From Pyruvatibacter mobilis (lineage in GTDB: Bacteria; Pseudomonadota; Alphaproteobacteria; CGMCC-115125): a DNA stretch of 64,000 bases. The stretch is from positions 1,529,501 to 1,593,500 of the forward strand of contig NZ_CP051630.1 in assembly GCF_012848855.1 (NCBI RefSeq), written 5' to 3'. The position numbers and the translations under genes are program-made. Under the pieces are notes generated by a model. The model did no database searches. It was not told where the DNA came from and was given only the letters and a program-made list of their open reading frames with translations. Positions 1-64,000 of the stretch are shown here, one piece after another. Position 1 is the first letter of the stretch, and the number at the start of each line of letters is the position of its first letter.

Positions 1-975
1 GCCGAACCAGATGGCTGCCAGCAGCACGAGCAGCGCCACCATGACGTAGATGAGGGCGAAGGTGAGCTGGAAGGTGTAGCGGCGGCTTTCGAGATTGTCG
101 TATTCCGCGGCGGCCGCCTGGGTGCGGGCCAGGTGGTCCAGCACGCGCGCATCAACGAAGCGGGTGACGAGCAGGAAGGCATCCTCGAAGCCGGTCAGCC
201 GCACCAGTGCCTGCACCTGGTCACCGGCTTCGCTCGACGTCAGGTGGGCTTCGCCCTCCCCCAGCTCCTTCAGGAATTCCGGGGTCGGCGGATCAATCCG
301 CGTCTGGGCGGAACCGTCCGCATAGGACATGAGGGTGCCGGATGAATCCGCCACGAAGGCGCCGGACAGGGAGCGGAGTGCCGCCTGCGTCGTCATCACC
401 TCGCGGAAGCGGGCGGGATTGGAAAAGTAAAGCGGTGCGTAGCGGTTGAGGTCCGCCGCCATGGCCAGCGCGTCGGCGCGGAGCACCTGGCGGTGCTCGT
501 CCAGATAGGCCTGGGCGACAGTGGCGGCATTGTTGACGATGGTGCGGGTGCGGTCGGAGAACCAGGAATCGAGGCTGCGGTCGAGGGTGATGGCCGCGAA
601 GACGGCCACGATGATGGCCGGCATGATCGCCACGAGGCTGAACATGGCGACGAGCCGCACATGCAGCCGCGCACCCGCATTGCCGGCGCGGCGGGCCATC
701 CACAGGCGCACGAGCCGGTAGGCGATGAGGGCCAGCAGGGTCAGCACCAGCGCCAGGTTGACCAGCATCATGGCGATGGCCTGGCCGCGGGTGGGGGTGA
801 AATCAGTGGCGCCGGTCAGCGACAGATAGGTGATGATGCCGCTGATGACCGCGGCGATGGCCAGGGCGATGCCGAGAAAGGTGGGCCACTGGATACGACG
901 CAGCCACCAGGCAACGCGCGCTGTGGCGGTCCTGTAGGAGCCCTTGAGATCTGCTGTCGAACTTGTGGACGTCAT
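1..975 (-). CDS. ntrY: NtrY nitrogen-regulation sensor kinase, N-terminal part (runs off the window)
   Basis: This is the first 325 codons of a membrane sensor histidine kinase; the HAMP, PAS and kinase domains would lie beyond the left edge. The N-terminus has three hydrophobic helices near residues 32-53, 66-88 and 104-128, then a long extracytoplasmic region, then a fourth helix at the window edge, which is the NtrY arrangement. The start is the ATG at 975. Identity rests on topology plus position just downstream of ntrB-ntrC, the usual dusB-ntrB-ntrC-ntrY order of alphaproteobacteria. About 155 bp separate it from ntrC, so it probably has its own promoter. NtrY with NtrX senses nitrogen or redox state in characterised relatives; that role is inferred here. 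Confidence 0.85.
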   Translation of the reverse strand, partial: MTSTSSTADLKGSYRTATARVAWWLRRIQWPTFLGIALAIAAVISGIITYLSLTGATDFTPTRGQAIAMMLVNLALVLTLLALIAYRLVRLWMARRAGNAGARLHVRLVAMFSLVAIMPAIIVAVFAAITLDRSLDSWFSDRTRTIVNNAATVAQAYLDEHRQVLRADALAMAADLNRYAPLYFSNPARFREVMTTQAALRSLSGAFVADSSGTLMSYADGSAQTRIDPPTPEFLKELGEGEAHLTSSEAGDQVQALVRLTGFEDAFLLVTRFVDARVLDHLARTQAAAAEYDNLESRRYTFQLTFALIYVMVALLVLLAAIWFG

Positions 976-1130
976 CCCCGGGGTGCCCTGTGTGCAAACC
1001 CCGTTTCAGCCCTGCGGTGTCACACCGGCCTCACGGGGGAAGCGGTATTGTGACGATGCAACAGATGCAAATCAACAACATTGTTGCCGGAATGCGACAG
1101 GCAGACAAGCACGCCAAGCCGTTGTTTCCG

Positions 1131-2562
<1,432 letters not shown>

Positions 2563-2573
<11 letters not shown>

Positions 2574-3741
2574 CTTGCTCTCCTGAGCCGTTGCCGATCA
2601 CGGCGCTGTTGGCACCGAGGGACGGGTTCCTGATGGGGGCGCGCTTGATGGGGAGGAGCACGCGGAACACGGTGCGGCGGGGCTGGCTGTCACATTCGAT
2701 GACGCCGCCATGGTCGCCGACAATCTTTGCCACCAGCGCAAGGCCGAGGCCGGTGCCGGAGGACTTGGTGGTAACGAAGGGATCAAACAGGTGCGGCAGC
2801 AGGTCCTCCGGCACGCCGGGGCCGTTGTCGCGCACACAGACTTCAAGCGGCAGGCTGACACGCTCGCTGCTGCCGGGAATGGAGAGACGCACGCCGGGCC
2901 GATACGCGGTAGAGATGACGATCTCGCCGTCTTCCGGGTCCACTGCTTCCGCGGCGTTCTTAACGAGGTTGAGGAAGACCTGGATCAGCTGGTCGCGGGA
3001 GCCGGGGACCGGCGGCAGGGAGGGGTCATATTCCTCCGTAAGCCGAATATCCTTTGCGACGCCCGTGCCGGCGAGGCGGCGGACATGGTCCAGCACCTCG
3101 TGGATGTTGACGGGCTCCACCTCCAGCGGGCGCTGGTCGGAGAACACCTCCATCGAATCCACCAGCTTGCAGATGCGGTCCACCTCCTCAGTGATCAGGC
3201 GGGTGAGATGGCGGTCTTCCGGCTGCACGCCCATTTCAAGGAGCTGGGCGGAGCCGCGAATACCGGACAGGGGGTTTTTGATTTCATGCGCCAGGACGGC
3301 GGCCATGCCCATCACCGAGCGGGCGGCGCCGCGATGGGTGAGCTGCCGGTCCATCTTGTGGGCGATGGTGCGCTCCTGGAGCATGACGGCGACGGCGCCG
3401 GGCTCCTCGACGATGGGGGCAACCTGGATGTCCACGTCCCGCTCGCCCATGCGCGGGCTGCCGATGGCGACGCCATATTCGGTGACGGAGGCGCCGGTGG
3501 CCTGCACCTGGTCAATAAGGGCGACAAGGGGGCTGCCGAAGGCCACGAGTTCGCTCGGCGGCTTGCCGAGAATGACGGCGGCGCTGGCTGCAAAGAACTG
3601 TTCGGCCACCACATTGACGAAGGCAACATTGCCGTCGGGATCGACCTTCATGACGGGATGCGGCAGGGCGTCCAGCAGATGCGCTTCCGGTGAGCCGGAA
3701 GAAAAATCAGCCTTGCTCAGGTCAATCGCGTGCTCTGCCAT
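2563..3741 (-). CDS. ntrB: NtrB (GlnL) nitrogen-sensing histidine kinase/phosphatase
   Basis: 392 aa soluble kinase. An N-terminal PAS domain ([20 protein letters not shown] region) is followed by the dimerisation/phospho-acceptor helix with the H-box [16 protein letters not shown] and a HATPase domain with N-box [10 protein letters not shown]1 box DNGPGVP and G2 box GTGLGLAL. NtrB phosphorylates or dephosphorylates NtrC according to PII signalling. The frame stays open upstream, but the ATG at 3741 ([10 protein letters not shown]) is the right start because it overlaps the dusB stop as TGATG and because the upstream extension is arginine/proline-rich out-of-frame dusB. Second gene of dusB-ntrB-ntrC. 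Confidence 0.96.
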
Positions 3742-4868
3742 CAGGCGGCGCTCTCCTCTGCGGCGGCTTGATCGCCGACGGCGGTGAAAATGGCGGTAAG
3801 GGCCGACAGCACCTCGGCGGGGTCGGACATGCGGCACAGGCTGGCCTTGGCGGCGCGCAGGCTGACGCCGAGATGCTGCTCGAGGTCTTCCACATACCAA
3901 GCCAGGTGTTTGCGGGCGCAGCGGACGCCCAGCGCCTCGCCGTAATGCTCCAGCGTATCGGCATAGTGGCGGCGGACGATCTCCAGCCGCTGTTCCGTAT
4001 CCGGATCTTCGGGCACGGGCCGCCCGGCGAGGGAGGCTGCGATCTGCGCCAGCCGCCACGGCGTGCCCTGGGCACCGCGCCCCACCATGACGCCGTCGGC
4101 ACCGGACTGGCCGAGGGCGTCTTCGGCGTCAGCAATGGTGCAGATATCGCCATTGACGATGAGGGGGACGCTGACGGCGGCCTTTACTTCGCGGACAAAG
4201 GCCCAGTCAGCGGTGCCGGTGTAGAACTGGTTGCGGGTGCGGCCATGCACGGTGACAAGTGCCACGCCTTCTTCCTCGGCGCGGGCGGCAAGCTCGGGCG
4301 CGTTGCGGCTGTCCATGTCCCAGCCGGTGCGCATCTTGAGGGTGACGGGCACATCCACCGCGTCGAGGGTGGCCTTTACGAGGTCGATGGCGTGATCGAG
4401 ATCGCGCATGAGCGCCGAGCCGGAGAGGCCTCCGACCACCTTCTTGGCGGGGCAGCCCATATTGATGTCGATGATGCGGGCACCGGAGGCCTGGGCGATG
4501 CGGGCCGCCTCCCCCATCCAGCGCGTTTCGCGGCCGGCGAGCTGCACGGCCATGGGCTCTTCCGCCGCCTCCCGGCGGGCGCGCAGGACCACGTCTTCCT
4601 TTTCACGGACAAGATCCTCGGACGCGATCATCTCGGAGACGACGAGGCCGCCGCCCTGGGCGCGGACGGCCCGGCGGAACGGCAGGTCGGTGATGCCGGA
4701 CATGGGAGCAAGAAACACCGGCTCCACATGGATGTCCGTGCCGCCCCGGCTGATGCACACAGGATCGCGCCGCACCTGACCGCCCGCCCCGTCTGCGGGA
4801 GCGGTGTCATCGGCGGCGGTGGACGGGGATGGGGCCCCGCCCGCTACTTGCTCAGTTGGTGTGCACAT
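3741..4868 (-). CDS. dusB: tRNA-dihydrouridine synthase DusB (NifR3)
   Basis: 375 aa FMN-dependent enzyme that reduces uridines in the tRNA D-loop. Family motifs are [13 protein letters not shown] near the start of the TIM barrel, the catalytic-cysteine motif [32 protein letters not shown] and [10 protein letters not shown]. The first 45-50 residues are low-complexity (Ala, Pro, Thr, Asp) and unlike the family, so the true start may be an internal GTG near 4759 giving about 339 aa; the annotated ATG at 4868 is the longest option. Coupled to ntrB by a one-base stop/start overlap. The historical name nifR3 reflects this conserved position. Confidence 0.94.
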
Positions 4869-4993
4869 ATTCTGGCTGCCTATTTGTTGATCAAACTACA
4901 CAGATGCGCGGGCCGCGACAAGCGGTAAGGTGCGGCTTTGCATGATATTTTTGCCCCCGGCGCTTGGCAGGCCGGGGAGCGGCGGCTAGCTTT

Positions 4994-5027
4994 CAGCCCC
5001 AAATTCCCGAGGGGCTGCCTGTTTTTT
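4994..5027 (+). terminator. Terminator-like hairpin in the ispDF leader
   Basis: CAGCCCC (4994-5000) pairs with GGGGCTG (5011-5017), followed by CCTGTTTTTT. A second GC hairpin (CCCCGGC / GCCGGGG, about 4955-4980) precedes it. It lies between divergent dusB and ispDF, about 35 bp before the ispDF start, where a simple gene-end terminator is not expected. It may attenuate ispDF or end a short transcript. Confidence 0.5.
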
Positions 5028-5061
5028 CGCATGTCCCGTTTTTCAGGCAGACCCTTAGTCC

Positions 5062-6246
5062 ATGACCGCCCAGCCCGCTACCGCCGTCCTGATTGTCGCC
5101 GCCGGGCGCGGCCACCGGTTTGGCGGCGACATGCCCAAGCAATATATGCCGCTGCAGGGTGCCGTCGTGCTGACCCATACGCTGCGCGCCTTCCTGCAGC
5201 ACCCGGATGTGGCGCAGGTGATTACCGCGATCCACCCGGATGACCGGGACCTCTATGATGCCGCTATTGCACCGCTGGGCACCCAGCCGAAGCTGCTGGC
5301 GCCGGTGCATGGGGGGGCCGAGCGGCAGGATTCGGTGCGGATGGGGCTCGAGGCGCTGGCAGCGCATGGCCCCGCCAAGGTACTGATCCAGGACGGGGCG
5401 CGGCCGCTGGCGAGCGCCGGGCTGATCACCCGGGTGGTGAGCGCGCTGGACACGCACGCAGCCGCCCTGCCCTGCGTGGCGGTGACGGACACCCTGAAGC
5501 GGGTGGCGGACGGCATGGTGGGCGATACGGTTGACCGGACCGGGCTGGCGCGCGCGCAGACGCCGCAGGGCTTCCGCTTCGCCGAGATCATGGCGGCGCA
5601 CAAAGCGGTGGCAGGTGAAGCGCTGACGGATGACGCGGCGGTGGCGGAACGGGCCGGGATGGCCATAGCGCTGGTTGAGGGTGCGGAGGACAATTTGAAG
5701 ATCACGACCCAGGACGACCTTGTGCGGGCGGAGGGGCTCTTGTCCCTGCGGCTGGGGGATATCCGCACCGGCTCCGGCTTCGACGTACACAAATTCGATG
5801 CGCCGGGCACGGCGAGCGAGATCATGCTGTGCGGCATTCCGGTGCCCCATGATTGCGACACGGTGGGCCATTCGGATGCGGATGTGGGGCTGCATGCGCT
5901 CACCGATGCGCTTCTCGGTGCCATCGGCGCGGGTGATATCGGCGAACACTTCCCGCCCAGTGATCCGCAGTGGAAGGGCGCGGCCTCGTGGAAGTTCCTT
6001 GCCCATGCGGCGGGGCTGGTGCGGGAGCGCGGCGGGGTCATCGCCAGTGCCGACATCACCATCATCTGCGAACGGCCCAAGGTGGGTCCGTACCGCCCGG
6101 CCATGCGCGCCCGGGTGGCGGAGATCCTGGAGATCACCGAGGAGCGGGTGTCGGTGAAGGCGACGACGACCGAGCAGCTGGGCTTCACCGGCCGCCGCGA
6201 GGGCATTGCCGCGCAGTCGGTGGCAACCGTCAGGCTGCCCCTATGA
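5062..6246 (+). CDS. ispDF: Bifunctional IspD/IspF isoprenoid enzyme
   Basis: 394 aa fusion of two steps of the MEP isoprenoid pathway. Residues 1-228 are IspD (2-C-methyl-D-erythritol 4-phosphate cytidylyltransferase) with the nucleotide-binding motif [16 protein letters not shown]. Residues from about 232 are IspF (2,4-cyclodiphosphate synthase) with metal ligands in GFDVHKFD and the [19 protein letters not shown] motif. The fusion is typical of alphaproteobacteria and lets two non-consecutive steps (IspE acts between them) sit in one complex. Starts at ATG 5062 and overlaps pgpA by ATGA. Dxr, an earlier enzyme of the same pathway, is at 62.3-63.5 kb. Confidence 0.97.
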
Positions 6247-6743
6247 GCCGCTTTCTGACCCCGCTGCCGAAGGAGCTGCATTTCGCGGACCCGGTGGTGA
6301 CCATCGCAACATTCGGCGGGTCGGGCCTGCTGCGGCCGGCGCCGGGGACCTGGGGCACGCTGGCGGCGGTGTTCGCCGGCTGGCCCATCGCCGTGCTGGG
6401 CGGACCTGTGGCCATGAGCGTGGCCGCCGTGGTGGCGTTCCTCGCCGGGCTGTGGGCGACGGAACGGTATATCGAGGCGTCCGGCAATCAGGACCCAAGC
6501 GAAGTGGTGATCGACGAGGTGGCCGCGATGTGGCTGGTGATGGCCGCCCTGCCCCCGACGCCGCTGGCCTATCTGCTGGGCTTTGTCTTCTTCCGCCTGT
6601 TCGACATCTGGAAACCCTGGCCGATCCGGGGGCTTGAGCGCCGGGTGAAGGGCGAGATGGGGGTGATGGTCGATGACATGGTGGCGGCGATCTATGCCAT
6701 CATCGCCGCCTGGGTGGCGGGCATGGCGCTCTTCACCGTTTGA
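6243..6743 (+). CDS. pgpA: Phosphatidylglycerophosphatase A
   Basis: 166 aa integral membrane enzyme that dephosphorylates phosphatidylglycerol phosphate. Family hallmarks are the N-terminal [19 protein letters not shown] segment, the acidic motif [14 protein letters not shown] and a C-terminal [16 protein letters not shown], with four hydrophobic stretches. The start ATG at 6243 overlaps the ispDF stop by four bases. It is followed after 12 bp by pncC. Its function in phospholipid synthesis is established for the family. Confidence 0.93.
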
Positions 6744-6755
6744 CGGGAGACCCTG

Positions 6756-7259
6756 ATGGACACGCTTTTTCCCGGCCCGATCAGCAAGCTGGCGCAGCTG
6801 GTGCTGGCGGATGCACAGGCGGCGGGGCTGAAAGTCGCCACCGCTGAATCCTGCACCGGCGGGCTGGTGGCCGCGTGCCTGACGGACATTGCCGGGTCAT
6901 CGGCCGTGGTGGATGCGGGCTTTGTGACCTATTCCAACGAGGCCAAGCGGGCGATGCTCGGCGTGCAGGGTGACCTGATTGCGGATTTCGGCGCGGTGAG
7001 CGAGCCCGTTGCGCGGGCCATGGCCGAAGGCGCGATAGCCCGGTCGAACGCAGATGTGTCGGTGGCGATCACCGGTGTGGCCGGTCCCGGCGGCGGCACG
7101 CCGATGAAGCCCGTGGGGCTGGTGCATTTCGCCACCGCAAAGCGCGGCGGGCGCATCATGCATGACAGCCACCGCTTCGGGGATATCGGCCGTCACGAGG
7201 TGCGGCTCAAATCCATGGATGTGGCGCTCACCATGCTGCTTGGCCGGATCAGCGGCTAG
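6756..7259 (+). CDS. pncC: CinA C-terminal-domain nicotinamide-nucleotide amidase
   Basis: 167 aa, just the amidase domain without the N-terminal molybdopterin-like domain of full CinA. Motifs are AESCTGGLVAACLTDI with the catalytic serine, AGFVTYSNEAK and AITGVAGPGGGTPMKPVG. Members deamidate NMN to nicotinate mononucleotide for NAD recycling. It is the last gene of ispDF-pgpA-pncC and its 3' end overlaps the convergent ratA gene by four bases, so no room exists for a terminator between them. Confidence 0.9.
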   Translation: MDTLFPGPISKLAQLVLADAQAAGLKVATAESCTGGLVAACLTDIAGSSAVVDAGFVTYSNEAKRAMLGVQGDLIADFGAVSEPVARAMAEGAIARSNADVSVAITGVAGPGGGTPMKPVGLVHFATAKRGGRIMHDSHRFGDIGRHEVRLKSMDVALTMLLGRISG

Positions 7260-7780
7260 CTGCCTGCGACCGGGTTGGCTGGCGAGTTGGCCGGGGCCTG
7301 CTGTGGCCAGGCGGACGGGTCATTGGCATAAAGCTCGTGCGCGCGGGCCTCGAAGGCTTCGCCCATCTTGATCACCGCTTCTGCAAAGCGGCTTTCGATG
7401 ATCTTCTGCAGCGTCCGGCTCTTGAACGCGAAATCGACGAAGAAGCCGATGCGGGTGCCGGGGCGGCCCTGATCATCCGCATGCTGCGTAAATGTCCAGC
7501 GGTTGACCAGATGGGTGAACGGCCCGTCGAGATATTCAACCTCGATGCGCTTGCCGGCGCGGTCGAGGGTCACGCGGCTGGTGAAGCGCTCGCGGAACAC
7601 CTTGTAGGCGACGATGAGGTCAGCGGTCATCCGGTCCACGCCGTCGATGCGCTCACGGGTGCGGATGCGGGCACCTGCGCACCAGGGCAGAAACTCCGGA
7701 TAGCGGGCGACGTCGGCCACGAGGTCGAACATCTTTTCCGGGGTGTAGGGCACAAAACGCTGTTCGTCGTGGACCGGCAT
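7256..7780 (-). CDS. RatA/COQ10-like START-domain protein
   Basis: 174 aa SRPBCC (START-like) protein beginning [20 protein letters not shown], with AYKVFRERFTSRVTLD and FAFKSRTLQKIIESRF typical of the COQ10/RatA family. Mitochondrial Coq10 binds ubiquinone and supports respiration; E. coli RatA is described as inhibiting ribosome subunit association. Which role applies here cannot be told from sequence. The C-terminus carries a short Pro/Ala-rich tail. The start overlaps the lipA stop by one base (TGATG), a pairing seen in many alphaproteobacteria. Confidence 0.88.
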   Translation of the reverse strand: MPVHDEQRFVPYTPEKMFDLVADVARYPEFLPWCAGARIRTRERIDGVDRMTADLIVAYKVFRERFTSRVTLDRAGKRIEVEYLDGPFTHLVNRWTFTQHADDQGRPGTRIGFFVDFAFKSRTLQKIIESRFAEAVIKMGEAFEARAHELYANDPSAWPQQAPANSPANPVAGS

Positions 7781-8736
7781 CAGCGTCCCAATGCCCGTTC
7801 GCGGGCCTGTCTCATCTCCGCGAAGTCCTTGTCCGCATGGTAGGAGGACCGCGTCAGCGGCGTGGCGGAAACCTGCAGGAAGCCCTTGGCGCGGGCCACC
7901 CGCTCATAGGAGGCGAACTCATCCGGCGTGACGAAGCGGGCCACCGCATGGTGCTTGCGGGTGGGCTGCAGGTACTGGCCGATGGTGAGGAAATCCACCT
8001 CCGCCGTGCGCAGGTCATCCATCAGCTGCAAGACCTCGTCGCGCTCCTCGCCGAGGCCGACCATGATGCCGGACTTGGTGAAGACCGACGGGTCGAGCTG
8101 CTTGGCGCGCTCGAGCAGGCGGATGGAATGGTAGTAGCGCGCGCCGGGCCGCACCCGCAGATAAAGCGAAGGCACGGTCTCCAGATTGTGGTTGAACACA
8201 TCCGGGCGGGCCTCCATCACCACTTCAAGCGCGCCGTCCTTGCGGAGGAAATCGGGCGTCAGGATTTCGATGGTGGTGCCGGGCGCCTGATCGCGGATGG
8301 CGCGGATGACGGCGGCGAAATGCGCAGCGCCGCCATCGGCCAGGTCGTCGCGGTCGACGCTGGTGATGACCACATGGGCGAGGCCGAGCTTGGCCACCGC
8401 CTCCCCCACCCGGCCGGGTTCAGCATCGTCGAGCGGGGCCGGCAGGCCGGTGCGCACATTGCAGAAGGCGCAGGCGCGGGTGCAGGTGTCGCCCATGATC
8501 ATCATGGTGGCGTGGCGCTGGTCCCAGCACTCGCCGATATTCGGGCAGGCGGCCTCCTCGCACACGGTGTGCAGGCCGTGCTCCTTCACCACCTTGCGGG
8601 TGGCGGCGTAGCCCTTGCTGACCGGCGCCTTGACCCGGATCCAGTCCGGCTTGCGCAGCACCGGGCTATCCGGACGCTTCTGCTTTTCCGGGTGGCGGGG
8701 GCGGTTGCTCTGGGTGGTGTCGAGAACGGTTACCAT
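7780..8736 (-). CDS. lipA: Lipoyl synthase
   Basis: 318 aa radical-SAM enzyme that inserts two sulfurs into octanoyl groups on lipoyl domains. The auxiliary cluster motif [12 protein letters not shown] and the SAM cluster motif [10 protein letters not shown] are both present, with the C-terminal [11 protein letters not shown] chose ATG 8736 (MVTVLDTTQ); the open frame continues about 46 codons upstream without conserved sequence. Its product acts on the lipoyl domains of PdhB and PdhC encoded at 12.3-15.7 kb. Coupled to the START-domain gene downstream. Confidence 0.96.
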
Positions 8737-8932
8737 GGCTTGCTGATCTTGGCGTGCTGACCTTGGGGACTTGCCGATCTTAGGCGTTGGACCACATCGG
8801 CCCGGGGGCCTGGTGGGCATGAGTACCAGGCGAATCCGGCCCGGGGCCGTATCTGCGTGGCTGGAGCCTAGCATATAGTGCCGCGTCTGCGGGCCGTGGG
8901 GTCACAAAAGCGAGGGCGGGCCGACAGGCTGC

Positions 8933-9403
8933 CTAGTTTAGGTCGAAGACGGTGCCGACGATGCCGGGGCGGCCATTGTCGAAGATGAGCGGCAGCATCA
9001 GGGATTCGATGCGCACATGCTCCAGATTGTCGCCGACGAAATTGCCCTGCAGGCAGAGCGGTTTGCCGTTCGCGATGATGTCCGCATACATGGCGGCGGT
9101 GCGACCGCCGACGTCATCGCCGTAGATTTCCTGAAGGGTCTTGCCGGTGACCACGCGGCGCATGCGCGCTTCGATGTCGCTGCCGACGAGGCGGAAACGG
9201 AACGTGTCGTCGGCCTCCTCGGCCACGAACACGCCGGGCAAGGCCGCAGCGATTTCGGCGGGATTGAGATCCGACCGGCGCAGGGGGCCGTTTTCCTGCC
9301 GCTTCTCCTGCCAATAGGCAAGCAGCTGGCGGCTGCCGGGGTGTTCCGGTTCTTCCACAGGGTCGGAGTGATATCCGAGGAACTGGGACTTGGACTGCAA
9401 CAT
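8933..9403 (-). CDS. PAS_5-type sensor-like protein (copy 1)
   Basis: 156 aa single-domain protein resembling the alphaproteobacterial PAS_5 family: N-terminal RQLLAYWQEKR, then LPGVFVAEE, FRFRLVGSDIEARMRRVVTGK and a C-terminal IVGTVFDL strand. No output domain, signal peptide or membrane segment is visible. It shares the FRLVGSDIEAR and IxGxxF signatures with the gene at 10302-10784, and the two flank a TerC-like gene. Members generally have no assigned ligand; function is unknown. Upstream lies the palindrome-like TTGTTTACAAACAA (9425-9438). Confidence 0.75.
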   Translation of the reverse strand: MLQSKSQFLGYHSDPVEEPEHPGSRQLLAYWQEKRQENGPLRRSDLNPAEIAAALPGVFVAEEADDTFRFRLVGSDIEARMRRVVTGKTLQEIYGDDVGGRTAAMYADIIANGKPLCLQGNFVGDNLEHVRIESLMLPLIFDNGRPGIVGTVFDLN

Positions 9404-9458
9404 CTTAGAGAGTTTCTTTCGCGTTTGTTTACAAACAACAAACGGGCTGGGAATGGGT

Positions 9459-9477
9459 GAAAAAGGGCGTCAGGCCC
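9459..9477 (-). terminator. Possible weak terminator of the terC-like gene
   Basis: Read leftward, GGGC-CTGAC-GCCC followed by TTTTT forms a short hairpin with a U-tract overlapping the terC stop codon. The stem is only four base pairs, so the call is tentative. Confidence 0.35.
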
Positions 9478-10213
9478 GGGTTTTCGCGACCTGGCTTTGC
9501 TGCTTAGCCCTGCGGCTTGTGCGCAGCAGGTTCAGCATTTCAACGCCCACCGCGAACGCCACCGCAAAGTACAGATATCCCTTGGGGATATGGAACTGCA
9601 GGCCGTCTGCGACAAGGGCCACGCCGATCAGCAGCAGGAAGGACAGCGCCAGCATCTTCACCGTCGGATGGCGGGCAACGAAGCCGCCGACCGCCTCAGC
9701 GGCGAACAGCATGACAAGGACGGCAATGACAACCGCTGCGACCATGATCTCGATGTCGCGGGCCATGCCGACAGCGGTGATGACGCTGTCGAGGGAAAAG
9801 ACGATGTCGAGGACGGCAATCTGCATGATGACCGAGGCGAAGCCAGCATGGCCCTTGGTCCTGGTCTCGCCGACCTCCCCTTCCACCGTGTGATGGATTT
9901 CGAGCGTGCCCTTGGCCAACAGGAACAGGCCACCGCCGATGAGGATGAGATCGCGGATGGAGACCGTGTGCTCGAACAGGGTGAACAGCGGCTGGGTGAG
10001 CTGCATGACCCACACGATGGAGAACAGGAGCAGGATGCGGGTGCCAAGCGCCGCCGCAAGGCCGATGCGGCGGGCGCGCTGGCGCTGATGCTCCGGCAGG
10101 CGGTCTGCCAGAATGGAGATGAAGACCAGATTGTCGATGCCCAGCACGATCTCGAGGATGGCGAGGGTGGCGAGGCTGGCCCAGGCTTCGGGCGATGCCA
10201 GGAGATCAATCAT
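9470..10213 (-). CDS. TerC-family integral membrane protein
   Basis: 247 aa with about seven hydrophobic segments. Family features are LEIVLGIDNLVFISILADRLP with acidic residues inside a helix and the internally repeated QIAVLDIVFSLDSVITAVGM, matching the two DN/DS signatures of TerC/YkoY transporters. Relatives export manganese, in some bacteria to load secreted metalloproteins; the name comes from tellurite resistance. No ter operon partners are nearby, so general metal export is more plausible than tellurite resistance. It sits between two PAS_5 paralogues on the same strand. Confidence 0.88.
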   Translation of the reverse strand: MIDLLASPEAWASLATLAILEIVLGIDNLVFISILADRLPEHQRQRARRIGLAAALGTRILLLFSIVWVMQLTQPLFTLFEHTVSIRDLILIGGGLFLLAKGTLEIHHTVEGEVGETRTKGHAGFASVIMQIAVLDIVFSLDSVITAVGMARDIEIMVAAVVIAVLVMLFAAEAVGGFVARHPTVKMLALSFLLLIGVALVADGLQFHIPKGYLYFAVAFAVGVEMLNLLRTSRRAKQQSQVAKTRA

Positions 10214-10301
10214 CTGCGGTCACGGCGTTGTGGAGGCGGCTTCGGGTGGGAGCGGCTTGGGGAGGGGCATCAATGCCTGATTGGCCGGTGCGCACGCAAC
10301 G

Positions 10302-10784
10302 TCAATCAAAGGCGAACATACCACCTATGATGTTCACACTGTGGCCGTCGCGAGCGCGCATGGGCAGCAGGAAGCTCTCATAATCCACATGCTCGATGCC
10401 GCTGCCGACGAAGCGGCCGCGCAGGATGTGGATCGTCTGGTTTGTGAAGATGTCTTCATACAGGGACTGCAGGCGCTCGGAGACCGGCTCGGTAAAGGCG
10501 CCGGTGCCGCGGCCGGTGAGGGAGATACCGAGGCGCGCCTCGATGTCGCTGCCGACGAGGCGGTAGCGGATGCCGCCGCGATTGTCCGGATCCTGCTCGA
10601 TGATGAACAGGCCGGGGGCGATGTCATAGAGGTCCAGCAGGTCGAAATCCGCCCGGCCCGGCAGGCCGTCGGCAGGCTTTTTGGCGAGATAATAGTCGTG
10701 CAGGCGGACATTGCTCGGATGCGCCGGGCGATCCGTATCGCTGGCGGTCCACTCAACATTCAGGCCCTCGGGAAGCTTGGCCAT
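10302..10784 (-). CDS. PAS_5-type sensor-like protein (copy 2)
   Basis: 160 aa paralogue of the 8933-9403 product: YRLVGSDIEARLG, RGRFVGSGIEHVDYESFLLP and C-terminal IIGGMFAFD align with it. The ATG at 10784 is chosen because a strong GGAGGAGG ribosome-binding site lies directly upstream; a longer frame reaches 10844. No output domain or membrane segment is present. The intergenic stretch upstream carries GTTTACAAA (10893-10901), also found upstream of copy 1. Function unknown. Confidence 0.72.
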   Translation of the reverse strand: MAKLPEGLNVEWTASDTDRPAHPSNVRLHDYYLAKKPADGLPGRADFDLLDLYDIAPGLFIIEQDPDNRGGIRYRLVGSDIEARLGISLTGRGTGAFTEPVSERLQSLYEDIFTNQTIHILRGRFVGSGIEHVDYESFLLPMRARDGHSVNIIGGMFAFD

Positions 10785-10925
10785 GGCCTCCTCCTTCCCC
10801 GGCGGCGCGGCCGGGTGTGACACTGACTTCAACCTTAGACGCAAAACCTCTGATTGAATAAGTGTTGTAAGAGGAAATGGTTCCGTAATTTCGTTTACAA
10901 AATCAATACTTTACGGATAACAGCG

Positions 10926-12320
10926 TCAGATATGCAGGACGCGGCCATAGGCATCGAGCACGCTCTCATGCATGGCTTCGGACAGGGTCGGGTGCGGGAA
11001 GACGGTCTGCATCAGCTCGGCTTCGGTGGTTTCGAGCTGGCGGGCGACGGCATAGCCCTGGATGAGTTCGGTCACTTCCGGGCCGATCATGTGGGCGCCC
11101 AAGAGCTCGCCGGTTTTCTTGTCGAAGATGGTCTTGATGAAGCCGTCGGGCTCGCCCAGCGCGATGGCCTTGCCGTTGCCCTGGAAGGGGAAGTTGCCGA
11201 CGCGCACCTCGTGGCCGGCTTCTTTCGCATTTGCCTCGGTCATGCCGACGGACGCGACCTGGGGGCGGCAATAGGTACAGCCGGGGATGTTGGATGTGTC
11301 CAGCGGATGGACGTTGTCGAGGCCCGCGATCTTCTCGACGCAGGCGACGCCTTCATGGCTGGCCTTGTGGGCAAGCCAGGGCGGGCCGGTGAGATCGCCG
11401 ATCGCATAGAGGCCATCGACGCCGGTGCGGCCATAGCCGTCGACCACCACATGGCCCTTCTCGACCTTGACGCCGGCCTCTTCGAGGCCGAGGCCTTCCA
11501 CATTGCCGGTGATGCCGACGGCGAGGATGACCTTGTCAAATTTCTGGGTGTCGCTCTTGCCGTCCACCTCGATGGTGGCGTGCGCCGTGCCGGACTTGAC
11601 TTCCAGCTTGGTCACCTTGGCGCCAGTGACGAGATTCATGCCCTGCTTCTTGAACGCCTTGGCGGCGAAGGCTGAAATCTCTTCGTCTTCGACGGGCAGG
11701 ATGCGGTCCATCACCTCCACCACGGTCACGTCCGCGCCCATGGTGTTGTAGAAGCTGGCGAACTCGATGCCGATGGCGCCGGAGCCGATGACCAGCAGGC
11801 GCTTGGGCATTTCCTTCGGCACCATGGCCTCGCGATAGGTCCAGATGGTTTCACCGTCAGGCTCAAGCCCCGGCAGGGACCGGGCGCGGGCGCCGGCGGC
11901 GAGCACGATGTGTTTGGCTGACACGTCCTGCGTGCCGTCCTCGCCGTCGACCGAGAGCTTGCCCTTTCCGGCGAGCTTCGCTGTGCCGCGGATCACGTCG
12001 ATCTTGTTCTTCTTCATCAGGAAGGTGACGCCGCTGGACAGGCGGCCCGCCACCTTGCGGGAGCGCTTGACGATTTTTTCGACGTCGAAGGACACATTGT
12101 CCGCAGACAGACCAAACTCATCCAGGTGGTTGAGATGGTCATAGATCTCAGACGTGCGGAGCAGCGCCTTGGTGGGAATGCAGCCCCAGTTGAGGCAGAT
12201 GCCGCCGAGCTCGCTGCGCTCGATGATGGCGGTTTTCATGCCGAGCTGGCTGGCGCGGATGGCGGCGACATAGCCGCCCGGGCCGGAGCCGACGACGACA
12301 AGATCATAGGAAGTGGCCAT
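10926..12320 (-). CDS. lpdA: Dihydrolipoamide dehydrogenase (E3)
   Basis: 464 aa flavoprotein that reoxidises dihydrolipoyl groups of pyruvate dehydrogenase with NAD+. It shows the FAD-binding GSGPGGYVAAIRASQ, the redox-active disulfide motif GGICLNWGCIPTKALL, the NAD-binding GSGAIGIEFASFY and the C-terminal HPTLSEAMHE with the catalytic His-Glu pair. It is the last gene of pdhA-pdhB-GFA-pdhC-lpdA, 28 bp after pdhC. It could also serve 2-oxoglutarate dehydrogenase if no second copy exists elsewhere. Confidence 0.97.
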   Translation of the reverse strand: MATSYDLVVVGSGPGGYVAAIRASQLGMKTAIIERSELGGICLNWGCIPTKALLRTSEIYDHLNHLDEFGLSADNVSFDVEKIVKRSRKVAGRLSSGVTFLMKKNKIDVIRGTAKLAGKGKLSVDGEDGTQDVSAKHIVLAAGARARSLPGLEPDGETIWTYREAMVPKEMPKRLLVIGSGAIGIEFASFYNTMGADVTVVEVMDRILPVEDEEISAFAAKAFKKQGMNLVTGAKVTKLEVKSGTAHATIEVDGKSDTQKFDKVILAVGITGNVEGLGLEEAGVKVEKGHVVVDGYGRTGVDGLYAIGDLTGPPWLAHKASHEGVACVEKIAGLDNVHPLDTSNIPGCTYCRPQVASVGMTEANAKEAGHEVRVGNFPFQGNGKAIALGEPDGFIKTIFDKKTGELLGAHMIGPEVTELIQGYAVARQLETTEAELMQTVFPHPTLSEAMHESVLDAYGRVLHI

Positions 12321-12348
12321 GGGGCGGCCTCCCTGAAACAGAGAAAGA

Positions 12349-13755
12349 CTAGAGCAGCATGGTGAGCGGATCCTCGATCAGGCGCTTGAAGGCCTGAAGG
12401 AGTTTAGCCCCCAGCGCGCCGTCAATGGCGCGGTGATCGCAGGAGAGCGTGACGGTCATCATGGTGGCGGCACTCAGCGTGCCATTCTTCACCACGGGCC
12501 GTTCCTCGCCGGCGCCCACCGCCATGATGGCGGCCTGCGGCGGATTGATGACGGCGGTGAAGTTTTTGATGCCGAACATGCCGAGATTGGAGACCGAGAA
12601 GGAGCCGCCCTCATAGTCAGCGGGCTTCAGCTTGCGGTCCTTGGCACGCTGGGCGAGCTCTTTCACCTCGGCTGAAATCTGTGCCAGCCCCTTGGTTTCG
12701 GCTGCCTTGACGATGGGGGTGATGAGCCCGCCATCCAGCGCCACGGCGACGCCGATATCAGCGTGCTTGTGCTTCAGCAGCGCGTCGCCCGCATAGGACA
12801 CGTTGCAGTCCGGCACCTTCATGAGGGCCAGGGCGGAGGCGCGGATGATGAAGTCGTTGACCGACACCTTGATGCCGTCGTCCTCGCCGCGAGCATTCAG
12901 TTCCTTCCGGACACGGAGCAGCTCGTCCAACTCGCAATCGATGGTGAGATAGTAGTGCGGCAGTTCCTGCTTGGACTGGGTGAGGCGCTTGGCGATGGAT
13001 TTGCGCATGCCGTCGAGCGGCACTTCTTTGTAGGTGCCGTCTTCGTAATAAAGGCGCGGGTCCGGCAGGGAGCCTGCGGGGGCGGCGGCTGGTGCCTTGC
13101 CCTGCTGCTTGGCATCCGATTTTTCGGCGGCGGCTTTCTTCGGCGCGGCCTTGCCGGGCTGGGCTGCTTCCACATCCGCCTTGATGATGCGGCCATGGGG
13201 GCCGGAGCCATCGAGGCTTTTCAGGTCGACGCCCTTGTCGGCGGCGATGCGGCGGGCGAGCGGGCTTGCAAAGATGCGCTCGCCGTCCTTTTCAGGTGCC
13301 GGCGGTGTGGCGGTCTCAACCCCCCTCACCTTCCCATCGCTCTCGCGACGGGCCCCTTCCTCTCCCCGCTGGGGAGAGGCGCGTTTTTCTGCACCGTCGT
13401 CGTCCGCCTCTTCTTCATCGCTTGTATCTTTTTCGGACGGGGCGGGCTTTGGTGCCGGTGCAGCGTCGCCTGCGTCGCCTGCGTCGAAATCGTCGAGGTC
13501 GCCCTCGTCTTCGCCGTCTTCGAGGATGACGGCGATGGGCTTGTTGATGGCGACGCCTTCAGTGCCTTCATCGACAAGGATCCTGCCGAGCGTGCCTTCG
13601 TCCACGGCTTCCACTTCCATGGTCGCCTTGTCGGTCTCGATCTCGGCGAGGACGTCACCGGAGGCCACCTTGTCGCCTTCCTTCACCAGCCATTTGGCGA
13701 GCGTGCCCTCTTCCATGGTGGGGGACAGGGCCGGCATGAGCACGGGGATGGGCAT
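12349..13755 (-). CDS. pdhC: Pyruvate dehydrogenase E2, dihydrolipoamide acetyltransferase
   Basis: 468 aa. One N-terminal lipoyl domain (residues 1-78, lipoyl-lysine in ETDKATME), an acidic Ala/Asp/Glu linker, a peripheral-subunit-binding domain ([16 protein letters not shown]) and the acetyltransferase domain ending [20 protein letters not shown] with the catalytic His and Asp. E2 is the core to which E1 and E3 bind. Residues 126-145 of the linker are encoded by a copy of the interspersed palindromic element found between genes elsewhere in this window (13320-13380), making that stretch arginine-rich and unlike the flanking acidic linker. The start is joined to the preceding GFA-family gene by TGATG. 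Confidence 0.96.
13320..13380. repeat. Class C palindromic element inside the pdhC linker
   Basis: The + strand has CCCCTCACC, TCCCA, a GC-rich hairpin, GGGCCCCT and CTCTCCCCGCTGGGGAGAGG. It parallels the intergenic copy at 19925-19988 in the same order and spacing. It is read in frame through pdhC with no stop codon. Confidence 0.8.
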
Positions 13756-14246
13756 CAGACGCTCCCTGCCGCCTGATGCGGCGGCGTTAGGGTTTTGAGA
13801 CGGTGCGGGATCCGGGGATCGGAGAAGGTGATCGGTGTCCAGCGGGAGGCGTGGCGCTGCTTGCGGCCCGAGCGGTCTTCGCCCGCAGCTTCAAGCGGCA
13901 CGCTTGCGCAATCCTGCGCCAGGTCCGGATCAAGTCCCGCGACATTGAGGACGCAGCGCTGGGTCTCCGCGTCGCCGGAGACCGCCGCCACGAAGACACC
14001 GCAGATGCGGCAGAGGAGGAAGTCACACGCCCCTTCGCCGAACTGGTAGATCGTGAGGTCATCTACCCGCGCGGTGAGATGGGCCCGGCCATCAGGATCG
14101 GAATAGGCCAGCGCGCCGGTGCGGCGGCAAAAGCTGCACGGGCAGCGGCGCAGCACGATACCGTCGGCGGGCGCTGTCAGCCGCATTTCGGCTTTGACCG
14201 CGCCGCAATGGCATGTTCCGCGTATGACGCTGCTATCCCCGGACAT
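13755..14246 (-). CDS. GFA/CENP-V-family zinc-binding protein within the pdh operon
   Basis: 163 aa. The pattern CHCGAVK, then [16 protein letters not shown], then LCRICGVFV matches the Zn-binding cysteines of the GFA (glutathione-dependent formaldehyde-activating enzyme-like) fold. It lies between pdhB (8 bp gap) and pdhC (one-base overlap) and so must be co-transcribed with the pyruvate dehydrogenase genes. No role in the complex is known to me. Most GFA members have no proven substrate; a link to glutathione adducts is possible but unproven. Confidence 0.82.
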
Positions 14247-14254
14247 CGGCGCCC

Positions 14255-15676
14255 CTATTTGTAGGTAACGGCTTTGACCGCCTCGACCACCTCGGCGGCA
14301 CTGGGCAACGCCAGCTTTTCGAGATTGGCGGCATAGGGCATGGGCACGTCCTTGCCCGCCACGCGGGTGACCGGCGCGTCGAGATAATCAAACGCGTCCT
14401 GCATCAGGATCGCGGATATCTCCGAGCCGATGCCGCAGATGCTCCAGCCTTCTTCGACGGTGACGCAGCGATTGGTCTTCTTCACGCTGTCGATGATGGT
14501 CTGCTTGTCGAGGGGGCGGATGGTGCGCAGGTCGATCACCTCCGCGTTGATGCCCATCTCTTCAAGCTGCGGCAGGGCATCGAGCACATAGGTGAGGCCG
14601 TGGGAATGGGAGACGATGGTGACGTCCGTTCCTTCCTTCATCACCTTGGCCTTGCCGATGGGCACCACCCAGTCATCCGTATCCGGCACATCGAAGCTCT
14701 GGCCGTAGAGCACCTCGTTTTCAAGGAAGATGACCGGGTTGGCATCGCGGATGGCGGCCTTGAGCAGGCCCTTGGCATCAGCCGCCGTATAGGGGGCGAT
14801 GACGATGAGCCCGGGGATATGGGCATACCAGGCCGCATAGTCCTGGCTGTGCTGGGCGGCCACGCGGGCGGCGGCGCCGTTGGGGCCGCGGAACACGATT
14901 GGGCAATCGATCTGCCCGCCGGCCATGTAGCGGGTCTTGGCGGCCGAATTGACGATCTGGTCGATCGCCTGCATGGCGAAGTTGAAGGTCATGAATTCGA
15001 CGATCGGGCGCAGGCCCGCGAAGGCCGCACCGACACCGACGCCGGCGAAGCCATGCTCGGTGATCGGCGTATCGATGACGCGGCGGGCGCCGAACTCTTC
15101 CAGCAGGCCCTGGGTGACCTTGTAGGCGCCCTGATACTCGGCCACTTCCTCGCCCATGACGAAGACGCGGTCATCGGCCCGCATTTCCTCGGCCATGGCG
15201 TCGCGCAGCGCTTCGCGCACGGTGATGGATTTAAGCGAGACGCCGTCGGGCACTTCGGGTTCGGCGAGATCAGCGAGGATCCGGATGTCTCTTGATGACG
15301 GCCCGTCGTCGGATTTGGCGGACTTGCCAGACTTGGCTGAACTGTCGGCGTCGGCCTTCTTGTCGTCTGTTTTTTTCTCTTCCTTCGGCGCGCTGTCGGC
15401 CTCCGGGGCTGCGTCCACGTCGCCCGCGTCCTCGCCCTCTTCGACCAGGACGGCGATAACGTCGTTGACGGGCACGTTCTCGGTGCCTTCGGCGACAACG
15501 ATCTTGCCGAGGATGCCTTCATCCACGGCTTCCACTTCCATGGTGGCCTTGTCGGTTTCGATTTCGGCGATCACGTCACCGGCGGAAATCTCGTCGCCTT
15601 CCTTGACCAGCCATTTGGCAAGGGTGCCCTCCTCCATGGTGGGCGACAGGGCGGGCATGGTGATGTTCGTTGCCAT
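14255..15676 (-). CDS. pdhB: Pyruvate dehydrogenase E1 beta with N-terminal lipoyl domain
   Basis: 473 aa, longer than a plain E1 beta (about 330 aa) because residues 1-80 form a lipoyl domain ([15 protein letters not shown], almost identical to that of PdhC) followed by an acidic/lysine-rich linker. The catalytic part starts at [15 protein letters not shown] and includes [20 protein letters not shown] and the transketolase C-terminal region. Lipoylated E1 beta is known in alphaproteobacteria. The ATG at 15676 overlaps the pdhA stop as TAATG. The frame is open about 50 codons upstream, but that sequence is antisense-like and not conserved. Confidence 0.96.
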
Positions 15677-16821
15677 TAGCGTGCGCCCTCTCCGACCGGA
15701 GCATAGATGTCGGTCCACAATTCGTCCGGATGCGGCTCCGGGCTTTCCTGCGCGAATTCGGCGGCGGCGGAGACCGTGTCCTTCACGGCGCGGTCGATCT
15801 TCTTGAGATCGTCTTCCGAGGCCCACTTCTCGTCCAGGATGCGGGCGCGCACCATGTCGATGGGATCATGCTCGGTGCGCATCTTCTGGACTTCGTCCTT
15901 GGTGCGGTACTTCGCGGGGTCCGACATGGAGTGGCCGCGATAGCGGTAGGTCTTCATTTCGAGGATCACCGGGCCGTTGCCCTCGCGGCACCACTTGGCG
16001 GCGCGGGCGGAGGCTTCACGCACCTGCGCCACGTCCATGCCGTCCACTTCCTCGCCGGGAATGTTGAAGGAGCGGCCGCGGCGGTGCAGGTGGGTCTCGG
16101 CGGCGGCCCGCTCCAGCGAGGTGCCCATGGAATAGCGGTTGTTCTCGATGACGTAGATGACCGGCAGCTTCCAGAGCTCGGCCATGTTGAAGGCCTCGTA
16201 AACCTGCCCCTGATTGGACGCGCCCTCGCCGAAGAAGGTGGCGCAGACCTTGCCGTCGTCCCGATAGGCATTGGCGAAGGCGAGACCGGTGCCGATGGGC
16301 ACCTGGGCGCCGACGATGCCGTGGCCGCCGTAAAACGCCTTTTCGGTGGAGAACATGTGCATGGAGCCACCCTTGCCGCGGGAGTAGCCGCCTTCGCGGC
16401 CGGTCAGCTCGGCCATCACACCCTTGGGGTCCATGTTCTTGGCCAGCATGTGGCCGTGGTCGCGGTAGCTGGTGATGATCTGGTCGCCGTCCTCCAGCGC
16501 CATCTCGACGCCGGTGACGACTGCTTCCTGACCGATATAGAGGTGGCAGAAGCCGCCGATCAGCCCCATGCCGTACATCTGGCCGGCGCGTTCCTCGAAG
16601 CGGCGGATGAGGAGCATGTCCTCATAAGCCTTGAGGGTTTCGTCCTTCGACAGGGTGGCGTCGCCGCGCTTGATCTTGTCCCAGGCGGCCTGGGAGGTGT
16701 CTTCGCGGTCCGTGCCATCGCCTGCGGGGCTGGCCGGAGCGGACTTCTTCGCAGCCGTCTTGCTGCGGGTCTTGCCACGAGTCTGGGAGGTTGATTTGGA
16801 GGCTGTGCTGCGCGCCGCCAT
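15676..16821 (-). CDS. pdhA: Pyruvate dehydrogenase E1 alpha
   Basis: 381 aa thiamine-diphosphate-dependent decarboxylase subunit. TPP/Mg motif [19 protein letters not shown] through IENN, plus [12 protein letters not shown], the HMFS loop and [15 protein letters not shown] are as expected for the family. The first 40 or so residues are a Lys/Ser/Ala-rich tail. It is the promoter-proximal gene of the pdh operon; the 180-bp upstream gap holds AT-richer sequence (16925-16980) suitable for a leftward promoter, though I could not identify a specific operator. Confidence 0.96.
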
Positions 16822-17002
16822 GGGGGCTCCTCGAGGGGTTGCGGGACTGGCCTGAGTGTATCCCGGCCTGTGCGCGCTTGCGATGGGGGCACGCGCACGT
16901 TTGCGTCTAATGCTGACGCCGGCGGGTTACAAAATTGTGAGAACAGCCCAAACGGCGAAATCGTTCCAAAATCGGCGCAAAACCGCGTGTCGCCACCTGA
17001 TC

Positions 17003-17353
17003 CTATTCGTCGATGAATATGGTGAGTTCGTCCGGATGGGCAAAGCCGAGGGCGGCGCGGGCGCGTTCATCCAGCAGGTCGGGGTCGAGGCTCTCGGGCC
17101 GCAGCAGCGCCACGTCACGCTCCAGCCGGGCGCGGATCTCCTTGGCGGACTGCACCTTGGCCGCCATCGCCGCGCGCTCCTCGCGCAGCTCCACAAGGCG
17201 CAGCAGCCCGTTGTCGCCGTGGACGGCGTGCCAGGCGAAATAGGCCATGATGCTGAGGCAGGCGACAGGCACGATGGCGCGGCCGAGACGGGCCCTCAGG
17301 CCATCGGTTTCAGCGGCGTAGGTGCCGGTGCGAATCGTATCGTGAAGTCTCAT
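17003..17353 (-). CDS. ftsB: FtsB/DivIC-type septum formation initiator
   Basis: 116 aa bitopic protein. A short cytoplasmic N-terminus and one transmembrane helix (about residues 26-44) precede a coiled-coil (LLRLVELREERAAMAAKVQ onward) and a conserved end (LLDERARAALGFAHPDE). FtsB bridges FtsL and FtsQ in the divisome. Position upstream of pdhA and near eno is common in alphaproteobacteria. The 5' region carries a dense set of GANTC methylation sites (17363-17436), which suggests cell-cycle control. Confidence 0.9.
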   Translation of the reverse strand: MRLHDTIRTGTYAAETDGLRARLGRAIVPVACLSIMAYFAWHAVHGDNGLLRLVELREERAAMAAKVQSAKEIRARLERDVALLRPESLDPDLLDERARAALGFAHPDELTIFIDE

Positions 17354-17362
17354 GAGCTTAAG

Positions 17363-17436
17363 GAATCATACTTGTGATTCTCATGGCAAGCCTAATTGAG
17401 TCAGTCTCTTATGCTGATTCTGTGAGAGACAGAATC
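17363..17436. promoter_or_regulatory. Cluster of five GANTC (CcrM) sites upstream of ftsB
   Basis: GANTC occurs at 17363 (GAATC), 17376 (GATTC), 17398 (GAGTC), 17416 (GATTC) and 17432 (GAATC). Two pairs are arranged as inverted repeats: GAATCA-N6-TGATTC (17363-17380) and GATTCTGT-N5-ACAGAATC (17416-17436). It lies between divergent ftsB and the GNAT gene. Regulation by CcrM/GcrA is inferred from the alphaproteobacterial paradigm. Confidence 0.6.
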
Positions 17437-17528
17437 CGGTTGCCTGCCTAGGGTCCCGGGCGTCTGGACCGGGCCCTGCCCCGGCCCGTGCTGATGCCTC
17501 GCTCCGCTTCCCAAGAGAGACGTTGCCC

Positions 17529-18023
17529 ATGTCCGTCACCATCCGCCCTGCCCGCCCCGGCGACCATGATGCCATCTGGATGATCCTTGAGCCGGTGATC
17601 CGCGCGGGTGAAACCTATGCCCTGCCGCGTGACATGAGCCGCGAGGCGGCCCTCGCCTACTGGACCAGCGTGGAGAAGGCGACCTTTGTGGCCGAGGATG
17701 CAACAGGCGTGCTGCTGGGCACCTATTACCTGAAGGCCAACCAGATGGGCGGCGGCGCGCATGTGTGCAATTGCGGCTATGTGACCGCCGAGGCTGCGCG
17801 CGGCAAGGGGGTGGCGGGGATGCTGTGCGCGCACTCCCAGGACGAGGCGCGGGCACGCGGCTTTACGGCCATGCAGTTCAATCTCGTTGTCTCCACCAAT
17901 GAAGGCGCTGTGCGGCTGTGGCAGAAGCTCGGCTTCGAGATCGCTGGCACACTGCCCAAGGCCTTCGACCACCCGGCGCAAGGGCTGGTAGATGCGCATG
18001 TGCTCTACAAGCTGCTTGTGTGA
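17529..18023 (+). CDS. GNAT-family N-acetyltransferase
   Basis: 164 aa from ATG 17529, with a purine-rich AAGAGAGA upstream; a TTG at 17523 would add two residues. The GNAT fold is indicated by the N-terminal VTIRPARPGDHDAIW, the acetyl-CoA loop EAARGKGVAGMLC and the C-terminal STNEGAVRLWQKLGFEIAGT. The ending resembles proteins that acetylate small amines or antibiotics, but the substrate cannot be named. It is transcribed away from ftsB and is followed after about 100 bp by the hydrolase gene. Confidence 0.88.
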   Translation: MSVTIRPARPGDHDAIWMILEPVIRAGETYALPRDMSREAALAYWTSVEKATFVAEDATGVLLGTYYLKANQMGGGAHVCNCGYVTAEAARGKGVAGMLCAHSQDEARARGFTAMQFNLVVSTNEGAVRLWQKLGFEIAGTLPKAFDHPAQGLVDAHVLYKLLV

Positions 18024-18126
18024 CACCGCACCACCCCTTCGCGATCAGCCGGGCGGCTTGCCCTCGCCGGGGCTTCTGCCCATCCTGTGCGTTCGGTTTC
18101 AACAACAAGAACGGACGGCAGAATTC

Positions 18127-19065
18127 ATGGTCGATCTCAACCGGGACCCGCGCACGGATCGGGGCGAACGCATCACCTACACCAGCAGCGATGCGTTCGA
18201 GTTCACGCAGATCCTTGATCAGTCAGCGCAGCCGCAGGAGATCTTCGGTGACCTGGAACTGCCTGAGGGAGCCACACATGGAGACGGTCCGTTCCCCTGC
18301 GTGGTGATGTGCCATGGCTCCTATGGCTGGCGGTCGCACCATCTCGATTATGCGGACATGTTCCACGGGATGGGGATCGCGACCTTCCGGCCGCATTCCT
18401 TCGAGGCGCGCGGCACGCGGGAGGTGTCGACTACCCAGGTGGAAGTCACCATGGCGATGATGATCGCGGACGCCTATGCGGCACTGAAACTGTTGGCGGC
18501 CCATCCGAAGATCGACGCGACCCGTGTGGCGATTGCCGGGTGGAGCCTGGGCGGCGGCATGGCGGCCTACAGCGCCTGGGAGCCGCTGATCGAGAAGCTG
18601 TCGCCGGACGGCCTGCGCTTTGCCGCCCACATGCCGGTTTATCCCGCGTGCCACATCAGGACCGAGGACAATCGCTGGTCGTCGGCGCCAATGTGCATCC
18701 TGATGGGGGAAGCCGAGGACTATACGCCGGCGGCACCCGCCGTGGAGCTTGTCGAGGACATCAACGCGCATGGGGGCAATGCGGAGATTATTCTGTATCC
18801 GGACAGTTATCACTCCTTCGACAGCACCGACCCCGTTGAATATCTGCCGGACGTGATCGCCCTGCCGCCGGGGCGCAGCGCCACGGTGAAGCTGGACGGG
18901 CGGATGCTGACGGACAGCGGCAAGGATGTCTCAACCCGCGACGGGCGGCTGGAGGGCTTTGCGACGCTGGCCAAGTTCGGCGCGCATATTGGTGGCAACC
19001 CGCCCATGCGTGAGAAGGCATTTGCTGATGCCAAGGCCTTCATGACGCGGACCCTGCTGACCTAG
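18127..19065 (+). CDS. Dienelactone-hydrolase-like alpha/beta hydrolase
   Basis: 312 aa cytoplasmic hydrolase. CVVMCHGSYGW forms the oxyanion region, GWSLGGGMAAY holds the nucleophile serine, GEAEDYTPA a likely catalytic aspartate and YPDSYHSFD the histidine. The ATG at 18127 is used; an open extension from 17992 lacks conservation. The C-terminal 90 residues beyond the catalytic His are longer than minimal dienelactone hydrolases. Substrate unknown. Confidence 0.85.
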   Translation: MVDLNRDPRTDRGERITYTSSDAFEFTQILDQSAQPQEIFGDLELPEGATHGDGPFPCVVMCHGSYGWRSHHLDYADMFHGMGIATFRPHSFEARGTREVSTTQVEVTMAMMIADAYAALKLLAAHPKIDATRVAIAGWSLGGGMAAYSAWEPLIEKLSPDGLRFAAHMPVYPACHIRTEDNRWSSAPMCILMGEAEDYTPAAPAVELVEDINAHGGNAEIILYPDSYHSFDSTDPVEYLPDVIALPPGRSATVKLDGRMLTDSGKDVSTRDGRLEGFATLAKFGAHIGGNPPMREKAFADAKAFMTRTLLT

Positions 19066-19074
19066 GAGTGCCCC

Positions 19075-19623
19075 ATGCCGCTGTTGTGTATCGGAACCAC
19101 GGGCATGCTGGCGGGTGCGGCCCGGCAGCTGGCCGGCTCCGGCGGGGCCGATATCGCGGTGCTGGCGCGGCGGGCCTCGGCGTTCCGGTTCGGGGAAGCG
19201 GCGCTGGACGCGCGGCTCAGCGCCTATGACACGGACTGGAGCGATGCTGCGGGCTTCGTCTCGGCGCTGGAGCAGGCCGGTGCGGCGCAGGGGCCGTTCC
19301 GGGCAGCGCTTGTGTGGATGCATGGGCGCGACGAAGCGCTGCGGGCGCAGATTGTTCATCACATGGCCGAAGGCGGGCTTTTGATCGAGGTGCTGGGGTC
19401 AGCCGCATCGCGGCCCGGCGCCTTCGGCGAGGAAAGGGTGCGGGTGATGCAGGGGCTGCCGCATATCCGCTACCGGCAGGTGCTGCTGGGCTTTGTGCAC
19501 CATGACGGCGTGTCGCGCTGGCTGACCCATGAGGAGATTTGCGCGGGCGTGCTGCAGGCTGCTGCGGGCGATGATGTGGTGACGGTCGCCGGGCAGGTGG
19601 AGCCGTGGAAGCTGCGGCCCTGA
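19075..19623 (+). CDS. Hypothetical Rossmann-like protein (short, dehydrogenase-related)
   Basis: 182 aa preceded by a good AGGAG site and 9 bp after the hydrolase gene, so likely co-transcribed with it. The N-terminus PLLCIGTTGMLAGAARQLA resembles a nucleotide-binding Gly motif of atypical short-chain dehydrogenases, and ALVWMHGRDEALR and LLIEVLGSAA could be following strands. No YxxxK catalytic motif is visible, so enzymatic activity is doubtful. Its 3' end faces the repeat cluster before eno. Confidence 0.65.
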   Translation: MPLLCIGTTGMLAGAARQLAGSGGADIAVLARRASAFRFGEAALDARLSAYDTDWSDAAGFVSALEQAGAAQGPFRAALVWMHGRDEALRAQIVHHMAEGGLLIEVLGSAASRPGAFGEERVRVMQGLPHIRYRQVLLGFVHHDGVSRWLTHEEICAGVLQAAAGDDVVTVAGQVEPWKLRP

Positions 19624-19666
19624 GGGGCTCGGGGGTTGATGCGTCCGTCAACCCAGAAACAACCGC

Positions 19667-19803
19667 ATCCCTCCGGCCTGACCGGAGGGTCCACTCGCCT
19701 TGGCTGTTGGGGATGGCGGGTGCGGCTGGCGCATCTGTGCAAGCACACCTGCTGCGGCAAGCGGGGCCGAGAGTAGGCCCTCCGGTCAAGCCGGAGGGCT
19801 ACG
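19667..19803. repeat. Composite class A element, full copy 1
   Basis: A 21-bp palindrome CCCTCCGG-N5-CCGGAGGG (19669-19689), then CCACTCGC-TTGGCTGTTG, a variable centre, TGCTGCGGCAAGC, GAGAGTAGG and the second palindrome (19778-19798) ending in CTACGG. The same order occurs at 40296-40429 and 41147-41283. Confidence 0.85.
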
Positions 19804-19829
19804 GGATTTTAGTGCGCCTGCCGGTGTTA

Positions 19830-19878
19830 CCTCCCCCCTCGAGGGAGAGGTCGGTGCGTCAGCACCGGGTGAGGGGGT
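19830..19878. repeat. Class C palindromic element
   Basis: ACCTCCCCCCTCGAGGGAGAGG followed by TCGGTGCGTCAGCACCG and GGTGAGGGGG: two adjacent hairpins. It is the inverse orientation of the element at 41073-41125. Confidence 0.8.
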
Positions 19879-19924
19879 GAGACCCTCAACCCTCATAAAG
19901 TCTGAGATCAGAGACCACTGCTGC

Positions 19925-19988
19925 CGCCCCCTCACCCTCCCACGGGCTTGCGCCCGCGGGCCCCTCCCTCTCCCGCTAGGGGAGAGGG
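19925..19988. repeat. Class C palindromic element (longer form)
   Basis: CCCCCTCACCCTCCCA, hairpin CGGGC-TTGC-GCCCG, GGGCCCCT, then CTCTCCCGCTAGGGGAGAG. It is the closest relative of the sequence embedded in pdhC at 13320-13380. Confidence 0.8.
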
Positions 19989-20022
19989 AATTATTGGCCA
20001 GGCCTTCCCCCCACCCCGCTTT

Positions 20023-20119
20023 CCCTCCGGCTTGACCGGAGGGTCTATGGGTGGGGCAGTGTGGCACAGGCTTTGTGCCGGATGGATGGTCGGATGGGCC
20101 CTCCGGTCGAGCCGGAGGG
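20023..20119. repeat. Pair of class A palindromes with a divergent centre
   Basis: CCCTCCGG-N5-CCGGAGGG at 20023-20043 and again at 20099-20119, 55 bp apart. The interior lacks the conserved ACTCGC and TGCGGCAAG blocks and instead has its own hairpin (GGCACAGGCTTTGTGCC). Confidence 0.75.
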
Positions 20120-20154
20120 AAAGCGGTGTTTAGGGCTGTCTGACCGCCCCTTGC

Positions 20155-21459
<1,305 letters not shown>

Positions 21460-21574
21460 CTATGGAAATGGGGGCCCGGTGGGGCATAAAGGTGGCGACT
21501 TCATAACCGAAGCGCCCGCCGCATGAAAGCCATATGCGCCACCGGGCCGCCAATCAGATCTGCCGGAGGGGTTC

Positions 21575-22219
21575 ATGCCGCCAGCCACCGCCAAAATCCG
21601 CCTTTGGGGGCGCAACAACTCGATCAATGTCCAGAAGGTGATCTGGGCTTGCGAGGAGCTGGGGGTTGCCTATGAGCGCGTGGATGCGGGCGGGGCCTTC
21701 GGCGGCACGGACAGCGACGCCTACCGGGCGATGAACCCCAACGGGCTGGTGCCGGTGATCCGCGACGGGGAGCAGGTGATCTGGGAGAGCAACGCCATCG
21801 TGCGCTATCTCTTCGCGGCCTATGCGCCGGCCAGCGGCACCGGGCTGCACTACCCGACCGACGCGCGGGTGCGGGCCATCGAGGAACAATGGATGGACTG
21901 GCAGGCGACGGATTTCTGGCCGACCATGCGGCCGATCTTCAAAGGGCTGATCCGCAAGGAGGACGGCATCCACGCCACCCAGATCGCGGACGCCACGGAT
22001 GCGACCGAGGCACGGCTGGCGATCCTCGACGCGCAGCTGGAGAAAGCGGCCTTCGTGGCGGGCAAGCGCTTCACCATGGCGGATATCCCGGTAGGCCTGA
22101 CGGTGGCGCGCTGGCTGAAGCTGCCGGTGGACCACAAGCGGCACCAGCATGTGGAAAGCTGGTTCGACGCCATCCGCTCGCGGCCGGCCTTCAGGTCAGT
22201 GGACATTCCGCTGACCTGA
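21575..22219 (+). CDS. Glutathione S-transferase family protein
   Basis: 214 aa. The N-terminal thioredoxin-like part KIRLWGRNNSINVQKVIWACEELG is followed by GLVPVIRDGEQVIWESNAIVRYLF with the cis-proline and glutathione-binding Glu-Ser, and an alpha-helical C-terminal half (FTMADIPVGLTVARW). Serine/asparagine at the N-terminal active site suggests a beta- or theta-like class. Substrate unknown. It ends 30 bp before the convergent AHSA1-like gene. Confidence 0.87.
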   Translation: MPPATAKIRLWGRNNSINVQKVIWACEELGVAYERVDAGGAFGGTDSDAYRAMNPNGLVPVIRDGEQVIWESNAIVRYLFAAYAPASGTGLHYPTDARVRAIEEQWMDWQATDFWPTMRPIFKGLIRKEDGIHATQIADATDATEARLAILDAQLEKAAFVAGKRFTMADIPVGLTVARWLKLPVDHKRHQHVESWFDAIRSRPAFRSVDIPLT

Positions 22220-22248
22220 AGGCGCGTGGAAGGCACGCAGGCAAGCCG

Positions 22249-22725
22249 TCAGGCAGCCTCGCGGCGGAGATAGGCGTCGAGATTGTCCAGCACCTCGCCC
22301 CAGCCTTCGGAATTGCTCAGGCGCATGTCGCGGGCCTCGAAGCCTGTCTGGGTGAAGGTGAGGCGCGTCTTGCTGCCCTCATCCTCGAAGGTGATGGTGA
22401 TGAGGGTCTTCACGCCCGGACCATCGGCATTGATCCATTGATGGGTCTGGACGATGCGCCGGCCGGGGACGACTTCCACATATTCGCCTTCCATGCGGTA
22501 ATCCTCACCGCCAGGTGACCGGATGACAGCGAACCATTCCCCACCAACCCGCACCTCGCAACCGCCATCCGTATGCTGAAAGTTTGCGGGGAACATCCAG
22601 TTGCGGATGTGCTCCGGCTCGGTCCAGACGCTGAAGACAAGATCACGCGGGGCATCGAGCAGGCGGGTGATGGTGTAGCCCTTGCCGGGCATCTCACCGT
22701 GCACATCAATTTGCATCTTTCCCAT
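22249..22725 (-). CDS. AHSA1/SRPBCC-domain protein (copy 1)
   Basis: 158 aa single START-like domain: ARDLVFSVWTEPEHIRNWMFP near the N-terminus and GWGEVLDNLDAYL at the C-terminus are typical of AHSA1 (activator of Hsp90 ATPase homologue-like) proteins. The ATG at 22725 has an AGGAG site nine bases upstream; ATG 22716 is an alternative. Third gene of an arsR-AHSA1-AHSA1 unit, a recurring association in bacteria. The ligand is unknown. Confidence 0.85.
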   Translation of the reverse strand: MGKMQIDVHGEMPGKGYTITRLLDAPRDLVFSVWTEPEHIRNWMFPANFQHTDGGCEVRVGGEWFAVIRSPGGEDYRMEGEYVEVVPGRRIVQTHQWINADGPGVKTLITITFEDEGSKTRLTFTQTGFEARDMRLSNSEGWGEVLDNLDAYLRREAA

Positions 22726-22788
22726 TGCACGTCTCCTGGGTGGTGACGGGGCCTCGCCCGTCGGTTGGCTGGAAGTCCGATCTGACGG

Positions 22789-23280
22789 TCAGACCGTCTC
22801 GGCGAGGGATTGGGCGACGGCGTCGAGCTGGGTGATCATGGTGCCCCACCCGCCTTCGAAGCCCATTTCCTCGTGGCGCTTGCGGGCGGCGATGTCGTCG
22901 TGAAGCACATGGGCTGAATAGCGGGTGCCGGTGCCGTCATCGGTGAATGAAATGATCGCAGTCATGAAATGCTCCGGGTTCGGACGCCAGCCCGGTCCGA
23001 GCGCATCGGTGAAGACGACGCGGGACTGGTCCTCGACGTCGAGGAAGCAGCCGGCGCCGCCATCCATCTCGGTGCCGTCCGGCCCTTTCATGACGGTGCG
23101 GAAGATGCCGCCGGGGCGCAGGTCCATCTCGCATTCCGTCGTGATGTAGGGCTTGGGCGCCCACCACTTCTTGAGGTGGTCAGGGGTGGTCCAGGCGGTC
23201 CAGACGACGGACCGGGGGGCCTTCAGGTGGCGCTCGATGAACAGGTCGCGGTCGGCATCAAAATTGGCTGGCAAGTGCAT
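22789..23280 (-). CDS. AHSA1/SRPBCC-domain protein (copy 2)
   Basis: 163 aa START-like protein: RHLKAPRSVVWTAWTTPDHL, WWAPKPYITTECEMDLRPGG and the GFEGGWGTMITQLDAVAQ ending. It is a distant paralogue of the 22249-22725 product. It starts five bases after the arsR stop, so it is translated from the same mRNA. Such ArsR-linked proteins are generally described as uncharacterised conserved proteins; nothing here fixes a ligand. Confidence 0.87.
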   Translation of the reverse strand: MHLPANFDADRDLFIERHLKAPRSVVWTAWTTPDHLKKWWAPKPYITTECEMDLRPGGIFRTVMKGPDGTEMDGGAGCFLDVEDQSRVVFTDALGPGWRPNPEHFMTAIISFTDDGTGTRYSAHVLHDDIAARKRHEEMGFEGGWGTMITQLDAVAQSLAETV

Positions 23281-23285
23281 GGTCG

Positions 23286-23642
23286 TTATTTCTCGTTTTG
23301 CTGAATGTCACTCAAATAGGCTTCAAGTCGGTCGAGCCGGCCCTCCCACAGCGCCTTCTGTTCGGCGATCCAGTCCTGCGCTGTGGCCAGCGCTTCGGGC
23401 TCCATCTTGCAGGTGCGTACCCGCCCCTGCTTGGTGGTGCTGACCAGGCCCGACCCCTCCAGCACCCGCAGATGCTGCATGAAGGACGGCAGGGCCATGT
23501 CGAACGGTTTGGCCAGGTCACTGACGCTTGCCGGTTCGGTGGCGGATGAAAGCTGCGCGATGACGGCGCGGCGCGTGGGGTCGGCCAGCGCGTGGAACAC
23601 GCTGTCGAGGCTTGGGTCGGTGGCTGTTTGAAAGTTAGGCAT
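23286..23642 (-). CDS. ArsR-family transcriptional regulator
   Basis: 118 aa winged-helix repressor: LADPTRRAVIAQLS, then a recognition region SVSDLAKPFDMALPSFMQHLRVLEGSGLV and the wing TTKQGRVRTCKMEP. It lacks the ELCVCDL metal-binding motif, so it is not a classic arsenic or metal sensor. It is the first gene of the arsR-AHSA1-AHSA1 unit and probably represses it through the inverted repeat overlapping its own start (23644-23689). Confidence 0.9.
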   Translation of the reverse strand: MPNFQTATDPSLDSVFHALADPTRRAVIAQLSSATEPASVSDLAKPFDMALPSFMQHLRVLEGSGLVSTTKQGRVRTCKMEPEALATAQDWIAEQKALWEGRLDRLEAYLSDIQQNEK

Positions 23643-23643
23643 G

Positions 23644-23689
23644 CACCTAACTTATGGCGCCGGCGGGCGTTGCGCAAGATACTTAGGTG
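23644..23689. promoter_or_regulatory. Candidate ArsR operator (inverted repeat)
   Basis: CACCTAA (23644-23650) and TTAGGTG (23683-23689) are perfect inverted arms beginning immediately upstream of the arsR start codon at 23642. A third TTAG lies at about 23696. Autoregulation is inferred from position; the 32-bp spacer is longer than usual for a single ArsR site. Confidence 0.4.
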
Positions 23690-23840
23690 ATTTTCTTAGT
23701 TTTAAATTGGTCACAGGACCCACGGCCTGTGCGTCAGGTTTTCGGGGTTTGGCCCGGCCCGATCTGGGGGCATTGGCCTTTGCCGCGCGCGGTGCGGCGC
23801 CCCTAGCGTTTTTCAGGCTTCCCGCAGGAGGAAATGTTCC

Positions 23841-24227
23841 ATGGCCCGCACGCTTCTTTATGTCCTCGCCGGATATGCGCTGCTGATTTCCGGCTATATC
23901 TGGTTTTTGCCGCAGACCTTCTATGACAACACGCCCGGCGTCGCGATGATGGGGCCGTTCTCGATCCACTTCATGAAGGATGTCTCGCTGGCCTATCTGG
24001 CGGGCGGGCTGATCCTCGCCTGGGCGGCGCGGACGGGCGACCAGCGGCTGGGCTATGCCGGGGCCATGTGGTTTGCGTTCCACGGCCTGTTTCATATCTG
24101 GATCTGGATCCACCGCGGATTGCCGTTTGACATCATCGCGGCATCGGATTTTGTTGGCGTGGTGACGCCCGCAGCGCTTGCCGTGTGGGCGGCGTCGCGC
24201 CTCCCCTCCCCGACCCGCACAGCCTGA
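23841..24227 (+). CDS. Small integral membrane protein, unknown function
   Basis: 128 aa with about four hydrophobic helices (residues 3-22, 48-66, 72-92 and 101-118). It has FLPQTFYDNTPGV and FHGLFHIWIWIHRG between helices. An AGGAGG site precedes ATG 23841. It is divergent from arsR and 14 bp before the gamma-carbonic-anhydrase-like gene, so it may be expressed with it. I do not recognise a family with confidence. Confidence 0.75.
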   Translation: MARTLLYVLAGYALLISGYIWFLPQTFYDNTPGVAMMGPFSIHFMKDVSLAYLAGGLILAWAARTGDQRLGYAGAMWFAFHGLFHIWIWIHRGLPFDIIAASDFVGVVTPAALAVWAASRLPSPTRTA

Positions 24228-24241
24228 CAGGATTGATCCGA

Positions 24242-24793
24242 ATGCCCCATATCGGCCCGCATGTGACCCTCGACGACCCGGCCTTCATCCACGACACGGC
24301 GTCGATCTACGGCAAGGTGCATATCGGCAAGGGGGCGTCGGTCTGGCCGCAGGTGGTGATGCGGGCGGAGATGTTTGAGATCTGCATCGGCGCGCGCACC
24401 AACATCCAGGACTTCGTGATGGTGCATGTGGGCAATGCCTCGCCGACAATTGTCGGCGAGGACTGCTCCATCACCCATCACGCGACGCTGCATGGCTGCG
24501 AGATCGGCGACCGGTGCCTGATCGGCATCAATGCCACCATCATGGACGGGGCCAAGATCGGCGCCAATTCGATTGTCGCGGGACACACCATCGTGCGCGA
24601 GGGGCAGGAATTTCCGGACAACTCGATCATTGCCGGGGTGCCGGCAAAGCTCGTGGGCACGCGCGACAATGGTGAGGCCAATCTCGTCAATGCACGGTTC
24701 TATCTGCGCAATGCCCAGAACTACGCCCAAGGCATCGATCGGTTCAGCGAGGCGGATATCGGCTTCGTGGCGACAGGTGAGGCCGCTGACTGA
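24242..24793 (+). CDS. Gamma-carbonic-anhydrase-like hexapeptide-repeat protein
   Basis: 183 aa left-handed beta-helix protein: repeated [IVL]GxxxxI hexapeptides (KVHIGKGASVWPQVVMRAE, IGARTNIQDFVMVHVG, CEIGDRCLIGINATIMDGAKIG). The three histidines expected to bind metal are in MVHVG, HHATLHG. Related YrdA/PaaY proteins may be carbonic anhydrases or CoA-thioester-related enzymes. The start ATG 24242 gives the canonical N-terminus; the stop overlaps the following GST-like gene (TGATG). Confidence 0.88.
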   Translation: MPHIGPHVTLDDPAFIHDTASIYGKVHIGKGASVWPQVVMRAEMFEICIGARTNIQDFVMVHVGNASPTIVGEDCSITHHATLHGCEIGDRCLIGINATIMDGAKIGANSIVAGHTIVREGQEFPDNSIIAGVPAKLVGTRDNGEANLVNARFYLRNAQNYAQGIDRFSEADIGFVATGEAAD

Positions 24794-25428
24794 TGCTGAC
24801 GATCTACGTCGCCAGGATATCGACCTATGGCCGCATCGTGGCGACGGTGGCGGAGGAAGCGGGGATTGCCCATGAGACCATCCCCACCGACTCCAAGACG
24901 GAAGAGCACCGGGCGCGGCATCCCTTCATGAAGACCCCCGCAGTGGAGATTGACGGGGTGGCGATGTATGAGAGCAGCGCCATCTGCCCTTACATCGACG
25001 ATGTCTATAATGGCGGTGCGCTGCAGCCGGATGACCCGCTGGAGCGGGCGCGGATGCGGCAATGGATGGCGGTGAATGACCACTATGTCTTTCCGCTTAC
25101 GGAGGAGCGGCTGACCCTGCCGCGGCTCGTGGTGCCGATGATGGGGCGTGAGCCGCGCGAGGACCTGATCCGCGAGGCGCTGCCCGCCATCCGCTATTAC
25201 CTGCAGGTGGTGGAGGACCGGCTGTCCGAGGTGCCCTATCTGGCGGGGCCTTTCTTCTCGCTGGCGGATATCTTCATGTATTGCACGCTGGTGGGCGTGG
25301 CCCTCACCGATGAGGGCCGGGCGATGCTGGCGGAGACACCGTCGCTGACCCGCTGGATGGACGTGGTGGGCGCCCGCCCCAGCCTGCAAGCCACGCGCTG
25401 GCCGCTCGAGATGCAGGCCGGGGTGTAA
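24793..25428 (+). CDS. Glutathione S-transferase family protein
   Basis: 211 aa. The thioredoxin-like half contains ISTYGRIVATVAEEAG, MKTPAVEIDGVAMYESSAIC with the cis-Pro and Glu-Ser pair, and the helical half contains YLAGPFFSLADIFMYC with the conserved N-capping box. It is translationally coupled to the gamma-carbonic-anhydrase-like gene. The substrate is unknown, and it differs clearly from the GST at 21.6 kb. Confidence 0.87.
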   Translation: MLTIYVARISTYGRIVATVAEEAGIAHETIPTDSKTEEHRARHPFMKTPAVEIDGVAMYESSAICPYIDDVYNGGALQPDDPLERARMRQWMAVNDHYVFPLTEERLTLPRLVVPMMGREPREDLIREALPAIRYYLQVVEDRLSEVPYLAGPFFSLADIFMYCTLVGVALTDEGRAMLAETPSLTRWMDVVGARPSLQATRWPLEMQAGV

Positions 25429-25588
25429 GGCGCGCACGACCGCCAGCCATGATGGTTAACCATTAGTTTCATCAATCACTGACAGACCCGCTGCCGCACG
25501 CTTTCATGCCGGTATCAGGGCAGGCTCCGGGCATGGGGACCCGGGCTGCCCTGCCTTTGTGCAATGCGCAGTTGGGGGACTGCCGGGC

Positions 25589-27163
25589 ATGGTCTTTTCG
25601 ATAGTATCGGCGTGCAGGCGCCCTGTCCTTTTCGCAGCCGCCCTTGCAGGCGCTGCAGCGGCTTTGGCAGCACCGGCCCGCGCCCAGAGCGCCCTGGGGT
25701 CCTGCGCGGATCTCGATGGTTTCTATTTCGAGCGGGATTCCCTCAGCGTCATTACCAGCCAGGCGCTGACCATCGGTACGCTGAATGACGATGACGCCAT
25801 TTCGCTTGAGATCGCGGCGAACTCAGGCGCCGCCGGGCTTGTCAGCAGTGTGGTGACGATTGGCGGGGCGACGGTTTTCTCGGAGACGTTCACCTTCACG
25901 CTGCCGGGGGGCGGCGGCTTTCCGCTGGGGCCGCCACAGCTCCGCTCGGCTGCCTATGATCCGCCTTCGGACGCCACCAATGTCGCGCTCACGATCGATA
26001 CGGCGCCCTTCACCAGCCCCGAGGGATCCATCGAAGTCACCATACGCTGCACGCCGGGCCCGTCCGCGAGCGCGGCTGCGGCCACCACCACCGCGGCCAG
26101 CACGACTTTCGCCACCGAGCGGGTGCGCCGCCTTCTGGAGGAGCGGCCGGACCGGGCGCGCTTCGTGCGCAAGCAGCTCAAGGCCCTGTGGGGCGGCGGG
26201 AGCAATGGGGCGGACACGGATGATATGGCACTGGCGGACCGGCTGACCGAGACCCGCAACCGGCGCCGCCCGGTGCGCGTGGCCGAAGCGCCGGCGAACC
26301 GGATGCTGGTGGGCATGGCGGCGCGGGACGCGACGCTCAGCGCCTATGCCTATGACGACAGCAGCGACGAGGCCGGGTGCGATGAGGGCCGCATGACGCT
26401 GCGCTGCCTCGATGTGTGGACCGAGGCGCATTACACCCGCTTCAACGACGACGAAGACCGGGACGGCGATTTCACCGTGGTCTATGTGGGGGCGGACATG
26501 CATCTCACGCCATGGGTGGTGGCAGGGCTGCTGGGGCAGATGGACTGGATGAGCGACGACATGCCCGTTGCCTCCACCCGCATCCGCAGCACCGGCTGGA
26601 TGGTCGGCCCCTATGCCTCGATGCGGCTGACGCCTGATCTCTATTTCGACATCCGGGCGGCCTGGGGCCGGTCGGATACCGACGTGACGGCGCTGGGAGC
26701 CGCAGGCAGCTACGCGACCGCGCGGTGGCTGGCGACGGCGCAGCTGACCGGCAACTTCCATACGGGCGACATCCGCGTGACGCCGGAAGTGTCGGTTGAA
26801 TATATCGAGGAAAAGCTGGACGGGATCACCGGGCGGCCGGGCCTTGCCACGCCGGAGCAGACCGTGCGGCTGGGCCGGGTGCGGGCCGGGCCTGAAATGG
26901 CGACCCTGGTGACGCTGGGCGACGGCATGGTGCTGGAGCCGCGGGTCGCATTCCGGGGCATCTGGGATTTCGAACCGGCGGACACCATCACCATCGGCAA
27001 TGCCAGCTATGGCGACGGGCGGCTGCGCGGGGTGGTGGAAGGCGGGGCCATCCTGCACGGGCTGGACGGGCTCAACCTGTCGGTCAGCGGCAAATATGAG
27101 GGCATCGGGCTCAACGGCTTCCATGCCTATGGCGGCTCTCTGTGGGTGAATGTGCCGCTGTAA
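25589..27163 (+). CDS. Outer-membrane protein with autotransporter-like beta-barrel
   Basis: 524 aa. A signal peptide (LFAAALAGAAAALAAPARAQ, cleavage after AQ) is followed by a beta-rich domain of about 150 aa with one disulfide-compatible cysteine pair, an Ala/Thr and then Arg-rich linker (ERVRRLLEERPDRARFVRKQ), and a C-terminal part of about 270 aa made of alternating amphipathic strands ending in LWVNVPL, like autotransporter barrels. The passenger-like region is short. The start ATG 25589 gives the proper signal peptide; an open frame from 25559 is less likely. Function unknown; could be an adhesin-type or porin-like protein. Confidence 0.72.
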   Translation: MVFSIVSACRRPVLFAAALAGAAAALAAPARAQSALGSCADLDGFYFERDSLSVITSQALTIGTLNDDDAISLEIAANSGAAGLVSSVVTIGGATVFSETFTFTLPGGGGFPLGPPQLRSAAYDPPSDATNVALTIDTAPFTSPEGSIEVTIRCTPGPSASAAAATTTAASTTFATERVRRLLEERPDRARFVRKQLKALWGGGSNGADTDDMALADRLTETRNRRRPVRVAEAPANRMLVGMAARDATLSAYAYDDSSDEAGCDEGRMTLRCLDVWTEAHYTRFNDDEDRDGDFTVVYVGADMHLTPWVVAGLLGQMDWMSDDMPVASTRIRSTGWMVGPYASMRLTPDLYFDIRAAWGRSDTDVTALGAAGSYATARWLATAQLTGNFHTGDIRVTPEVSVEYIEEKLDGITGRPGLATPEQTVRLGRVRAGPEMATLVTLGDGMVLEPRVAFRGIWDFEPADTITIGNASYGDGRLRGVVEGGAILHGLDGLNLSVSGKYEGIGLNGFHAYGGSLWVNVPL

Positions 27164-27243
27164 AGCCGGCCCACCATGCCGCCTGACTTTTTGCAAGGCA
27201 CGCATGACTTGACGGGTCCTCTTGCGCAGGCTTCAACCCCTGC

Positions 27244-27984
27244 ATGACAGATGCTGTTTCATCTCCCGTTCCCGTCGGCGCTGCCGGTGCCGGGGCTCTG
27301 GTGCTGTTTTCCGGCGGCCAGGACTCGACGACGACGCTTGCCTGGGCGCTGGACCGCTACCAGCGGGTGGAGACGATCGGGTTTGACTACGGCCAGCGGC
27401 ACCGGGTGGAGCTCGAGCAGCGGCGCGTGGTGCTGGATCATCTGGCGCAGGCCTTTCCCGCGTGGGCCGCGAAGCTGGGCGAGGACCACATGCTGGACCT
27501 CAGCGACCTTGGCCGCATCTCGGAAACGGCGCTGACGCGCGACGCGGAGATCGCGTTTGACGCGGAGGGGCTGCCGTCCACCTTCGTGCCCGGGCGCAAC
27601 CTTCTGTTCTTCACCTATGCGGCAGCCATCGCCTTCCGGCGCGGGCTGAGCGTGCTGGTGGGCGGCATGTGCGAGACCGATTATTCGGGCTATCCCGATT
27701 GCCGCGACACGACGCTGAAGACCCTGCAGGCGGCGATCACGCTGGGCATGGGGCGCGACTTCGTGATCGAGACGCCGCTGATGTGGATCGACAAGGCGGC
27801 AACCTGGGCGCTGGCCGAGCGGCTGGGCGGGGCACCACTGATGGAGATCATCAGGGAGGACACCCACACCTGCTATCTCGGCGAGCGCGGCACGCTGCAT
27901 GACTGGGGCCATGGCTGCGGCAGTTGCCCGGCCTGCGAGCTGCGCGCCCAAGGCTGGCAGAGCTTCCAGGCGTCGCGGCTGTGA
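27244..27984 (+). CDS. queC: 7-cyano-7-deazaguanine synthase QueC
   Basis: 246 aa ATP-dependent ligase making preQ0 from 7-carboxy-7-deazaguanine. The PP-loop [34 protein letters not shown] and the C-terminal zinc site CYLGERG...[10 protein letters not shown] are all present. First gene of queC-queE-queD-queF, which together make preQ1 for queuosine in tRNA. The GTGA overlap with queE shows coupling. Confidence 0.96.
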
Positions 27985-28631
27985 CCTATTCCGTCAAAGA
28001 GATGTTCGCGACGCTGCAGGGCGAAGGCGGCCAGGCGGGCAAGGCTGCGGTGTTTCTGCGCTTTGCCGGCTGCAATCTGTGGACCGGCCGGGAGCAGGAC
28101 CGGGCAAGCGCCGTGTGCCGCTTCTGCGACACGGATTTCGTCGGCACCGACGGTGAGGGCGGCGGCAAGTTCGACACCGCCGAGGCGCTGGCGCGCGCCG
28201 TGGCCGACACCTGGCAGGGCGGCGATGAAAACCGCCTTGTTGTCTGCACCGGCGGGGAACCGCTGCTGCAACTGGACGGGCCGCTGATCGACGCGCTGCA
28301 CGGGCACGGGTTCATGATCGCCGTTGAGACCAACGGAACGCTGGCCGCGCCGCACGGGGAAACAGGCGGCATTGACTGGATCTGCGTCAGCCCCAAGGGC
28401 AGCGCGCCGCTGACGCTTACCACCGGCCAGGAGCTGAAGCTCGTTTATCCGCAAACGGAACTCGAAGCGCAGCCGGAGCAGTTTGACGGCCTGGATTTCC
28501 AGCATTTCTTCCTGCAGCCGATGGACGGGCCGGACCGCGAAAAAAACACGCAGGCGGTGGTTTCCTATTGCCTTCGCCACCCCAAATGGCGTTTGTCGGT
28601 CCAGTCACACAAATTCATCGGCATTCCCTAA
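27981..28631 (+). CDS. queE: 7-carboxy-7-deazaguanine synthase QueE
   Basis: 216 aa radical-SAM enzyme converting 6-carboxytetrahydropterin to 7-carboxy-7-deazaguanine. [20 protein letters not shown] and [10 protein letters not shown] are followed by a cluster motif with an extended first spacing (C-x14-CRFCDTDF), as in Gram-negative QueE. The GTG at 27981 overlaps the queC stop and is preferred to the ATG at 27924, which would put 19 unconserved residues in queC sequence. Confidence 0.94.
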
Positions 28632-28650
28632 AGGTTGCGAGCGCCTGTCC

Positions 28651-29028
28651 ATGCGCATTCAGAAACAGTTTTCCTTCGACGCCGCCCATTACCTGCCGCA
28701 TGCGCCCGACGGTCATCCCAACCGGCGGCTGCACGGGCATTCGTTCCGGGTGATCGTCTGCCTGGACGGGATGCCGGATGACGCGACCGGGCTGATCCGC
28801 GATTTCGGCGACGTGAACGCGCAGTTGATGGATGTACGCGAGGAGCTGGACCACCGCTTCCTCAACGAGATCGAGGGGCTGGAAAAGCCGACCCTTGAGA
28901 ACATCACCCTGTGGCTGTGGACGCGGCTGCAGGCGGCCTTACCGGAGCTGGCGCGCATCGAGATCCACCGCGACAGCTGCGGGGAAGCCTGCATCTATGA
29001 GGGCTCGCGGCACGGAAGGAGCAAGTGA
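28651..29028 (+). CDS. queD: QueD-like 6-carboxytetrahydropterin synthase with altered active site
   Basis: 125 aa T-fold protein. Zinc ligands are present: FDAAHYL (H13) and LHGHSF (H28, H30); LDHRFLNE supplies the catalytic Asp-His. The catalytic cysteine, E. coli QueD C27 in HKCGRLHGH, is replaced by asparagine (N24 in HPNRRLHGH), and the C-terminal KETC-type glutamate reads RDSC. By context it should make 6-carboxytetrahydropterin from dihydroneopterin triphosphate for QueE, but the changes leave its chemistry open. The start ATG 28651 is 19 bp after queE. Confidence 0.85.
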
Positions 29029-29032
29029 GACG

Positions 29033-29491
29033 ATGAGCGATCAGCCTGACGTCAGCCAGCTCGGCCAGCAGACCACCCTGCCCGCCTCGCCCGAAGAGGC
29101 AGAGCTTGAGCGGGTGCCCAACCCGCATCCGGACACGGCCTATGTGGCCCGCTTCACGGCACCTGAATTTACCTCGCTGTGTCCCGTTACGGGACAGCCG
29201 GACTTCGCGCATCTTGTCATCGACTATGTGCCCGGCGCGTGGCTGGTGGAGAGCAAATCGCTGAAGCTCTATCTTGGCAGCTTCCGCAATCACGGGGCCT
29301 TCCACGAGGATTGCACGGTGGCGATCGGCAAGCAGCTTGCGGAGTTGCTGGAGCCGCAATGGCTCCGCATTGGCGGCTATTGGTACCCCCGCGGCGGCAT
29401 TCCCATCGACGTGTTCTGGCAGACGTGTGATGTGCCTGCGGGTGTGTGGCTGCCGGACCAGGGCGTGCCGGCCTATCGCGGCCGCGGTTAA
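29033..29491 (+). CDS. queF: NADPH-dependent preQ0 reductase QueF
   Basis: 152 aa, the short (type I) form. [15 protein letters not shown] holds the catalytic cysteine that forms the thioimide with preQ0, and [22 protein letters not shown] is the signature with the NADPH/substrate glutamate. It reduces the nitrile of preQ0 to the amine of preQ1. The start ATG 29033 is 4 bp after the queD stop. Last gene of the queuosine precursor operon. Confidence 0.95.
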
Positions 29492-29541
29492 CCCGCTTTC
29501 CAACTGTAGATTTACCCTCCCTCAAGGGTTGAATGCGATCA

Positions 29542-29564
29542 TTTCAAACGAAAACAGTTTGAAA
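29542..29564. promoter_or_regulatory. Perfect inverted repeat upstream of the histidine kinase
   Basis: TTTCAAAC (29542-29549), a 7-bp spacer and GTTTGAAA (29557-29564), 26 bp before the GTG start. It may be an operator or an RNA hairpin near the ribosome-binding site. A weaker ACCCT/AGGGT stem lies just upstream (about 29513-29529). Confidence 0.45.
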
Positions 29565-29590
29565 CTCGCACACCTTCTGGGGGACGGCCT

Positions 29591-31045
29591 GTGGTCGGCG
29601 CGGACGCCTCACGGCATTTAACAGGGCAAGATGGCGGCGGGGCGGATGCCTCGGCGGCGGAGATCCCGGTTGCGCTGACGGATGATGCCACCCTTGTGGC
29701 CACCGATGATGATCTCAACGAGATCACCCGCCATGCCCTGAAACCGCTGTCGCTTTTCGTGATTGGCGGCTACTCGGTTCTGGGCATCGCCCATTTCTTC
29801 CTGCTGCCCCCTGACATCCGCGCGATCATGACGGCACTGGCCGCTGCCAGCGTGGTCAGCGCGGCGCTGATCTATGTGCTGGTCAAGCGGGGTGTGGTGA
29901 CGCGCAATCACGCCAACTGGCTGATGCAATATTACGGCCTTGTGCTGCTGGCCAATTCGGCAACGCACATGGTGCTCAGCGGTGAAGACTATCAGGCCGT
30001 GAAAATCGGCCTGATCATCGCCTGCCTGGGTCTGTTTCATCTGTGCACCAAGCATTTCTGGGCGTCCTATGCTGTCGTTCTGGGGACGTGGTTTGCGGTG
30101 ATGGAGCCGATGCTGCCCACCCCGCTGGCGCTGCATTACGACTTCTACCTCTTCAACTCGACCATCGTTGCCACCATCGCATTCCTCGTGCGCCGGCGCG
30201 CGCACTCGGCCGCCATCCGGTCACAGAAGCAGGCGGTGGCCCGGGAACAGGCCACCAAGCAGGCCATGAAGCGGGCGCGCATTGCGGAGATCGTCGCGGA
30301 TCACGAACGGGCGAAGCAGGAATTCATTTCCAATATGAGCCATGAGCTGCGCACGCCGCTCAACGCCATCATCGGCTTTTCGGAAATCCTGGATCAGGAA
30401 ATGTTCGGGCCGCTCGGCAGCGATCAGAACAAGGACTATGTGAAGGAAATTCACGGTTCGGGCCAGAAGCTGCTCACCCATCTCAACGACCTTCTGGAGC
30501 TTTCGTCCATTTCCCTCGTGGATGACATCAACGACGAGAGCACCTTCCACCTCGACGCGACCATCCAGAGAGCCGTGGAGATTGCCCGCGCTCGCCAGCA
30601 CCGGCCTTGCGTTACGGTGCATGTTGAGGATCCCGGCCACCCGGTCATTCTCTATACGGAAGAACGGCTGCTGAAGAACGCGCTCATCCACCTCTTTGCC
30701 AATGCCATCAAGTTCAACAAGGCAGACGGGCGGGTGGATGTATCCACCGGCATCACCATGGCAAACGAGCCCTATGTGTCGGTCGCCGATACCGGCCGCG
30801 GCATGACGCAGGAGCAGCAACGGCTGGCCCTGCAGCCGTTCTGGCAACATGAGGGCGCTCTGTCGCGGGACTATGAAGGCATCGGGCTGGGGCTCTCGAT
30901 CACCAGTGCCATGGCGGACCGGCTGAACGCACGGCTTGAATTCAGGAGCGAGCCCGGCTGCGGCACCACGGTGACCATCTATCTGCCGCCCCAATCCCTG
31001 GCCGGCAGGGACGCACAGGCAGATGACAGCCGGGCCATTGCCTAA
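29591..31045 (+). CDS. Orphan membrane histidine kinase, PleC/DivJ/PdhS-like core
   Basis: 484 aa beginning at GTG 29591 after a G-rich ribosome-binding site. About six hydrophobic helices fill residues 50-205, then a coiled linker leads to HisKA (QEFISNMSHELRTPLNAIIG, then EMFGPLGSDQNKDYVKEIH) and a HATPase domain with N-box NALIHLFANAIKFN, G1 DTGRGM and G2 GIGLGLSI. The GPLG...Y..EIH.SG..LL signature is that of the kinases that act on DivK/PleD in alphaproteobacteria. No response regulator gene is adjacent. Ligand and partner unknown. Confidence 0.9.
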   Translation: MVGADASRHLTGQDGGGADASAAEIPVALTDDATLVATDDDLNEITRHALKPLSLFVIGGYSVLGIAHFFLLPPDIRAIMTALAAASVVSAALIYVLVKRGVVTRNHANWLMQYYGLVLLANSATHMVLSGEDYQAVKIGLIIACLGLFHLCTKHFWASYAVVLGTWFAVMEPMLPTPLALHYDFYLFNSTIVATIAFLVRRRAHSAAIRSQKQAVAREQATKQAMKRARIAEIVADHERAKQEFISNMSHELRTPLNAIIGFSEILDQEMFGPLGSDQNKDYVKEIHGSGQKLLTHLNDLLELSSISLVDDINDESTFHLDATIQRAVEIARARQHRPCVTVHVEDPGHPVILYTEERLLKNALIHLFANAIKFNKADGRVDVSTGITMANEPYVSVADTGRGMTQEQQRLALQPFWQHEGALSRDYEGIGLGLSITSAMADRLNARLEFRSEPGCGTTVTIYLPPQSLAGRDAQADDSRAIA

Positions 31046-31103
31046 TCCCCCGATCAAATCTCACTGCTGACCCGCCGGGTGAGTCAAAAATGACCCCGCC
31101 AAG

Positions 31104-32078
31104 TCAGTCGGCCGCGCTAATCTGGTGCCGGGCCAGGGCACGGCGCTGGCGGCGGGCGCGCAGCTTCTCGCCCATGGTGAGCCCGCTATAGGTGCGCTTG
31201 GGGACGGGGCCCGGCCCGAGGGAATAGGTCCGCCGCCGTAACTCCTCTGAAAATTCTACGCGGTCCTTGAGGTGGGCCAGGTCGTCATAGGCGATGGGCT
31301 CGCCGATGCGGATGCGCACGCGGGTGCCGATGCGCTCACGCACCTCGCGGAACAGCAGCGACAGGCGCAGGGTGCGGCTGAAATGGCTGGCGACCTGGAA
31401 CAGGCGGCCGTTCTGCCCGTCGAAGAACATGGGCACCACGGTGGCCTTCGAGCGCTGGATGAGCTGGGCGGTGAATGGCTGCCAGATAGGGTCCACCGCG
31501 CGGCCGAAGGGGCGCGGGGCGGTTGATACCGTGCCGCCGGGAAAGACGATGATGGTGCCGCCGCTGTTGAGAAGGTCGCGCGCTTCCTTCCGTGTGCGGA
31601 TATTGGTGGCCATGGCCTCGGGCGTCGGGTCAAAGTCAACGGGCAGCAGATAGTCTTCCAGCTCCGGCGCCTGGGTCAGCACCGCGTTGGTCAGCACCTT
31701 GAAGTTGGGCCGCACCATCGATGTGAGATGGCCGATGACCAGCCCGTCGATGACACCGAAGGGATGATTGGCCACCACTACCAGCGGCCCGTCCTTGGGA
31801 ATGGCATCTAGGCGCGCCATGTCGAACTCAAGCTGCAGGCGCAGATAGCGGATGGCGGCGGCGAAGAAGGTCTCGCCCGCGACAGGGTTTTCGCGGTTGT
31901 CGAAATACATGCGCTTGAGACGCGGCTGGCCGGTGAGCAGCTCGATGGCGCGGATGACCACCCGCTTGAGGCGCGGATCGTCCGGCGAGGCATAAGAGAA
32001 ATCGACGGCGGTCTGAGCAGTCGGCCCGGCACTCACAGCAGGCGCAGTCTTGCGGTCGAGTTGCGGGTCCATGTTCAT
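31104..32078 (-). CDS. Lysophospholipid acyltransferase-family (hemolysin-like) protein
   Basis: 324 aa. VVVANHPFGVIDGLVIGHL is an H-x5-D variant of the NHx4D acyltransferase motif, and IIVFPGGTVST is the second conserved block, as in the putative hemolysin/ornithine-lipid-type acyltransferases. A basic C-terminal tail (KLRARRQRRALARHQ) may contact membrane. Start is ATG 32078 or 32072. It probably acylates a lysolipid at the inner membrane; substrate unproven. Confidence 0.82.
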   Translation of the reverse strand: MNMDPQLDRKTAPAVSAGPTAQTAVDFSYASPDDPRLKRVVIRAIELLTGQPRLKRMYFDNRENPVAGETFFAAAIRYLRLQLEFDMARLDAIPKDGPLVVVANHPFGVIDGLVIGHLTSMVRPNFKVLTNAVLTQAPELEDYLLPVDFDPTPEAMATNIRTRKEARDLLNSGGTIIVFPGGTVSTAPRPFGRAVDPIWQPFTAQLIQRSKATVVPMFFDGQNGRLFQVASHFSRTLRLSLLFREVRERIGTRVRIRIGEPIAYDDLAHLKDRVEFSEELRRRTYSLGPGPVPKRTYSGLTMGEKLRARRQRRALARHQISAAD

Positions 32079-32212
32079 GAAACCAGCGGTCCTTTGCCCG
32101 GTCTCTCCTGGCGGCGCGTGCGGGGGCTGCCGCCGCGGCGCAGTGAGGGCAGGATCATGGATTTACCCGGTGCGGGCAACAGGGATTTCGCAGGCAGCGG
32201 ACGGGTGTTGCG

Positions 32213-33049
32213 TCAGGCGGCCTTGGCCAGCGAATCAAATGCCTGAAGCCGCTCCAGCAGGGCCGGCATGTCCTTCAGATGCACCATGTTGGGGCCGTCT
32301 GAGGGCGCGCTGTCCGGGTCCTGGTGCGTTTCCATGAAGACACCGGCGACGCCCACCGACACAGCGGCGCGGGCCAGCACGGGCACGAATTCGCGCTGGC
32401 CGCCGGAGGTCGCCCCCTGCCCGCCGGGCTGCTGAACCGAATGAGTCGCATCAAAGATGACCGGGGCGCCGGTCTTGGCCAGTTCCGGCAGGGCGCGCAT
32501 GTCGGACACCAGCGTGTTGTAGCCGAAGCTGGCGCCGCGCTCGGTGACCATCACGTTGGGGTTGCCGGCGCCGCGCACCTTTTCCACCACGTTCTTCATG
32601 TCCCAGGGGGCGAGGAACTGCCCCTTCTTGACGTTCACCACCGCGCCGGTTTCAGCGGCGGCGATGAGGAGGTCCGTCTGGCGGCACAGGAAGGCCGGGA
32701 TCTGCAGCACGTCCACCACTTCGGCCACCGGGGCGCATTGCTCGGCGGTGTGCACATCGGTGAGCACGGGAATGCCGAGGCTCTCCTTCACGTCCGCGAA
32801 GATCGGCAGGGCCAGCTCCAGGCCGATGCCGCGGGCGCTGTTGGCCGAGGTGCGGTTGGCCTTGTCGAAGGATGATTTGTAGACGAGGCCGATCCCCAGC
32901 TTCGACGTGATCTCCTTCAGGGCCGAGGCCATTTCCAGCGCGTGTTCGCGGCTTTCCATGGCGCAGGGCCCGGCGATGATCGACAGGGGCTTGTCGTTGC
33001 CGAACGCCACATTGCCGATGGTGACGGTCGTCATAGGCGTGGCACTCAT
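32213..33049 (-). CDS. kdsA: 3-deoxy-8-phosphooctulonate (KDO-8-P) synthase
   Basis: 278 aa enzyme condensing arabinose 5-phosphate and PEP for the LPS inner core. Family motifs include [39 protein letters not shown] and the [11 protein letters not shown] block. It follows pyrG by 55 bp in the tpiA-secG-pyrG-kdsA gene order typical of alphaproteobacteria, and its product feeds the same envelope pathway as the lpx genes at 53-58 kb. Confidence 0.97.
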
Positions 33050-33104
33050 CTTTTCACTCCGAAGGCGGAGACCTCGCTCCGCGATTGGCAGACCCGTAAC
33101 AGCG

Positions 33105-34739
<1,635 letters not shown>

Positions 34740-34855
34740 TTAACTTATCCCGAGTCGCAGGGGCCTTGAAGGCCCCAATGGTGAATGGGGGGTGTTTGGG
34801 GTGAGGTTTGTTGCCGCTGGTGAACCAGACGTTGCAACAAGGTGGAGAAACGGCC

Positions 34856-35245
34856 CTATTCGGGACGCGGAACGGTCGGTTCATCCACCGGGGCGGGTTC
34901 CTCGCCCGCGGGACCGACAGCGGGCGGGGCCACGTCGGCCTCGCCCGGCAGGGCCGTGTCGCTCACCGGCGCCACCGGGGTGATCCGGTCAACGATAGAG
35001 CCCGCGCTGCGGTCGCTGGTGTGCAGCACCGTCAAAGCGATGGACGACAGGAAGAACACGGTTGCCAGGATGGCCGTGGCCCGCGTCAGCAGGTTGGCCG
35101 CCGTCCGGCTGGAGAACATGCCGCCACCGGCGCCGCCGCCGCCCCCGCCAATGCCCAGCGCGCCGCCTTCGGACCGCTGCAGCAGCACAACGCCCACAAG
35201 GGCGATGGCAACAAGGGTGTGGATGACGAGCAGGATGTTTTCCAT
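34856..35245 (-). CDS. secG: SecG preprotein translocase subunit
   Basis: 129 aa. Two membrane helices (residues 2-22 and 52-73) flank the glycine-rich cytoplasmic loop LLQRSEGGALGIGGGGG and SSRTAANLLTRATA, as in SecG. A C-terminal Pro/Glu/Ala-rich tail of about 45 aa is common in alphaproteobacteria. The ATG 35245 (MENILLVIH) is chosen; the open frame upstream runs into tpiA antisense. Lies between tpiA and pyrG. Confidence 0.92.
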   Translation of the reverse strand: MENILLVIHTLVAIALVGVVLLQRSEGGALGIGGGGGGAGGGMFSSRTAANLLTRATAILATVFFLSSIALTVLHTSDRSAGSIVDRITPVAPVSDTALPGEADVAPPAVGPAGEEPAPVDEPTVPRPE

Positions 35246-35435
35246 GACGGGGAACGTTCTCACTAGATGCCGGTGAAGCCCGCCCGGGTCCCGGACGGGC
35301 CGAAGCGGTGTTGGCGCGTTGTACGCCATGGGGGCGGACATTGCCAATACCCCGCCCGCGCCGCCGGGGCGGCACAGGCAGTCAGCAGGGTTGCCCCTGG
35401 CGCATGGCCGAAACGGGCCGGATTTGGGGCCAGTC

Positions 35436-36194
35436 CTACCGGTAGGCGTCGATAATGCCGTCGAAATCGGCTGCCTTGAGGCTGGCACCGCCCACCAGGG
35501 CGCCGTCCACATTGGCCACGGCCATCAGCTCGCCCGCATTGGCCGGCTTGACCGAGCCGCCATAGAGAATGCGCAGGCCATTGCCGATATCCTCGCCGAA
35601 GCGCTCCACCAGCACCTCGCGGATGGTGCCGTGCACCGTGGCGACATCGGCTGCCGTCGGGGTGCGGCCGGTGCCAATGGCCCAGACCGGCTCATAGGCG
35701 ATGATCGTGTTGTCGGCGGTGGCCGCGTCCGGCACGGAGCCGGCCAGCTGGGTGGTCACCACGTTCAGGGTCTGGTCCCGGTCGCGCTCGGGCTCGGTCT
35801 CGCCGATGCAGACAATGGCGACAAGGCCCGCCTCATGGGCGGCTTCGGCCTTCAGGCGCACCAGATCGTCCGTTTCATGATGGTCCTGGCGGCGCTCGGA
35901 ATGGCCGACGATCACCGAGGTGGCGCCGATGTCGCGCAGCATGACGGCGGCGATATCGCCGGTATGCGCGCCCGGCTCCAGGTGCGAGCAGTCCTGCCCG
36001 CCGATCGCGATGGGGGTGCCGCTGGCGGCGGCCACGAAAGGCGCCAGCAGGGTGAAGGGCGGTGCGATCATCACGTCGCAGGCAGGCGCGGGCCTGTCGG
36101 CCAGGGCCTTGGCCAGGGCGTCGAGCTCGGCTGCGGCGGCGCTGAGGCCGTTCATCTTCCAGTTACCGGCAACAAGGGGGCGGCGGTCGGTCAT
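35436..36194 (-). CDS. tpiA: Triosephosphate isomerase
   Basis: 252 aa. Active-site residues are Asn/Lys in AGNWKMNG, His in VIVGHSERR and Glu in [11 protein letters not shown], with the phosphate loop [14 protein letters not shown]. It interconverts dihydroxyacetone phosphate and glyceraldehyde 3-phosphate. About 190 bp with no recognisable gene separates it from secG. Confidence 0.98.
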
Positions 36195-36610
36195 TGGTCT
36201 GGCTTTCTCCCTTGTCGGGCTCTCTGTTATCCATCCGGGTCATCGGCCGGTCATGCGGCGGCACGGCCCGTCAGGCCGGCGCGCACCGGCACCTGCGGGG
36301 AGCGGATAGCAAACAGACCGCCCCTGCGCCAGATGTAATGCGCCGCACCCCACAGCGGCAGCGCCTGAGCGCACGACCGGCAATCCCTTGAAAAAGCGCC
36401 CGTTTCCCGCCTCATGCGGCTTGCTGCAGCCTGCCTGCCCCTCCTAATATGCGCCCCTTTCCCGAACGGCAGCCGGGCGTCCGCGTCCGCCTGCCTCATT
36501 CGGGCGCATATGAGGCGCGAATATGCTACATGCTTGCGCCGTGTCGTCTCCGGCCCGTCTTCCGGGCGGTCCGGTTCCATCCTCTGCACTGAAAGCGTTG
36601 ACCAGCCGCC
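36195..36610. other. 416-bp divergent intergenic region, tpiA/ppiD
   Basis: This holds the outward promoters of tpiA and ppiD. AT-richer patches with repeated GCGCATAT/AATATGC words (about 36450-36530) are the likeliest promoter zone for ppiD. I see no gene, tRNA, repeat element or clear operator. Confidence 0.6.
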
Positions 36611-38521
36611 ATGCTTGAACAACTCCGCAAGAATGCCTCGGGCTTCGTCGCCCAGATCTTCATCGGCCTTCTCGTTCTGAGCTTCGCGGTGTGGGGCATC
36701 AACGACATCTTCACCGGCACGGTGGACACGACGGTGGCAACCGTCGGCGACGAGGACATCTCCGGCGAGCTGTTCATGCTCGAATACCGCCGCGAGCTGC
36801 AGCAGCGCTCCCAGAGCTTCGGCCGCCAGCTCAGCACCGCCGAGGGCCAGGCCCTTGGCTTCGACCGCCGGGTGCTGGACCAGATGGTGGGCCGCACGGC
36901 GCTGGATGTGACCGCGCGCAATCTGGGCCTTGCCGCCGGCGAGGATCTGGTGATCGAGGACATCCGCAACGACCCGGCCTTCCAGGGTCCGACCGGCCAG
37001 TTCGACGCGCAGACCTTCCAGCAGACCCTGTTCGCCAACGGCATCAGCGAGGCCTTCCTGGTGGATGACCGGCGCCGCTACATTGCCCGGCAGCAGCTGG
37101 TGGAAGCGGTCTCCGAGAATGTGGACATGCCGGACGCCTATGCCGCTGCCCTGTTCAACGTGCTCAACGAACGCCGCAAGGCCAATTACGTGGTGCTGAC
37201 GCCGGAAATGGTGCCCGCTCCCGCCGACCCGGACGAGACCACGCTGCAGAACTTCTATGACGTGCGCGGCCAGGCCCTGTTCCGCGAGCCTGAATACCGC
37301 AGCTTCTCCTACCTGCTGCTGACCCCGGAAACGGTGGCTGAAAGCCTCGAGATTCCGGAGGACCAGCTGCGCGACGAATATGCGGTCCGCAAGGCCGAGT
37401 TCGACCAGGTGGAACGCCGGGTGCTGGAGCAGATCTCCTATCCGACCAGGGAAGAGGCAGAAGCAGCCCGCGCCGGCCTTGATGAAGGCAAGACCTTCGC
37501 CGCCCTGGCCGACGCCCAGGAGCTTGAACCCGGCGACTACCAGCTCGGCACCCTCACCCGGCGTGACATCTTCAGCGAAGACATCGCCGAGGCCGCCTTC
37601 TCGCTTGGCAATGGCGAGGTGAGCCAGCCGGTGGAAGGGCCGCTCGGCTGGGTGCTGATCCGCGCCGCGCAGGTGATCCCCGCCGTCGAGAGCAAATTCG
37701 AGGACGTGAAGGACCGCCTCCGCGACGACCTCGCGCTTGACCGCGCCTATGACGAATTGTTTGACCTGTCCAATCAGGTGGAAGATGCCCGCGCCGGCGG
37801 CCTGCCGCTGGCCCAGGCAGTTGCCGACCTCAACCTCGAGGCCACCCAGGTGCCGCCGGTGACCAATGCGGGCCTTGGCCGCGACGGCCGCCGCCCGGAT
37901 AATCTGCCCGTGTATGAAGACATCATCGCCGCGGCCTTTGAGGCTCAGCCGGGTGATGAAGCCCCGATGGGCGAACTGGCCGACGGCTCCTTCTTCTGGG
38001 TTGAAGTTGGCGAGGTCACCGAAGCGCGCACGCCGCCGCTTGAGGAAGTCCGGGCCCAGCTCATTGCAAGCTGGAAGGAAGAGGAGCGCGAGGCTGCCCT
38101 GCTGCGCCTTGCCGCTGATCTCGCGGCCCGCGTCAATGGCGGGGAGAGCCTGCGGTCCGTCGCTGACGAGTTCGGCCGCACGCCGCTTGAGACCCCTGCC
38201 CTGCAGCGCGGCATGAGCAACGAGACCTTCTCGCGCATCGCGGTCAACAACCTGTTCAGCATCGGCGAGGGCGAGGCCACCTACGGCCCGGTCGGCTTCG
38301 GCAACAGCGTGGTGCTGCTGCAGGTGGCGGACATCATCTCCGGCGAGGAAGGCCAGACCCAGGACGCCCTGGCCGGCTTCCGCCAGCAGATCAACCAGAC
38401 CGTGTCCGGCGATCTGATGTACCAGTATGTCAACGCCGTCCGGCAGGATCTGGATGCCCGGGTCAATCCGCAGGCCGTGGCCTATGTGATCGGCGGCGAC
38501 GAGGGGACCGGCGGCTACTAG
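36611..38521 (+). CDS. ppiD: PpiD-like periplasmic peptidyl-prolyl isomerase/chaperone
   Basis: 636 aa. One N-terminal membrane anchor (FIGLLVLSFAVWGINDIF) is followed by a SurA-N-like chaperone region and a parvulin domain at about residues 260-360 (EGKTFAALADAQELEPGDYQ through GNGEVSQPVEGPLGWVLIRA). PpiD sits near the Sec translocon and assists outer-membrane protein folding in characterised relatives. The arrangement ppiD-trpE downstream of divergent tpiA is conserved in alphaproteobacteria. Confidence 0.92.
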   Translation: MLEQLRKNASGFVAQIFIGLLVLSFAVWGINDIFTGTVDTTVATVGDEDISGELFMLEYRRELQQRSQSFGRQLSTAEGQALGFDRRVLDQMVGRTALDVTARNLGLAAGEDLVIEDIRNDPAFQGPTGQFDAQTFQQTLFANGISEAFLVDDRRRYIARQQLVEAVSENVDMPDAYAAALFNVLNERRKANYVVLTPEMVPAPADPDETTLQNFYDVRGQALFREPEYRSFSYLLLTPETVAESLEIPEDQLRDEYAVRKAEFDQVERRVLEQISYPTREEAEAARAGLDEGKTFAALADAQELEPGDYQLGTLTRRDIFSEDIAEAAFSLGNGEVSQPVEGPLGWVLIRAAQVIPAVESKFEDVKDRLRDDLALDRAYDELFDLSNQVEDARAGGLPLAQAVADLNLEATQVPPVTNAGLGRDGRRPDNLPVYEDIIAAAFEAQPGDEAPMGELADGSFFWVEVGEVTEARTPPLEEVRAQLIASWKEEEREAALLRLAADLAARVNGGESLRSVADEFGRTPLETPALQRGMSNETFSRIAVNNLFSIGEGEATYGPVGFGNSVVLLQVADIISGEEGQTQDALAGFRQQINQTVSGDLMYQYVNAVRQDLDARVNPQAVAYVIGGDEGTGGY

Positions 38522-38563
38522 GACACGCGGCAAGCGCCGTCCTCTGGTATCCCGGCTGAAGAC

Positions 38564-40081
38564 ATGAATGTAGAACCCGACTTTTCCGCCTTTTCGCGCG
38601 TCTATGAAGAGGGCACAGCGCAGGTCGTCTGGACCAAGCTGGTGGCCGATCTCGAGACGCCGGTCTCCGCCATGCTCAAGCTCATGGACGGGCGGCACAA
38701 CAGCTTCCTCCTTGAAAGCGTCGAGGACGGTGCGCGCCGCGGGCGTTATTCCATCATCGGCGTTGATCCGGACATCCTGTTCCGCGCCACCGGCAACAAG
38801 GCTGAGATCAACCGCAAGGCGCTGGTTGACCGCACGGCCTATACGCCGTGCACGGAGGGAACACTGGACGCGCTGCGGGGGCTCCTGGCTGAATCCCGCA
38901 TCGACCTGCCGGCCGAACTGCCGCCCATGTCGGCGGGCGTGTTCGGCTATCTGGGCTACGACATGGTCCGCCTGATGGAAGACCTGCCGGACCAGAACCC
39001 GGACGTTCTCGGCCTGCCGGACTGCCTGATGGCGCGGCCCACCGTCATCGCCGTGTTTGACAGCGTGCGCGACGAGATCGTGCTGGTGACGCCGGTTCGT
39101 CCGCAGGCGGATGTATCTGCCAAGGCCGCCATGGTGCGGGCCGAGGAACGGCTGTCGGCCATTGTCGATGCCCTCGACAAGCCCCTGCCCCACACGGCGG
39201 ATGCGGACATGGATACAGCGTCCCTGCCGGAGCCCGCCTCCAACACGGGCGTCGATGAGTATTACCGCATTGTCGAAAAGGCGAAGGACTACATCGCTGC
39301 GGGCGACATCTTCCAGGTGGTGCCCAGCCAGCGGTTTTCCGTGCCCTTCGACCTGCCGCCTTTCGCGCTCTACCGCGCCCTGCGCCGCACCAACCCCTCG
39401 CCCTATCTCTATTACCTCGACTTCGAGGATTTCGCGGTCGCGGGTTCCTCGCCGGAGATCATGGTGAAGGTCGAAGGCGACGAGGTGACGATCCGCCCCA
39501 TCGCCGGCACCCGCCCGCGCGGCAAGACCCCCGAAGAGGATCTGGCGCTTGAGCAGGAGCTTTTGGCCGACCCCAAGGAGCGGGCCGAGCATCTGATGCT
39601 GCTTGATCTCGGCCGCAACGATGTGGGCCGCGTCGCAAAGATCGGCACGGTGGAAGTTACCGCCAGCTACACCATCGAGCGCTACAGCCAGGTGATGCAT
39701 ATCGTTTCCAACGTGATCGGCCAGCTCGACCCCAGCTATGACGCGATCTCCGCCCTGGTGGCGGGTTTCCCGGCGGGCACCGTCTCCGGGGCGCCGAAGG
39801 TGCGGGCGATGGAAATCATCGACGAGCTGGAGAAGGAAAAGCGCGGGCTCTATGCAGGCTGCGTCGGCTATTTCTCCGCCGGCGGCGACATGGACACCTG
39901 CATCGTCCTGCGCACCGGCATCGTCAAGGACGGCACGCTCTACGTCCAGGCCGGCGGCGGCGTCGTCGCCGATAGCGACCCGGAAGCCGAACGCATGGAA
40001 ACCGTCAACAAAGCCAAAGCCCTCTTCCGCGCCGCCGAAGAAGCCCTCCGCTACGCCAGCAGCGCCCGCCGCGGGCAGTAG
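38564..40081 (+). CDS. trpE: Anthranilate synthase component I
   Basis: 505 aa chorismate-utilising enzyme, first step of tryptophan synthesis. The N-terminal NSFLLESVEDGARRGRYS carries the LLES tryptophan-feedback motif. The catalytic region includes GDIFQVVPSQRFS, PIAGTRPRGKTPEED, LLDLGRNDVGRV and SGAPKVRAMEIIDELE. Its partner TrpG is not adjacent but 2.7 kb away, beyond a repeat cluster and an opposite-strand gene. Confidence 0.97.
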   Translation: MNVEPDFSAFSRVYEEGTAQVVWTKLVADLETPVSAMLKLMDGRHNSFLLESVEDGARRGRYSIIGVDPDILFRATGNKAEINRKALVDRTAYTPCTEGTLDALRGLLAESRIDLPAELPPMSAGVFGYLGYDMVRLMEDLPDQNPDVLGLPDCLMARPTVIAVFDSVRDEIVLVTPVRPQADVSAKAAMVRAEERLSAIVDALDKPLPHTADADMDTASLPEPASNTGVDEYYRIVEKAKDYIAAGDIFQVVPSQRFSVPFDLPPFALYRALRRTNPSPYLYYLDFEDFAVAGSSPEIMVKVEGDEVTIRPIAGTRPRGKTPEEDLALEQELLADPKERAEHLMLLDLGRNDVGRVAKIGTVEVTASYTIERYSQVMHIVSNVIGQLDPSYDAISALVAGFPAGTVSGAPKVRAMEIIDELEKEKRGLYAGCVGYFSAGGDMDTCIVLRTGIVKDGTLYVQAGGGVVADSDPEAERMETVNKAKALFRAAEEALRYASSARRGQ

Positions 40082-40166
40082 GCTGCGGGGCGGGAAGGCC
40101 AAGACGTGCAGGGGAAGTGAGCACGGAGCACCGCTACTCCAGGCCCTCTCCCGAACAACACCCCGC

Positions 40167-40232
40167 ATCCCTCCGGCTTGACCGGAGGGCCCACTCGCCT
40201 CCGCTGTTGAGCACAGGGCCGGCGGCTTTCGC
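40167..40232. repeat. Class A element, 5' half only
   Basis: Palindrome CCCTCCGG-N5-CCGGAGGG at 40169-40189, then CCCACTCGCCTCCGCTGTTGA and GCACAGGGCCGGCGGC. The 3' half is missing; a class C fragment follows. Confidence 0.8.
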
Positions 40233-40243
40233 CCCAACATCCC

Positions 40244-40262
40244 CTCCCCCCAAAGGGAGAGG
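40244..40262. repeat. Class C fragment
   Basis: CTCCCCCCAAAGGGAGAGG, one hairpin of the class C element, directly after a truncated class A element. Confidence 0.6.
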
Positions 40263-40295
40263 TAACTTTGTTCATTCCTTTTCTCTTCTCCGACA

Positions 40296-40429
40296 CACCG
40301 GACTTGATCCGGGGTCCACTCGCATTGGCAGTTGAGCACAGGGTGCGCGGCTTCCGCCGTGCCGTGTCCGCTATTGCTGCGGCAAGCAGCGCTGAGAGTA
40401 GACCCTCCGGTCAAGCCGGAGGGATACGG
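40296..40429. repeat. Composite class A element, full copy 2
   Basis: The left palindrome is CCGGACTTGATCCGG rather than the class A version, followed by GGTCCACTCGC-ATTGGCAGTTG, GCACAGGG, GCTGCGGCAAGC, GAGAGTAG and the right palindrome (40403-40423) ending GATACGG. Confidence 0.85.
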
Positions 40430-40624
40430 AGAGGGAAGTGAGGTGGATGGCACGCACCCACACCAAACCCTCCGCACACGGCATTGCCGTCACGGGCATC
40501 GGGGAGAGCAGGACGCGCCCGGCGCTCACGCGGCGCCGGTAGGAGCAATAAACAAATTTGGGTCGCAAGCCTCAGGCGCGTCCCGCACGGATGGCTGCCA
40601 GCGGTGGCCGGACCGGGGCGGGGC

Positions 40625-40775
40625 AGGCGTTACCCTGCGTGTCCAACCCCGCGAACCCTGCTTCCACCCTCCACACTTTGGAACGGGCCTGGACGCGGTG
40701 GGGCCAGCTTTTTCAGGGCGTGACCGGGTTCGGGACACCACCACCCATCTAATGCGCACCCGTTACTTGCGCATC
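40625..40775 (+). ncRNA. Candidate structured RNA (6S-like rod?), strand uncertain
   Basis: Nested complementary arms: GCGTTA 40627-40632 with TAATGC 40750-40755 (one G-U), GTGTCC 40639-40644 with GGACAC 40733-40738, CGAACCC 40652-40658 with GGGTTCG 40726-40732, and inside CCACC/GGTGG plus TCCA/TGGA. A further hairpin ATGCGCA-N9-TGCGCAT follows at 40752-40774. It sits in unique, non-coding sequence between repeat blocks. The rod with an open central region recalls 6S RNA, but I see no decisive family motif, and the fold is possible on either strand. Confidence 0.35.
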
Positions 40776-40959
40776 GCGACCCGGCGCGCGTACCCCACGT
40801 TCCCAAGGGGCCGCCTCTCGCCCAGCCTTCCGGGCATCCGCCCTCCCGCCCAGGTCCGGTCGGCCCGGCTGCCCGTGTGGCGGGAGGTCATGCAGAGAGT
40901 ATGCGGCAGGAGGCAGGGGCCGAGGAAAACTTGCTGCGGCCGTCCCAAGAAACCGCTTG

Positions 40960-41028
40960 CCCTCCGGCTTGACCGGAGGGCCCATCTGACCCTCGACCTC
41001 CCATAGGCCCCCCGGTCAAGCCGGAGGG
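40960..41028. repeat. Class A palindrome pair
   Basis: CCCTCCGG-N5-CCGGAGGG at 40960-40980 and a variant with CCCCCCGG at 41008-41028, only 27 bp apart, with the conserved interior blocks missing. Confidence 0.75.
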
Positions 41029-41072
41029 CAAGCGGGGTGGGGGGAAATGCAGGCCGCCCATTCCCGCTCCAT

Positions 41073-41125
41073 CCCCCTCACCCGGTGCTGACGCACCGAC
41101 CTCTCCCCCAAGGGGGAGAGGTGAC
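41073..41125. repeat. Class C palindromic element
   Basis: CCCCCTCACCCGGTGCTGACG, then CACCGACCTCTCCCCCAAGG and GGGAGAGGTGAC: two hairpins in the opposite orientation to 19830-19878. Confidence 0.8.
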
Positions 41126-41146
41126 TTTGATCATCCCACCTCTCCG

Positions 41147-41283
41147 TCACCCCGGACTTGATCCGGGGTCCACTCGCTTTGGCTGTTGGGTACAGGGCGG
41201 GCGGCTCCCGCCGTGCCCTATCCGTGCACGCTGCGGCAAGGGGCATCGAGAGTAGGCCCTCCGGTCAAGCCGGAGGGATACGG
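41147..41283. repeat. Composite class A element, full copy 3
   Basis: Left palindrome CCCCGGACTTGATCCGGGG (41150-41168), CCACTCGCTTTGGCTGTTG, TACAGGGCGGGCGGC, a variable centre, GCTGCGGCAAG, GAGAGTAGG, right palindrome (41257-41277) and ATACGG. About 32 bp before the deacetylase stop codon. Confidence 0.85.
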
Positions 41284-41315
41284 ATGATTGGAATTTGGAT
41301 CGGGGTGGCGGCTTG

Positions 41316-42479
41316 CTACTGCACCATCGCCAGCAGCGACCGGCGGGCTTCGATTTTGATGGCTTCGGTCACCGGCACAAGGCGCAGGCCCTTGGCCTCA
41401 AGCCCCTTCACCCAGATGTCGAGGATCTCAAGCGAGGTCTCGTGCGGGTGGGCGATGGCGACGGCGACGCCGCGCGCGCGGGCCTGCTGTTCCAGCGTGT
41501 CGAGCTGGGCGAGGAGGAAGTCCGGGCCTTCGCCGTGATCAAGAAAGATGTCGCGGGCGAGGAACGGCACGTCGTGGCGGGCGGCGGCAGCGCGGGCGAC
41601 GCTGTTCGGCGTCGTAACGCTGTCAACGAAGACAAAGCCGCGCTCGGCTGCCCCGCGCATCACTTCAGCCATCAGCCGCCGGTCGGCGGTGGCGCGGCTG
41701 CCCATGTGATTGTTCATGCCGGCAATCGGCGCTACTTCGGAAATGTCCGCAATCTGACGGTCGAGCTTTGACCGCAGGCGGCTGGTGCTGTCCGCTGTCC
41801 GCAGCGCATCAGGGCCGGGATCGGCATCGCCGCGCGGCTCCATCGGCACATGCAGGAAAATCTCGTGGCCTTTGGCAGCCGCCGCCTGCGCCAGCGGGCG
41901 AGACACGCCGCCATAGGGCAGGAAGGACAGGGTCACTTCCTTCGGCAGCCGCAAGGCATGGGCCGAACGGTCCGGCGCCACGCCGAGATCATCGATCACC
42001 AGCGCGATGGCGGGCCGCGTGTCGCGTATCGGCACATCGCCGAGAGACGCAAGCGCCAGCAGCCCGCTCTTGCCGCTGGCCACCACGATGGGCGTGCGCT
42101 CAGGCGTCAGCCCGCGGCGGAAGGCGGGCCCCAGATCGAGCGGTGCGGCAGGCAGGGTGATTTCGGCAAAGACCATGCGCGGCGGGGCATCCTTCAGGGC
42201 CCGCTTACCCGGCGCGATGACGACCGGCGTTGGCACCGATGCAGCCCCCAGCGCCACCACGTGATCCTCAGCAGAGGGCGCGGCTGCGGTGCTGATCCGG
42301 GCTTCAGTCCGGTTCTGGGTCAACGCCGGTCCGCCCAGCACGGCACCGCCGAGCACCAGGCCCAGCGCGAACGGCATGACCAGGGCCAGCGGCGCACGCA
42401 CGGGCCGGGGCACGGCAAAGGCGTGCTTCAGTCGATCCGTAAATGACCGGGCCTTTGCCACGCGCCTCTCATCCCCCAA
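41316..42479 (-). CDS. Divergent polysaccharide deacetylase (YibQ-like)
   Basis: 387 aa. One N-terminal membrane anchor (VMPFALGLVLGGAVLGGPAL), a Pro/Ala-rich stretch, then the deacetylase domain: AIALVIDDLGVAPD, EVTLSFLPYGG, EIFLHVPMEPRGD and NNHMGSRATADRRLM. Members are thought to act on cell-envelope glycans, often beside EnvC and CtpA; those partners are not present here. A perfect CtrA box lies 75-90 bp upstream of its start. Confidence 0.87.
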   Translation of the reverse strand: MGDERRVAKARSFTDRLKHAFAVPRPVRAPLALVMPFALGLVLGGAVLGGPALTQNRTEARISTAAAPSAEDHVVALGAASVPTPVVIAPGKRALKDAPPRMVFAEITLPAAPLDLGPAFRRGLTPERTPIVVASGKSGLLALASLGDVPIRDTRPAIALVIDDLGVAPDRSAHALRLPKEVTLSFLPYGGVSRPLAQAAAAKGHEIFLHVPMEPRGDADPGPDALRTADSTSRLRSKLDRQIADISEVAPIAGMNNHMGSRATADRRLMAEVMRGAAERGFVFVDSVTTPNSVARAAAARHDVPFLARDIFLDHGEGPDFLLAQLDTLEQQARARGVAVAIAHPHETSLEILDIWVKGLEAKGLRLVPVTEAIKIEARRSLLAMVQ

Positions 42480-42820
42480 TCAGATGCGGGCCGCCCCGCA
42501 TCATGTCCATTACCTGCCCAGATCGTGTGCCGACCATGTGCAGATCATGCGCATTAAGGTTTTATTAACACTACATGTTGTGGCGGACAATTCCATGCCG
42601 CGCCAAAAACCGCAGAAATCTGGGGATAGATCGCCCATTGCCTGTCATGGCGCGGCTTCGGGGCTGACCGCCCTGCCCGGCGCCGCGTCATCTGAGTCGG
42701 TGCCGGGCGTTCGGAAGCCCTCCGTGCAGGCCCCCGAGAGCTGCGGGTTTCCTTGCGTCGCGGCCATGGAGGCCCCTATATGTTGCCTCCGCACGTCCCG
42801 TCCTTCTCTGGAGCGCCGCC
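42480..42820. other. 341-bp divergent intergenic region, deacetylase/trpG
   Basis: This region holds the outward promoters. The AT-rich segment with the CtrA box (42554-42569) is the clear regulatory feature. An open frame over 42289-42840 is arginine/proline-rich and not supported. No leader peptide rich in tryptophan is visible before trpG. Confidence 0.6.
42554..42569 (+). promoter_or_regulatory. Perfect CtrA box
   Basis: TTAAGGTTTTATTAAC matches the CtrA consensus TTAA-N7-TTAAC exactly. It is 75 bp upstream of the deacetylase start and 250 bp upstream of trpG, so the deacetylase is the likelier target. Binding is inferred. Confidence 0.6.
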
Positions 42821-43423
42821 ATGCTGCTGCTCATCGATAATTACGACAGCTTCACCTACAACCTCGTCCATTTCCTCGGCGAGCTTGGGGCGGAGGTGAA
42901 GGTCGTGCGCAATGACAAGATCACCGCCGACGAGGCACTGGCGATGAAGCCGGATGCCATCGTGCTGTCGCCGGGCCCGTGCGATCCGGACAAGGCCGGC
43001 ATCTGTCTTGAACTGGTGGAGAAGGCCGCGGGCGAGGTGCCGATCATGGGCGTGTGCCTCGGCCATCAGACCATCGGCCAGATCTATGGCGGCGACGTGG
43101 TGCGCGCGCCGACGCTGATGCACGGCAAGATGAGCACCGTCCATCATGACGGCAAGGGCGTGTTCAAGGGCCTCAACAAGGATTTCGAGGCGACCCGCTA
43201 TCACTCGCTGGTGGTGGACCCGGCCACCCTGCCCGACAGCCTGGAAGTCACCGCCCGGACCGATGACGGCATTATCATGGGGCTGCAGCACAAGACGCAT
43301 CCGGTGCATGGCGTGCAGTTCCACCCGGAGAGCATCGCGTCCGAGCACGGCCACGCGCTGTTGAAGAACTTCCTCGACATGGCCGCGGACTTCAACGCCG
43401 CGCGGACCAAAGAACCGGCCTGA
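42821..43423 (+). CDS. trpG: Anthranilate synthase component II (glutamine amidotransferase)
   Basis: 200 aa class I amidotransferase. Nucleophile Cys in [14 protein letters not shown], oxyanion region [11 protein letters not shown] and the His-Glu pair in [13 protein letters not shown]. It supplies ammonia to TrpE and may also serve para-aminobenzoate synthase. It starts trpG-trpD-trpC. Confidence 0.96.
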
Positions 43424-43449
43424 CCAGGCCAGCCTGAACGGAAAACCGC

Positions 43450-44466
43450 ATGAGCGACTTCAAGACCATCCTGGCCCATGTGGGCGCCGGCAACGCGCTT
43501 GACGCGGGCCACGCCAAGACCGCCTTCGAGATCATCATGTCGGGCGAGGCGTCCCCGGCGCAGATCGGAGCCTTTCTGATGGCCCTGCGTGTGCGCGGCG
43601 AGACGGTGGACGAGATCACGGGCGCTGCCAGTGTCATGCGCGAGATGGCGCTGCATGTGCCCGCCCCGGCCGATGCGATCGACACCTGCGGCACGGGCGG
43701 CGATGCGTCCGGCACCTACAATATTTCCACCGCCGTCGCCTTCGTGGCGGCGGGCGCGGGCGTCAAGGTCGCCAAGCATGGCAACAAGGCGCTCACCTCC
43801 AAGTCCGGCTCGGCGGATGTGCTGCGCGCGCTCGGTGTCAGGCTCGAGCTTGAGCCGGATGCCATCGCCCGCTGCATCGACACCGCAGGCGTCGGGTTCA
43901 TGTTTGCCCCGCAGCACCATGCGGCGATGAAGCATGTGGGTCCGGTACGGACGGAACTTGGTACGCGGACGATCTTCAACGTGCTCGGCCCGCTCTCCAA
44001 CCCCGCCGGCACCAGGCGCCAGCTCATCGGCGTCTATGACCGCGCCCTGTGCGAGCCGCTGGCGCATGTGCTGCAAAATCTCGGCGCGACCCATGCCATG
44101 GTGGTGCATGGGGACGACGGGCTCGACGAGATGACGACGACCGGCACCACCTATGTCAGCGAGCTGGCTGACGGTGTCGTGCGCAATTACGAGGTGGTGC
44201 CGGAAGATGCGGGCCTTGCGCGCGCCGCGGCGGCTGACCTTGTGGGTGGGGACGCCGGTGTTAATGCAGCAGCGCTGTCCGCCCTGCTTGACGGCAAGAA
44301 GGGCGCCTATCGCGATATCGTGGTGCTGAACGCAGCCGCCGCCCTTAAGGTGGCAGGCCATGCGGACACGCTGCAGGCCGGTGCCCGGCAGGCTGAAGCC
44401 GCCATTGACGGCGGCAAGGCGCGGGCTGCGCTTGACGCGCTGGTGACCGCCAGCAACCAGAGCTGA
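43450..44466 (+). CDS. trpD: Anthranilate phosphoribosyltransferase
   Basis: 338 aa. PRPP-binding motif [34 protein letters not shown] and [16 protein letters not shown] are characteristic. It couples anthranilate to PRPP. It starts 26 bp after trpG and ends 16 bp before trpC. Confidence 0.97.
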
Positions 44467-44482
44467 TTTCAGGGCAAGTCAC

Positions 44483-45277
44483 ATGACCGACATTCTCACC
44501 CGCATCGCCGCCTACAAGCGCGAGGAAATCGAAGCCGCACGTCAGGCCGTGCCGCAGGCGGAGATGGAGCGTCGCGCCGCCGACGCCCCGCCCGTGCGCC
44601 CGTTTGCGGCAGCGCTGGAGAACAAGATGTCGTCCGGCTACGGACTGATTGCCGAGATCAAGAAGGCAAGCCCGTCCAAGGGGCTGATCCGGGCTGATTT
44701 CGACCCGCCGGCCCATGCCCGCGCCTATGAAGAGGGCGGTGCAGCCTGCCTGTCGGTCCTCACCGACACGCCGTCCTTTCAGGGCTGCACGGATTATCTC
44801 ATTGCCGCGCGCGAGGCGTGTTCGCTGCCGGTCCTGCGCAAGGACTTCCTGTTCGAGCCCTATCAGGTGGCCGAGGCGCGTGCCATGGGGGCCGATTGCA
44901 TCCTCATCATCATGGCCAGCACGACGGACGCGGAAGCCGCGGACCTTGCGGCCGCTGCGCGTGATTTCGGGATGGATGCGCTCGTTGAGGTGCATGACGG
45001 CGACGAGCTGACCCGCGCGCTCAAGCTGGATTGCCGAATGATCGGCATCAACAACCGCAATCTGCGCACCTTCGAGACGACGCTTGCCACCACCGAGGAG
45101 CTGGCACCGCGCATCGGTAACGACAGGTTGATTGTCGGCGAGAGCGGTATCGCCGACCATGATGATATTCTCCGCCTTGCCGGGTCAGGCGTGCGTGCCT
45201 ATCTGGTCGGCGAAAGTCTGATGCGGCAGCAGGATGTTGCCGCAGCCACACGCGCCCTTCTTACCGGGCGCCCCTGA
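44483..45277 (+). CDS. trpC: Indole-3-glycerol-phosphate synthase
   Basis: 264 aa TIM barrel. Catalytic lysine and glutamate motifs lie in [49 protein letters not shown] and [11 protein letters not shown]. It is monofunctional (no TrpF fusion). The next gene's frame overlaps its 3' end. Confidence 0.97.
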
Positions 45278-45821
45278 AGAAAGGATAAGATCCATAGCAT
45301 CAGTTTCTCTCCCCGACGGTTACACCATCCGCCAGGCCCGCATGGACGAGGCCGGGCTCCTTCCTGATCTTGAAGACCGCGCCGCTGTGCTGTTCGGCGA
45401 CAGCCCGCACCCCGCGGTCACGGATCATCCCCCCCATTCCACAGATGCCTATCGTGCCCATGTCCGGCTCGGCCTCGCCTTCGTGATGGCCGGTCCCGGT
45501 GACGTGCCGGTGGGCTTTGCGATCTGCGGTGTGCTCGACAACGCGCTTCACCTCTATGAGCTGGGCATGGACCCGGATCACGGCGGCAAGGGGCTTGGCC
45601 GGGCGCTGGTGGAGACGGTGGCCGCCGAAGCAAAGGCGCGCGGGCTTGAGGCCGTCACCCTGTCCACCTTCACCAATGTCCCGTGGAATGCGCCGTTTTA
45701 CGAGACGGCGGGATTTCGTATCCTCGCGGAAACCGAGCTGACACCGGCTCTTATTCTCGTGGCCAACCACGAAGCGGAAGTCGGCCTCACCCATCGCTGC
45801 GTCATGCGGCGGGACATCTGA
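45234..45821 (+). CDS. GNAT-family acetyltransferase between trpC and moaC
   Basis: 195 aa if started at ATG 45234, which overlaps trpC by 44 bp. Domain sequence begins at [14 protein letters not shown] and includes the acetyl-CoA loop [17 protein letters not shown] and [17 protein letters not shown]. No ATG, GTG or TTG lies in frame between 45240 and the domain, although AAGGA occurs at about 45281 just upstream of an in-frame ATA, so the real start is unclear. Substrate unknown. Confidence 0.8.
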
Positions 45822-45840
45822 CGCCAGGAGCATCTCCCGG

Positions 45841-46329
45841 ATGACAAAAGACGGCCTGACCCATCTCGACGCCCGCGGCAACGCGGCCATGGTCGATGTC
45901 TCGGAAAAGGCCGTCACCAAGCGGGAGGCCGTGGCCGGCGGGCGTATCGCCATGTCGGCCGCGGCCTTCGCCGCGCTGGTGGACGGCACCGCGCCCAAGG
46001 GCGATGTCATTGCCACCGCGCGCATCGCCGGCATCATGGCTGCCAAGCGCACCAGCGACCTCATCCCCCTGTGCCATCCCCTGCCCGTCAGCAAGGCAGC
46101 GGTGGATTTCGATCCGGACCCGGAGCACCACGCGGTCAACGTGACGGCGACCGTGCGGACGACCGGGCAGACCGGCGTCGAGATGGAGGCGCTGACGGCC
46201 GCCAGCGTCGCTTGTCTCACGCTCTATGACATGCTCAAGGCCATCGACAAGACGATGGTCATTTCGGATGTCCGCCTGCTGAGCAAGTCCGGCGGCAAGT
46301 CCGGCGACTTCACCCGCGACGCCGGCTGA
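45841..46329 (+). CDS. moaC: Cyclic pyranopterin monophosphate synthase MoaC
   Basis: 162 aa molybdenum-cofactor enzyme. It contains [20 protein letters not shown], the active-site block [16 protein letters not shown] and [20 protein letters not shown]. It converts the MoaA product to cyclic pyranopterin monophosphate. The trpC-moaC-lexA order is common in alphaproteobacteria; MoeA, often between moaC and lexA, is not here. Confidence 0.96.
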
Positions 46330-46385
46330 TACCCGGCCTTCCCCGCGCCATCTCATTTGCCTGTTCCGCGTCCTGCCTTTAGCGC

Positions 46386-46414
46386 TTGACGGGTTTTGAG
46401 AACCAAACTAGAAC
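46386..46414 (+). promoter_or_regulatory. lexA promoter with SOS box
   Basis: TTGACG (46386-46391), a 17-bp spacer and TAGAAC (46409-46414) form a plausible -35/-10. GAACCAAACTAGAAC at 46400-46414 is the reverse complement of the alphaproteobacterial LexA site GTTC-N7-GTTC and covers the -10. It implies autorepression and SOS induction of lexA. Confidence 0.75.
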
Positions 46415-46513
46415 ATTTGCAGGGTTTTGGTTTTGTTCTGATTTGCATCAACTTGCGAACGAAACCGCAACCTTCCGGCAGCGCCGCATGCGGGCGGGCA
46501 GCCGGGGCATATG

Positions 46514-46533
46514 CCGGGCAGTCCGCTGCCCGG
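46514..46533 (+). other. Stable hairpin in the lexA 5' leader
   Basis: CCGGGCAG-TCCG-CTGCCCGG is a perfect 8-bp stem with a UCCG tetraloop, about 80 bp before the lexA start. There is no U-tract, so it is not a terminator. A role in mRNA stability or translation is possible. Confidence 0.4.
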
Positions 46534-46611
46534 TCGCATCACAGGCCCGCCGGGCAGGCTGCGTCAGCAGCCGCTTTGGCATCCGGCGGGGATTGCGGGA
46601 GACATTGAGGC

Positions 46612-47331
46612 ATGCTGACGCGCAAGCAGCACGAGCTTTTGACCTTTATCCACGAGCGTATCCGGGAGACCGGCGTGTCCCCCTCCTTCGATGAAATGAA
46701 GGAGGCGCTGGATTTGCGGTCCAAGTCCGGCATCCACCGGCTGATCACGGCGCTTGAGGAGCGCGGCTTCATCCGCCGCATGCCGCACCGGGCACGGGCG
46801 CTTGAAGTGGTGAAGCTGCCTGAATCCGCGGCACCTCAGGGCAGGGGCGCACCCGCCAAGCGCGGTTTCTCGCCCAGCGTGATCCAGGGCAGCCTGTCCG
46901 AACCCGCCCGCGTGCCGGACAATCACACCTCCGTGCCTGAAGGGGGCGACGCCCTGAGCCTGCCGCTGGTGGGCCGCATCGCTGCCGGTACGCCCATCGA
47001 GGCGCTGCAGGATGACAGCAACCATGTGGGCGTGCCTTCCAGCCTGCTCGGCTCCGGTGAGCATTACGCGCTCGAGGTGAAGGGCGATTCGATGATCGAC
47101 GCCGGCATCTTCGACGGCGACATCGTGGTCATCCAGCGCTGCGACACCGCCGGCTCCGGCGAGATCGTCGTCGCGCTGATCGACCAGCAGGAAGCCACCC
47201 TGAAGCGCCTGCGCCGCAAGGGCGACACCATCGCACTCGAAGCCGCCAACCCGGCCTATGAAACCCGCATCTTCCCGTCCGAACGGGTCAAGGTTCAGGG
47301 CAAACTCGTGGGCCTCATGCGGCGCTACTAA
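46612..47331 (+). CDS. lexA: LexA SOS repressor
   Basis: 239 aa. Winged-helix DNA-binding domain ([34 protein letters not shown]), a linker, and the self-cleaving peptidase domain with the Ala-Gly cleavage site in [11 protein letters not shown], Ser in [15 protein letters not shown] and Lys in [12 protein letters not shown]. RecA-stimulated cleavage derepresses DNA-damage genes. Autoregulated through the box at 46400-46414. Confidence 0.97.
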
Positions 47332-47368
47332 CCCCGCAGGCACAGCCGTTCCCCACGCCCCCACCCGC

Positions 47369-47428
47369 ATCCCTCCGGCTTGACCGGAGGGCCCACTCGC
47401 TTCCGACGTGGGCACAGCGCTCGCGCCT
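47369..47428. repeat. Class A element, 5' half only
   Basis: Palindrome CCCTCCGG-N5-CCGGAGGG (47371-47391), then CCCACTCGCTTCCGACGTGG and GCACAGCG. It starts 38 bp after the lexA stop. Confidence 0.75.
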
Positions 47429-47450
47429 GCTCTTTGGTCTTTCCCCAAGC

Positions 47451-47542
47451 GTCACCCCGCGACCTGATCGCGGGGCCCAGAGCCCCTCTGCACGGCCGGA
47501 GTGAGCCTCCCTGGATTCCGCGATCACGTCGCGGAATGACAG
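47451..47542. repeat. Class B paired-palindrome element
   Basis: GTCA-CCCCGCGA-N5-TCGCGGGG (palindrome 47455-47475), a 40-bp spacer, TGGA-TTCCGCGA-N4-TCGCGGAA (47516-47535) and TGACA. The ends GTCA and TGACA are inverted. The left palindrome resembles the left arm of composite copies 2 and 3. Confidence 0.75.
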
Positions 47543-47583
47543 TGTGTGGTCTTATCCCTCCGGCAATGGCGGCGGGACGCGGT

Positions 47584-47775
47584 CTAGATCTGCCTGAGCG
47601 CTGTCTCGATTCCCTGCAGGCGCCGGTCCAGTTTTTCGAGCTGGCGGGAGCGGTCCGAGAGGTCGCTGAGATGCGCCTCGATGCGCAGCAGCACCTGCGT
47701 CATGTCGTGGGCCGGATCGCCTGTCAGTTGGGGCGGCGGCGGCGTGCGGCGGCGAAACCAGGAAAACAGTGCCAT
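47584..47775 (-). CDS. Small coiled-coil protein downstream of comEC
   Basis: 63 aa from ATG 47775 (MALFSWFRRRTPPPPQ). An N-terminal hydrophobic/arginine segment is followed by a heptad-like helix (VLLRIEAHLSDLSDRSRQLEKLDRRLQGIETAL cut across about residues 29-61). It lies 38 bp after the comEC stop on the same strand. No family recognised; the frame upstream of 47775 is comEC antisense-frame sequence. Confidence 0.55.
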   Translation of the reverse strand: MALFSWFRRRTPPPPQLTGDPAHDMTQVLLRIEAHLSDLSDRSRQLEKLDRRLQGIETALRQI

Positions 47776-47813
47776 GGGTCTTCTCCCCTGCGGGTCCACG
47801 CGGATGACAAGGC

Positions 47814-50057
47814 TCACCCGCCTTTCCGGCGGAAGTATGGCCCGGGGTCCCAGGACTTGCGCGGTGCACAGTGCGACCAGGGCCGGTCGCCGATAAGATC
47901 GCAGGCGGCGATGACGCGCAGGCGCAGGCGCTGGCCCCCGTCCCCGTGTCCGCCCTCCTCCAGGTAAAGCGCCTGTGCCCCCCGGCGCGACAGCACGCCT
48001 CTGTCGATGATGAGAGGGGCCGCGCATCGCCGCGGCATGTAGAGCGGTGTCACCAGAATATCCGCCTGCTGACAGTCTTCCATCGCGGCCTGCCAGTTGC
48101 GCGCCAGGCTCACCGTGCCCAGCAGCGGATGGTCACGCACACAGCCCTGTCCGTCACAGCTGAATGCGCCCGCTGCCTCGCCCACATCACGCCGGTCCGC
48201 GTCCCGCCGCAGCCACACCTCGCCGCTGAAGCTGCCGGACCGGCTGCTGCTGAGGGTGAGCGTGCCGTCCGGCAGGCGCAGCCCCACGAGCTTTGCCTCC
48301 CGCTCGACCAGCATCACCGGCACCGGCGCCGTCACCGCAAGGACAATGCCGATCATCGGGCCCAGCACCCCGGCCCATCTGAGCCGCCCAGCCCAGATCA
48401 CCATCCAGAGGCCACCAAGCGCCATGGCTGCCAGGGTCGTCTGGGGCATGGCGGGCAGCAGCGACACCGCCCCCGGCCAGGAGGCCACCTGATGGGCGAC
48501 CCATAGGATTGCATGGATGCCCTGCCCCGCCACCCACAGGGGCAGGGCCTCAAGCCCGAGCGGCATCAGGATGAAGGCCACCAGCGCGGCGGGCATGACG
48601 ATGAACCCCACAAGCGGCAGGGCCGCCAGATTGGCGACAAGGCCGAAATCCACCACCCGGTTGAAATGAAACGCGGCAAAGGGAAACGTGGCGAGCGACG
48701 CGACGATGGAGGTGAGCGCGATGCCGCCCAGATAGAGCGCCCCCCGCGCCGCCCAGCCGCGCTCCACCGCCGCCTGCGACAGGCGCGTGACCCAGCCGCG
48801 CGCGCCTTCATAGAAGGCCACGAGCGCAGCGGCCGCTGCGAAAGACATCTGGAAGCTTGCCTCCATCACGGCCTCCGGCGTCAGCAGCAGGATGATGAGG
48901 GCGGCCAGCGCCACGTTGCGCAAGGTGATCGCCGGCCTGTCGGTCAGCACCGCGATGAAGATCAGCGCGAACATGACAAAGGCCCGCTGGGTGGCGACGG
49001 AGGCACCTGATACCAGCAGGTACCCGGCCGCCCCTGCCAGCGCCAGCGCCGCGGCCCATTTCTTGATCGGTGCCGTCAGCGCCAGCCCCGGCACCAGGGC
49101 CAGCGCCGCCCGCACGCCCCAGAACAGCGTTCCGGCGAACAGCGCCATATGCAGCCCGGAGATCGCCAGCAGGTGGGCCAGCCCCGCATCCCGCAGATCC
49201 TGAAGAATGTCTTCGGGAATGCCGCCCCGGTCCCCGGTCATCAGGGCTGCGGCCACCGCGCCGCGCGGGGCCGGCAGCGCGTCAACGATACGATGGGTGA
49301 GCTTGACCCGCAGGCGGCTGACGCAGAACTCAAGACAGGCGGCAAAGCCACCCGGCCAGCTTTCTTCCACCTCCACCTTGCCCAGCGCATAGCCCACGGC
49401 CCCGATCTCACGGAAGAAGGCCTGGCGCGAAAAATCGAACGCGCCCGGGGCTGCGGGTCCCGGCGGCGGCAGCAGCCCGGCGGGCAGGCGGATCACGTCT
49501 CCCGGCAGCGCGCCGTCTATCTGTGTACGGACGGTAATGCGCAGCCGCGCGGGCATCTCGTCGGCGGTCAGCCGCCCCACCTCATGCGGGGCAATCAGCA
49601 GGCGTTCGCCGCCGGAAGCCGTCGCTGTGCGGCTCAGCAGCGTGCCGGATACCATGGCGTAGGAGATGGGTTTGACGATCACCGGGGCCGTCACCTGCGC
49701 CGTGCGCCAGTCGGCGGAGGCAAATCCCGCCGCCAGGAAGGCGAACGCCATGGCCGGGGCCAGCAGGGACAGGGTGCGGCGCGCCGTCCAAGCCGCAGCG
49801 CCCGCCAGAAGCCCCGCCAGCGGTGCAATCCAGCCCGGCGGCTCCGCTGTCAGCGACAGATACCAGACCGCGCCTGCCCCCATGAAGACCGGCAGCCACA
49901 GCGCCAAGCGCGCCTGCTGGCGGTCAATTTCTTCTGAAGCGAGGCGGCGCAGGCTGCCCGCCATGGCGCGCAGAGGTGGCACCGCGGCACGGCGGATCCG
50001 CCAACCCCTTGATTTCAGGAGATAATTCCCCAAACCCCTGTCATGGACGCTTGCCAT
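47814..50057 (-). CDS. comEC: ComEC/Rec2-family DNA-uptake channel protein
   Basis: 747 aa membrane protein. A DUF4131-type N-terminal soluble part is followed by the competence domain with ISGLHMALFAGTLFW and about ten helices. The C-terminal 200 aa correspond to the metallo-beta-lactamase-like domain but lack the HxHxDH zinc motif, as commonly seen in alphaproteobacterial members. It would transport single-stranded DNA inward. Divergent from gltX. Confidence 0.88.
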   Translation of the reverse strand: MASVHDRGLGNYLLKSRGWRIRRAAVPPLRAMAGSLRRLASEEIDRQQARLALWLPVFMGAGAVWYLSLTAEPPGWIAPLAGLLAGAAAWTARRTLSLLAPAMAFAFLAAGFASADWRTAQVTAPVIVKPISYAMVSGTLLSRTATASGGERLLIAPHEVGRLTADEMPARLRITVRTQIDGALPGDVIRLPAGLLPPPGPAAPGAFDFSRQAFFREIGAVGYALGKVEVEESWPGGFAACLEFCVSRLRVKLTHRIVDALPAPRGAVAAALMTGDRGGIPEDILQDLRDAGLAHLLAISGLHMALFAGTLFWGVRAALALVPGLALTAPIKKWAAALALAGAAGYLLVSGASVATQRAFVMFALIFIAVLTDRPAITLRNVALAALIILLLTPEAVMEASFQMSFAAAAALVAFYEGARGWVTRLSQAAVERGWAARGALYLGGIALTSIVASLATFPFAAFHFNRVVDFGLVANLAALPLVGFIVMPAALVAFILMPLGLEALPLWVAGQGIHAILWVAHQVASWPGAVSLLPAMPQTTLAAMALGGLWMVIWAGRLRWAGVLGPMIGIVLAVTAPVPVMLVEREAKLVGLRLPDGTLTLSSSRSGSFSGEVWLRRDADRRDVGEAAGAFSCDGQGCVRDHPLLGTVSLARNWQAAMEDCQQADILVTPLYMPRRCAAPLIIDRGVLSRRGAQALYLEEGGHGDGGQRLRLRVIAACDLIGDRPWSHCAPRKSWDPGPYFRRKGG

Positions 50058-50337
50058 GGAGCTGATTTTGCACCAAATGGTAGCAGCTTGGGTGTGGTAA
50101 ATTTTGGGTGCACCGCAACGTATCGCAGCGGGATGCGATATGCTAAAACCCGCCGGGCTTCGGCACGGAAACGCAGCGTCCTCAGAGGTTCTTGCGTCTC
50201 CCCCGCCGAAACCAACCCCAAGTCATGCGACCGTGCAGATCCAGACCTGTCTTCCGGCAGGCCCCGGCGCGCAGGTCCGCATTTCCCATTCTGCCTTGCC
50301 TGCCCTTCCGGCAGCGGCGCAAACCGAAGGACGATTG

Positions 50338-51777
50338 ATGCCGGCCAGCTCTCCTGCCGCCAGCCCCTCTGCTGATGGTGCCGTGCGTACCCGCTTTGCT
50401 CCCTCTCCGACGGGGTTTCTGCATATTGGCGGGGCGCGGACGGCGCTGTTCAGCTGGCTGTTCGCGCGCCATTACGGAGGGCAGTTCCTGCTGCGCATTG
50501 AGGACACGGACCGCACCCGCTCCACCGAGGAAGCGGTCGAGGCGATCTTCGAGGGCATGCGCTGGCTCGGCCTCGACTGGGACGAGGAACCCGTCTTCCA
50601 GTATGCGCGCCGCGAACGCCATGCAGAGGTGGCCAACCAGCTGCTTGCGGAGGGCAAGGCCTACAAGTGCTATGCCTCCCAGGAGGAGCTCGCCGAAATG
50701 CGTGAGCGCGCCAAAGCCGAGGGCAAGCCGCAGGGCTATGACGGCCGCTGGCGCGACCGTGATCCGGCCGATGCGCCCGAGGGCGTGGCGCCGGTCATCC
50801 GCCTCAAGATGCCGCGTGACGGCGAGACCGTCATCCGCGACCATGTGCAGGGCGACGTGACCATGCCCAACAACGTGCTGGATGACTATATCCTGCTGCG
50901 GTCGGACGGCTCGCCCACCTACATGCTGTCGGTGGTGGTGGATGACCACGACATGGGTATCACCCACGTCATTCGCGGCGACGACCATCTCACCAACGCA
51001 GCTCGGCAGATCAATCTGCTTCAGGCCATGGGCTGGGACGTGCCGGCCTATGCCCATGTTCCGATGATCCACGGGCCGGACGGTGCCAAGCTGTCCAAGC
51101 GCCACGGCGCCATGGGGGCCGAGCAGTACCGCGACATGGGCTACCTGCCGGAAGCCATGCGCAACTATCTCGCCCGGCTCGGCTGGAGCCATGGCGATGA
51201 TGAAGTCTTTTCCACCGAGCAGGCAATCGAGTGGTTCGGGCTTGAGCAGATCGGCAAGTCCCCCGCCCGGTTCGATTTCGCCAAGCTGGCCAATCTCAAC
51301 GGCATCTATATCCGCGAGGCTGACGACACGCGCCTGGCCGATGAGACCCTGCGCATGATGCGCGACGTCAAGGGCTGGCAGGTGGATGACGGCGTCCGCG
51401 CCGCCCTGATCGAGGCCATGCCCGGTCTCAAGGAGCGCGCCAAGACCATCGACGATCTGGCCGAGGGCGCGAAGTTCCTCATCGCCACGCGCCCCCTCGA
51501 CATGAACGAGAAAGCCGAGAAGCTGCTGGACGCAGATGCGCGCGGCGTGCTCGCGGGCCTCTTGCCGGCGCTTGAAGGCATGGGCGACTGGTCGCTCGAC
51601 GGCATCGAGGGCGCCGTCCGCGCCTTCGCCGAGGAAAAGGATCTCAAGCTGGGCAAGGTGGCACAGCCGCTGCGCGCCGCCCTCACCGGCACCACCACAT
51701 CGCCAGGCATCTTCGATGTCCTGGCCGTCCTGGGCAGGGATGAAAGCCTTGCCCGCATCAAGGATCAGGCCGCCTGA
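50338..51777 (+). CDS. gltX: Glutamyl-tRNA synthetase
   Basis: 479 aa class I synthetase. [20 protein letters not shown] holds the HIGH-type motif and [13 protein letters not shown] the KMSKS-type motif. ATG 50338 gives the right N-terminus; the open frame from 50104 has no conserved sequence. It charges tRNA-Glu, and possibly tRNA-Gln with GatCAB if no GlnRS exists. Confidence 0.96.
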
Positions 51778-51829
51778 TATGCCTCCGGGCATGACGGCAG
51801 CCGGCACAACGGAGACTGCGCGCAACAAC

Positions 51830-51852
51830 AAAAAGGCGAAGCGCGGCCTTTT
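51830..51852 (+). terminator. Hairpin terminator after gltX
   Basis: AAAAAGGC, loop GAAGCGC, GGCCTTTT: an A-rich/U-rich stem loop 55 bp after the gltX stop and before the gltA promoter region. Confidence 0.5.
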
Positions 51853-51933
51853 GGACTAACCCGGGCGACCTTCCCCAGGGCTGATGTGAGCAGCCCTTCG
51901 GGCCGTCCGATATAACAATGGGGCTTTTGAGCT

Positions 51934-53247
51934 ATGAATGAATACGGAATGAAGGGTGGACCCAAAGCCACCGCGAAGATCGAGGTCGAGGGCGACACCT
52001 ACGACATGCCGGTCTATGCGGGCTCCGTCGGTCCGGATGTGGTGGACATCTCCAAGCTCTATGGACAGAGCGGCCGTTTCACCTACGACCCCGGCTTCAC
52101 CTCAACGGCAAGCTGCGAAAGCAAGATCACCTTCATCGACGGTGAGGCCGGCGTGCTGCTGCACCGCGGCTACCCGATCGACCAGCTGGCCGAGAAGGGC
52201 GACTTCATTGAGACCTGCTACCTGCTGCTGGAAGGCGAACTGCCGACCGAAAGCCAGTACCAGGAGTTCGAGCGCGCCATCACCTATCACACCATGGTGC
52301 ATGAGCAGCTGAACTACCTCTATCGCGGCTTCCGCCGTGACGCGCACCCGATGGCCATCATGACCGGCGTCGTTGGTGCCCTGTCGGCCTTCTATCACGA
52401 CTCGACGGACATCAACGATCCCGAGCAGCGGATGATCGCCAGCCGCCGTCTGATCGCCAAGATGCCGACGATCGCGGCCATGGCCTACAAGTATTCCATG
52501 GGTCAGCCCTTTGTGTATCCGCGCAACGAGCTGTCCTACGCGGAAAACTTCCTGCACATGTGTTTCGCCGTGCCGGCGGAAGACTACAAGGTGGACCCGG
52601 TGCTGGCGCGCGCCATGGACCGCATCTTCATTCTGCATGCGGATCATGAGCAGAACGCCTCCACCTCCACCGTGCGCCTTGCCGGCTCGTCAGGTGCCAA
52701 CCCGTTCGCCTGCATCGCCGCTGGCATTGCCTGCCTGTGGGGCCCCAGCCATGGTGGCGCCAACGAGGCGGCGCTGAACATGCTGATGGAAATCGGCAGC
52801 GTGGACCGCATCCCCGAATATGTGCAGAAGGCCAAGGACAAGAACGACCCGTTCCGTCTGATGGGCTTCGGTCACCGCGTGTACAAGAACTACGATCCGC
52901 GCGCCAAGGTGATGCAGCAGACCTGCCACGAAGTGCTGAACACGCTGGGCATCAAGGATGACCCGCTGCTCAACGTGGCGATGGAGCTTGAGAAGATCGC
53001 GCTCGAGGACGAGTACTTCGTCGAGAAGAAGCTCTATCCGAACATCGACTTCTATTCCGGCATCACCCTGCGGGCCCTCGGCTTCCCGACAACCATGTTC
53101 ACGGTGCTGTTCGCGCTGGCCCGCACGGTCGGCTGGATCGCCCAGTGGAAGGAAATGATCGAGGACCCGAGCCAGCGTATCGGCCGTCCGCGTCAGCTCT
53201 ACACGGGCTATCCGGAGCGCCCCTATGTGGGCCGCGGCGAGCGCTAA
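51934..53247 (+). CDS. gltA: Citrate synthase
   Basis: 437 aa, large hexameric-type length. It contains [36 protein letters not shown] and the catalytic [14 protein letters not shown]. First step of the TCA cycle, using the acetyl-CoA that the pdh operon supplies. It has its own leader with a hairpin (GGGCTG-N7-CAGCCC, about 51878-51896) and a strong terminator. Confidence 0.98.
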
Positions 53248-53278
53248 GCTCAGCCGCACCGACATCCAGGCATCAAGA

Positions 53279-53325
53279 CCGGGCCGTCCCTCCCCCTTCT
53301 CGGGGATCGGGCGGCCCGGTTTTTT
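53279..53325 (+). terminator. Rho-independent terminator of gltA
   Basis: CCGGGCCG (53279-53286) pairs with CGGCCCGG (53312-53319), with an inner CCCC/GGGG stem, followed by TTTTTT. It lies in the 107-bp gap between convergent gltA and lpxB. Confidence 0.85.
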
Positions 53326-53354
53326 GTGGCTGAAAGCTTGTGTGGCCGGATGGC

Positions 53355-54608
53355 TCAGGCCGGCAGATGCGCGGCGCGGCGTTCCTTCTCAGGCAGGCCG
53401 ATCGACAGCACCACCTCGGCGGCGCGTTCCGCCGGGCGCAGGCCGCCGTCATCCCCCAGCCGCATGCGCATTTCGCCCAAGGCAGTCAGCATCTCGTCCC
53501 GCTCCGGTGTGTCGGTCATCAGCGGCAGCAGGGCGCGTGCCAGGGTTTCCGGCTCGCAGTCTTCCTGGAGATATTCGGGGATCACGTTGCGGCCGAGCAC
53601 GAGGTTTGCCAGCACGATGCTGTTCACCTTTGCCAGCCTGCGGATGATGAAGGCGGCCAGCCGCTCGATGCGGTAGCCGATCACCGTCGGCACGCGGGCA
53701 AGGCCCAGCTCCAGCGACACGGTGCCGGAGGCGGCGAGTGCGGCGTTGGCGGCATCGAAGGCAGCGAATTTTTCGGCCTGGTCCTCCACCAGGATCAGCG
53801 GCAGGGTCTCGCCCGCCAGCTTCTCGCGCACCAGCGCTGCCACGTTGGGCACCGTCGGCAGCACCACCACGAGGTCCGGCAGGTCCCGGCGCAGGCGGCG
53901 GGCGGTGTCGAGGAAGATGCCGATGAGGTTCTTCACTTCGTTGGGGCGGCTGCCGGGTAACAGCGCCAGCACCGGCGTGTCGGCGGCAATATTGTGCCGT
54001 GCACGGAATTGATCGCCGCCGCCAAGCTGGACGCGCTCCAGCACCGGGTGGCCCACAAAGGTGCAGGCAAGCGTCGACTTCTCTGCATAGAAGGCCGGTT
54101 CAAAGGGCAGCAGCGCCAGCACATGGGTCAGGTAGGTCGCCATCTTGGCGGCGCGCCCCTGGCGCCAGGCCCAGACCTGGGGCGAGACATAGTTGATGAT
54201 CGGGATGTGCGGTGCCTGCCGGGCGATGCGCTTGGCGACCGAGTGCGTAAAATCCGGCGAGTCGATGATGACGACCACGTCCGGGTTCATGTCCCTGGCA
54301 TAGCGCGCCGTCTGGCGGATGCGGCGGTAGATGAGCGGGATGCGCGGCACCACTTCGCGCAGGCCCATCACGGCGATCTCGGACATGGCGACGATGCTGT
54401 TGAGCCCTTCCGCCGTCATCCGGTCACCGCCGACGCCGATGAACTCGATCGGCAGGGGCGACGCTGTGCGCAGGCTCGCCATCAGCTCCGCGCCCAGAAT
54501 ATCTCCGGACGGTTCCCCGGCGATGAGCATCACGCGCAGAGGCGTCCCCGCCCGCTGCGGCAGCGACGGCGAAGGTGATGCAGCCACGCCTGGGGTCACG
54601 TCACTCAT
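53355..54608 (-). CDS. lpxB: Lipid A disaccharide synthase
   Basis: 417 aa glycosyltransferase. It includes MLIAGEPSGDILGAELMASL, FIGVGGDRM, VVIIDSPDFTHSVAKRIARQ, YVSPQVWAWRQGRA and SGTVSLELGLARVPTVIGYR. It joins UDP-2,3-diacylglucosamine and lipid X. Its start overlaps the lpxI stop by one base. Last gene of the envelope operon. Confidence 0.97.
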   Translation of the reverse strand: MSDVTPGVAASPSPSLPQRAGTPLRVMLIAGEPSGDILGAELMASLRTASPLPIEFIGVGGDRMTAEGLNSIVAMSEIAVMGLREVVPRIPLIYRRIRQTARYARDMNPDVVVIIDSPDFTHSVAKRIARQAPHIPIINYVSPQVWAWRQGRAAKMATYLTHVLALLPFEPAFYAEKSTLACTFVGHPVLERVQLGGGDQFRARHNIAADTPVLALLPGSRPNEVKNLIGIFLDTARRLRRDLPDLVVVLPTVPNVAALVREKLAGETLPLILVEDQAEKFAAFDAANAALAASGTVSLELGLARVPTVIGYRIERLAAFIIRRLAKVNSIVLANLVLGRNVIPEYLQEDCEPETLARALLPLMTDTPERDEMLTALGEMRMRLGDDGGLRPAERAAEVVLSIGLPEKERRAAHLPA

Positions 54609-55450
54609 CAGGATTTTTCCGGTCTGGGGAAGGCATAGACGAACATGCCGTTTGCATCGGCAAGCCGCGCCACTTCGTCCCGGTCGAAGACGATGGCGCC
54701 TCCTGCTTCGATGGCGATGCCCGCAAGCCCTGCCTCGGCGGCGAGTTCCACGGTCTGGGTGCCCATCATGGGCAGGTCCACACGCCGGTCCTGCGACGGC
54801 TTGGGCAGCTTGACGAGAACACCGCGGCGCTTGTCCGCCGTGCCGCGCACGGTCTCCGGCAGGCGGGCGGTCCGGCGCAGCATCTCGTCGGTGCCTTCAG
54901 CGGCTTCCACGGCCAGCACCAGCCCGTCGCAGGCAATGGCCCCCTGCCCCACGTCCAGATCATCCAGCGCATGCACCACCTGGGCCCCCAGGTCAATGTC
55001 ACGCAGCGCGCCGTCGTCCGGCGCGTTGGCGCCCACCGGGCCCTCGGGTGCCACGAGGTCGCCGAGCACGTCTTCCGCGCCGACCACCTTGAAGCCCTGA
55101 TCCTCCATCCAGCGCACGAAGAAGGACAACAGCGCGTCGTCCCCCTTGCGCGCGGCATTCAGCACGCGCGGCAGCAGCTTGGTCGCCGTCCAGTCGAGTT
55201 TCAGCTTGGAGAAATCCGGCCGCTTGACCGGCCCGATGATGCACACATCCTCGCAGCCGGCTTTCTTGAGCTGCTCCACCGCCGTGCCAATGGCCCCCAG
55301 CCGCGCCCAGCCATGGTCATAGGCTGCGATATCCTCGCGCGCCTCGCCCTCGATGCCGACGACATAAAGCGGCCGGCCCATCTGCGTGCACGCCTCGGCG
55401 AGCTTCAGCGGAACCGGGCCGGAGCCGGCGACGATGCCTAGTTTGCGCAT
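54608..55450 (-). CDS. lpxI: UDP-2,3-diacylglucosamine pyrophosphatase LpxI
   Basis: 280 aa. RKLGIVAGSGPVPLKLAEAC at the N-terminus and the C-terminal TQTVELAAEAGLAGIAIEAG mark the LpxI family, which in alphaproteobacteria replaces LpxH in making lipid X. Located between lpxA and lpxB, exactly where the pathway requires the activity. Confidence 0.95.
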   Translation of the reverse strand: MRKLGIVAGSGPVPLKLAEACTQMGRPLYVVGIEGEAREDIAAYDHGWARLGAIGTAVEQLKKAGCEDVCIIGPVKRPDFSKLKLDWTATKLLPRVLNAARKGDDALLSFFVRWMEDQGFKVVGAEDVLGDLVAPEGPVGANAPDDGALRDIDLGAQVVHALDDLDVGQGAIACDGLVLAVEAAEGTDEMLRRTARLPETVRGTADKRRGVLVKLPKPSQDRRVDLPMMGTQTVELAAEAGLAGIAIEAGGAIVFDRDEVARLADANGMFVYAFPRPEKS

Positions 55451-55471
55451 GAGGTGGCGTCCGCCCTGCCG

Positions 55472-56293
55472 CTAGTCGTCAAAGGCGCTATTCATGCCGT
55501 TGCCGTCCGGGCGCGGCGTCACCAGCTTGCGCTTGGTGTCGGCCCGGATGAAATCGACAATGTCCATCACGCTTTCATTGTCGCCATATTCCTCGGCGAC
55601 ATCCGCCACGCGCTCTTTCAGCGTGCCTTCTTCGGCAAACAGCAGGCGGTAGGCCCGGCGCAGGCTGTGGATCTCGTCGCGCGAGAAGCCGCGGCGCTTC
55701 AGGCCGACAATGTTGAGCCCCTTCAAGACCGCGCGGTTGCCCAGCACGGAGCCGTAGGGGATCACGTCCTTCTCCACGCCCGACATGCCGCCGATGATGG
55801 CGTGCTTGCCGATGCGCACGAACTGGTGCGCCGCCGTGAGGCCCGACATGAAGGCGAAATCACCCACCACGCAATGGCCGCCGAGCGTGGCATTGTTGGC
55901 GAAAATCACGTTGTCGCCGACGATGCAGTCATGCGCCACGTGGACGCCGGCCATGAACAGGCCGCCATTGCCGATCCGGGTGACGCCGCCGCCATGCTCC
56001 GTACCCGGATTGATGGTGACGCCCTCGCGGATCGTGTTGTTCTCGCCGATGATGAGTTCGGTCTTCTCGCCAGAGAATTTCTTGTCCTGCGGCACATGGC
56101 CGACGGAGGCGAAGGGAAACACATGCGTCTCGGCACCGATGGTCGTCCAGCCGTCGATCACGACATGGCTGTGCAGCACCACCCCGTCGCCCAGCACGAC
56201 ATTCCCGCCGACCACGCTATAGGGGCCGATCTCGACACCGTCGCCGATCTGAGCGCCGTCCGCGACAATTGCGGTCGGATGGATGGCCATCAA
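55472..56293 (-). CDS. lpxA: UDP-N-acetylglucosamine acyltransferase LpxA
   Basis: 273 aa left-handed beta-helix acyltransferase, first committed lipid A step. Hexapeptide repeats, [20 protein letters not shown] with the catalytic His, and a C-terminal helical domain with [18 protein letters not shown]. Its start overlaps the fabZ stop by ATGA. Confidence 0.97.
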
Positions 56294-56820
56294 GCGTCTC
56301 CCTTGGCCTTGGAAATCTTCGGATTGGCGCCGCCGCCCGCGTCCCGGTCGGCGATCATCGCGCTGAACTCAGCTTCCGCCACCAATGTGTCACCCACTTT
56401 GGCCTTGCCGGAATATTTCCAGACCGGCCCGCGCGAGCGGATCATTTCAACATGCAGTTCCAGCACGTCACCGGGCACCACCGGCTTGCGGAACCGGGCC
56501 CCGTCGATGGTCATGAAATAGACCGTCTTGGTGTCCGCCCGCGCATCCATGTTGCTCATCACCACGGCGCCTGCCGTCTGTGCCATGGCTTCGATGATCA
56601 GCACGCCCGGCATCACCGGCAGCTCCGGGAAATGGCCCTGGAAATGCGGCTCGTTGATCGTCACGTTCTTGATGCCCACGGCGGATTTGTCGCCGTCGAT
56701 ATCGATGATGCGGTCGATCAGCAGCATCGGATAGCGGTGCGGCAGCAGCTCCATCACGCGCATGATGTCGGCAATGCCCATGGTGCCGCCGGTCGGCGGT
56801 GTCTCGTTGGTATCGGCCAT
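56290..56820 (-). CDS. fabZ: 3-hydroxyacyl-ACP dehydratase FabZ
   Basis: 176 aa hot-dog enzyme of fatty-acid elongation. [16 protein letters not shown] and the active-site block [20 protein letters not shown] carry catalytic His and Glu. It competes with LpxA/LpxD for hydroxyacyl-ACP, and co-transcription with them is usual. A basic C-terminal tail of about 25 aa is slightly longer than in E. coli. Confidence 0.96.
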
Positions 56821-56862
56821 GTTTCGGTCTCGCAGAATCGGTCTTGGACGTATCGGGACAGT

Positions 56863-57891
56863 CTAGCCCGATTTCTTCTTCCTTCTCTTGGCCAGGATGG
56901 CCACCGCCGCCAGTTCACGCCGCCATTGCGACATGGGACGGGCGGGCGTGCCGCCATATTGCTGGCCGCCGGGCAAATCGCTGGGCACGCCGGTGCGCGC
57001 GGCCAGCATGGCGCCGTCACCAATTTCCAGGTGGCCGGCAATGCCCACCTGGCCGCCCGCCACCACGAAATCACCCAGCTTGGCAGAGCCTGAAATGCCC
57101 ACCTGGGAGACGATCACGCAATTGCGGCCGATCACCACGTTATGGGCGAGCTGGACCTGGTTGTCGATCTTGCTGCCGGCGCCGATCACCGTGTCCGGTC
57201 CGCTGCCGCGGTCGATGGTGGTGTTGGCCCCGATATCCACATCGTCCTGGATCACCACGCGGCCCAGCTGCGGGATCTTCTGGTGGCCGTGCGCCCCCAT
57301 GGCGAAGCCGAACCCGTCCTGGCCGATGCGCGCGCCGGGATGGATGATCACCCGGTCACCGATCAGCGTGTGGGACAGGGTCACATTAGCGGCGATCGCG
57401 CAGTTGCGGCCGATCATCACCCCTTCGCCGATCACCGTGTTGGGCCCGACTGACGACCCGGCCCCGATCTCAACCCCGGCGGAGATGACCGCGCCGGTGC
57501 CGATGGTCACGTCGTCCGCCAGCTTGGCTGACGGGTCCACATGGGCCGCCGGGCTGATGCCGGGCGCCGCGGAGACATGGGGGTAGAACATCAGCGCCAC
57601 CGCCGCGTAGGACGGATAGGCCATATCCACCACCAGCAGGGCTGCGCCTTCCGGCGCGAACTCCACCGCCGACGGTGCAAGGATCACGGCCCCGGCCTTG
57701 GTCTGGGTCAGGGCATCCTTGTATTTGGGATTGTCGAAGAAGCTGATCTGCGACGGGCCGGCGGCGTCCAGCGGGGCCACGTCGTCGATCTTCAGGCTGC
57801 CGTCATCATTGCGGATCTCGGCCGAGATCTTCGCCGCAATCGTCTTCAGATCGAAGGGCCCCGCCTTTTTGAAGAATCTCGGGTCGGCCAT
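56863..57891 (-). CDS. lpxD: UDP-3-O-acylglucosamine N-acyltransferase LpxD
   Basis: 342 aa. N-terminal uridine-binding region ([13 protein letters not shown]), long hexapeptide beta-helix ([19 protein letters not shown] onward), catalytic His in [14 protein letters not shown] and a lysine-rich end. It adds the N-linked hydroxyacyl chain in lipid A synthesis. Confidence 0.96.
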
Positions 57892-57970
57892 CTGTGTCTC
57901 GCGATCTCTGAATTGACGCTACGCATGCGGCGGGTCCGGCAGCGCAGGGAGGCGCTACCGGCAGCCATGT

Positions 57971-58591
57971 TTACTTCGGCGATTTGGGCCGTTCGACCTT
58001 CAGCTTGGGCAGCTGCTTGTCGAGGCGGGCGACCACCTCGTTGGTGATGTCGTAATCGACACCGCCCACCAGCACCGCGTCCACCGACAGCACCATGTTG
58101 GCACCGCGCTCGCGCAGCACCTCGCGCATGATCTCGTTCAGCACGCCGTTCACCTTGCGGCGGGCGTCAGCTGCCGCTGCCTGCACGGCGGTGCGCTCGA
58201 GCTGGAACAGGCTCATCTGGCCCTGGCGTTCGGCCTGAAGGGCGTCCCAGTCCTTGCGGACCTCCGCCTGCGGACGGGTCTGGGCCTGGCCGGTCAGCAC
58301 CTCCTGGCGAGCGTCCAGATCCTTGATCACCTTTTCCTCGCGGGCGGCGATTTCCGACAGCATGGCTTCAAGCTGGCCGCGAATGTCCTTGCCGACGGCG
58401 GACTGGGTGAACACGGTGTCGAGATTGAGGAACAGGGCACGCGCCGGCGGCACCTGCGCCTGGGCTGTGCCTGGCATCACGCCCGCGGCAATCGCTGCGC
58501 CCAAAACCATTGCCATCAAGGCTGCGGCGCGCAGCGTGGCGCGCGGTGACCATAGGCGGAAGCCGCCTCCCGTTACTGCGGAGTTACGCAC
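57971..58591 (-). CDS. skp: OmpH/Skp-family periplasmic chaperone
   Basis: 206 aa. A signal peptide (residues about 20-45, ending ...GTAQAQ) precedes a helical coiled-coil body (LEAMLSEIAAREEKVIKDLD and following) typical of Skp/OmpH. It carries unfolded outer-membrane proteins to BamA, whose gene is 24 bp upstream in the operon. Confidence 0.9.
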   Translation of the reverse strand: MRNSAVTGGGFRLWSPRATLRAAALMAMVLGAAIAAGVMPGTAQAQVPPARALFLNLDTVFTQSAVGKDIRGQLEAMLSEIAAREEKVIKDLDARQEVLTGQAQTRPQAEVRKDWDALQAERQGQMSLFQLERTAVQAAAADARRKVNGVLNEIMREVLRERGANMVLSVDAVLVGGVDYDITNEVVARLDKQLPKLKVERPKSPK

Positions 58592-58615
58592 GTAAGTCTC
58601 CCCTGTCTTCTTGCT

Positions 58616-61021
58616 TTAGAAACTGGTGCCGGCGCTGAAGCGGAAGAACTGCTCCTTGTCGTAGTCTTCCTTCAGGAAGGCTTCGGCGAGGTCGACGCGC
58701 ACGGGGCCGAACGGTGACTCCCAGAACAGGCTGAAGCCGCCCGAGGCGCGGAAGGCCAAGTCGTCCTGAATGTCGCTACGGACGATGGCACCGTTGATCA
58801 GGAAGAAGCGGTCATCCTCGTCGTTGAGGCCCACAACACCGAAATCCGAGAACACCGCACCGGTGATGCCGAGCTCTTCCGGCAGGAAGAGCGGCACAGT
58901 CAGCTGGGCTGACCCGATGGCGAAGGCATTGGCGCCCAGGGCGTCATCGGTAATGGTGTCACGCGGACCGACGCCGGACGGTTCGAAACCGCGGAAGCTG
59001 GAGCCGCCCTTGAAGAAGCGGTTGTTCAGACGCACATCGTCGCCGTTATAACCGAAGATGTAGCCCGCATCGACGCGCAGCGAGGCGATGAAGTCCTCGT
59101 TGATGCCGTAATAGATGGCGGCACCCAGCTCGCTTTCGAGGAAGGTCGTGTCACCCAGCGGCGTGCCGAGGTCCTGCTCGAAGAAGAAGGTGTAGCCGCC
59201 CGTCGGCTTTTCCGGATCGTTCCGCTGGTCGAGGGAGTAGGTGTAGCCGAGCAGATGCGCGTCGGCCTTGCCTTCGGATGCCTGCACCGAGATCGAGGCG
59301 TTGGACGCCACGTTCTTGATTTCCTCGCGCACATAGCTGGTGCGCAGTTGCAGCGACGAGAACTCGCTCATCGGGAAGCCGAAGCGGAAGCCGATACCGG
59401 TCTGCTGGAAGTCGAAGCCGGATTCGTCCTGGAAGTCGCTTTCCGTGCCGAACAGGTCGATGCCGGCGCTCAGATTGCGGCCCATGAAATAGGGCTCGGT
59501 GAAGCGCAGGTCGATCTGCTGGCGGTCGCCCGACAGCGACAGGCGCAGGCGCAGGAACTGGCCCCGGCCGAGCAGGTTGCGCTCGATGATCGCCAGGTCA
59601 CCGATGATGCCGGTGTCGGACGAGAAGCCCGCACCGATCGAGAGTTCACCGGTCGATGTCTCTTCCACGTCCACATTGATGACCGTCAGGTCTTCCTGGG
59701 AGCCGGGCTCCTCGGTCACTTCCACGCGGGCGAACAGGCCGAGGCTGCGGATACGGTCACGCGAGCGGCTCAGCAGCACGCGGTTGAAGGCGTCACCTTC
59801 CGCCAGGCGCAGCTCGCGGCGGATCACGCGGTCAAGCGTGCGGACATTGCCGTTGACATTGATGCGCTCGACATAGACGCGCGGGCCTTCATCGATGCGG
59901 AAGGTGATGTTGATCTTGCGCTCTTCGCGGTCGCGGCGCACGCGGGGGCGCACGTCGGAGAAGGCATAACCTTCCGTACCCGCCGCAAAGGTGAGTGCGT
60001 CCACCGCGTCGTCGATCTTTGAGGCGTCATACTGGTCGCCGGCCTCGATGGGCACCAGCTTGCGCAGCTCGTCCGTGTCCAGACGCGCCAGCTCGGTCTG
60101 CACGTCGATCTCGCCGAAGGTGTAAAGCTCGCCCTCTTCCACCGTGAAGGTGATGAAGAACTCGCTGCCGTCCGGCGCCATTTCGGCGACCGAGGACAGC
60201 ACGCGGAAGTCGGCATAGCCGTTGATGAGATAGAAGCGGCGTAGCAGCTCGCGGTCGAAGGTCAGCCGGTCCGGGTCGTAATTGTCGTTGGTAGAGAGGA
60301 ATTTCCACCAGGCCGATTCAGCGGTCGCGATCTCGCCGCGCAGCTCGCTGTCGGAGAAGGCCTTGTTCCCGACGAACTTGATGCTCGACACGCCGGTTTC
60401 CGGTCCTTCGCTGATCTCGTAGACGAGGTCAACACGGTTCTGCGGCAGCTGGATGATCTTCGGCTCGATGGCGGCCGCGAAGTTACCCTTGCGGCGGTAG
60501 AGTTCGATGATGCGCTGCAGGTCCGACTGAACGCGGGCGCGGGTGAAGACGACGCGCGGCTTCAGCTCCGTTTCGGCCGACAGGTCATCATCGTCAATGC
60601 GGTAATTCCCCTCGAACGCCACCCGGTTGATGATCGGGTTTTCCACAACCGTCACGATCAGGTCACGGCCGCTCTGGCGGATCGACACGTCGGCGAACAG
60701 GCCGGTGCCGAACAGGGTCTTGAGGGAGGTATCGATGTCCTTGGCGGTGACCTCCTGGCCCTCGCGGATGGTCATGTAGGAGCGGACCGTTTCCGCCTCC
60801 ACGCGCTGGTTGCCTTCAACCTGGATGCGCGCAATCTCGAGGCTGGACTGGTCGCCGGCATCCTGGGCCGATGCGTCCGGAGCTGCCTGCGCGGATGGCG
60901 GGGCGGCAGGCCCCGTTTGCGCCATGGCCGGTGTTGCCAGCAGCATGAACGCGGCAAGCGCTGCGACCGCGCGGTCCTGAAGGTGTGACAGATGAATGAA
61001 AGACACTATGTTCCGCCCCAT
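58616..61021 (-). CDS. bamA: Outer-membrane assembly factor BamA
   Basis: 801 aa. Signal peptide ending PAMAQ, about five POTRA domains (from SLEIARIQVEGNQRVEAETV; VYVERINVNGNVRTLDRVIR starts the last), then an Omp85 barrel with the lid-lock-like FFKGGSSFRGFEPSGVGPRD and a terminal Phe (AGTSF). Core of the machine that inserts outer-membrane barrels, such as the protein encoded at 25.6-27.2 kb. Confidence 0.97.
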   Translation of the reverse strand: MGRNIVSFIHLSHLQDRAVAALAAFMLLATPAMAQTGPAAPPSAQAAPDASAQDAGDQSSLEIARIQVEGNQRVEAETVRSYMTIREGQEVTAKDIDTSLKTLFGTGLFADVSIRQSGRDLIVTVVENPIINRVAFEGNYRIDDDDLSAETELKPRVVFTRARVQSDLQRIIELYRRKGNFAAAIEPKIIQLPQNRVDLVYEISEGPETGVSSIKFVGNKAFSDSELRGEIATAESAWWKFLSTNDNYDPDRLTFDRELLRRFYLINGYADFRVLSSVAEMAPDGSEFFITFTVEEGELYTFGEIDVQTELARLDTDELRKLVPIEAGDQYDASKIDDAVDALTFAAGTEGYAFSDVRPRVRRDREERKINITFRIDEGPRVYVERINVNGNVRTLDRVIRRELRLAEGDAFNRVLLSRSRDRIRSLGLFARVEVTEEPGSQEDLTVINVDVEETSTGELSIGAGFSSDTGIIGDLAIIERNLLGRGQFLRLRLSLSGDRQQIDLRFTEPYFMGRNLSAGIDLFGTESDFQDESGFDFQQTGIGFRFGFPMSEFSSLQLRTSYVREEIKNVASNASISVQASEGKADAHLLGYTYSLDQRNDPEKPTGGYTFFFEQDLGTPLGDTTFLESELGAAIYYGINEDFIASLRVDAGYIFGYNGDDVRLNNRFFKGGSSFRGFEPSGVGPRDTITDDALGANAFAIGSAQLTVPLFLPEELGITGAVFSDFGVVGLNDEDDRFFLINGAIVRSDIQDDLAFRASGGFSLFWESPFGPVRVDLAEAFLKEDYDKEQFFRFSAGTSF

Positions 61022-61024
61022 CGC

Positions 61025-62173
61025 TCAGGAAAATACCGAGCCGATATACTCCACCACCCGCAAATGAACCAGATCATTCCAGGTTGCGAACAGCATCAAA
61101 GACAAGACAGCCGCAAGGCCGATACGAAAGCCGTATTCCTGGGCTTTTTCCCCCAGCGGCTCCCCGCGAACCGCTTCGACTGCATAGTACAGCAAGTGGC
61201 CGCCGTCGAGCATAGGGATGGGGAAAAGGTTTAACAGCCCGATAGAGACGGACAGGATGGCTGCGAGGTTCAGCAGCGCCAGCAGACCGAGCGTCGCCAC
61301 CTGGCCGGAGACCTGGGCGATGCGCAGCGGACCGCCCAGCTGATCCGCATTCTGACGGCCGACGATGATGTCGCCGAGATAGCTGAAGGTGGTGGAGATG
61401 ATGAACCCCGTCTCCTCCACGCCCTTCCACACGGCCACCGCCGGGTTGTAGCGCACGGTCACAAGGTCGTCTGCCGCATTGCTGCGTGACAGGCCGATCA
61501 TGCCCACCATCTGCGTATTGCCGAAGCGGTCGGTGATTTCCTTGAGCTCGGGCACCACAACGAGGTCAACGAGGACACCGTCACGCTCCACCACTACGTC
61601 AAGCTCGCGCTCCGGGCTTGTGGAGACGATGCGCTGCATGTCGTTGAAGCTGACGATCTCACTGCCCTGGATGCTGACGATCAGGTCACCCGGCTCGAAA
61701 CCGGCTGCCGCGGCCGGGCCGTCCGCCAGCACCTTGTCGATACGCGGGGCGGTGATGGTCTGGCCGACCACGGAATACATAAAAGCGAAGATGATGATGG
61801 CGAGGATGAAATTGGCCACCGGGCCCGCCGCCACCACGGCCGCGCGGGCATGCAGCGGCTTGAACTGGAAGCAATCCCCGCGGACATCCTCAGGCAGCTT
61901 CTCAAGCGCTGCGCGGTCCGGCGTGCTGGCGGCGCTCTCGTCGCCGAGGAATTTCACATAGCCGCCCAGCGGCAGCCAGCCCACCTTCCAGCGGGTGCCG
62001 TTCTTGTCAGTCCAGCCAGCGACCTCGCGCCCGAAGCCGATGGAGAACTGCTCAACGATGATGCCGAACCAGCGCGCGACCAGGAAGTGGCCCATCTCGT
62101 GGATGAACACCACAAGGGACAGCACGAAGACGAACGGCACCACATAGCCGAACAATCCGGAAAGAAAATCCAT
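61025..62173 (-). CDS. rseP: RseP site-2 intramembrane metalloprotease
   Basis: 382 aa membrane protease. Zinc motif HEMGHFLVARW in the first helix, one PDZ domain in the middle (PAAAGFEPGDLIVSIQGSEI), and the third ligand motif NLFPIPMLDGGHLLYY. Cleaves anti-sigma factors and leftover signal peptides in characterised relatives. Between dxr and bamA, the conserved order. Confidence 0.96.
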   Translation of the reverse strand: MDFLSGLFGYVVPFVFVLSLVVFIHEMGHFLVARWFGIIVEQFSIGFGREVAGWTDKNGTRWKVGWLPLGGYVKFLGDESAASTPDRAALEKLPEDVRGDCFQFKPLHARAAVVAAGPVANFILAIIIFAFMYSVVGQTITAPRIDKVLADGPAAAAGFEPGDLIVSIQGSEIVSFNDMQRIVSTSPERELDVVVERDGVLVDLVVVPELKEITDRFGNTQMVGMIGLSRSNAADDLVTVRYNPAVAVWKGVEETGFIISTTFSYLGDIIVGRQNADQLGGPLRIAQVSGQVATLGLLALLNLAAILSVSIGLLNLFPIPMLDGGHLLYYAVEAVRGEPLGEKAQEYGFRIGLAAVLSLMLFATWNDLVHLRVVEYIGSVFS

Positions 62174-62277
62174 TACGGGCGCTATCCCCTACCTTGCTTC
62201 CTGGCGGACGGACCCTGTTGGACCGGCCCTTCCCGCCTTACACATACCGGCACGCAGCCGACTTGCCCGACTGCCCG

Positions 62278-63501
62278 TCAGGACCGGCGCGCCGTCACCA
62301 ACTCGGCCGCGATGGCCCGTCCGGCCACGTCGAGCTGCAACACGTCATCCAGGCTGGCGGGCGCGCCTGACAGGCCCTGCGCCACACCGCGCGACATGGT
62401 GTCCTCGACAATTGCGGCAATGTCGAGAAAACCGATCTCACCACCCAGAAATGCTGCCACCCCCACTTCGTTTGCAGCGTTGAGGAGTGTAGGGGCCGCC
62501 CCCCCTGTTTGCAAGGCAGCCAGGGCCAGCCTCAGCGCCGGAAACCGTTCAAGATCAGGGGCTTCGAAGGTGAGCTGGGCAATCTCGGCAAGGTCCAGCC
62601 GGGCCGCCGGCGCGGGCATCCGGGCGGGCCAGGCCATGGTGTGGGCAATAGGCGTCCGCATGTCCGGGGAGCCAAGCTGCGCCAGCACCGAGCCGTCCGT
62701 ATAGGCCACCATGGAGTGAATCACCGATTGCGGGTGTACCAGCACGTCCAGCTGATCGGTTTCGACGCCGAAAAGGTAATAGGCCTCAATGACTTCGAGG
62801 CCCTTGTTCATCATCGTTGCCGAATCGACGGAGATCTTGGCCCCCATCGACCAGTTGGGGTGCGCCACTGCTTCCGCCGGGGTCGCGGCTTCCATGCGGG
62901 CCTTTTCCCAGGTGCGGAACGGGCCGCCGGAGGCGGTGAGGATGATCTTGTCGATGGCGTCCCGGTTGTGGGTTTCCAAGACCTGGAAGATGGCATTGTG
63001 CTCGGAATCAACCGGCAGGAGGGTCGCGTCGGCCTCGTCCACGGCCTCGAGGAAGACGGTCCCGGCGCTGACGAGGCATTCCTTGTTGGCGAGCGCCACG
63101 CAGGCACCCCGGCGGGCAGCCGTCAGGGTGGGCTCGAGGCCCGCGGCGCCCACAATGGCGGCCATCACGTAATCGGTGTCGCGGTCGGCGGCCTCATTCA
63201 GGGCGTCCGGCCCGGCGGCAACGGCGATATTGGTGCCGGAAAGGGCTGTTTTGAGCTCGTCATAGCGGTCCGGGTCCGCCACCACGGCCATGCGGGCATT
63301 GAACTGGCGGGCCTGGCTTGCCAGCAGCTCCACATTGGCATTCGCCGTCAGCACATCCACCTGGAAGCGCTCGGGATTGCGGGCGACGAGATCCAGCGTT
63401 GACGTACCGATGGAGCCCGTGGAGCCAAGGACGCACAGGGTCCTGGGCGCGCTGCCGGGTTCCATGGCAGGCAGAAGATCCTCCGAAGCCGCAATGCTCA
63501 T
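62278..63501 (-). CDS. dxr: 1-deoxy-D-xylulose 5-phosphate reductoisomerase
   Basis: 407 aa MEP-pathway enzyme. NADPH-binding LCVLGSTGSIGTSTLDLV, metal ligands in LLPVDSEHNAIFQ, and ILTASGGPFRTWEKARM plus MNKGLEVIEAYYLF. ATG 63501 is chosen because it overlaps the cdsA stop by four bases; longer upstream frame is cdsA shadow. Feeds ispDF. Confidence 0.96.
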   Translation of the reverse strand: MSIAASEDLLPAMEPGSAPRTLCVLGSTGSIGTSTLDLVARNPERFQVDVLTANANVELLASQARQFNARMAVVADPDRYDELKTALSGTNIAVAAGPDALNEAADRDTDYVMAAIVGAAGLEPTLTAARRGACVALANKECLVSAGTVFLEAVDEADATLLPVDSEHNAIFQVLETHNRDAIDKIILTASGGPFRTWEKARMEAATPAEAVAHPNWSMGAKISVDSATMMNKGLEVIEAYYLFGVETDQLDVLVHPQSVIHSMVAYTDGSVLAQLGSPDMRTPIAHTMAWPARMPAPAARLDLAEIAQLTFEAPDLERFPALRLALAALQTGGAAPTLLNAANEVGVAAFLGGEIGFLDIAAIVEDTMSRGVAQGLSGAPASLDDVLQLDVAGRAIAAELVTARRS

Positions 63502-64000
63502 ACGACGAATACCCCCAAACCGATGCCCTGCCCCTGTTCGGTCAACACGCCAATCAGGGCCGCCAGGGCCGCGGCAACAGCCGCAAAAATCAATCCATCC
63601 ACCCGGTCCAGCACGCCCCCATGCCCGGGAATGAGATGGCTCGAGTCTTTCACATGTGCGTAGCGTTTCAAGGCGGATTCGGCGATATCGCCGATTTGGG
63701 CGATGACCGCGATTCCGCCGCTGATAAGGGCCAGCAACACTGCCACATCCAGATCGAGAATGAGCGACGTCGCAGCCCCCGCCACCGCCGCACCGGCCAT
63801 ACCGCCCAGCAGGCCCGACCACGTCTTGGCCGGGGAGAAGCGCGGCGCCAGCTTCGGCCCGCCTATGGTGCGGCCCGCCACGAAAGCCATGATGTCGGTC
63901 GCCCACACCACCGCCAGCAGCCAGTATAGGGTCAGCATGCCCCACTCGCCGCCGCTGCGCAGCCAGACGATGGCGATGCAGGGCAGCAGGATGTAGGGAA
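63498..64000 (-). CDS. cdsA: CDP-diglyceride synthetase CdsA, C-terminal part (runs off the window)
   Basis: At least 167 codons; the 5' end is beyond the right edge (frame open at 64000). Helices and the family signature SPAKTWSGLLGGMAGAAVAG followed by KRYAHVKDSSHLIPGHGGVLDRVDGL are diagnostic. It makes CDP-diacylglycerol from phosphatidic acid and CTP. First visible gene of the leftward envelope operon. Confidence 0.95.
   Translation of the reverse strand, partial: PYILLPCIAIVWLRSGGEWGMLTLYWLLAVVWATDIMAFVAGRTIGGPKLAPRFSPAKTWSGLLGGMAGAAVAGAATSLILDLDVAVLLALISGGIAVIAQIGDIAESALKRYAHVKDSSHLIPGHGGVLDRVDGLIFAAVAAALAALIGVLTEQGQGIGLGVFVV

Follow-up and report, generated by a model that had tools for sequence, protein, structure and literature searches.

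The pdhC gene of Pyruvatibacter mobilis, which encodes the E2 component of pyruvate dehydrogenase (PDH), carries within its reading frame a short palindromic segment resembling sequences that lie between genes, and this raises the question of whether the segment is a genuine copy of a dispersed repeat and, if so, how it came to be translated as part of a conserved enzyme. The genome is a single 3.33-Mb contig and the window referred to here is the 64,000-nt stretch of it that was analysed (positions 1529501–1593500); features in the window are collected in Table 1.

Pfam analysis of PdhC showed intact lipoyl (residues 5–77), E3-binding (161–196) and catalytic (241–468) domains, and the reading frame is open across the element. 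The 62-nt copy, CCCCCCTCACCTTCCCATCGCTCTCGCGACGGGCCCCTTCCTCTCCCCGCTGGGGAGAGGCG, codes for residues 125–146 on the minus strand; the 60 bp described in an earlier note on this DNA correspond to residues 126–145. It lies between the lipoyl and E3-binding domains, in the linker where that note had placed the peptide, and brings several arginines into this acidic linker. On sequence comparison the genome seems to have no E2p gene other than pdhC, because the only other full-length E2-like match is just 34% identical to PdhC. The frame in which the element is read is the least permissive of its six, being free of stops in 12 of the 36 copies in this genome; the short-stem (62-nt) variant, which includes the pdhC copy, lacks the TGA that the 64-nt form has in this frame. 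A gene with a GFA domain (PF04828; 13755–14246, minus strand) is present between pdhB and pdhC only in this species; at this point the genomes G003 and G001 have a few bases.

When region 13300–13400 of the window was compared with the genome by blastn, it matched position 2570365 of the contig with 85% identity over 62 nt (E=5e-14) and two further places at E=2e-6; the class C element at about 19925–19989, used as a query, returned about 35 copies. A covariance model of the repeat family was built from 28 copies, the pdhC copy among them, and a search of the genome with this model found 36 copies scoring 57–95 bits, followed by a gap. The pdhC copy scored 64.2 bits (E=5.9e-13), a value that is partly by construction as this copy is in the model; the blastn values are independent of it. 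The repeat unit is ~64 nt long with two hairpins, and its approximately 36 copies lie mostly between genes. Of all copies in the family the one in pdhC has diverged furthest (identity 0.78); its identity in the alignment runs block by block, also in segments outside the hairpins such as CCCCTCACC and GGGCCCCT. Given the blastn value of E=5e-14, chance is excluded as the source of the likeness, including the chance similarity of GC-rich linkers that the earlier note had named as one way in which its reading could fail; judged by its sequence, the pdhC segment is a diverged but genuine copy of the two-hairpin repeat. The claim that the element at 13320–13380 repeats the class C element at 19925–19988 was correct in both sequence and coordinates.

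Both hairpins form in the DNA fold of the pdhC copy (z=-3.5 on the plus strand and -3.7 on the minus strand), with 0 of 200 shuffled sequences folding as well. For helix 1, the family alignment contains two-sided changes at five of the eight pairs, amounting to 26 cells by comparison with 6.8 expected from shuffles, and this covariation was destroyed when the partner was slid by 1–3 columns. The pdhC copy has its own helix 1 stem, TCGC/GCGA, a variant of the family stem with a two-sided, compensated change from C-G to U-A. Two-sided changes were also looked for in helix 2 across the aligned copies and none was found, so that this helix has no covariation support. No Rfam family matched at its gathering threshold between 12300 and 21500 of the window. 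Five C units (G000:C1 588120, 619751, 638384, 2373045 and 2565960) harbour a nested hairpin (about CTTTGTCCGCTTCCGGCGGACAAGCCGCCGAAAG) in the loop of helix 2.

Kinship between the class C element and the pdhC copy therefore stands as the earlier note had it, but the class C element is not a whole unit: it is half of a larger composite. A shorter, inverted B unit was present close upstream of 27 of the 36 C units (25 called by the model and two seen in the flanks), and the B–spacer–C composite, ~162 nt long, folds as a single cloverleaf with an outer stem joining both ends (-91 to -104 kcal/mol). The copy in pdhC is solo and belongs, as a C half-unit, to the short-stem subtype. Divergence is greater in solo than in paired copies (mean identities of 0.860 and 0.893, respectively; p=0.02). 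C units also occur in pairs ~275–350 bp apart (G000:C1 576716/577025, 716088/716439, 899316/899628 and 942445/942720), which suggests local duplication. A second dispersed palindrome family, CCCTCCGGCTTGACCGGAGGG, is often found beside the B/C composites.

Table 1. Features of the pdhC locus and of related repeats (window coordinates).
Feature	Position	Strand	Evidence
pdhC, E2 of pyruvate dehydrogenase, 468 aa	12349..13755	-	ORF; Pfam PF00364, PF02817, PF00198
Solo C unit of the palindromic repeat, C-rich strand on +	13320..13381	+	blastn E=5e-14; cmsearch 64.2 bits
Helix 1 of pdhC copy, CCC-A-TCGC / GCGA-C-GGG	13333..13352	+	alignment, pair count, fold
Helix 2 of pdhC copy, CCTCTCCCC-GCT-GGGGAGAGG	13359..13379	+	fold, stem search
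Species-specific palindrome array holding the composite	about 19617..20163	.	blastn of syntenic regions, empty-site comparison
Intact composite: B unit (19828-19878, minus), ~47-nt spacer, C unit (about 19926-19989, plus)	19828..19989	+	cmsearch, flanks, cloverleaf fold -91 kcal/mol
Solo B unit	41072..41123	+	cmsearch 32.3 bits
Second palindrome family, CCCTCCGGCTTGACCGGAGGG	19663, 19776, 20022, 20097, 40170, 40401, 40962, 41006, 41255, 47372		

Covariance model searches of three sister species of the genus gave no full-length match, with a single partial hit (E=0.6) in one of them, and the element peptide was not found in PdhC of the three other species of the genus examined, despite these proteins being 82–84% identical. 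Beyond the genus the family is patchy across the Alphaproteobacteria, being present in 78 of 289 genomes. The interval between the ORF at 19075–19623 and eno is about 548 bp and consists largely of mixed palindromic repeats, by comparison with 26 bp in G003 and 23 bp in G001; the repeat family has been gained at this intergenic site in this species. The dispersed copies, the species-specificity within the genus and the gain at this nearby site all support the earlier description of a mobile or copied palindromic element, and the finding that its residues are absent from the sister species' PdhC argues in the same direction.

At pdhC itself, the linker segment is only about 21 nt longer than that of the nearest relative, G003, the two sequences being alignable as far as GGTGCAGAA and again from CCACACCGCC onwards, with the ~21-nt difference lying between. 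A clean insertion of 60–63 nt with a target duplication is not visible by comparison with G003, and since the net gain is only 21 nt there was no simple addition of 60–63 nt to a G003-like sequence; the insertion would have come with loss of, or later turnover in, adjoining linker sequence. As to the earlier note's question whether these 20 codons are an indel among close relatives, the peptide is absent from the sister proteins, but no clean indel is apparent. With regard to a mobilising enzyme, the genome (G000) has no match to the RAYT (Y1) transposase family PF01797, controls having been detected, and across 46 genomes this family showed no association with the repeat (5 of 23 repeat-rich versus 7 of 23 repeat-lacking genomes); RAYT was rejected as the mobiliser on both of these grounds.

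The earlier note had also proposed a search of the whole genome for other in-gene copies. Other C or B units do lie under ORFs, but these ORFs have the appearance of antisense frames or of genes extended upstream, and the idea of many further in-gene copies was rejected. The exception is a DUF559 gene (G000:C1:642946-643302; L189:1747-2103), whose C-terminal residues are coded by a C unit; beyond this no other was recognised, and the pdhC copy is the only one of the 36 recognised as internal to a gene.

We consider it very likely that a non-autonomous mobile repeat of the REP/REPIN kind, able to form hairpins, gave rise to the 62-bp pdhC segment: a copy would have entered the frame of the PdhC linker after the split from the sister species and been tolerated there, with the ~162-nt composite as the replicating unit and the pdhC copy as a solo half-unit. 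Family membership, the covarying stem, solo status, species-specificity, the intact frame, the linker position and the nearby intergenic gain are all established by the analyses above. The replicating unit would be a composite of B', spacer and C, that is two inverted half-units of two hairpins each, a single strand of which would fold as a cloverleaf. Such a selfish, REPIN-like element would disperse mostly into intergenic DNA and selection would remove copies in folded domains, while copies in the long arm tethering the lipoyl domain could survive if the frame stayed open. The pdhC copy may be tolerated for three reasons: the short-stem variant has no stop in the frame used, the frame was preserved by the net change in length, and the long linker in which the copy lies does no more than tether the lipoyl domain. 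It presumably arrived by transposition or by copying, for example through template switching, and is probably neutral, the extra residues doing little harm.

The alternatives bear on different parts of this reading. Linker sequence could have been replaced without any transposase, either by template switching during replication or by ectopic gene conversion with an intergenic copy as donor; this competes with the transposition step only, is compatible with the rest, and strikes us as an unlikely route that nevertheless deserves consideration. It would accommodate a net difference of only 21 nt, which speaks for replacement instead of simple gain and is similar in Mesorhizobium, as well as the lack of a RAYT in the genome and the solo state of a copy that is not a full composite. 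However, the family disperses as a defined composite, which fits transposition, and no donor with the stem TCGC/GCGA is present among the aligned copies. A separate proposal concerns retention of the copy and not its origin, namely that selection has kept either the hairpin of the pdhC mRNA or the Arg-rich linker peptide, through an effect on RNA stability, on translational pausing or on the behaviour of the swinging arm. Both hairpins are intact in the coding copy, the change in helix 1 is compensated, and several arginines have been added to an acidic linker, all of which could be read in this way; we nonetheless hold it to be improbable as the sister species do without the element, the composition and length of the linker are free to vary across 226 PdhC sequences, and the coding copy is the most diverged of its family.

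Finally, there may have been no mobile event, the linker having drifted to a GC-rich sequence that converged on the repeat. Linkers are of low complexity and GC-rich, and long GC stems also arise in ordinary Ala/Pro linkers, but convergence is refuted by the alignment statistics (E=5e-14) together with block-by-block identity that includes the non-hairpin segments CCCCTCACC and GGGCCCCT, and we give it virtually no credence.

The model was also run over 229 loci with pdhC (about 0.93 Mb). Matches within genes were located in the PdhC linker of L086 (29.6 bits), L136 (28.3), L135 (21.7), L254 (20.2), L252 (20.0) and L126 (Mesorhizobium sp. AR07; 19.8), and in the PdhB linker of L126 (24.4 bits) and L114 (16.4). 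E1-beta, like E2, has a lipoyl domain. The REP-like palindromes are in frame in these six PdhC linkers and likewise in the PdhB (E1-beta) linkers (L126:815-930, Mesorhizobium AR07; L114:888-938, a Hyphomicrobiales MAG). By position, the remaining stronger matches lie outside pdhC in adjoining gaps or further downstream, and none was recognised in other genes over about 0.9 Mb in which the neighbouring genes are only partly annotated. The weaker scores are unconvincing singly; it is their repeated fall in the same linker that convinces.

Stem length alone was rejected as a detector of elements within linkers: stems of at least 9 were observed seven times versus 4.5 expected, and GC-rich Ala/Pro linkers give long stems by chance. 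Calls therefore rest on likeness to the family and on copies elsewhere in the same genome. The best proven case is L126, whose genome gives 134 matches to the linker DNA, including one at 93% identity over 135 nt; its E2 domains are intact and the linker of another Mesorhizobium locus, L101, is without the element. The genomes of L086, L135, L136 and L114 and genome G204 contain 3–20 matches to the model. The linker palindromes of L252 (G321) have no second copy of the linker DNA in their own genome and this case is unproven. Among the distinct linkers compared, which amount to about 59 kb, candidate palindromes occur in 2 of 155 from PdhB and in 7 of 226 from PdhC, the latter count including P. 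mobilis; they come from several lineages and belong to different element subfamilies, and linkers with an element are somewhat longer (p=0.007).

On this basis we tentatively suggest that several REP-like mobile palindromes may have landed repeatedly in the linkers of the alphaproteobacterial PDH lipoyl arms (E2 and E1-beta), so that linkers would differ in length and sequence partly because they include translated mobile DNA. That unrelated Alphaproteobacteria should repeatedly have similar elements in one and the same flexible arm of this complex was unexpected, and no report connecting palindromic repeats with PDH E2 linkers, or describing their recurrence there, was found in the literature searched. 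The pdhC copy clearly illustrates that selfish palindromic DNA can lie in frame in an intact core metabolic enzyme outside Rickettsia too; the PDH linker offers a natural test bed for mobile DNA becoming protein sequence, and strings such as SPLPSGER or PSPQRGEG in protein databases can be translated repeats.

Rickettsia palindromic elements, as summarised in PMC2229807 and PMC10969869 (Ogata et al., 2000; 2002), are ~100–150 bp long and are found in many genes of one genome. The likeness to them drawn by the earlier note was borne out at the level of behaviour, by analogy, in that a palindromic repeat lies in the intact frame of a conserved protein and also between genes; in contrast to those elements, the present repeat has a single copy out of 36 recognised as internal to a gene. 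Bacterial MITEs with open frames (ERIC, Correia/NEMIS and RU-3; reviewed in PMC2229807) are likewise small, non-autonomous elements fused in frame to genes, but here no terminal TA or target duplication was noticed, and the structure is of the REP kind and not one with IS-like long terminal inverted repeats.

REP and REPIN sequences are short, mostly extragenic palindromes, occurring as inverted pairs with a spacer that fold as one hairpin or a cloverleaf and show compensatory changes (Bertels and Rainey, 2011, PMC3116915; Di Nocera et al., 2013, PMC3733652). REP singlets are more diverged than pairs (PMC3116915), and intragenic copies are known, with flexible linkers suggested as tolerated sites (PMC3733652). 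The inverted B and C pairs with their spacer (27 of 36), the cloverleaf fold, the covariation in helix 1 and the greater divergence of solo units all match this description. No GTAG or CGTC tag, as in the REP superfamilies of those names, was seen by eye at the hairpin foot in the aligned units. By comparison with REPINs, no RAYT (Y1) was found in this genome or correlated with this repeat, and each half-unit has two hairpins, the halves differing in sequence. In-frame copies of REP and Rickettsia elements are already established (PMC3733652, PMC2229807, PMC10969869); the pdhC copy is not a new system and adds one more example to these.

Follow-up and report, generated by a model that had tools for sequence, protein, structure and literature searches.

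In Caulobacter crescentus, the division genes ftsZ and mipZ need conserved GANTC sites in their promoters for full CcrM-dependent transcription (excerpts of PMC3708114 and PMC3973325), and CcrM activates both genes via these sites (excerpt of PMC3708114). The two promoters carry one or two GANTC sites, and the comparison in the same excerpts covered five close relatives; ftsB is absent from Table 1 of PMC3973325. The sigma-70 cofactor GcrA is reported to contact both m6A-marked DNA and region 2 of sigma, and at methylated promoters to increase the affinity of polymerase and the formation of open complexes (excerpt of PMC7403470). A class-wide motif ranking led to the conclusion that cell-division targets are not universal outside Caulobacterales; in this work the ccrM promoter is a core GcrA target in Alphaproteobacteria (excerpt of PMC7987155). 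The excerpted text of that study names no ftsB, divIC or septum, and its figure or data files may list ftsB. Several GANTC sites are likewise packed into a short regulatory region in repABC clusters and at MucR-shielded promoters (excerpts of PMC11514494 and PMC5172544).

We analyzed a 64,000-nt stretch of the single-contig, 3.33-Mb genome of Pyruvatibacter mobilis (hereafter the window; G000:C1:1529501-1593500), in which a GANTC cluster precedes ftsB. This locus resembles the ftsZ and mipZ promoters, but differs from them in having two sites fixed in a core, together with three or four more, and in being conserved across many families. As at the GcrA-dependent methylated sigma-70 promoters (excerpts of PMC3667746 and PMC7403470), CcrM and GcrA are both present and GANTC lies in the predicted promoter, and an open-complex cofactor would suit the presumed weak -10 of ftsB; unlike at those promoters, the ftsB core is also found in CcrM-positive genomes without detectable GcrA. 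The ftsB promoter shares its richness in GANTC with the ccrM promoter: in the 19 readable ccrM loci (of 20, comprising the one here and 19 from further genomes; that of G042 was excluded because the DPPYN anchor is missing), 2-8 GANTC sites lie at -160 to +15, many in the layout TTGAC-N2..5-GANTC-N4..7-GANTC. Compared with these ccrM promoters, the second site at ftsB is displaced by another 2-3 nt and forms part of the TGATTC at the presumed -10 region. The repABC and MucR-shielded cases, in contrast, concern replication operons or species-specific genes, with no fixed core at a division gene in the excerpts of PMC11514494 and PMC5172544.

This kind of promoter is already known. A search of article texts did not find ftsB as a CcrM target, a fixed double core or its spread over many families. 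In the literature searched, one paper names both ccrM and ftsB; in an excerpt of it, anoxic Sphingopyxis shows ccrM 7-fold and ftsB 3.5-fold down, with no fall in the other fts genes except ftsN and ftsW, a correlative observation (PMC6472365).

The ftsB locus and its GANTC sites

The ftsB gene adjoins pdhA, and the order eno / ftsB / pdhA is frequent in relatives. In addition to the Pfam match (Table 1), its product matches the FtsB model of NCBIfam at E=4.9e-4, under the cut-off. About 170 bp separate ftsB from a divergent GNAT gene, and this intergenic region is A+T-richer than the window (GC 0.57 vs 0.655). A preliminary description had counted five GANTC sites within 17363-17436; all five were read there, spanning -83 to -14 relative to the ftsB ATG, and the count rises to six in 105 bp when a site 17 nt inside ftsB is included.

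Table 1 Features of the ftsB upstream region, in window coordinates
Feature	Position	Strand	Remarks
ftsB (divIC family) coding sequence	17003..17353	-	116 aa; Pfam PF04977 DivIC E=4.7e-15
Sixth GANTC, inside ftsB start	17332..17336	.	4/4 Phaeomarinobacter genomes
Predicted ftsB core promoter	17360..17389	-	TTGCCA 17389-17384, 18-nt spacer, TTCCTT 17365-17360 preceded by TGA; comparative footprint
Inner GANTC, GATTC on ftsB strand	17363..17367	-	9 nt before ATG; overlaps presumed -10 region
Second inner GANTC, GAATC on ftsB strand	17376..17380	-	within presumed -35/-10 spacer
Outer GANTC (GAGTC)	17398..17402	.	2/4 Phaeomarinobacter genomes
Outer GANTC (GATTC)	17416..17420	.	4/4 Phaeomarinobacter genomes, middle base differs
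Outer GANTC (GAATC)	17432..17436	.	4/4 Phaeomarinobacter genomes, middle base differs in one
Inverted repeat GATTCTGT-N5-ACAGAATC	17416..17436	.	arms not conserved in congeners; judged incidental
Divergent GNAT acetyltransferase gene	17529..18023	+	Pfam PF00583 E=1.9e-11

GANTC is rare in this genome. The window holds 44 sites, against 254 (sd 15) expected from dinucleotide shuffles, and a 400-kb sample of the genome holds 379 (0.95/kb), compared with 1.3-4.0/kb for seven palindromes matched to it in composition. The densest 74 bp of that sample contains at most 3 sites; at the GANTC rate of the window, five in 74 bp anywhere in the 3.33 Mb has a probability of about 3e-4. Among 21 intergenic stretches longer than 120 bp, predicted in the window by an ad hoc ORF heuristic, 18 have no GANTC, one has 1, one has 2 and the ftsB/GNAT stretch has 5. 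The earlier statement that the other long intergenic regions contain none or one was therefore nearly right, the exception being 47332-47813 with two.

The nearest named relative of this genome is Candidatus Phaeomarinobacter (L033). In four Phaeomarinobacter genomes, the upstream GANTC sites at -83, -67, -27 and -14 are in register in all four and that at -49 in two. Two of the sites, those at -83 and -67, differ among these genomes in their middle base yet remain GANTC, and the CTGACT flanking the site at 17398 is kept in 4/4 even though GANTC itself is present there in 2/4. Intergenic sequence farther upstream aligns poorly. Conservation of the site inside ftsB may be driven by the protein, since it also encodes a conserved T/L-I-R. 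The extended motif YGAKTCK fits three of the six sites (17332, 17376 and 17416) and does not fit the inner -10 site, TGATTCC.

Two inverted repeats formed by four of the sites had also been described. Both exist (GATTCTGT/ACAGAATC and GAATCA/TGATTC), but they do not appear to matter: GANTC is itself palindromic, which makes such pairs cheap, and a hairpin or operator was rejected because the arms at 17416/17432 are not conserved in three congeners that retain both GANTC sites.

The genome encodes both proteins on which the comparison with Caulobacter depends. CcrM is full length, a 397-aa ORF matching N6_N4_Mtase at E=3e-72 and RAMA at E=1.5e-18; the NCBIfam CcrM model matches at 1.8e-192, aligned over 2-350 of 350, yet under its curated cut-off. 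GcrA matches PF07750 at E=1.6e-55 and 7.9e-56, and the NCBIfam GcrA model at 1.4e-57, again under the curated cut-off. The preliminary description had named two findings that would refute its reading, a missing CcrM homologue and a lack of site conservation in related genomes; both were looked for and neither was observed.

Distribution of the double core in Alphaproteobacteria

We compared the ftsB upstream region across a class sample of 152 Alphaproteobacteria genomes, of which 138 had an ftsB match and 135 ftsB starts were analyzed. The three excluded genomes are G022 and G049, in which the match falls at a contig end, and G151, with E=7.8e-4. G017, G149 and G036 each have a second match that was not counted; in G017 and G149, this second ftsB-like match is read through one stop codon. 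A RAMA match was taken as CcrM (107 of 152 genomes), "no RAMA" meaning no match at E<=0.001. The analyzed starts comprised 96 from CcrM-positive and 39 from RAMA-negative genomes, some of the latter being incomplete bins.

GANTC conservation extended from the genus to far beyond it. At -120 to +15 of ftsB, GANTC occurs at 18.1/kb in the 96 CcrM-positive genomes versus 7.6/kb in the 39 RAMA-negative ones, and seven control palindromes of equal composition occur at 2.2-3.2/kb over the same interval of the CcrM-positive genomes. The density of GANTC is 2.2/kb at -250 to -121 and 1.5/kb in the early gene. A recurring layout was seen in relatives: TTGAC is followed at about 5 nt by GAATC and, after a further 6-8 nt, by (G)TGATTC, which stands some 10 nt before the ATG. 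The inner pair of sites thereby forms a double core, TTGAC-N5-GANTC-N6..8-TGATTC, at about that distance from the ATG. Two gaps between TTGAC and GANTC dominate: 54 pairs are separated by 16-17 nt and 34 pairs by 5-6 nt.

The double core is present in 44 of 96 CcrM-positive and 2 of 39 CcrM-negative genomes (Fisher p=1.9e-6), an association confounded by phylogeny if, as may be the case, the CcrM-negative genomes come from few clades. In 100 dinucleotide shuffles, it arose 0.02 times on average and at most once. The two double-core genomes without RAMA, G028 and G099, have a completeness of 86% and 93%, respectively. By the relaxed definition, 40 of the 96 CcrM-positive genomes have no core, and neither do 49 of 80 named loci, including those of Stappia, Roseibium, Pannonibacter, Kaistia, Afifella and Methyloligella. 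Parvibaculum and Tepidicaulis are among the carriers of the core. The core follows CcrM; it is widespread in distantly related Alphaproteobacteria and is not universal.

The two sites of the core differ in how far their sequence varies. The middle base of the spacer GANTC is A in 33, C in 6, T in 4 and G in 3 cases, a variation that points to selection for recognition by CcrM and not for one fixed word. The -10-side site, the most conserved element of the core, is GATTC in 63 of 71 aligned cases, with a fixed TG before and a T after it, and it occurs without a spacer GANTC in 12 of the 96 CcrM-positive genomes. These two properties of the -10-side site would also be expected of a conventional promoter with a strong or extended -10, or of an unknown factor's site, that contains GATTC by chance and for which methylation is a bystander. 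We consider this explanation unlikely, as the spacer base is other than A in 13 of 46 cases, additional GANTC sites accumulate around the core, unlike the seven control palindromes, and genomes without CcrM hardly ever have the double core.

Quite unlikely, too, is that another protein such as MucR shields the sites from CcrM, so that control is exerted by hypomethylation or by the protein alone. MucR-shielded promoters in Caulobacter and Sinorhizobium have two to four GANTC sites (excerpt of PMC5172544), and the A+T-richness of the ftsB/GNAT region would suit shielding of this type. However, according to the same excerpt, the functions under hypomethylated promoters generally differ from one species to another, whereas the core is common to many families, where it stays with one gene and keeps its spacing from TTGAC and from the ATG.

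The core is also nearly specific in its location. The strict pattern TTGACN{3,7}GANTCN{5,9}TGATTC gave 54 matches in 49 of the 152 whole genomes, and the reversed pattern gave 3. Among the 54, 41 are on the ftsB strand no more than 250 bp ahead of that gene, and 2 precede ccrM. No match to the strict pattern was found in the P. mobilis genome, because its -35-like word is TTGCC and not TTGAC.

The preliminary description had left the regulated gene as ftsB or the divergent GNAT gene, and neighborhoods were examined at 110 loci, 30 unnamed and 80 named (one genome of the named set overlaps the unnamed set, L004 = L033, and L058 and L059 are two contigs of one bin). The relaxed double core is present at 46 of these loci, where the upstream neighbor is enolase in 24, GNAT in 2 and another gene or none in 20. 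Since GNAT so rarely adjoins the core, we assign it to ftsB. That the sites serve the GNAT gene is highly improbable: the outer GANTC sites do sit between both genes, but the core is fixed in position relative to the ftsB ATG, and GNAT was rejected as the target. A chance or lineage-specific cluster without function can practically be dismissed, for although GANTC triplets occur elsewhere in this genome, often within genes, such a reading is refuted by the class-wide comparison and opposed by the low genome-wide probability of the cluster and its conservation in the genus and the class.

A putative methylation-gated ftsB promoter

The most likely reading of the cluster is a methylation-gated, near-leaderless ftsB promoter, acting via CcrM and, in this species, probably GcrA. 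Taking the ATG adenine as the start, TTGCCA would lie at -36 to -31 and TTCCTT at -12 to -7, with TGA at the extended -10 place; transcription of ftsB would probably start at or within a few nucleotides of the ATG. The class-wide spacing of the core fits this TTGAC/-10 arrangement. A scan of the ftsB upstream region for consensus sigma-70 promoters and terminators found nothing, which indicates that the -10 is weak. This negative scan also counts against the reading, as do the TTGCC of P. mobilis, the absence of a strict match from its genome, the CcrM-positive genomes and named loci that have no core, and a distribution of the core that does not track GcrA.

In the mechanism that we propose, the ftsB promoter itself includes both inner GANTC sites, one in the spacer and one (TGATTC) at the -10 region. 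Given a -10 that is poor by consensus, RNA polymerase alone should open this promoter slowly. CcrM would methylate both inner sites, about one helical turn apart, creating a substrate for an m6A reader, which in this species would most likely be GcrA, and the outer sites would probably add affinity. The methylation state would shift at fork passage and again when CcrM acts, so that ftsB output would be linked to replication. Retention of the inner pair at the start of ftsB in many distant Alphaproteobacteria points to a coupling of division to DNA replication by way of this promoter.

FtsB belongs to the FtsQLB complex, which licenses septal wall synthesis, making ftsB a plausible control point.

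The distribution of GcrA bears on the reader step. Among CcrM-positive genomes, the double core is present in 34 of 75 with PF07750 GcrA versus 8 of 16 without it. The eight genomes that keep the double core at ftsB with no recognizable GcrA are G032, G019, G137, G056, G116, G123, G089 and G140. A second GcrA model, NF050816, was run on 16 CcrM-positive genomes (14 of the 16 without PF07750, including all eight with the double core, and 2 of 5 with a weak match); none scored above the cut-off, the best E being 0.047. Retention of the core in such genomes makes the GcrA step less certain than the CcrM step. Either GcrA has diverged past recognition in them, or another reader or the polymerase itself may sense the mark. 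Separately, L311 (G004:C28:43700-45200) contains a short ORF whose similarity to GcrA is confined to the C-terminal region that binds sigma; the DNA-binding region is missing.

In a broader interpretation, which we offer tentatively as possible but doubtful, an ancestral, nearly gene-specific, CcrM-gated ftsB promoter would couple the divisome activator complex to replication-driven methylation across much of Alphaproteobacteria, with GcrA-less lineages using another m6A reader or RNA polymerase directly. If true, ftsB would be a deep core CcrM target outside Caulobacterales. CcrM and GcrA are conserved while their targets are described as widely rewired, and the ftsB core would give the regulon one of its few constant targets. 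Often the sole copy in its genome, the core offers a concrete, mutable target for studying the coupling of replication to septum activation, and where the core and CcrM occur and GcrA is not detected, a second m6A reader becomes a testable question.

Other GANTC clusters in the genome

The P. mobilis chromosome was searched for clusters of three GANTC sites spaced by at most 30 nt each, with GAATC or GATTC as the first or last site. About 19 places were found, of which only three are dense: those before ftsB, ccrM and dnaB. Most of the remaining places are GANTC triplets, several of them within genes. The region directly before ccrM has six GANTC sites (L002:495-615; G000:C1 about 2163756-2163876), and also contains GTTAACCTTGGTTAAC, which we take to resemble a CtrA-type palindrome. 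Directly before the replicative helicase gene dnaB, five sites lie in 61 bp (L138; G000:C1:1766982-1767042).

Three further sites in 28 bp were noted within ftsQ at its 3' end, with ftsA beginning about 60 bp later (L115:1501-1528; G000:C1:698743-698770), and three in 73 bp close to where the window ends (63643-63715), within a predicted reading frame. GC skew over 20 sampled stretches of the genome gave no clear switch that would place the origin and terminus. The first 20 kb of the contig (L339, G000:C1:1-20000) has a GC content of 0.54, compared with 0.61-0.66 in the other sampled stretches, and is richer in GANTC (38 per 20 kb); this segment is possibly of foreign origin.
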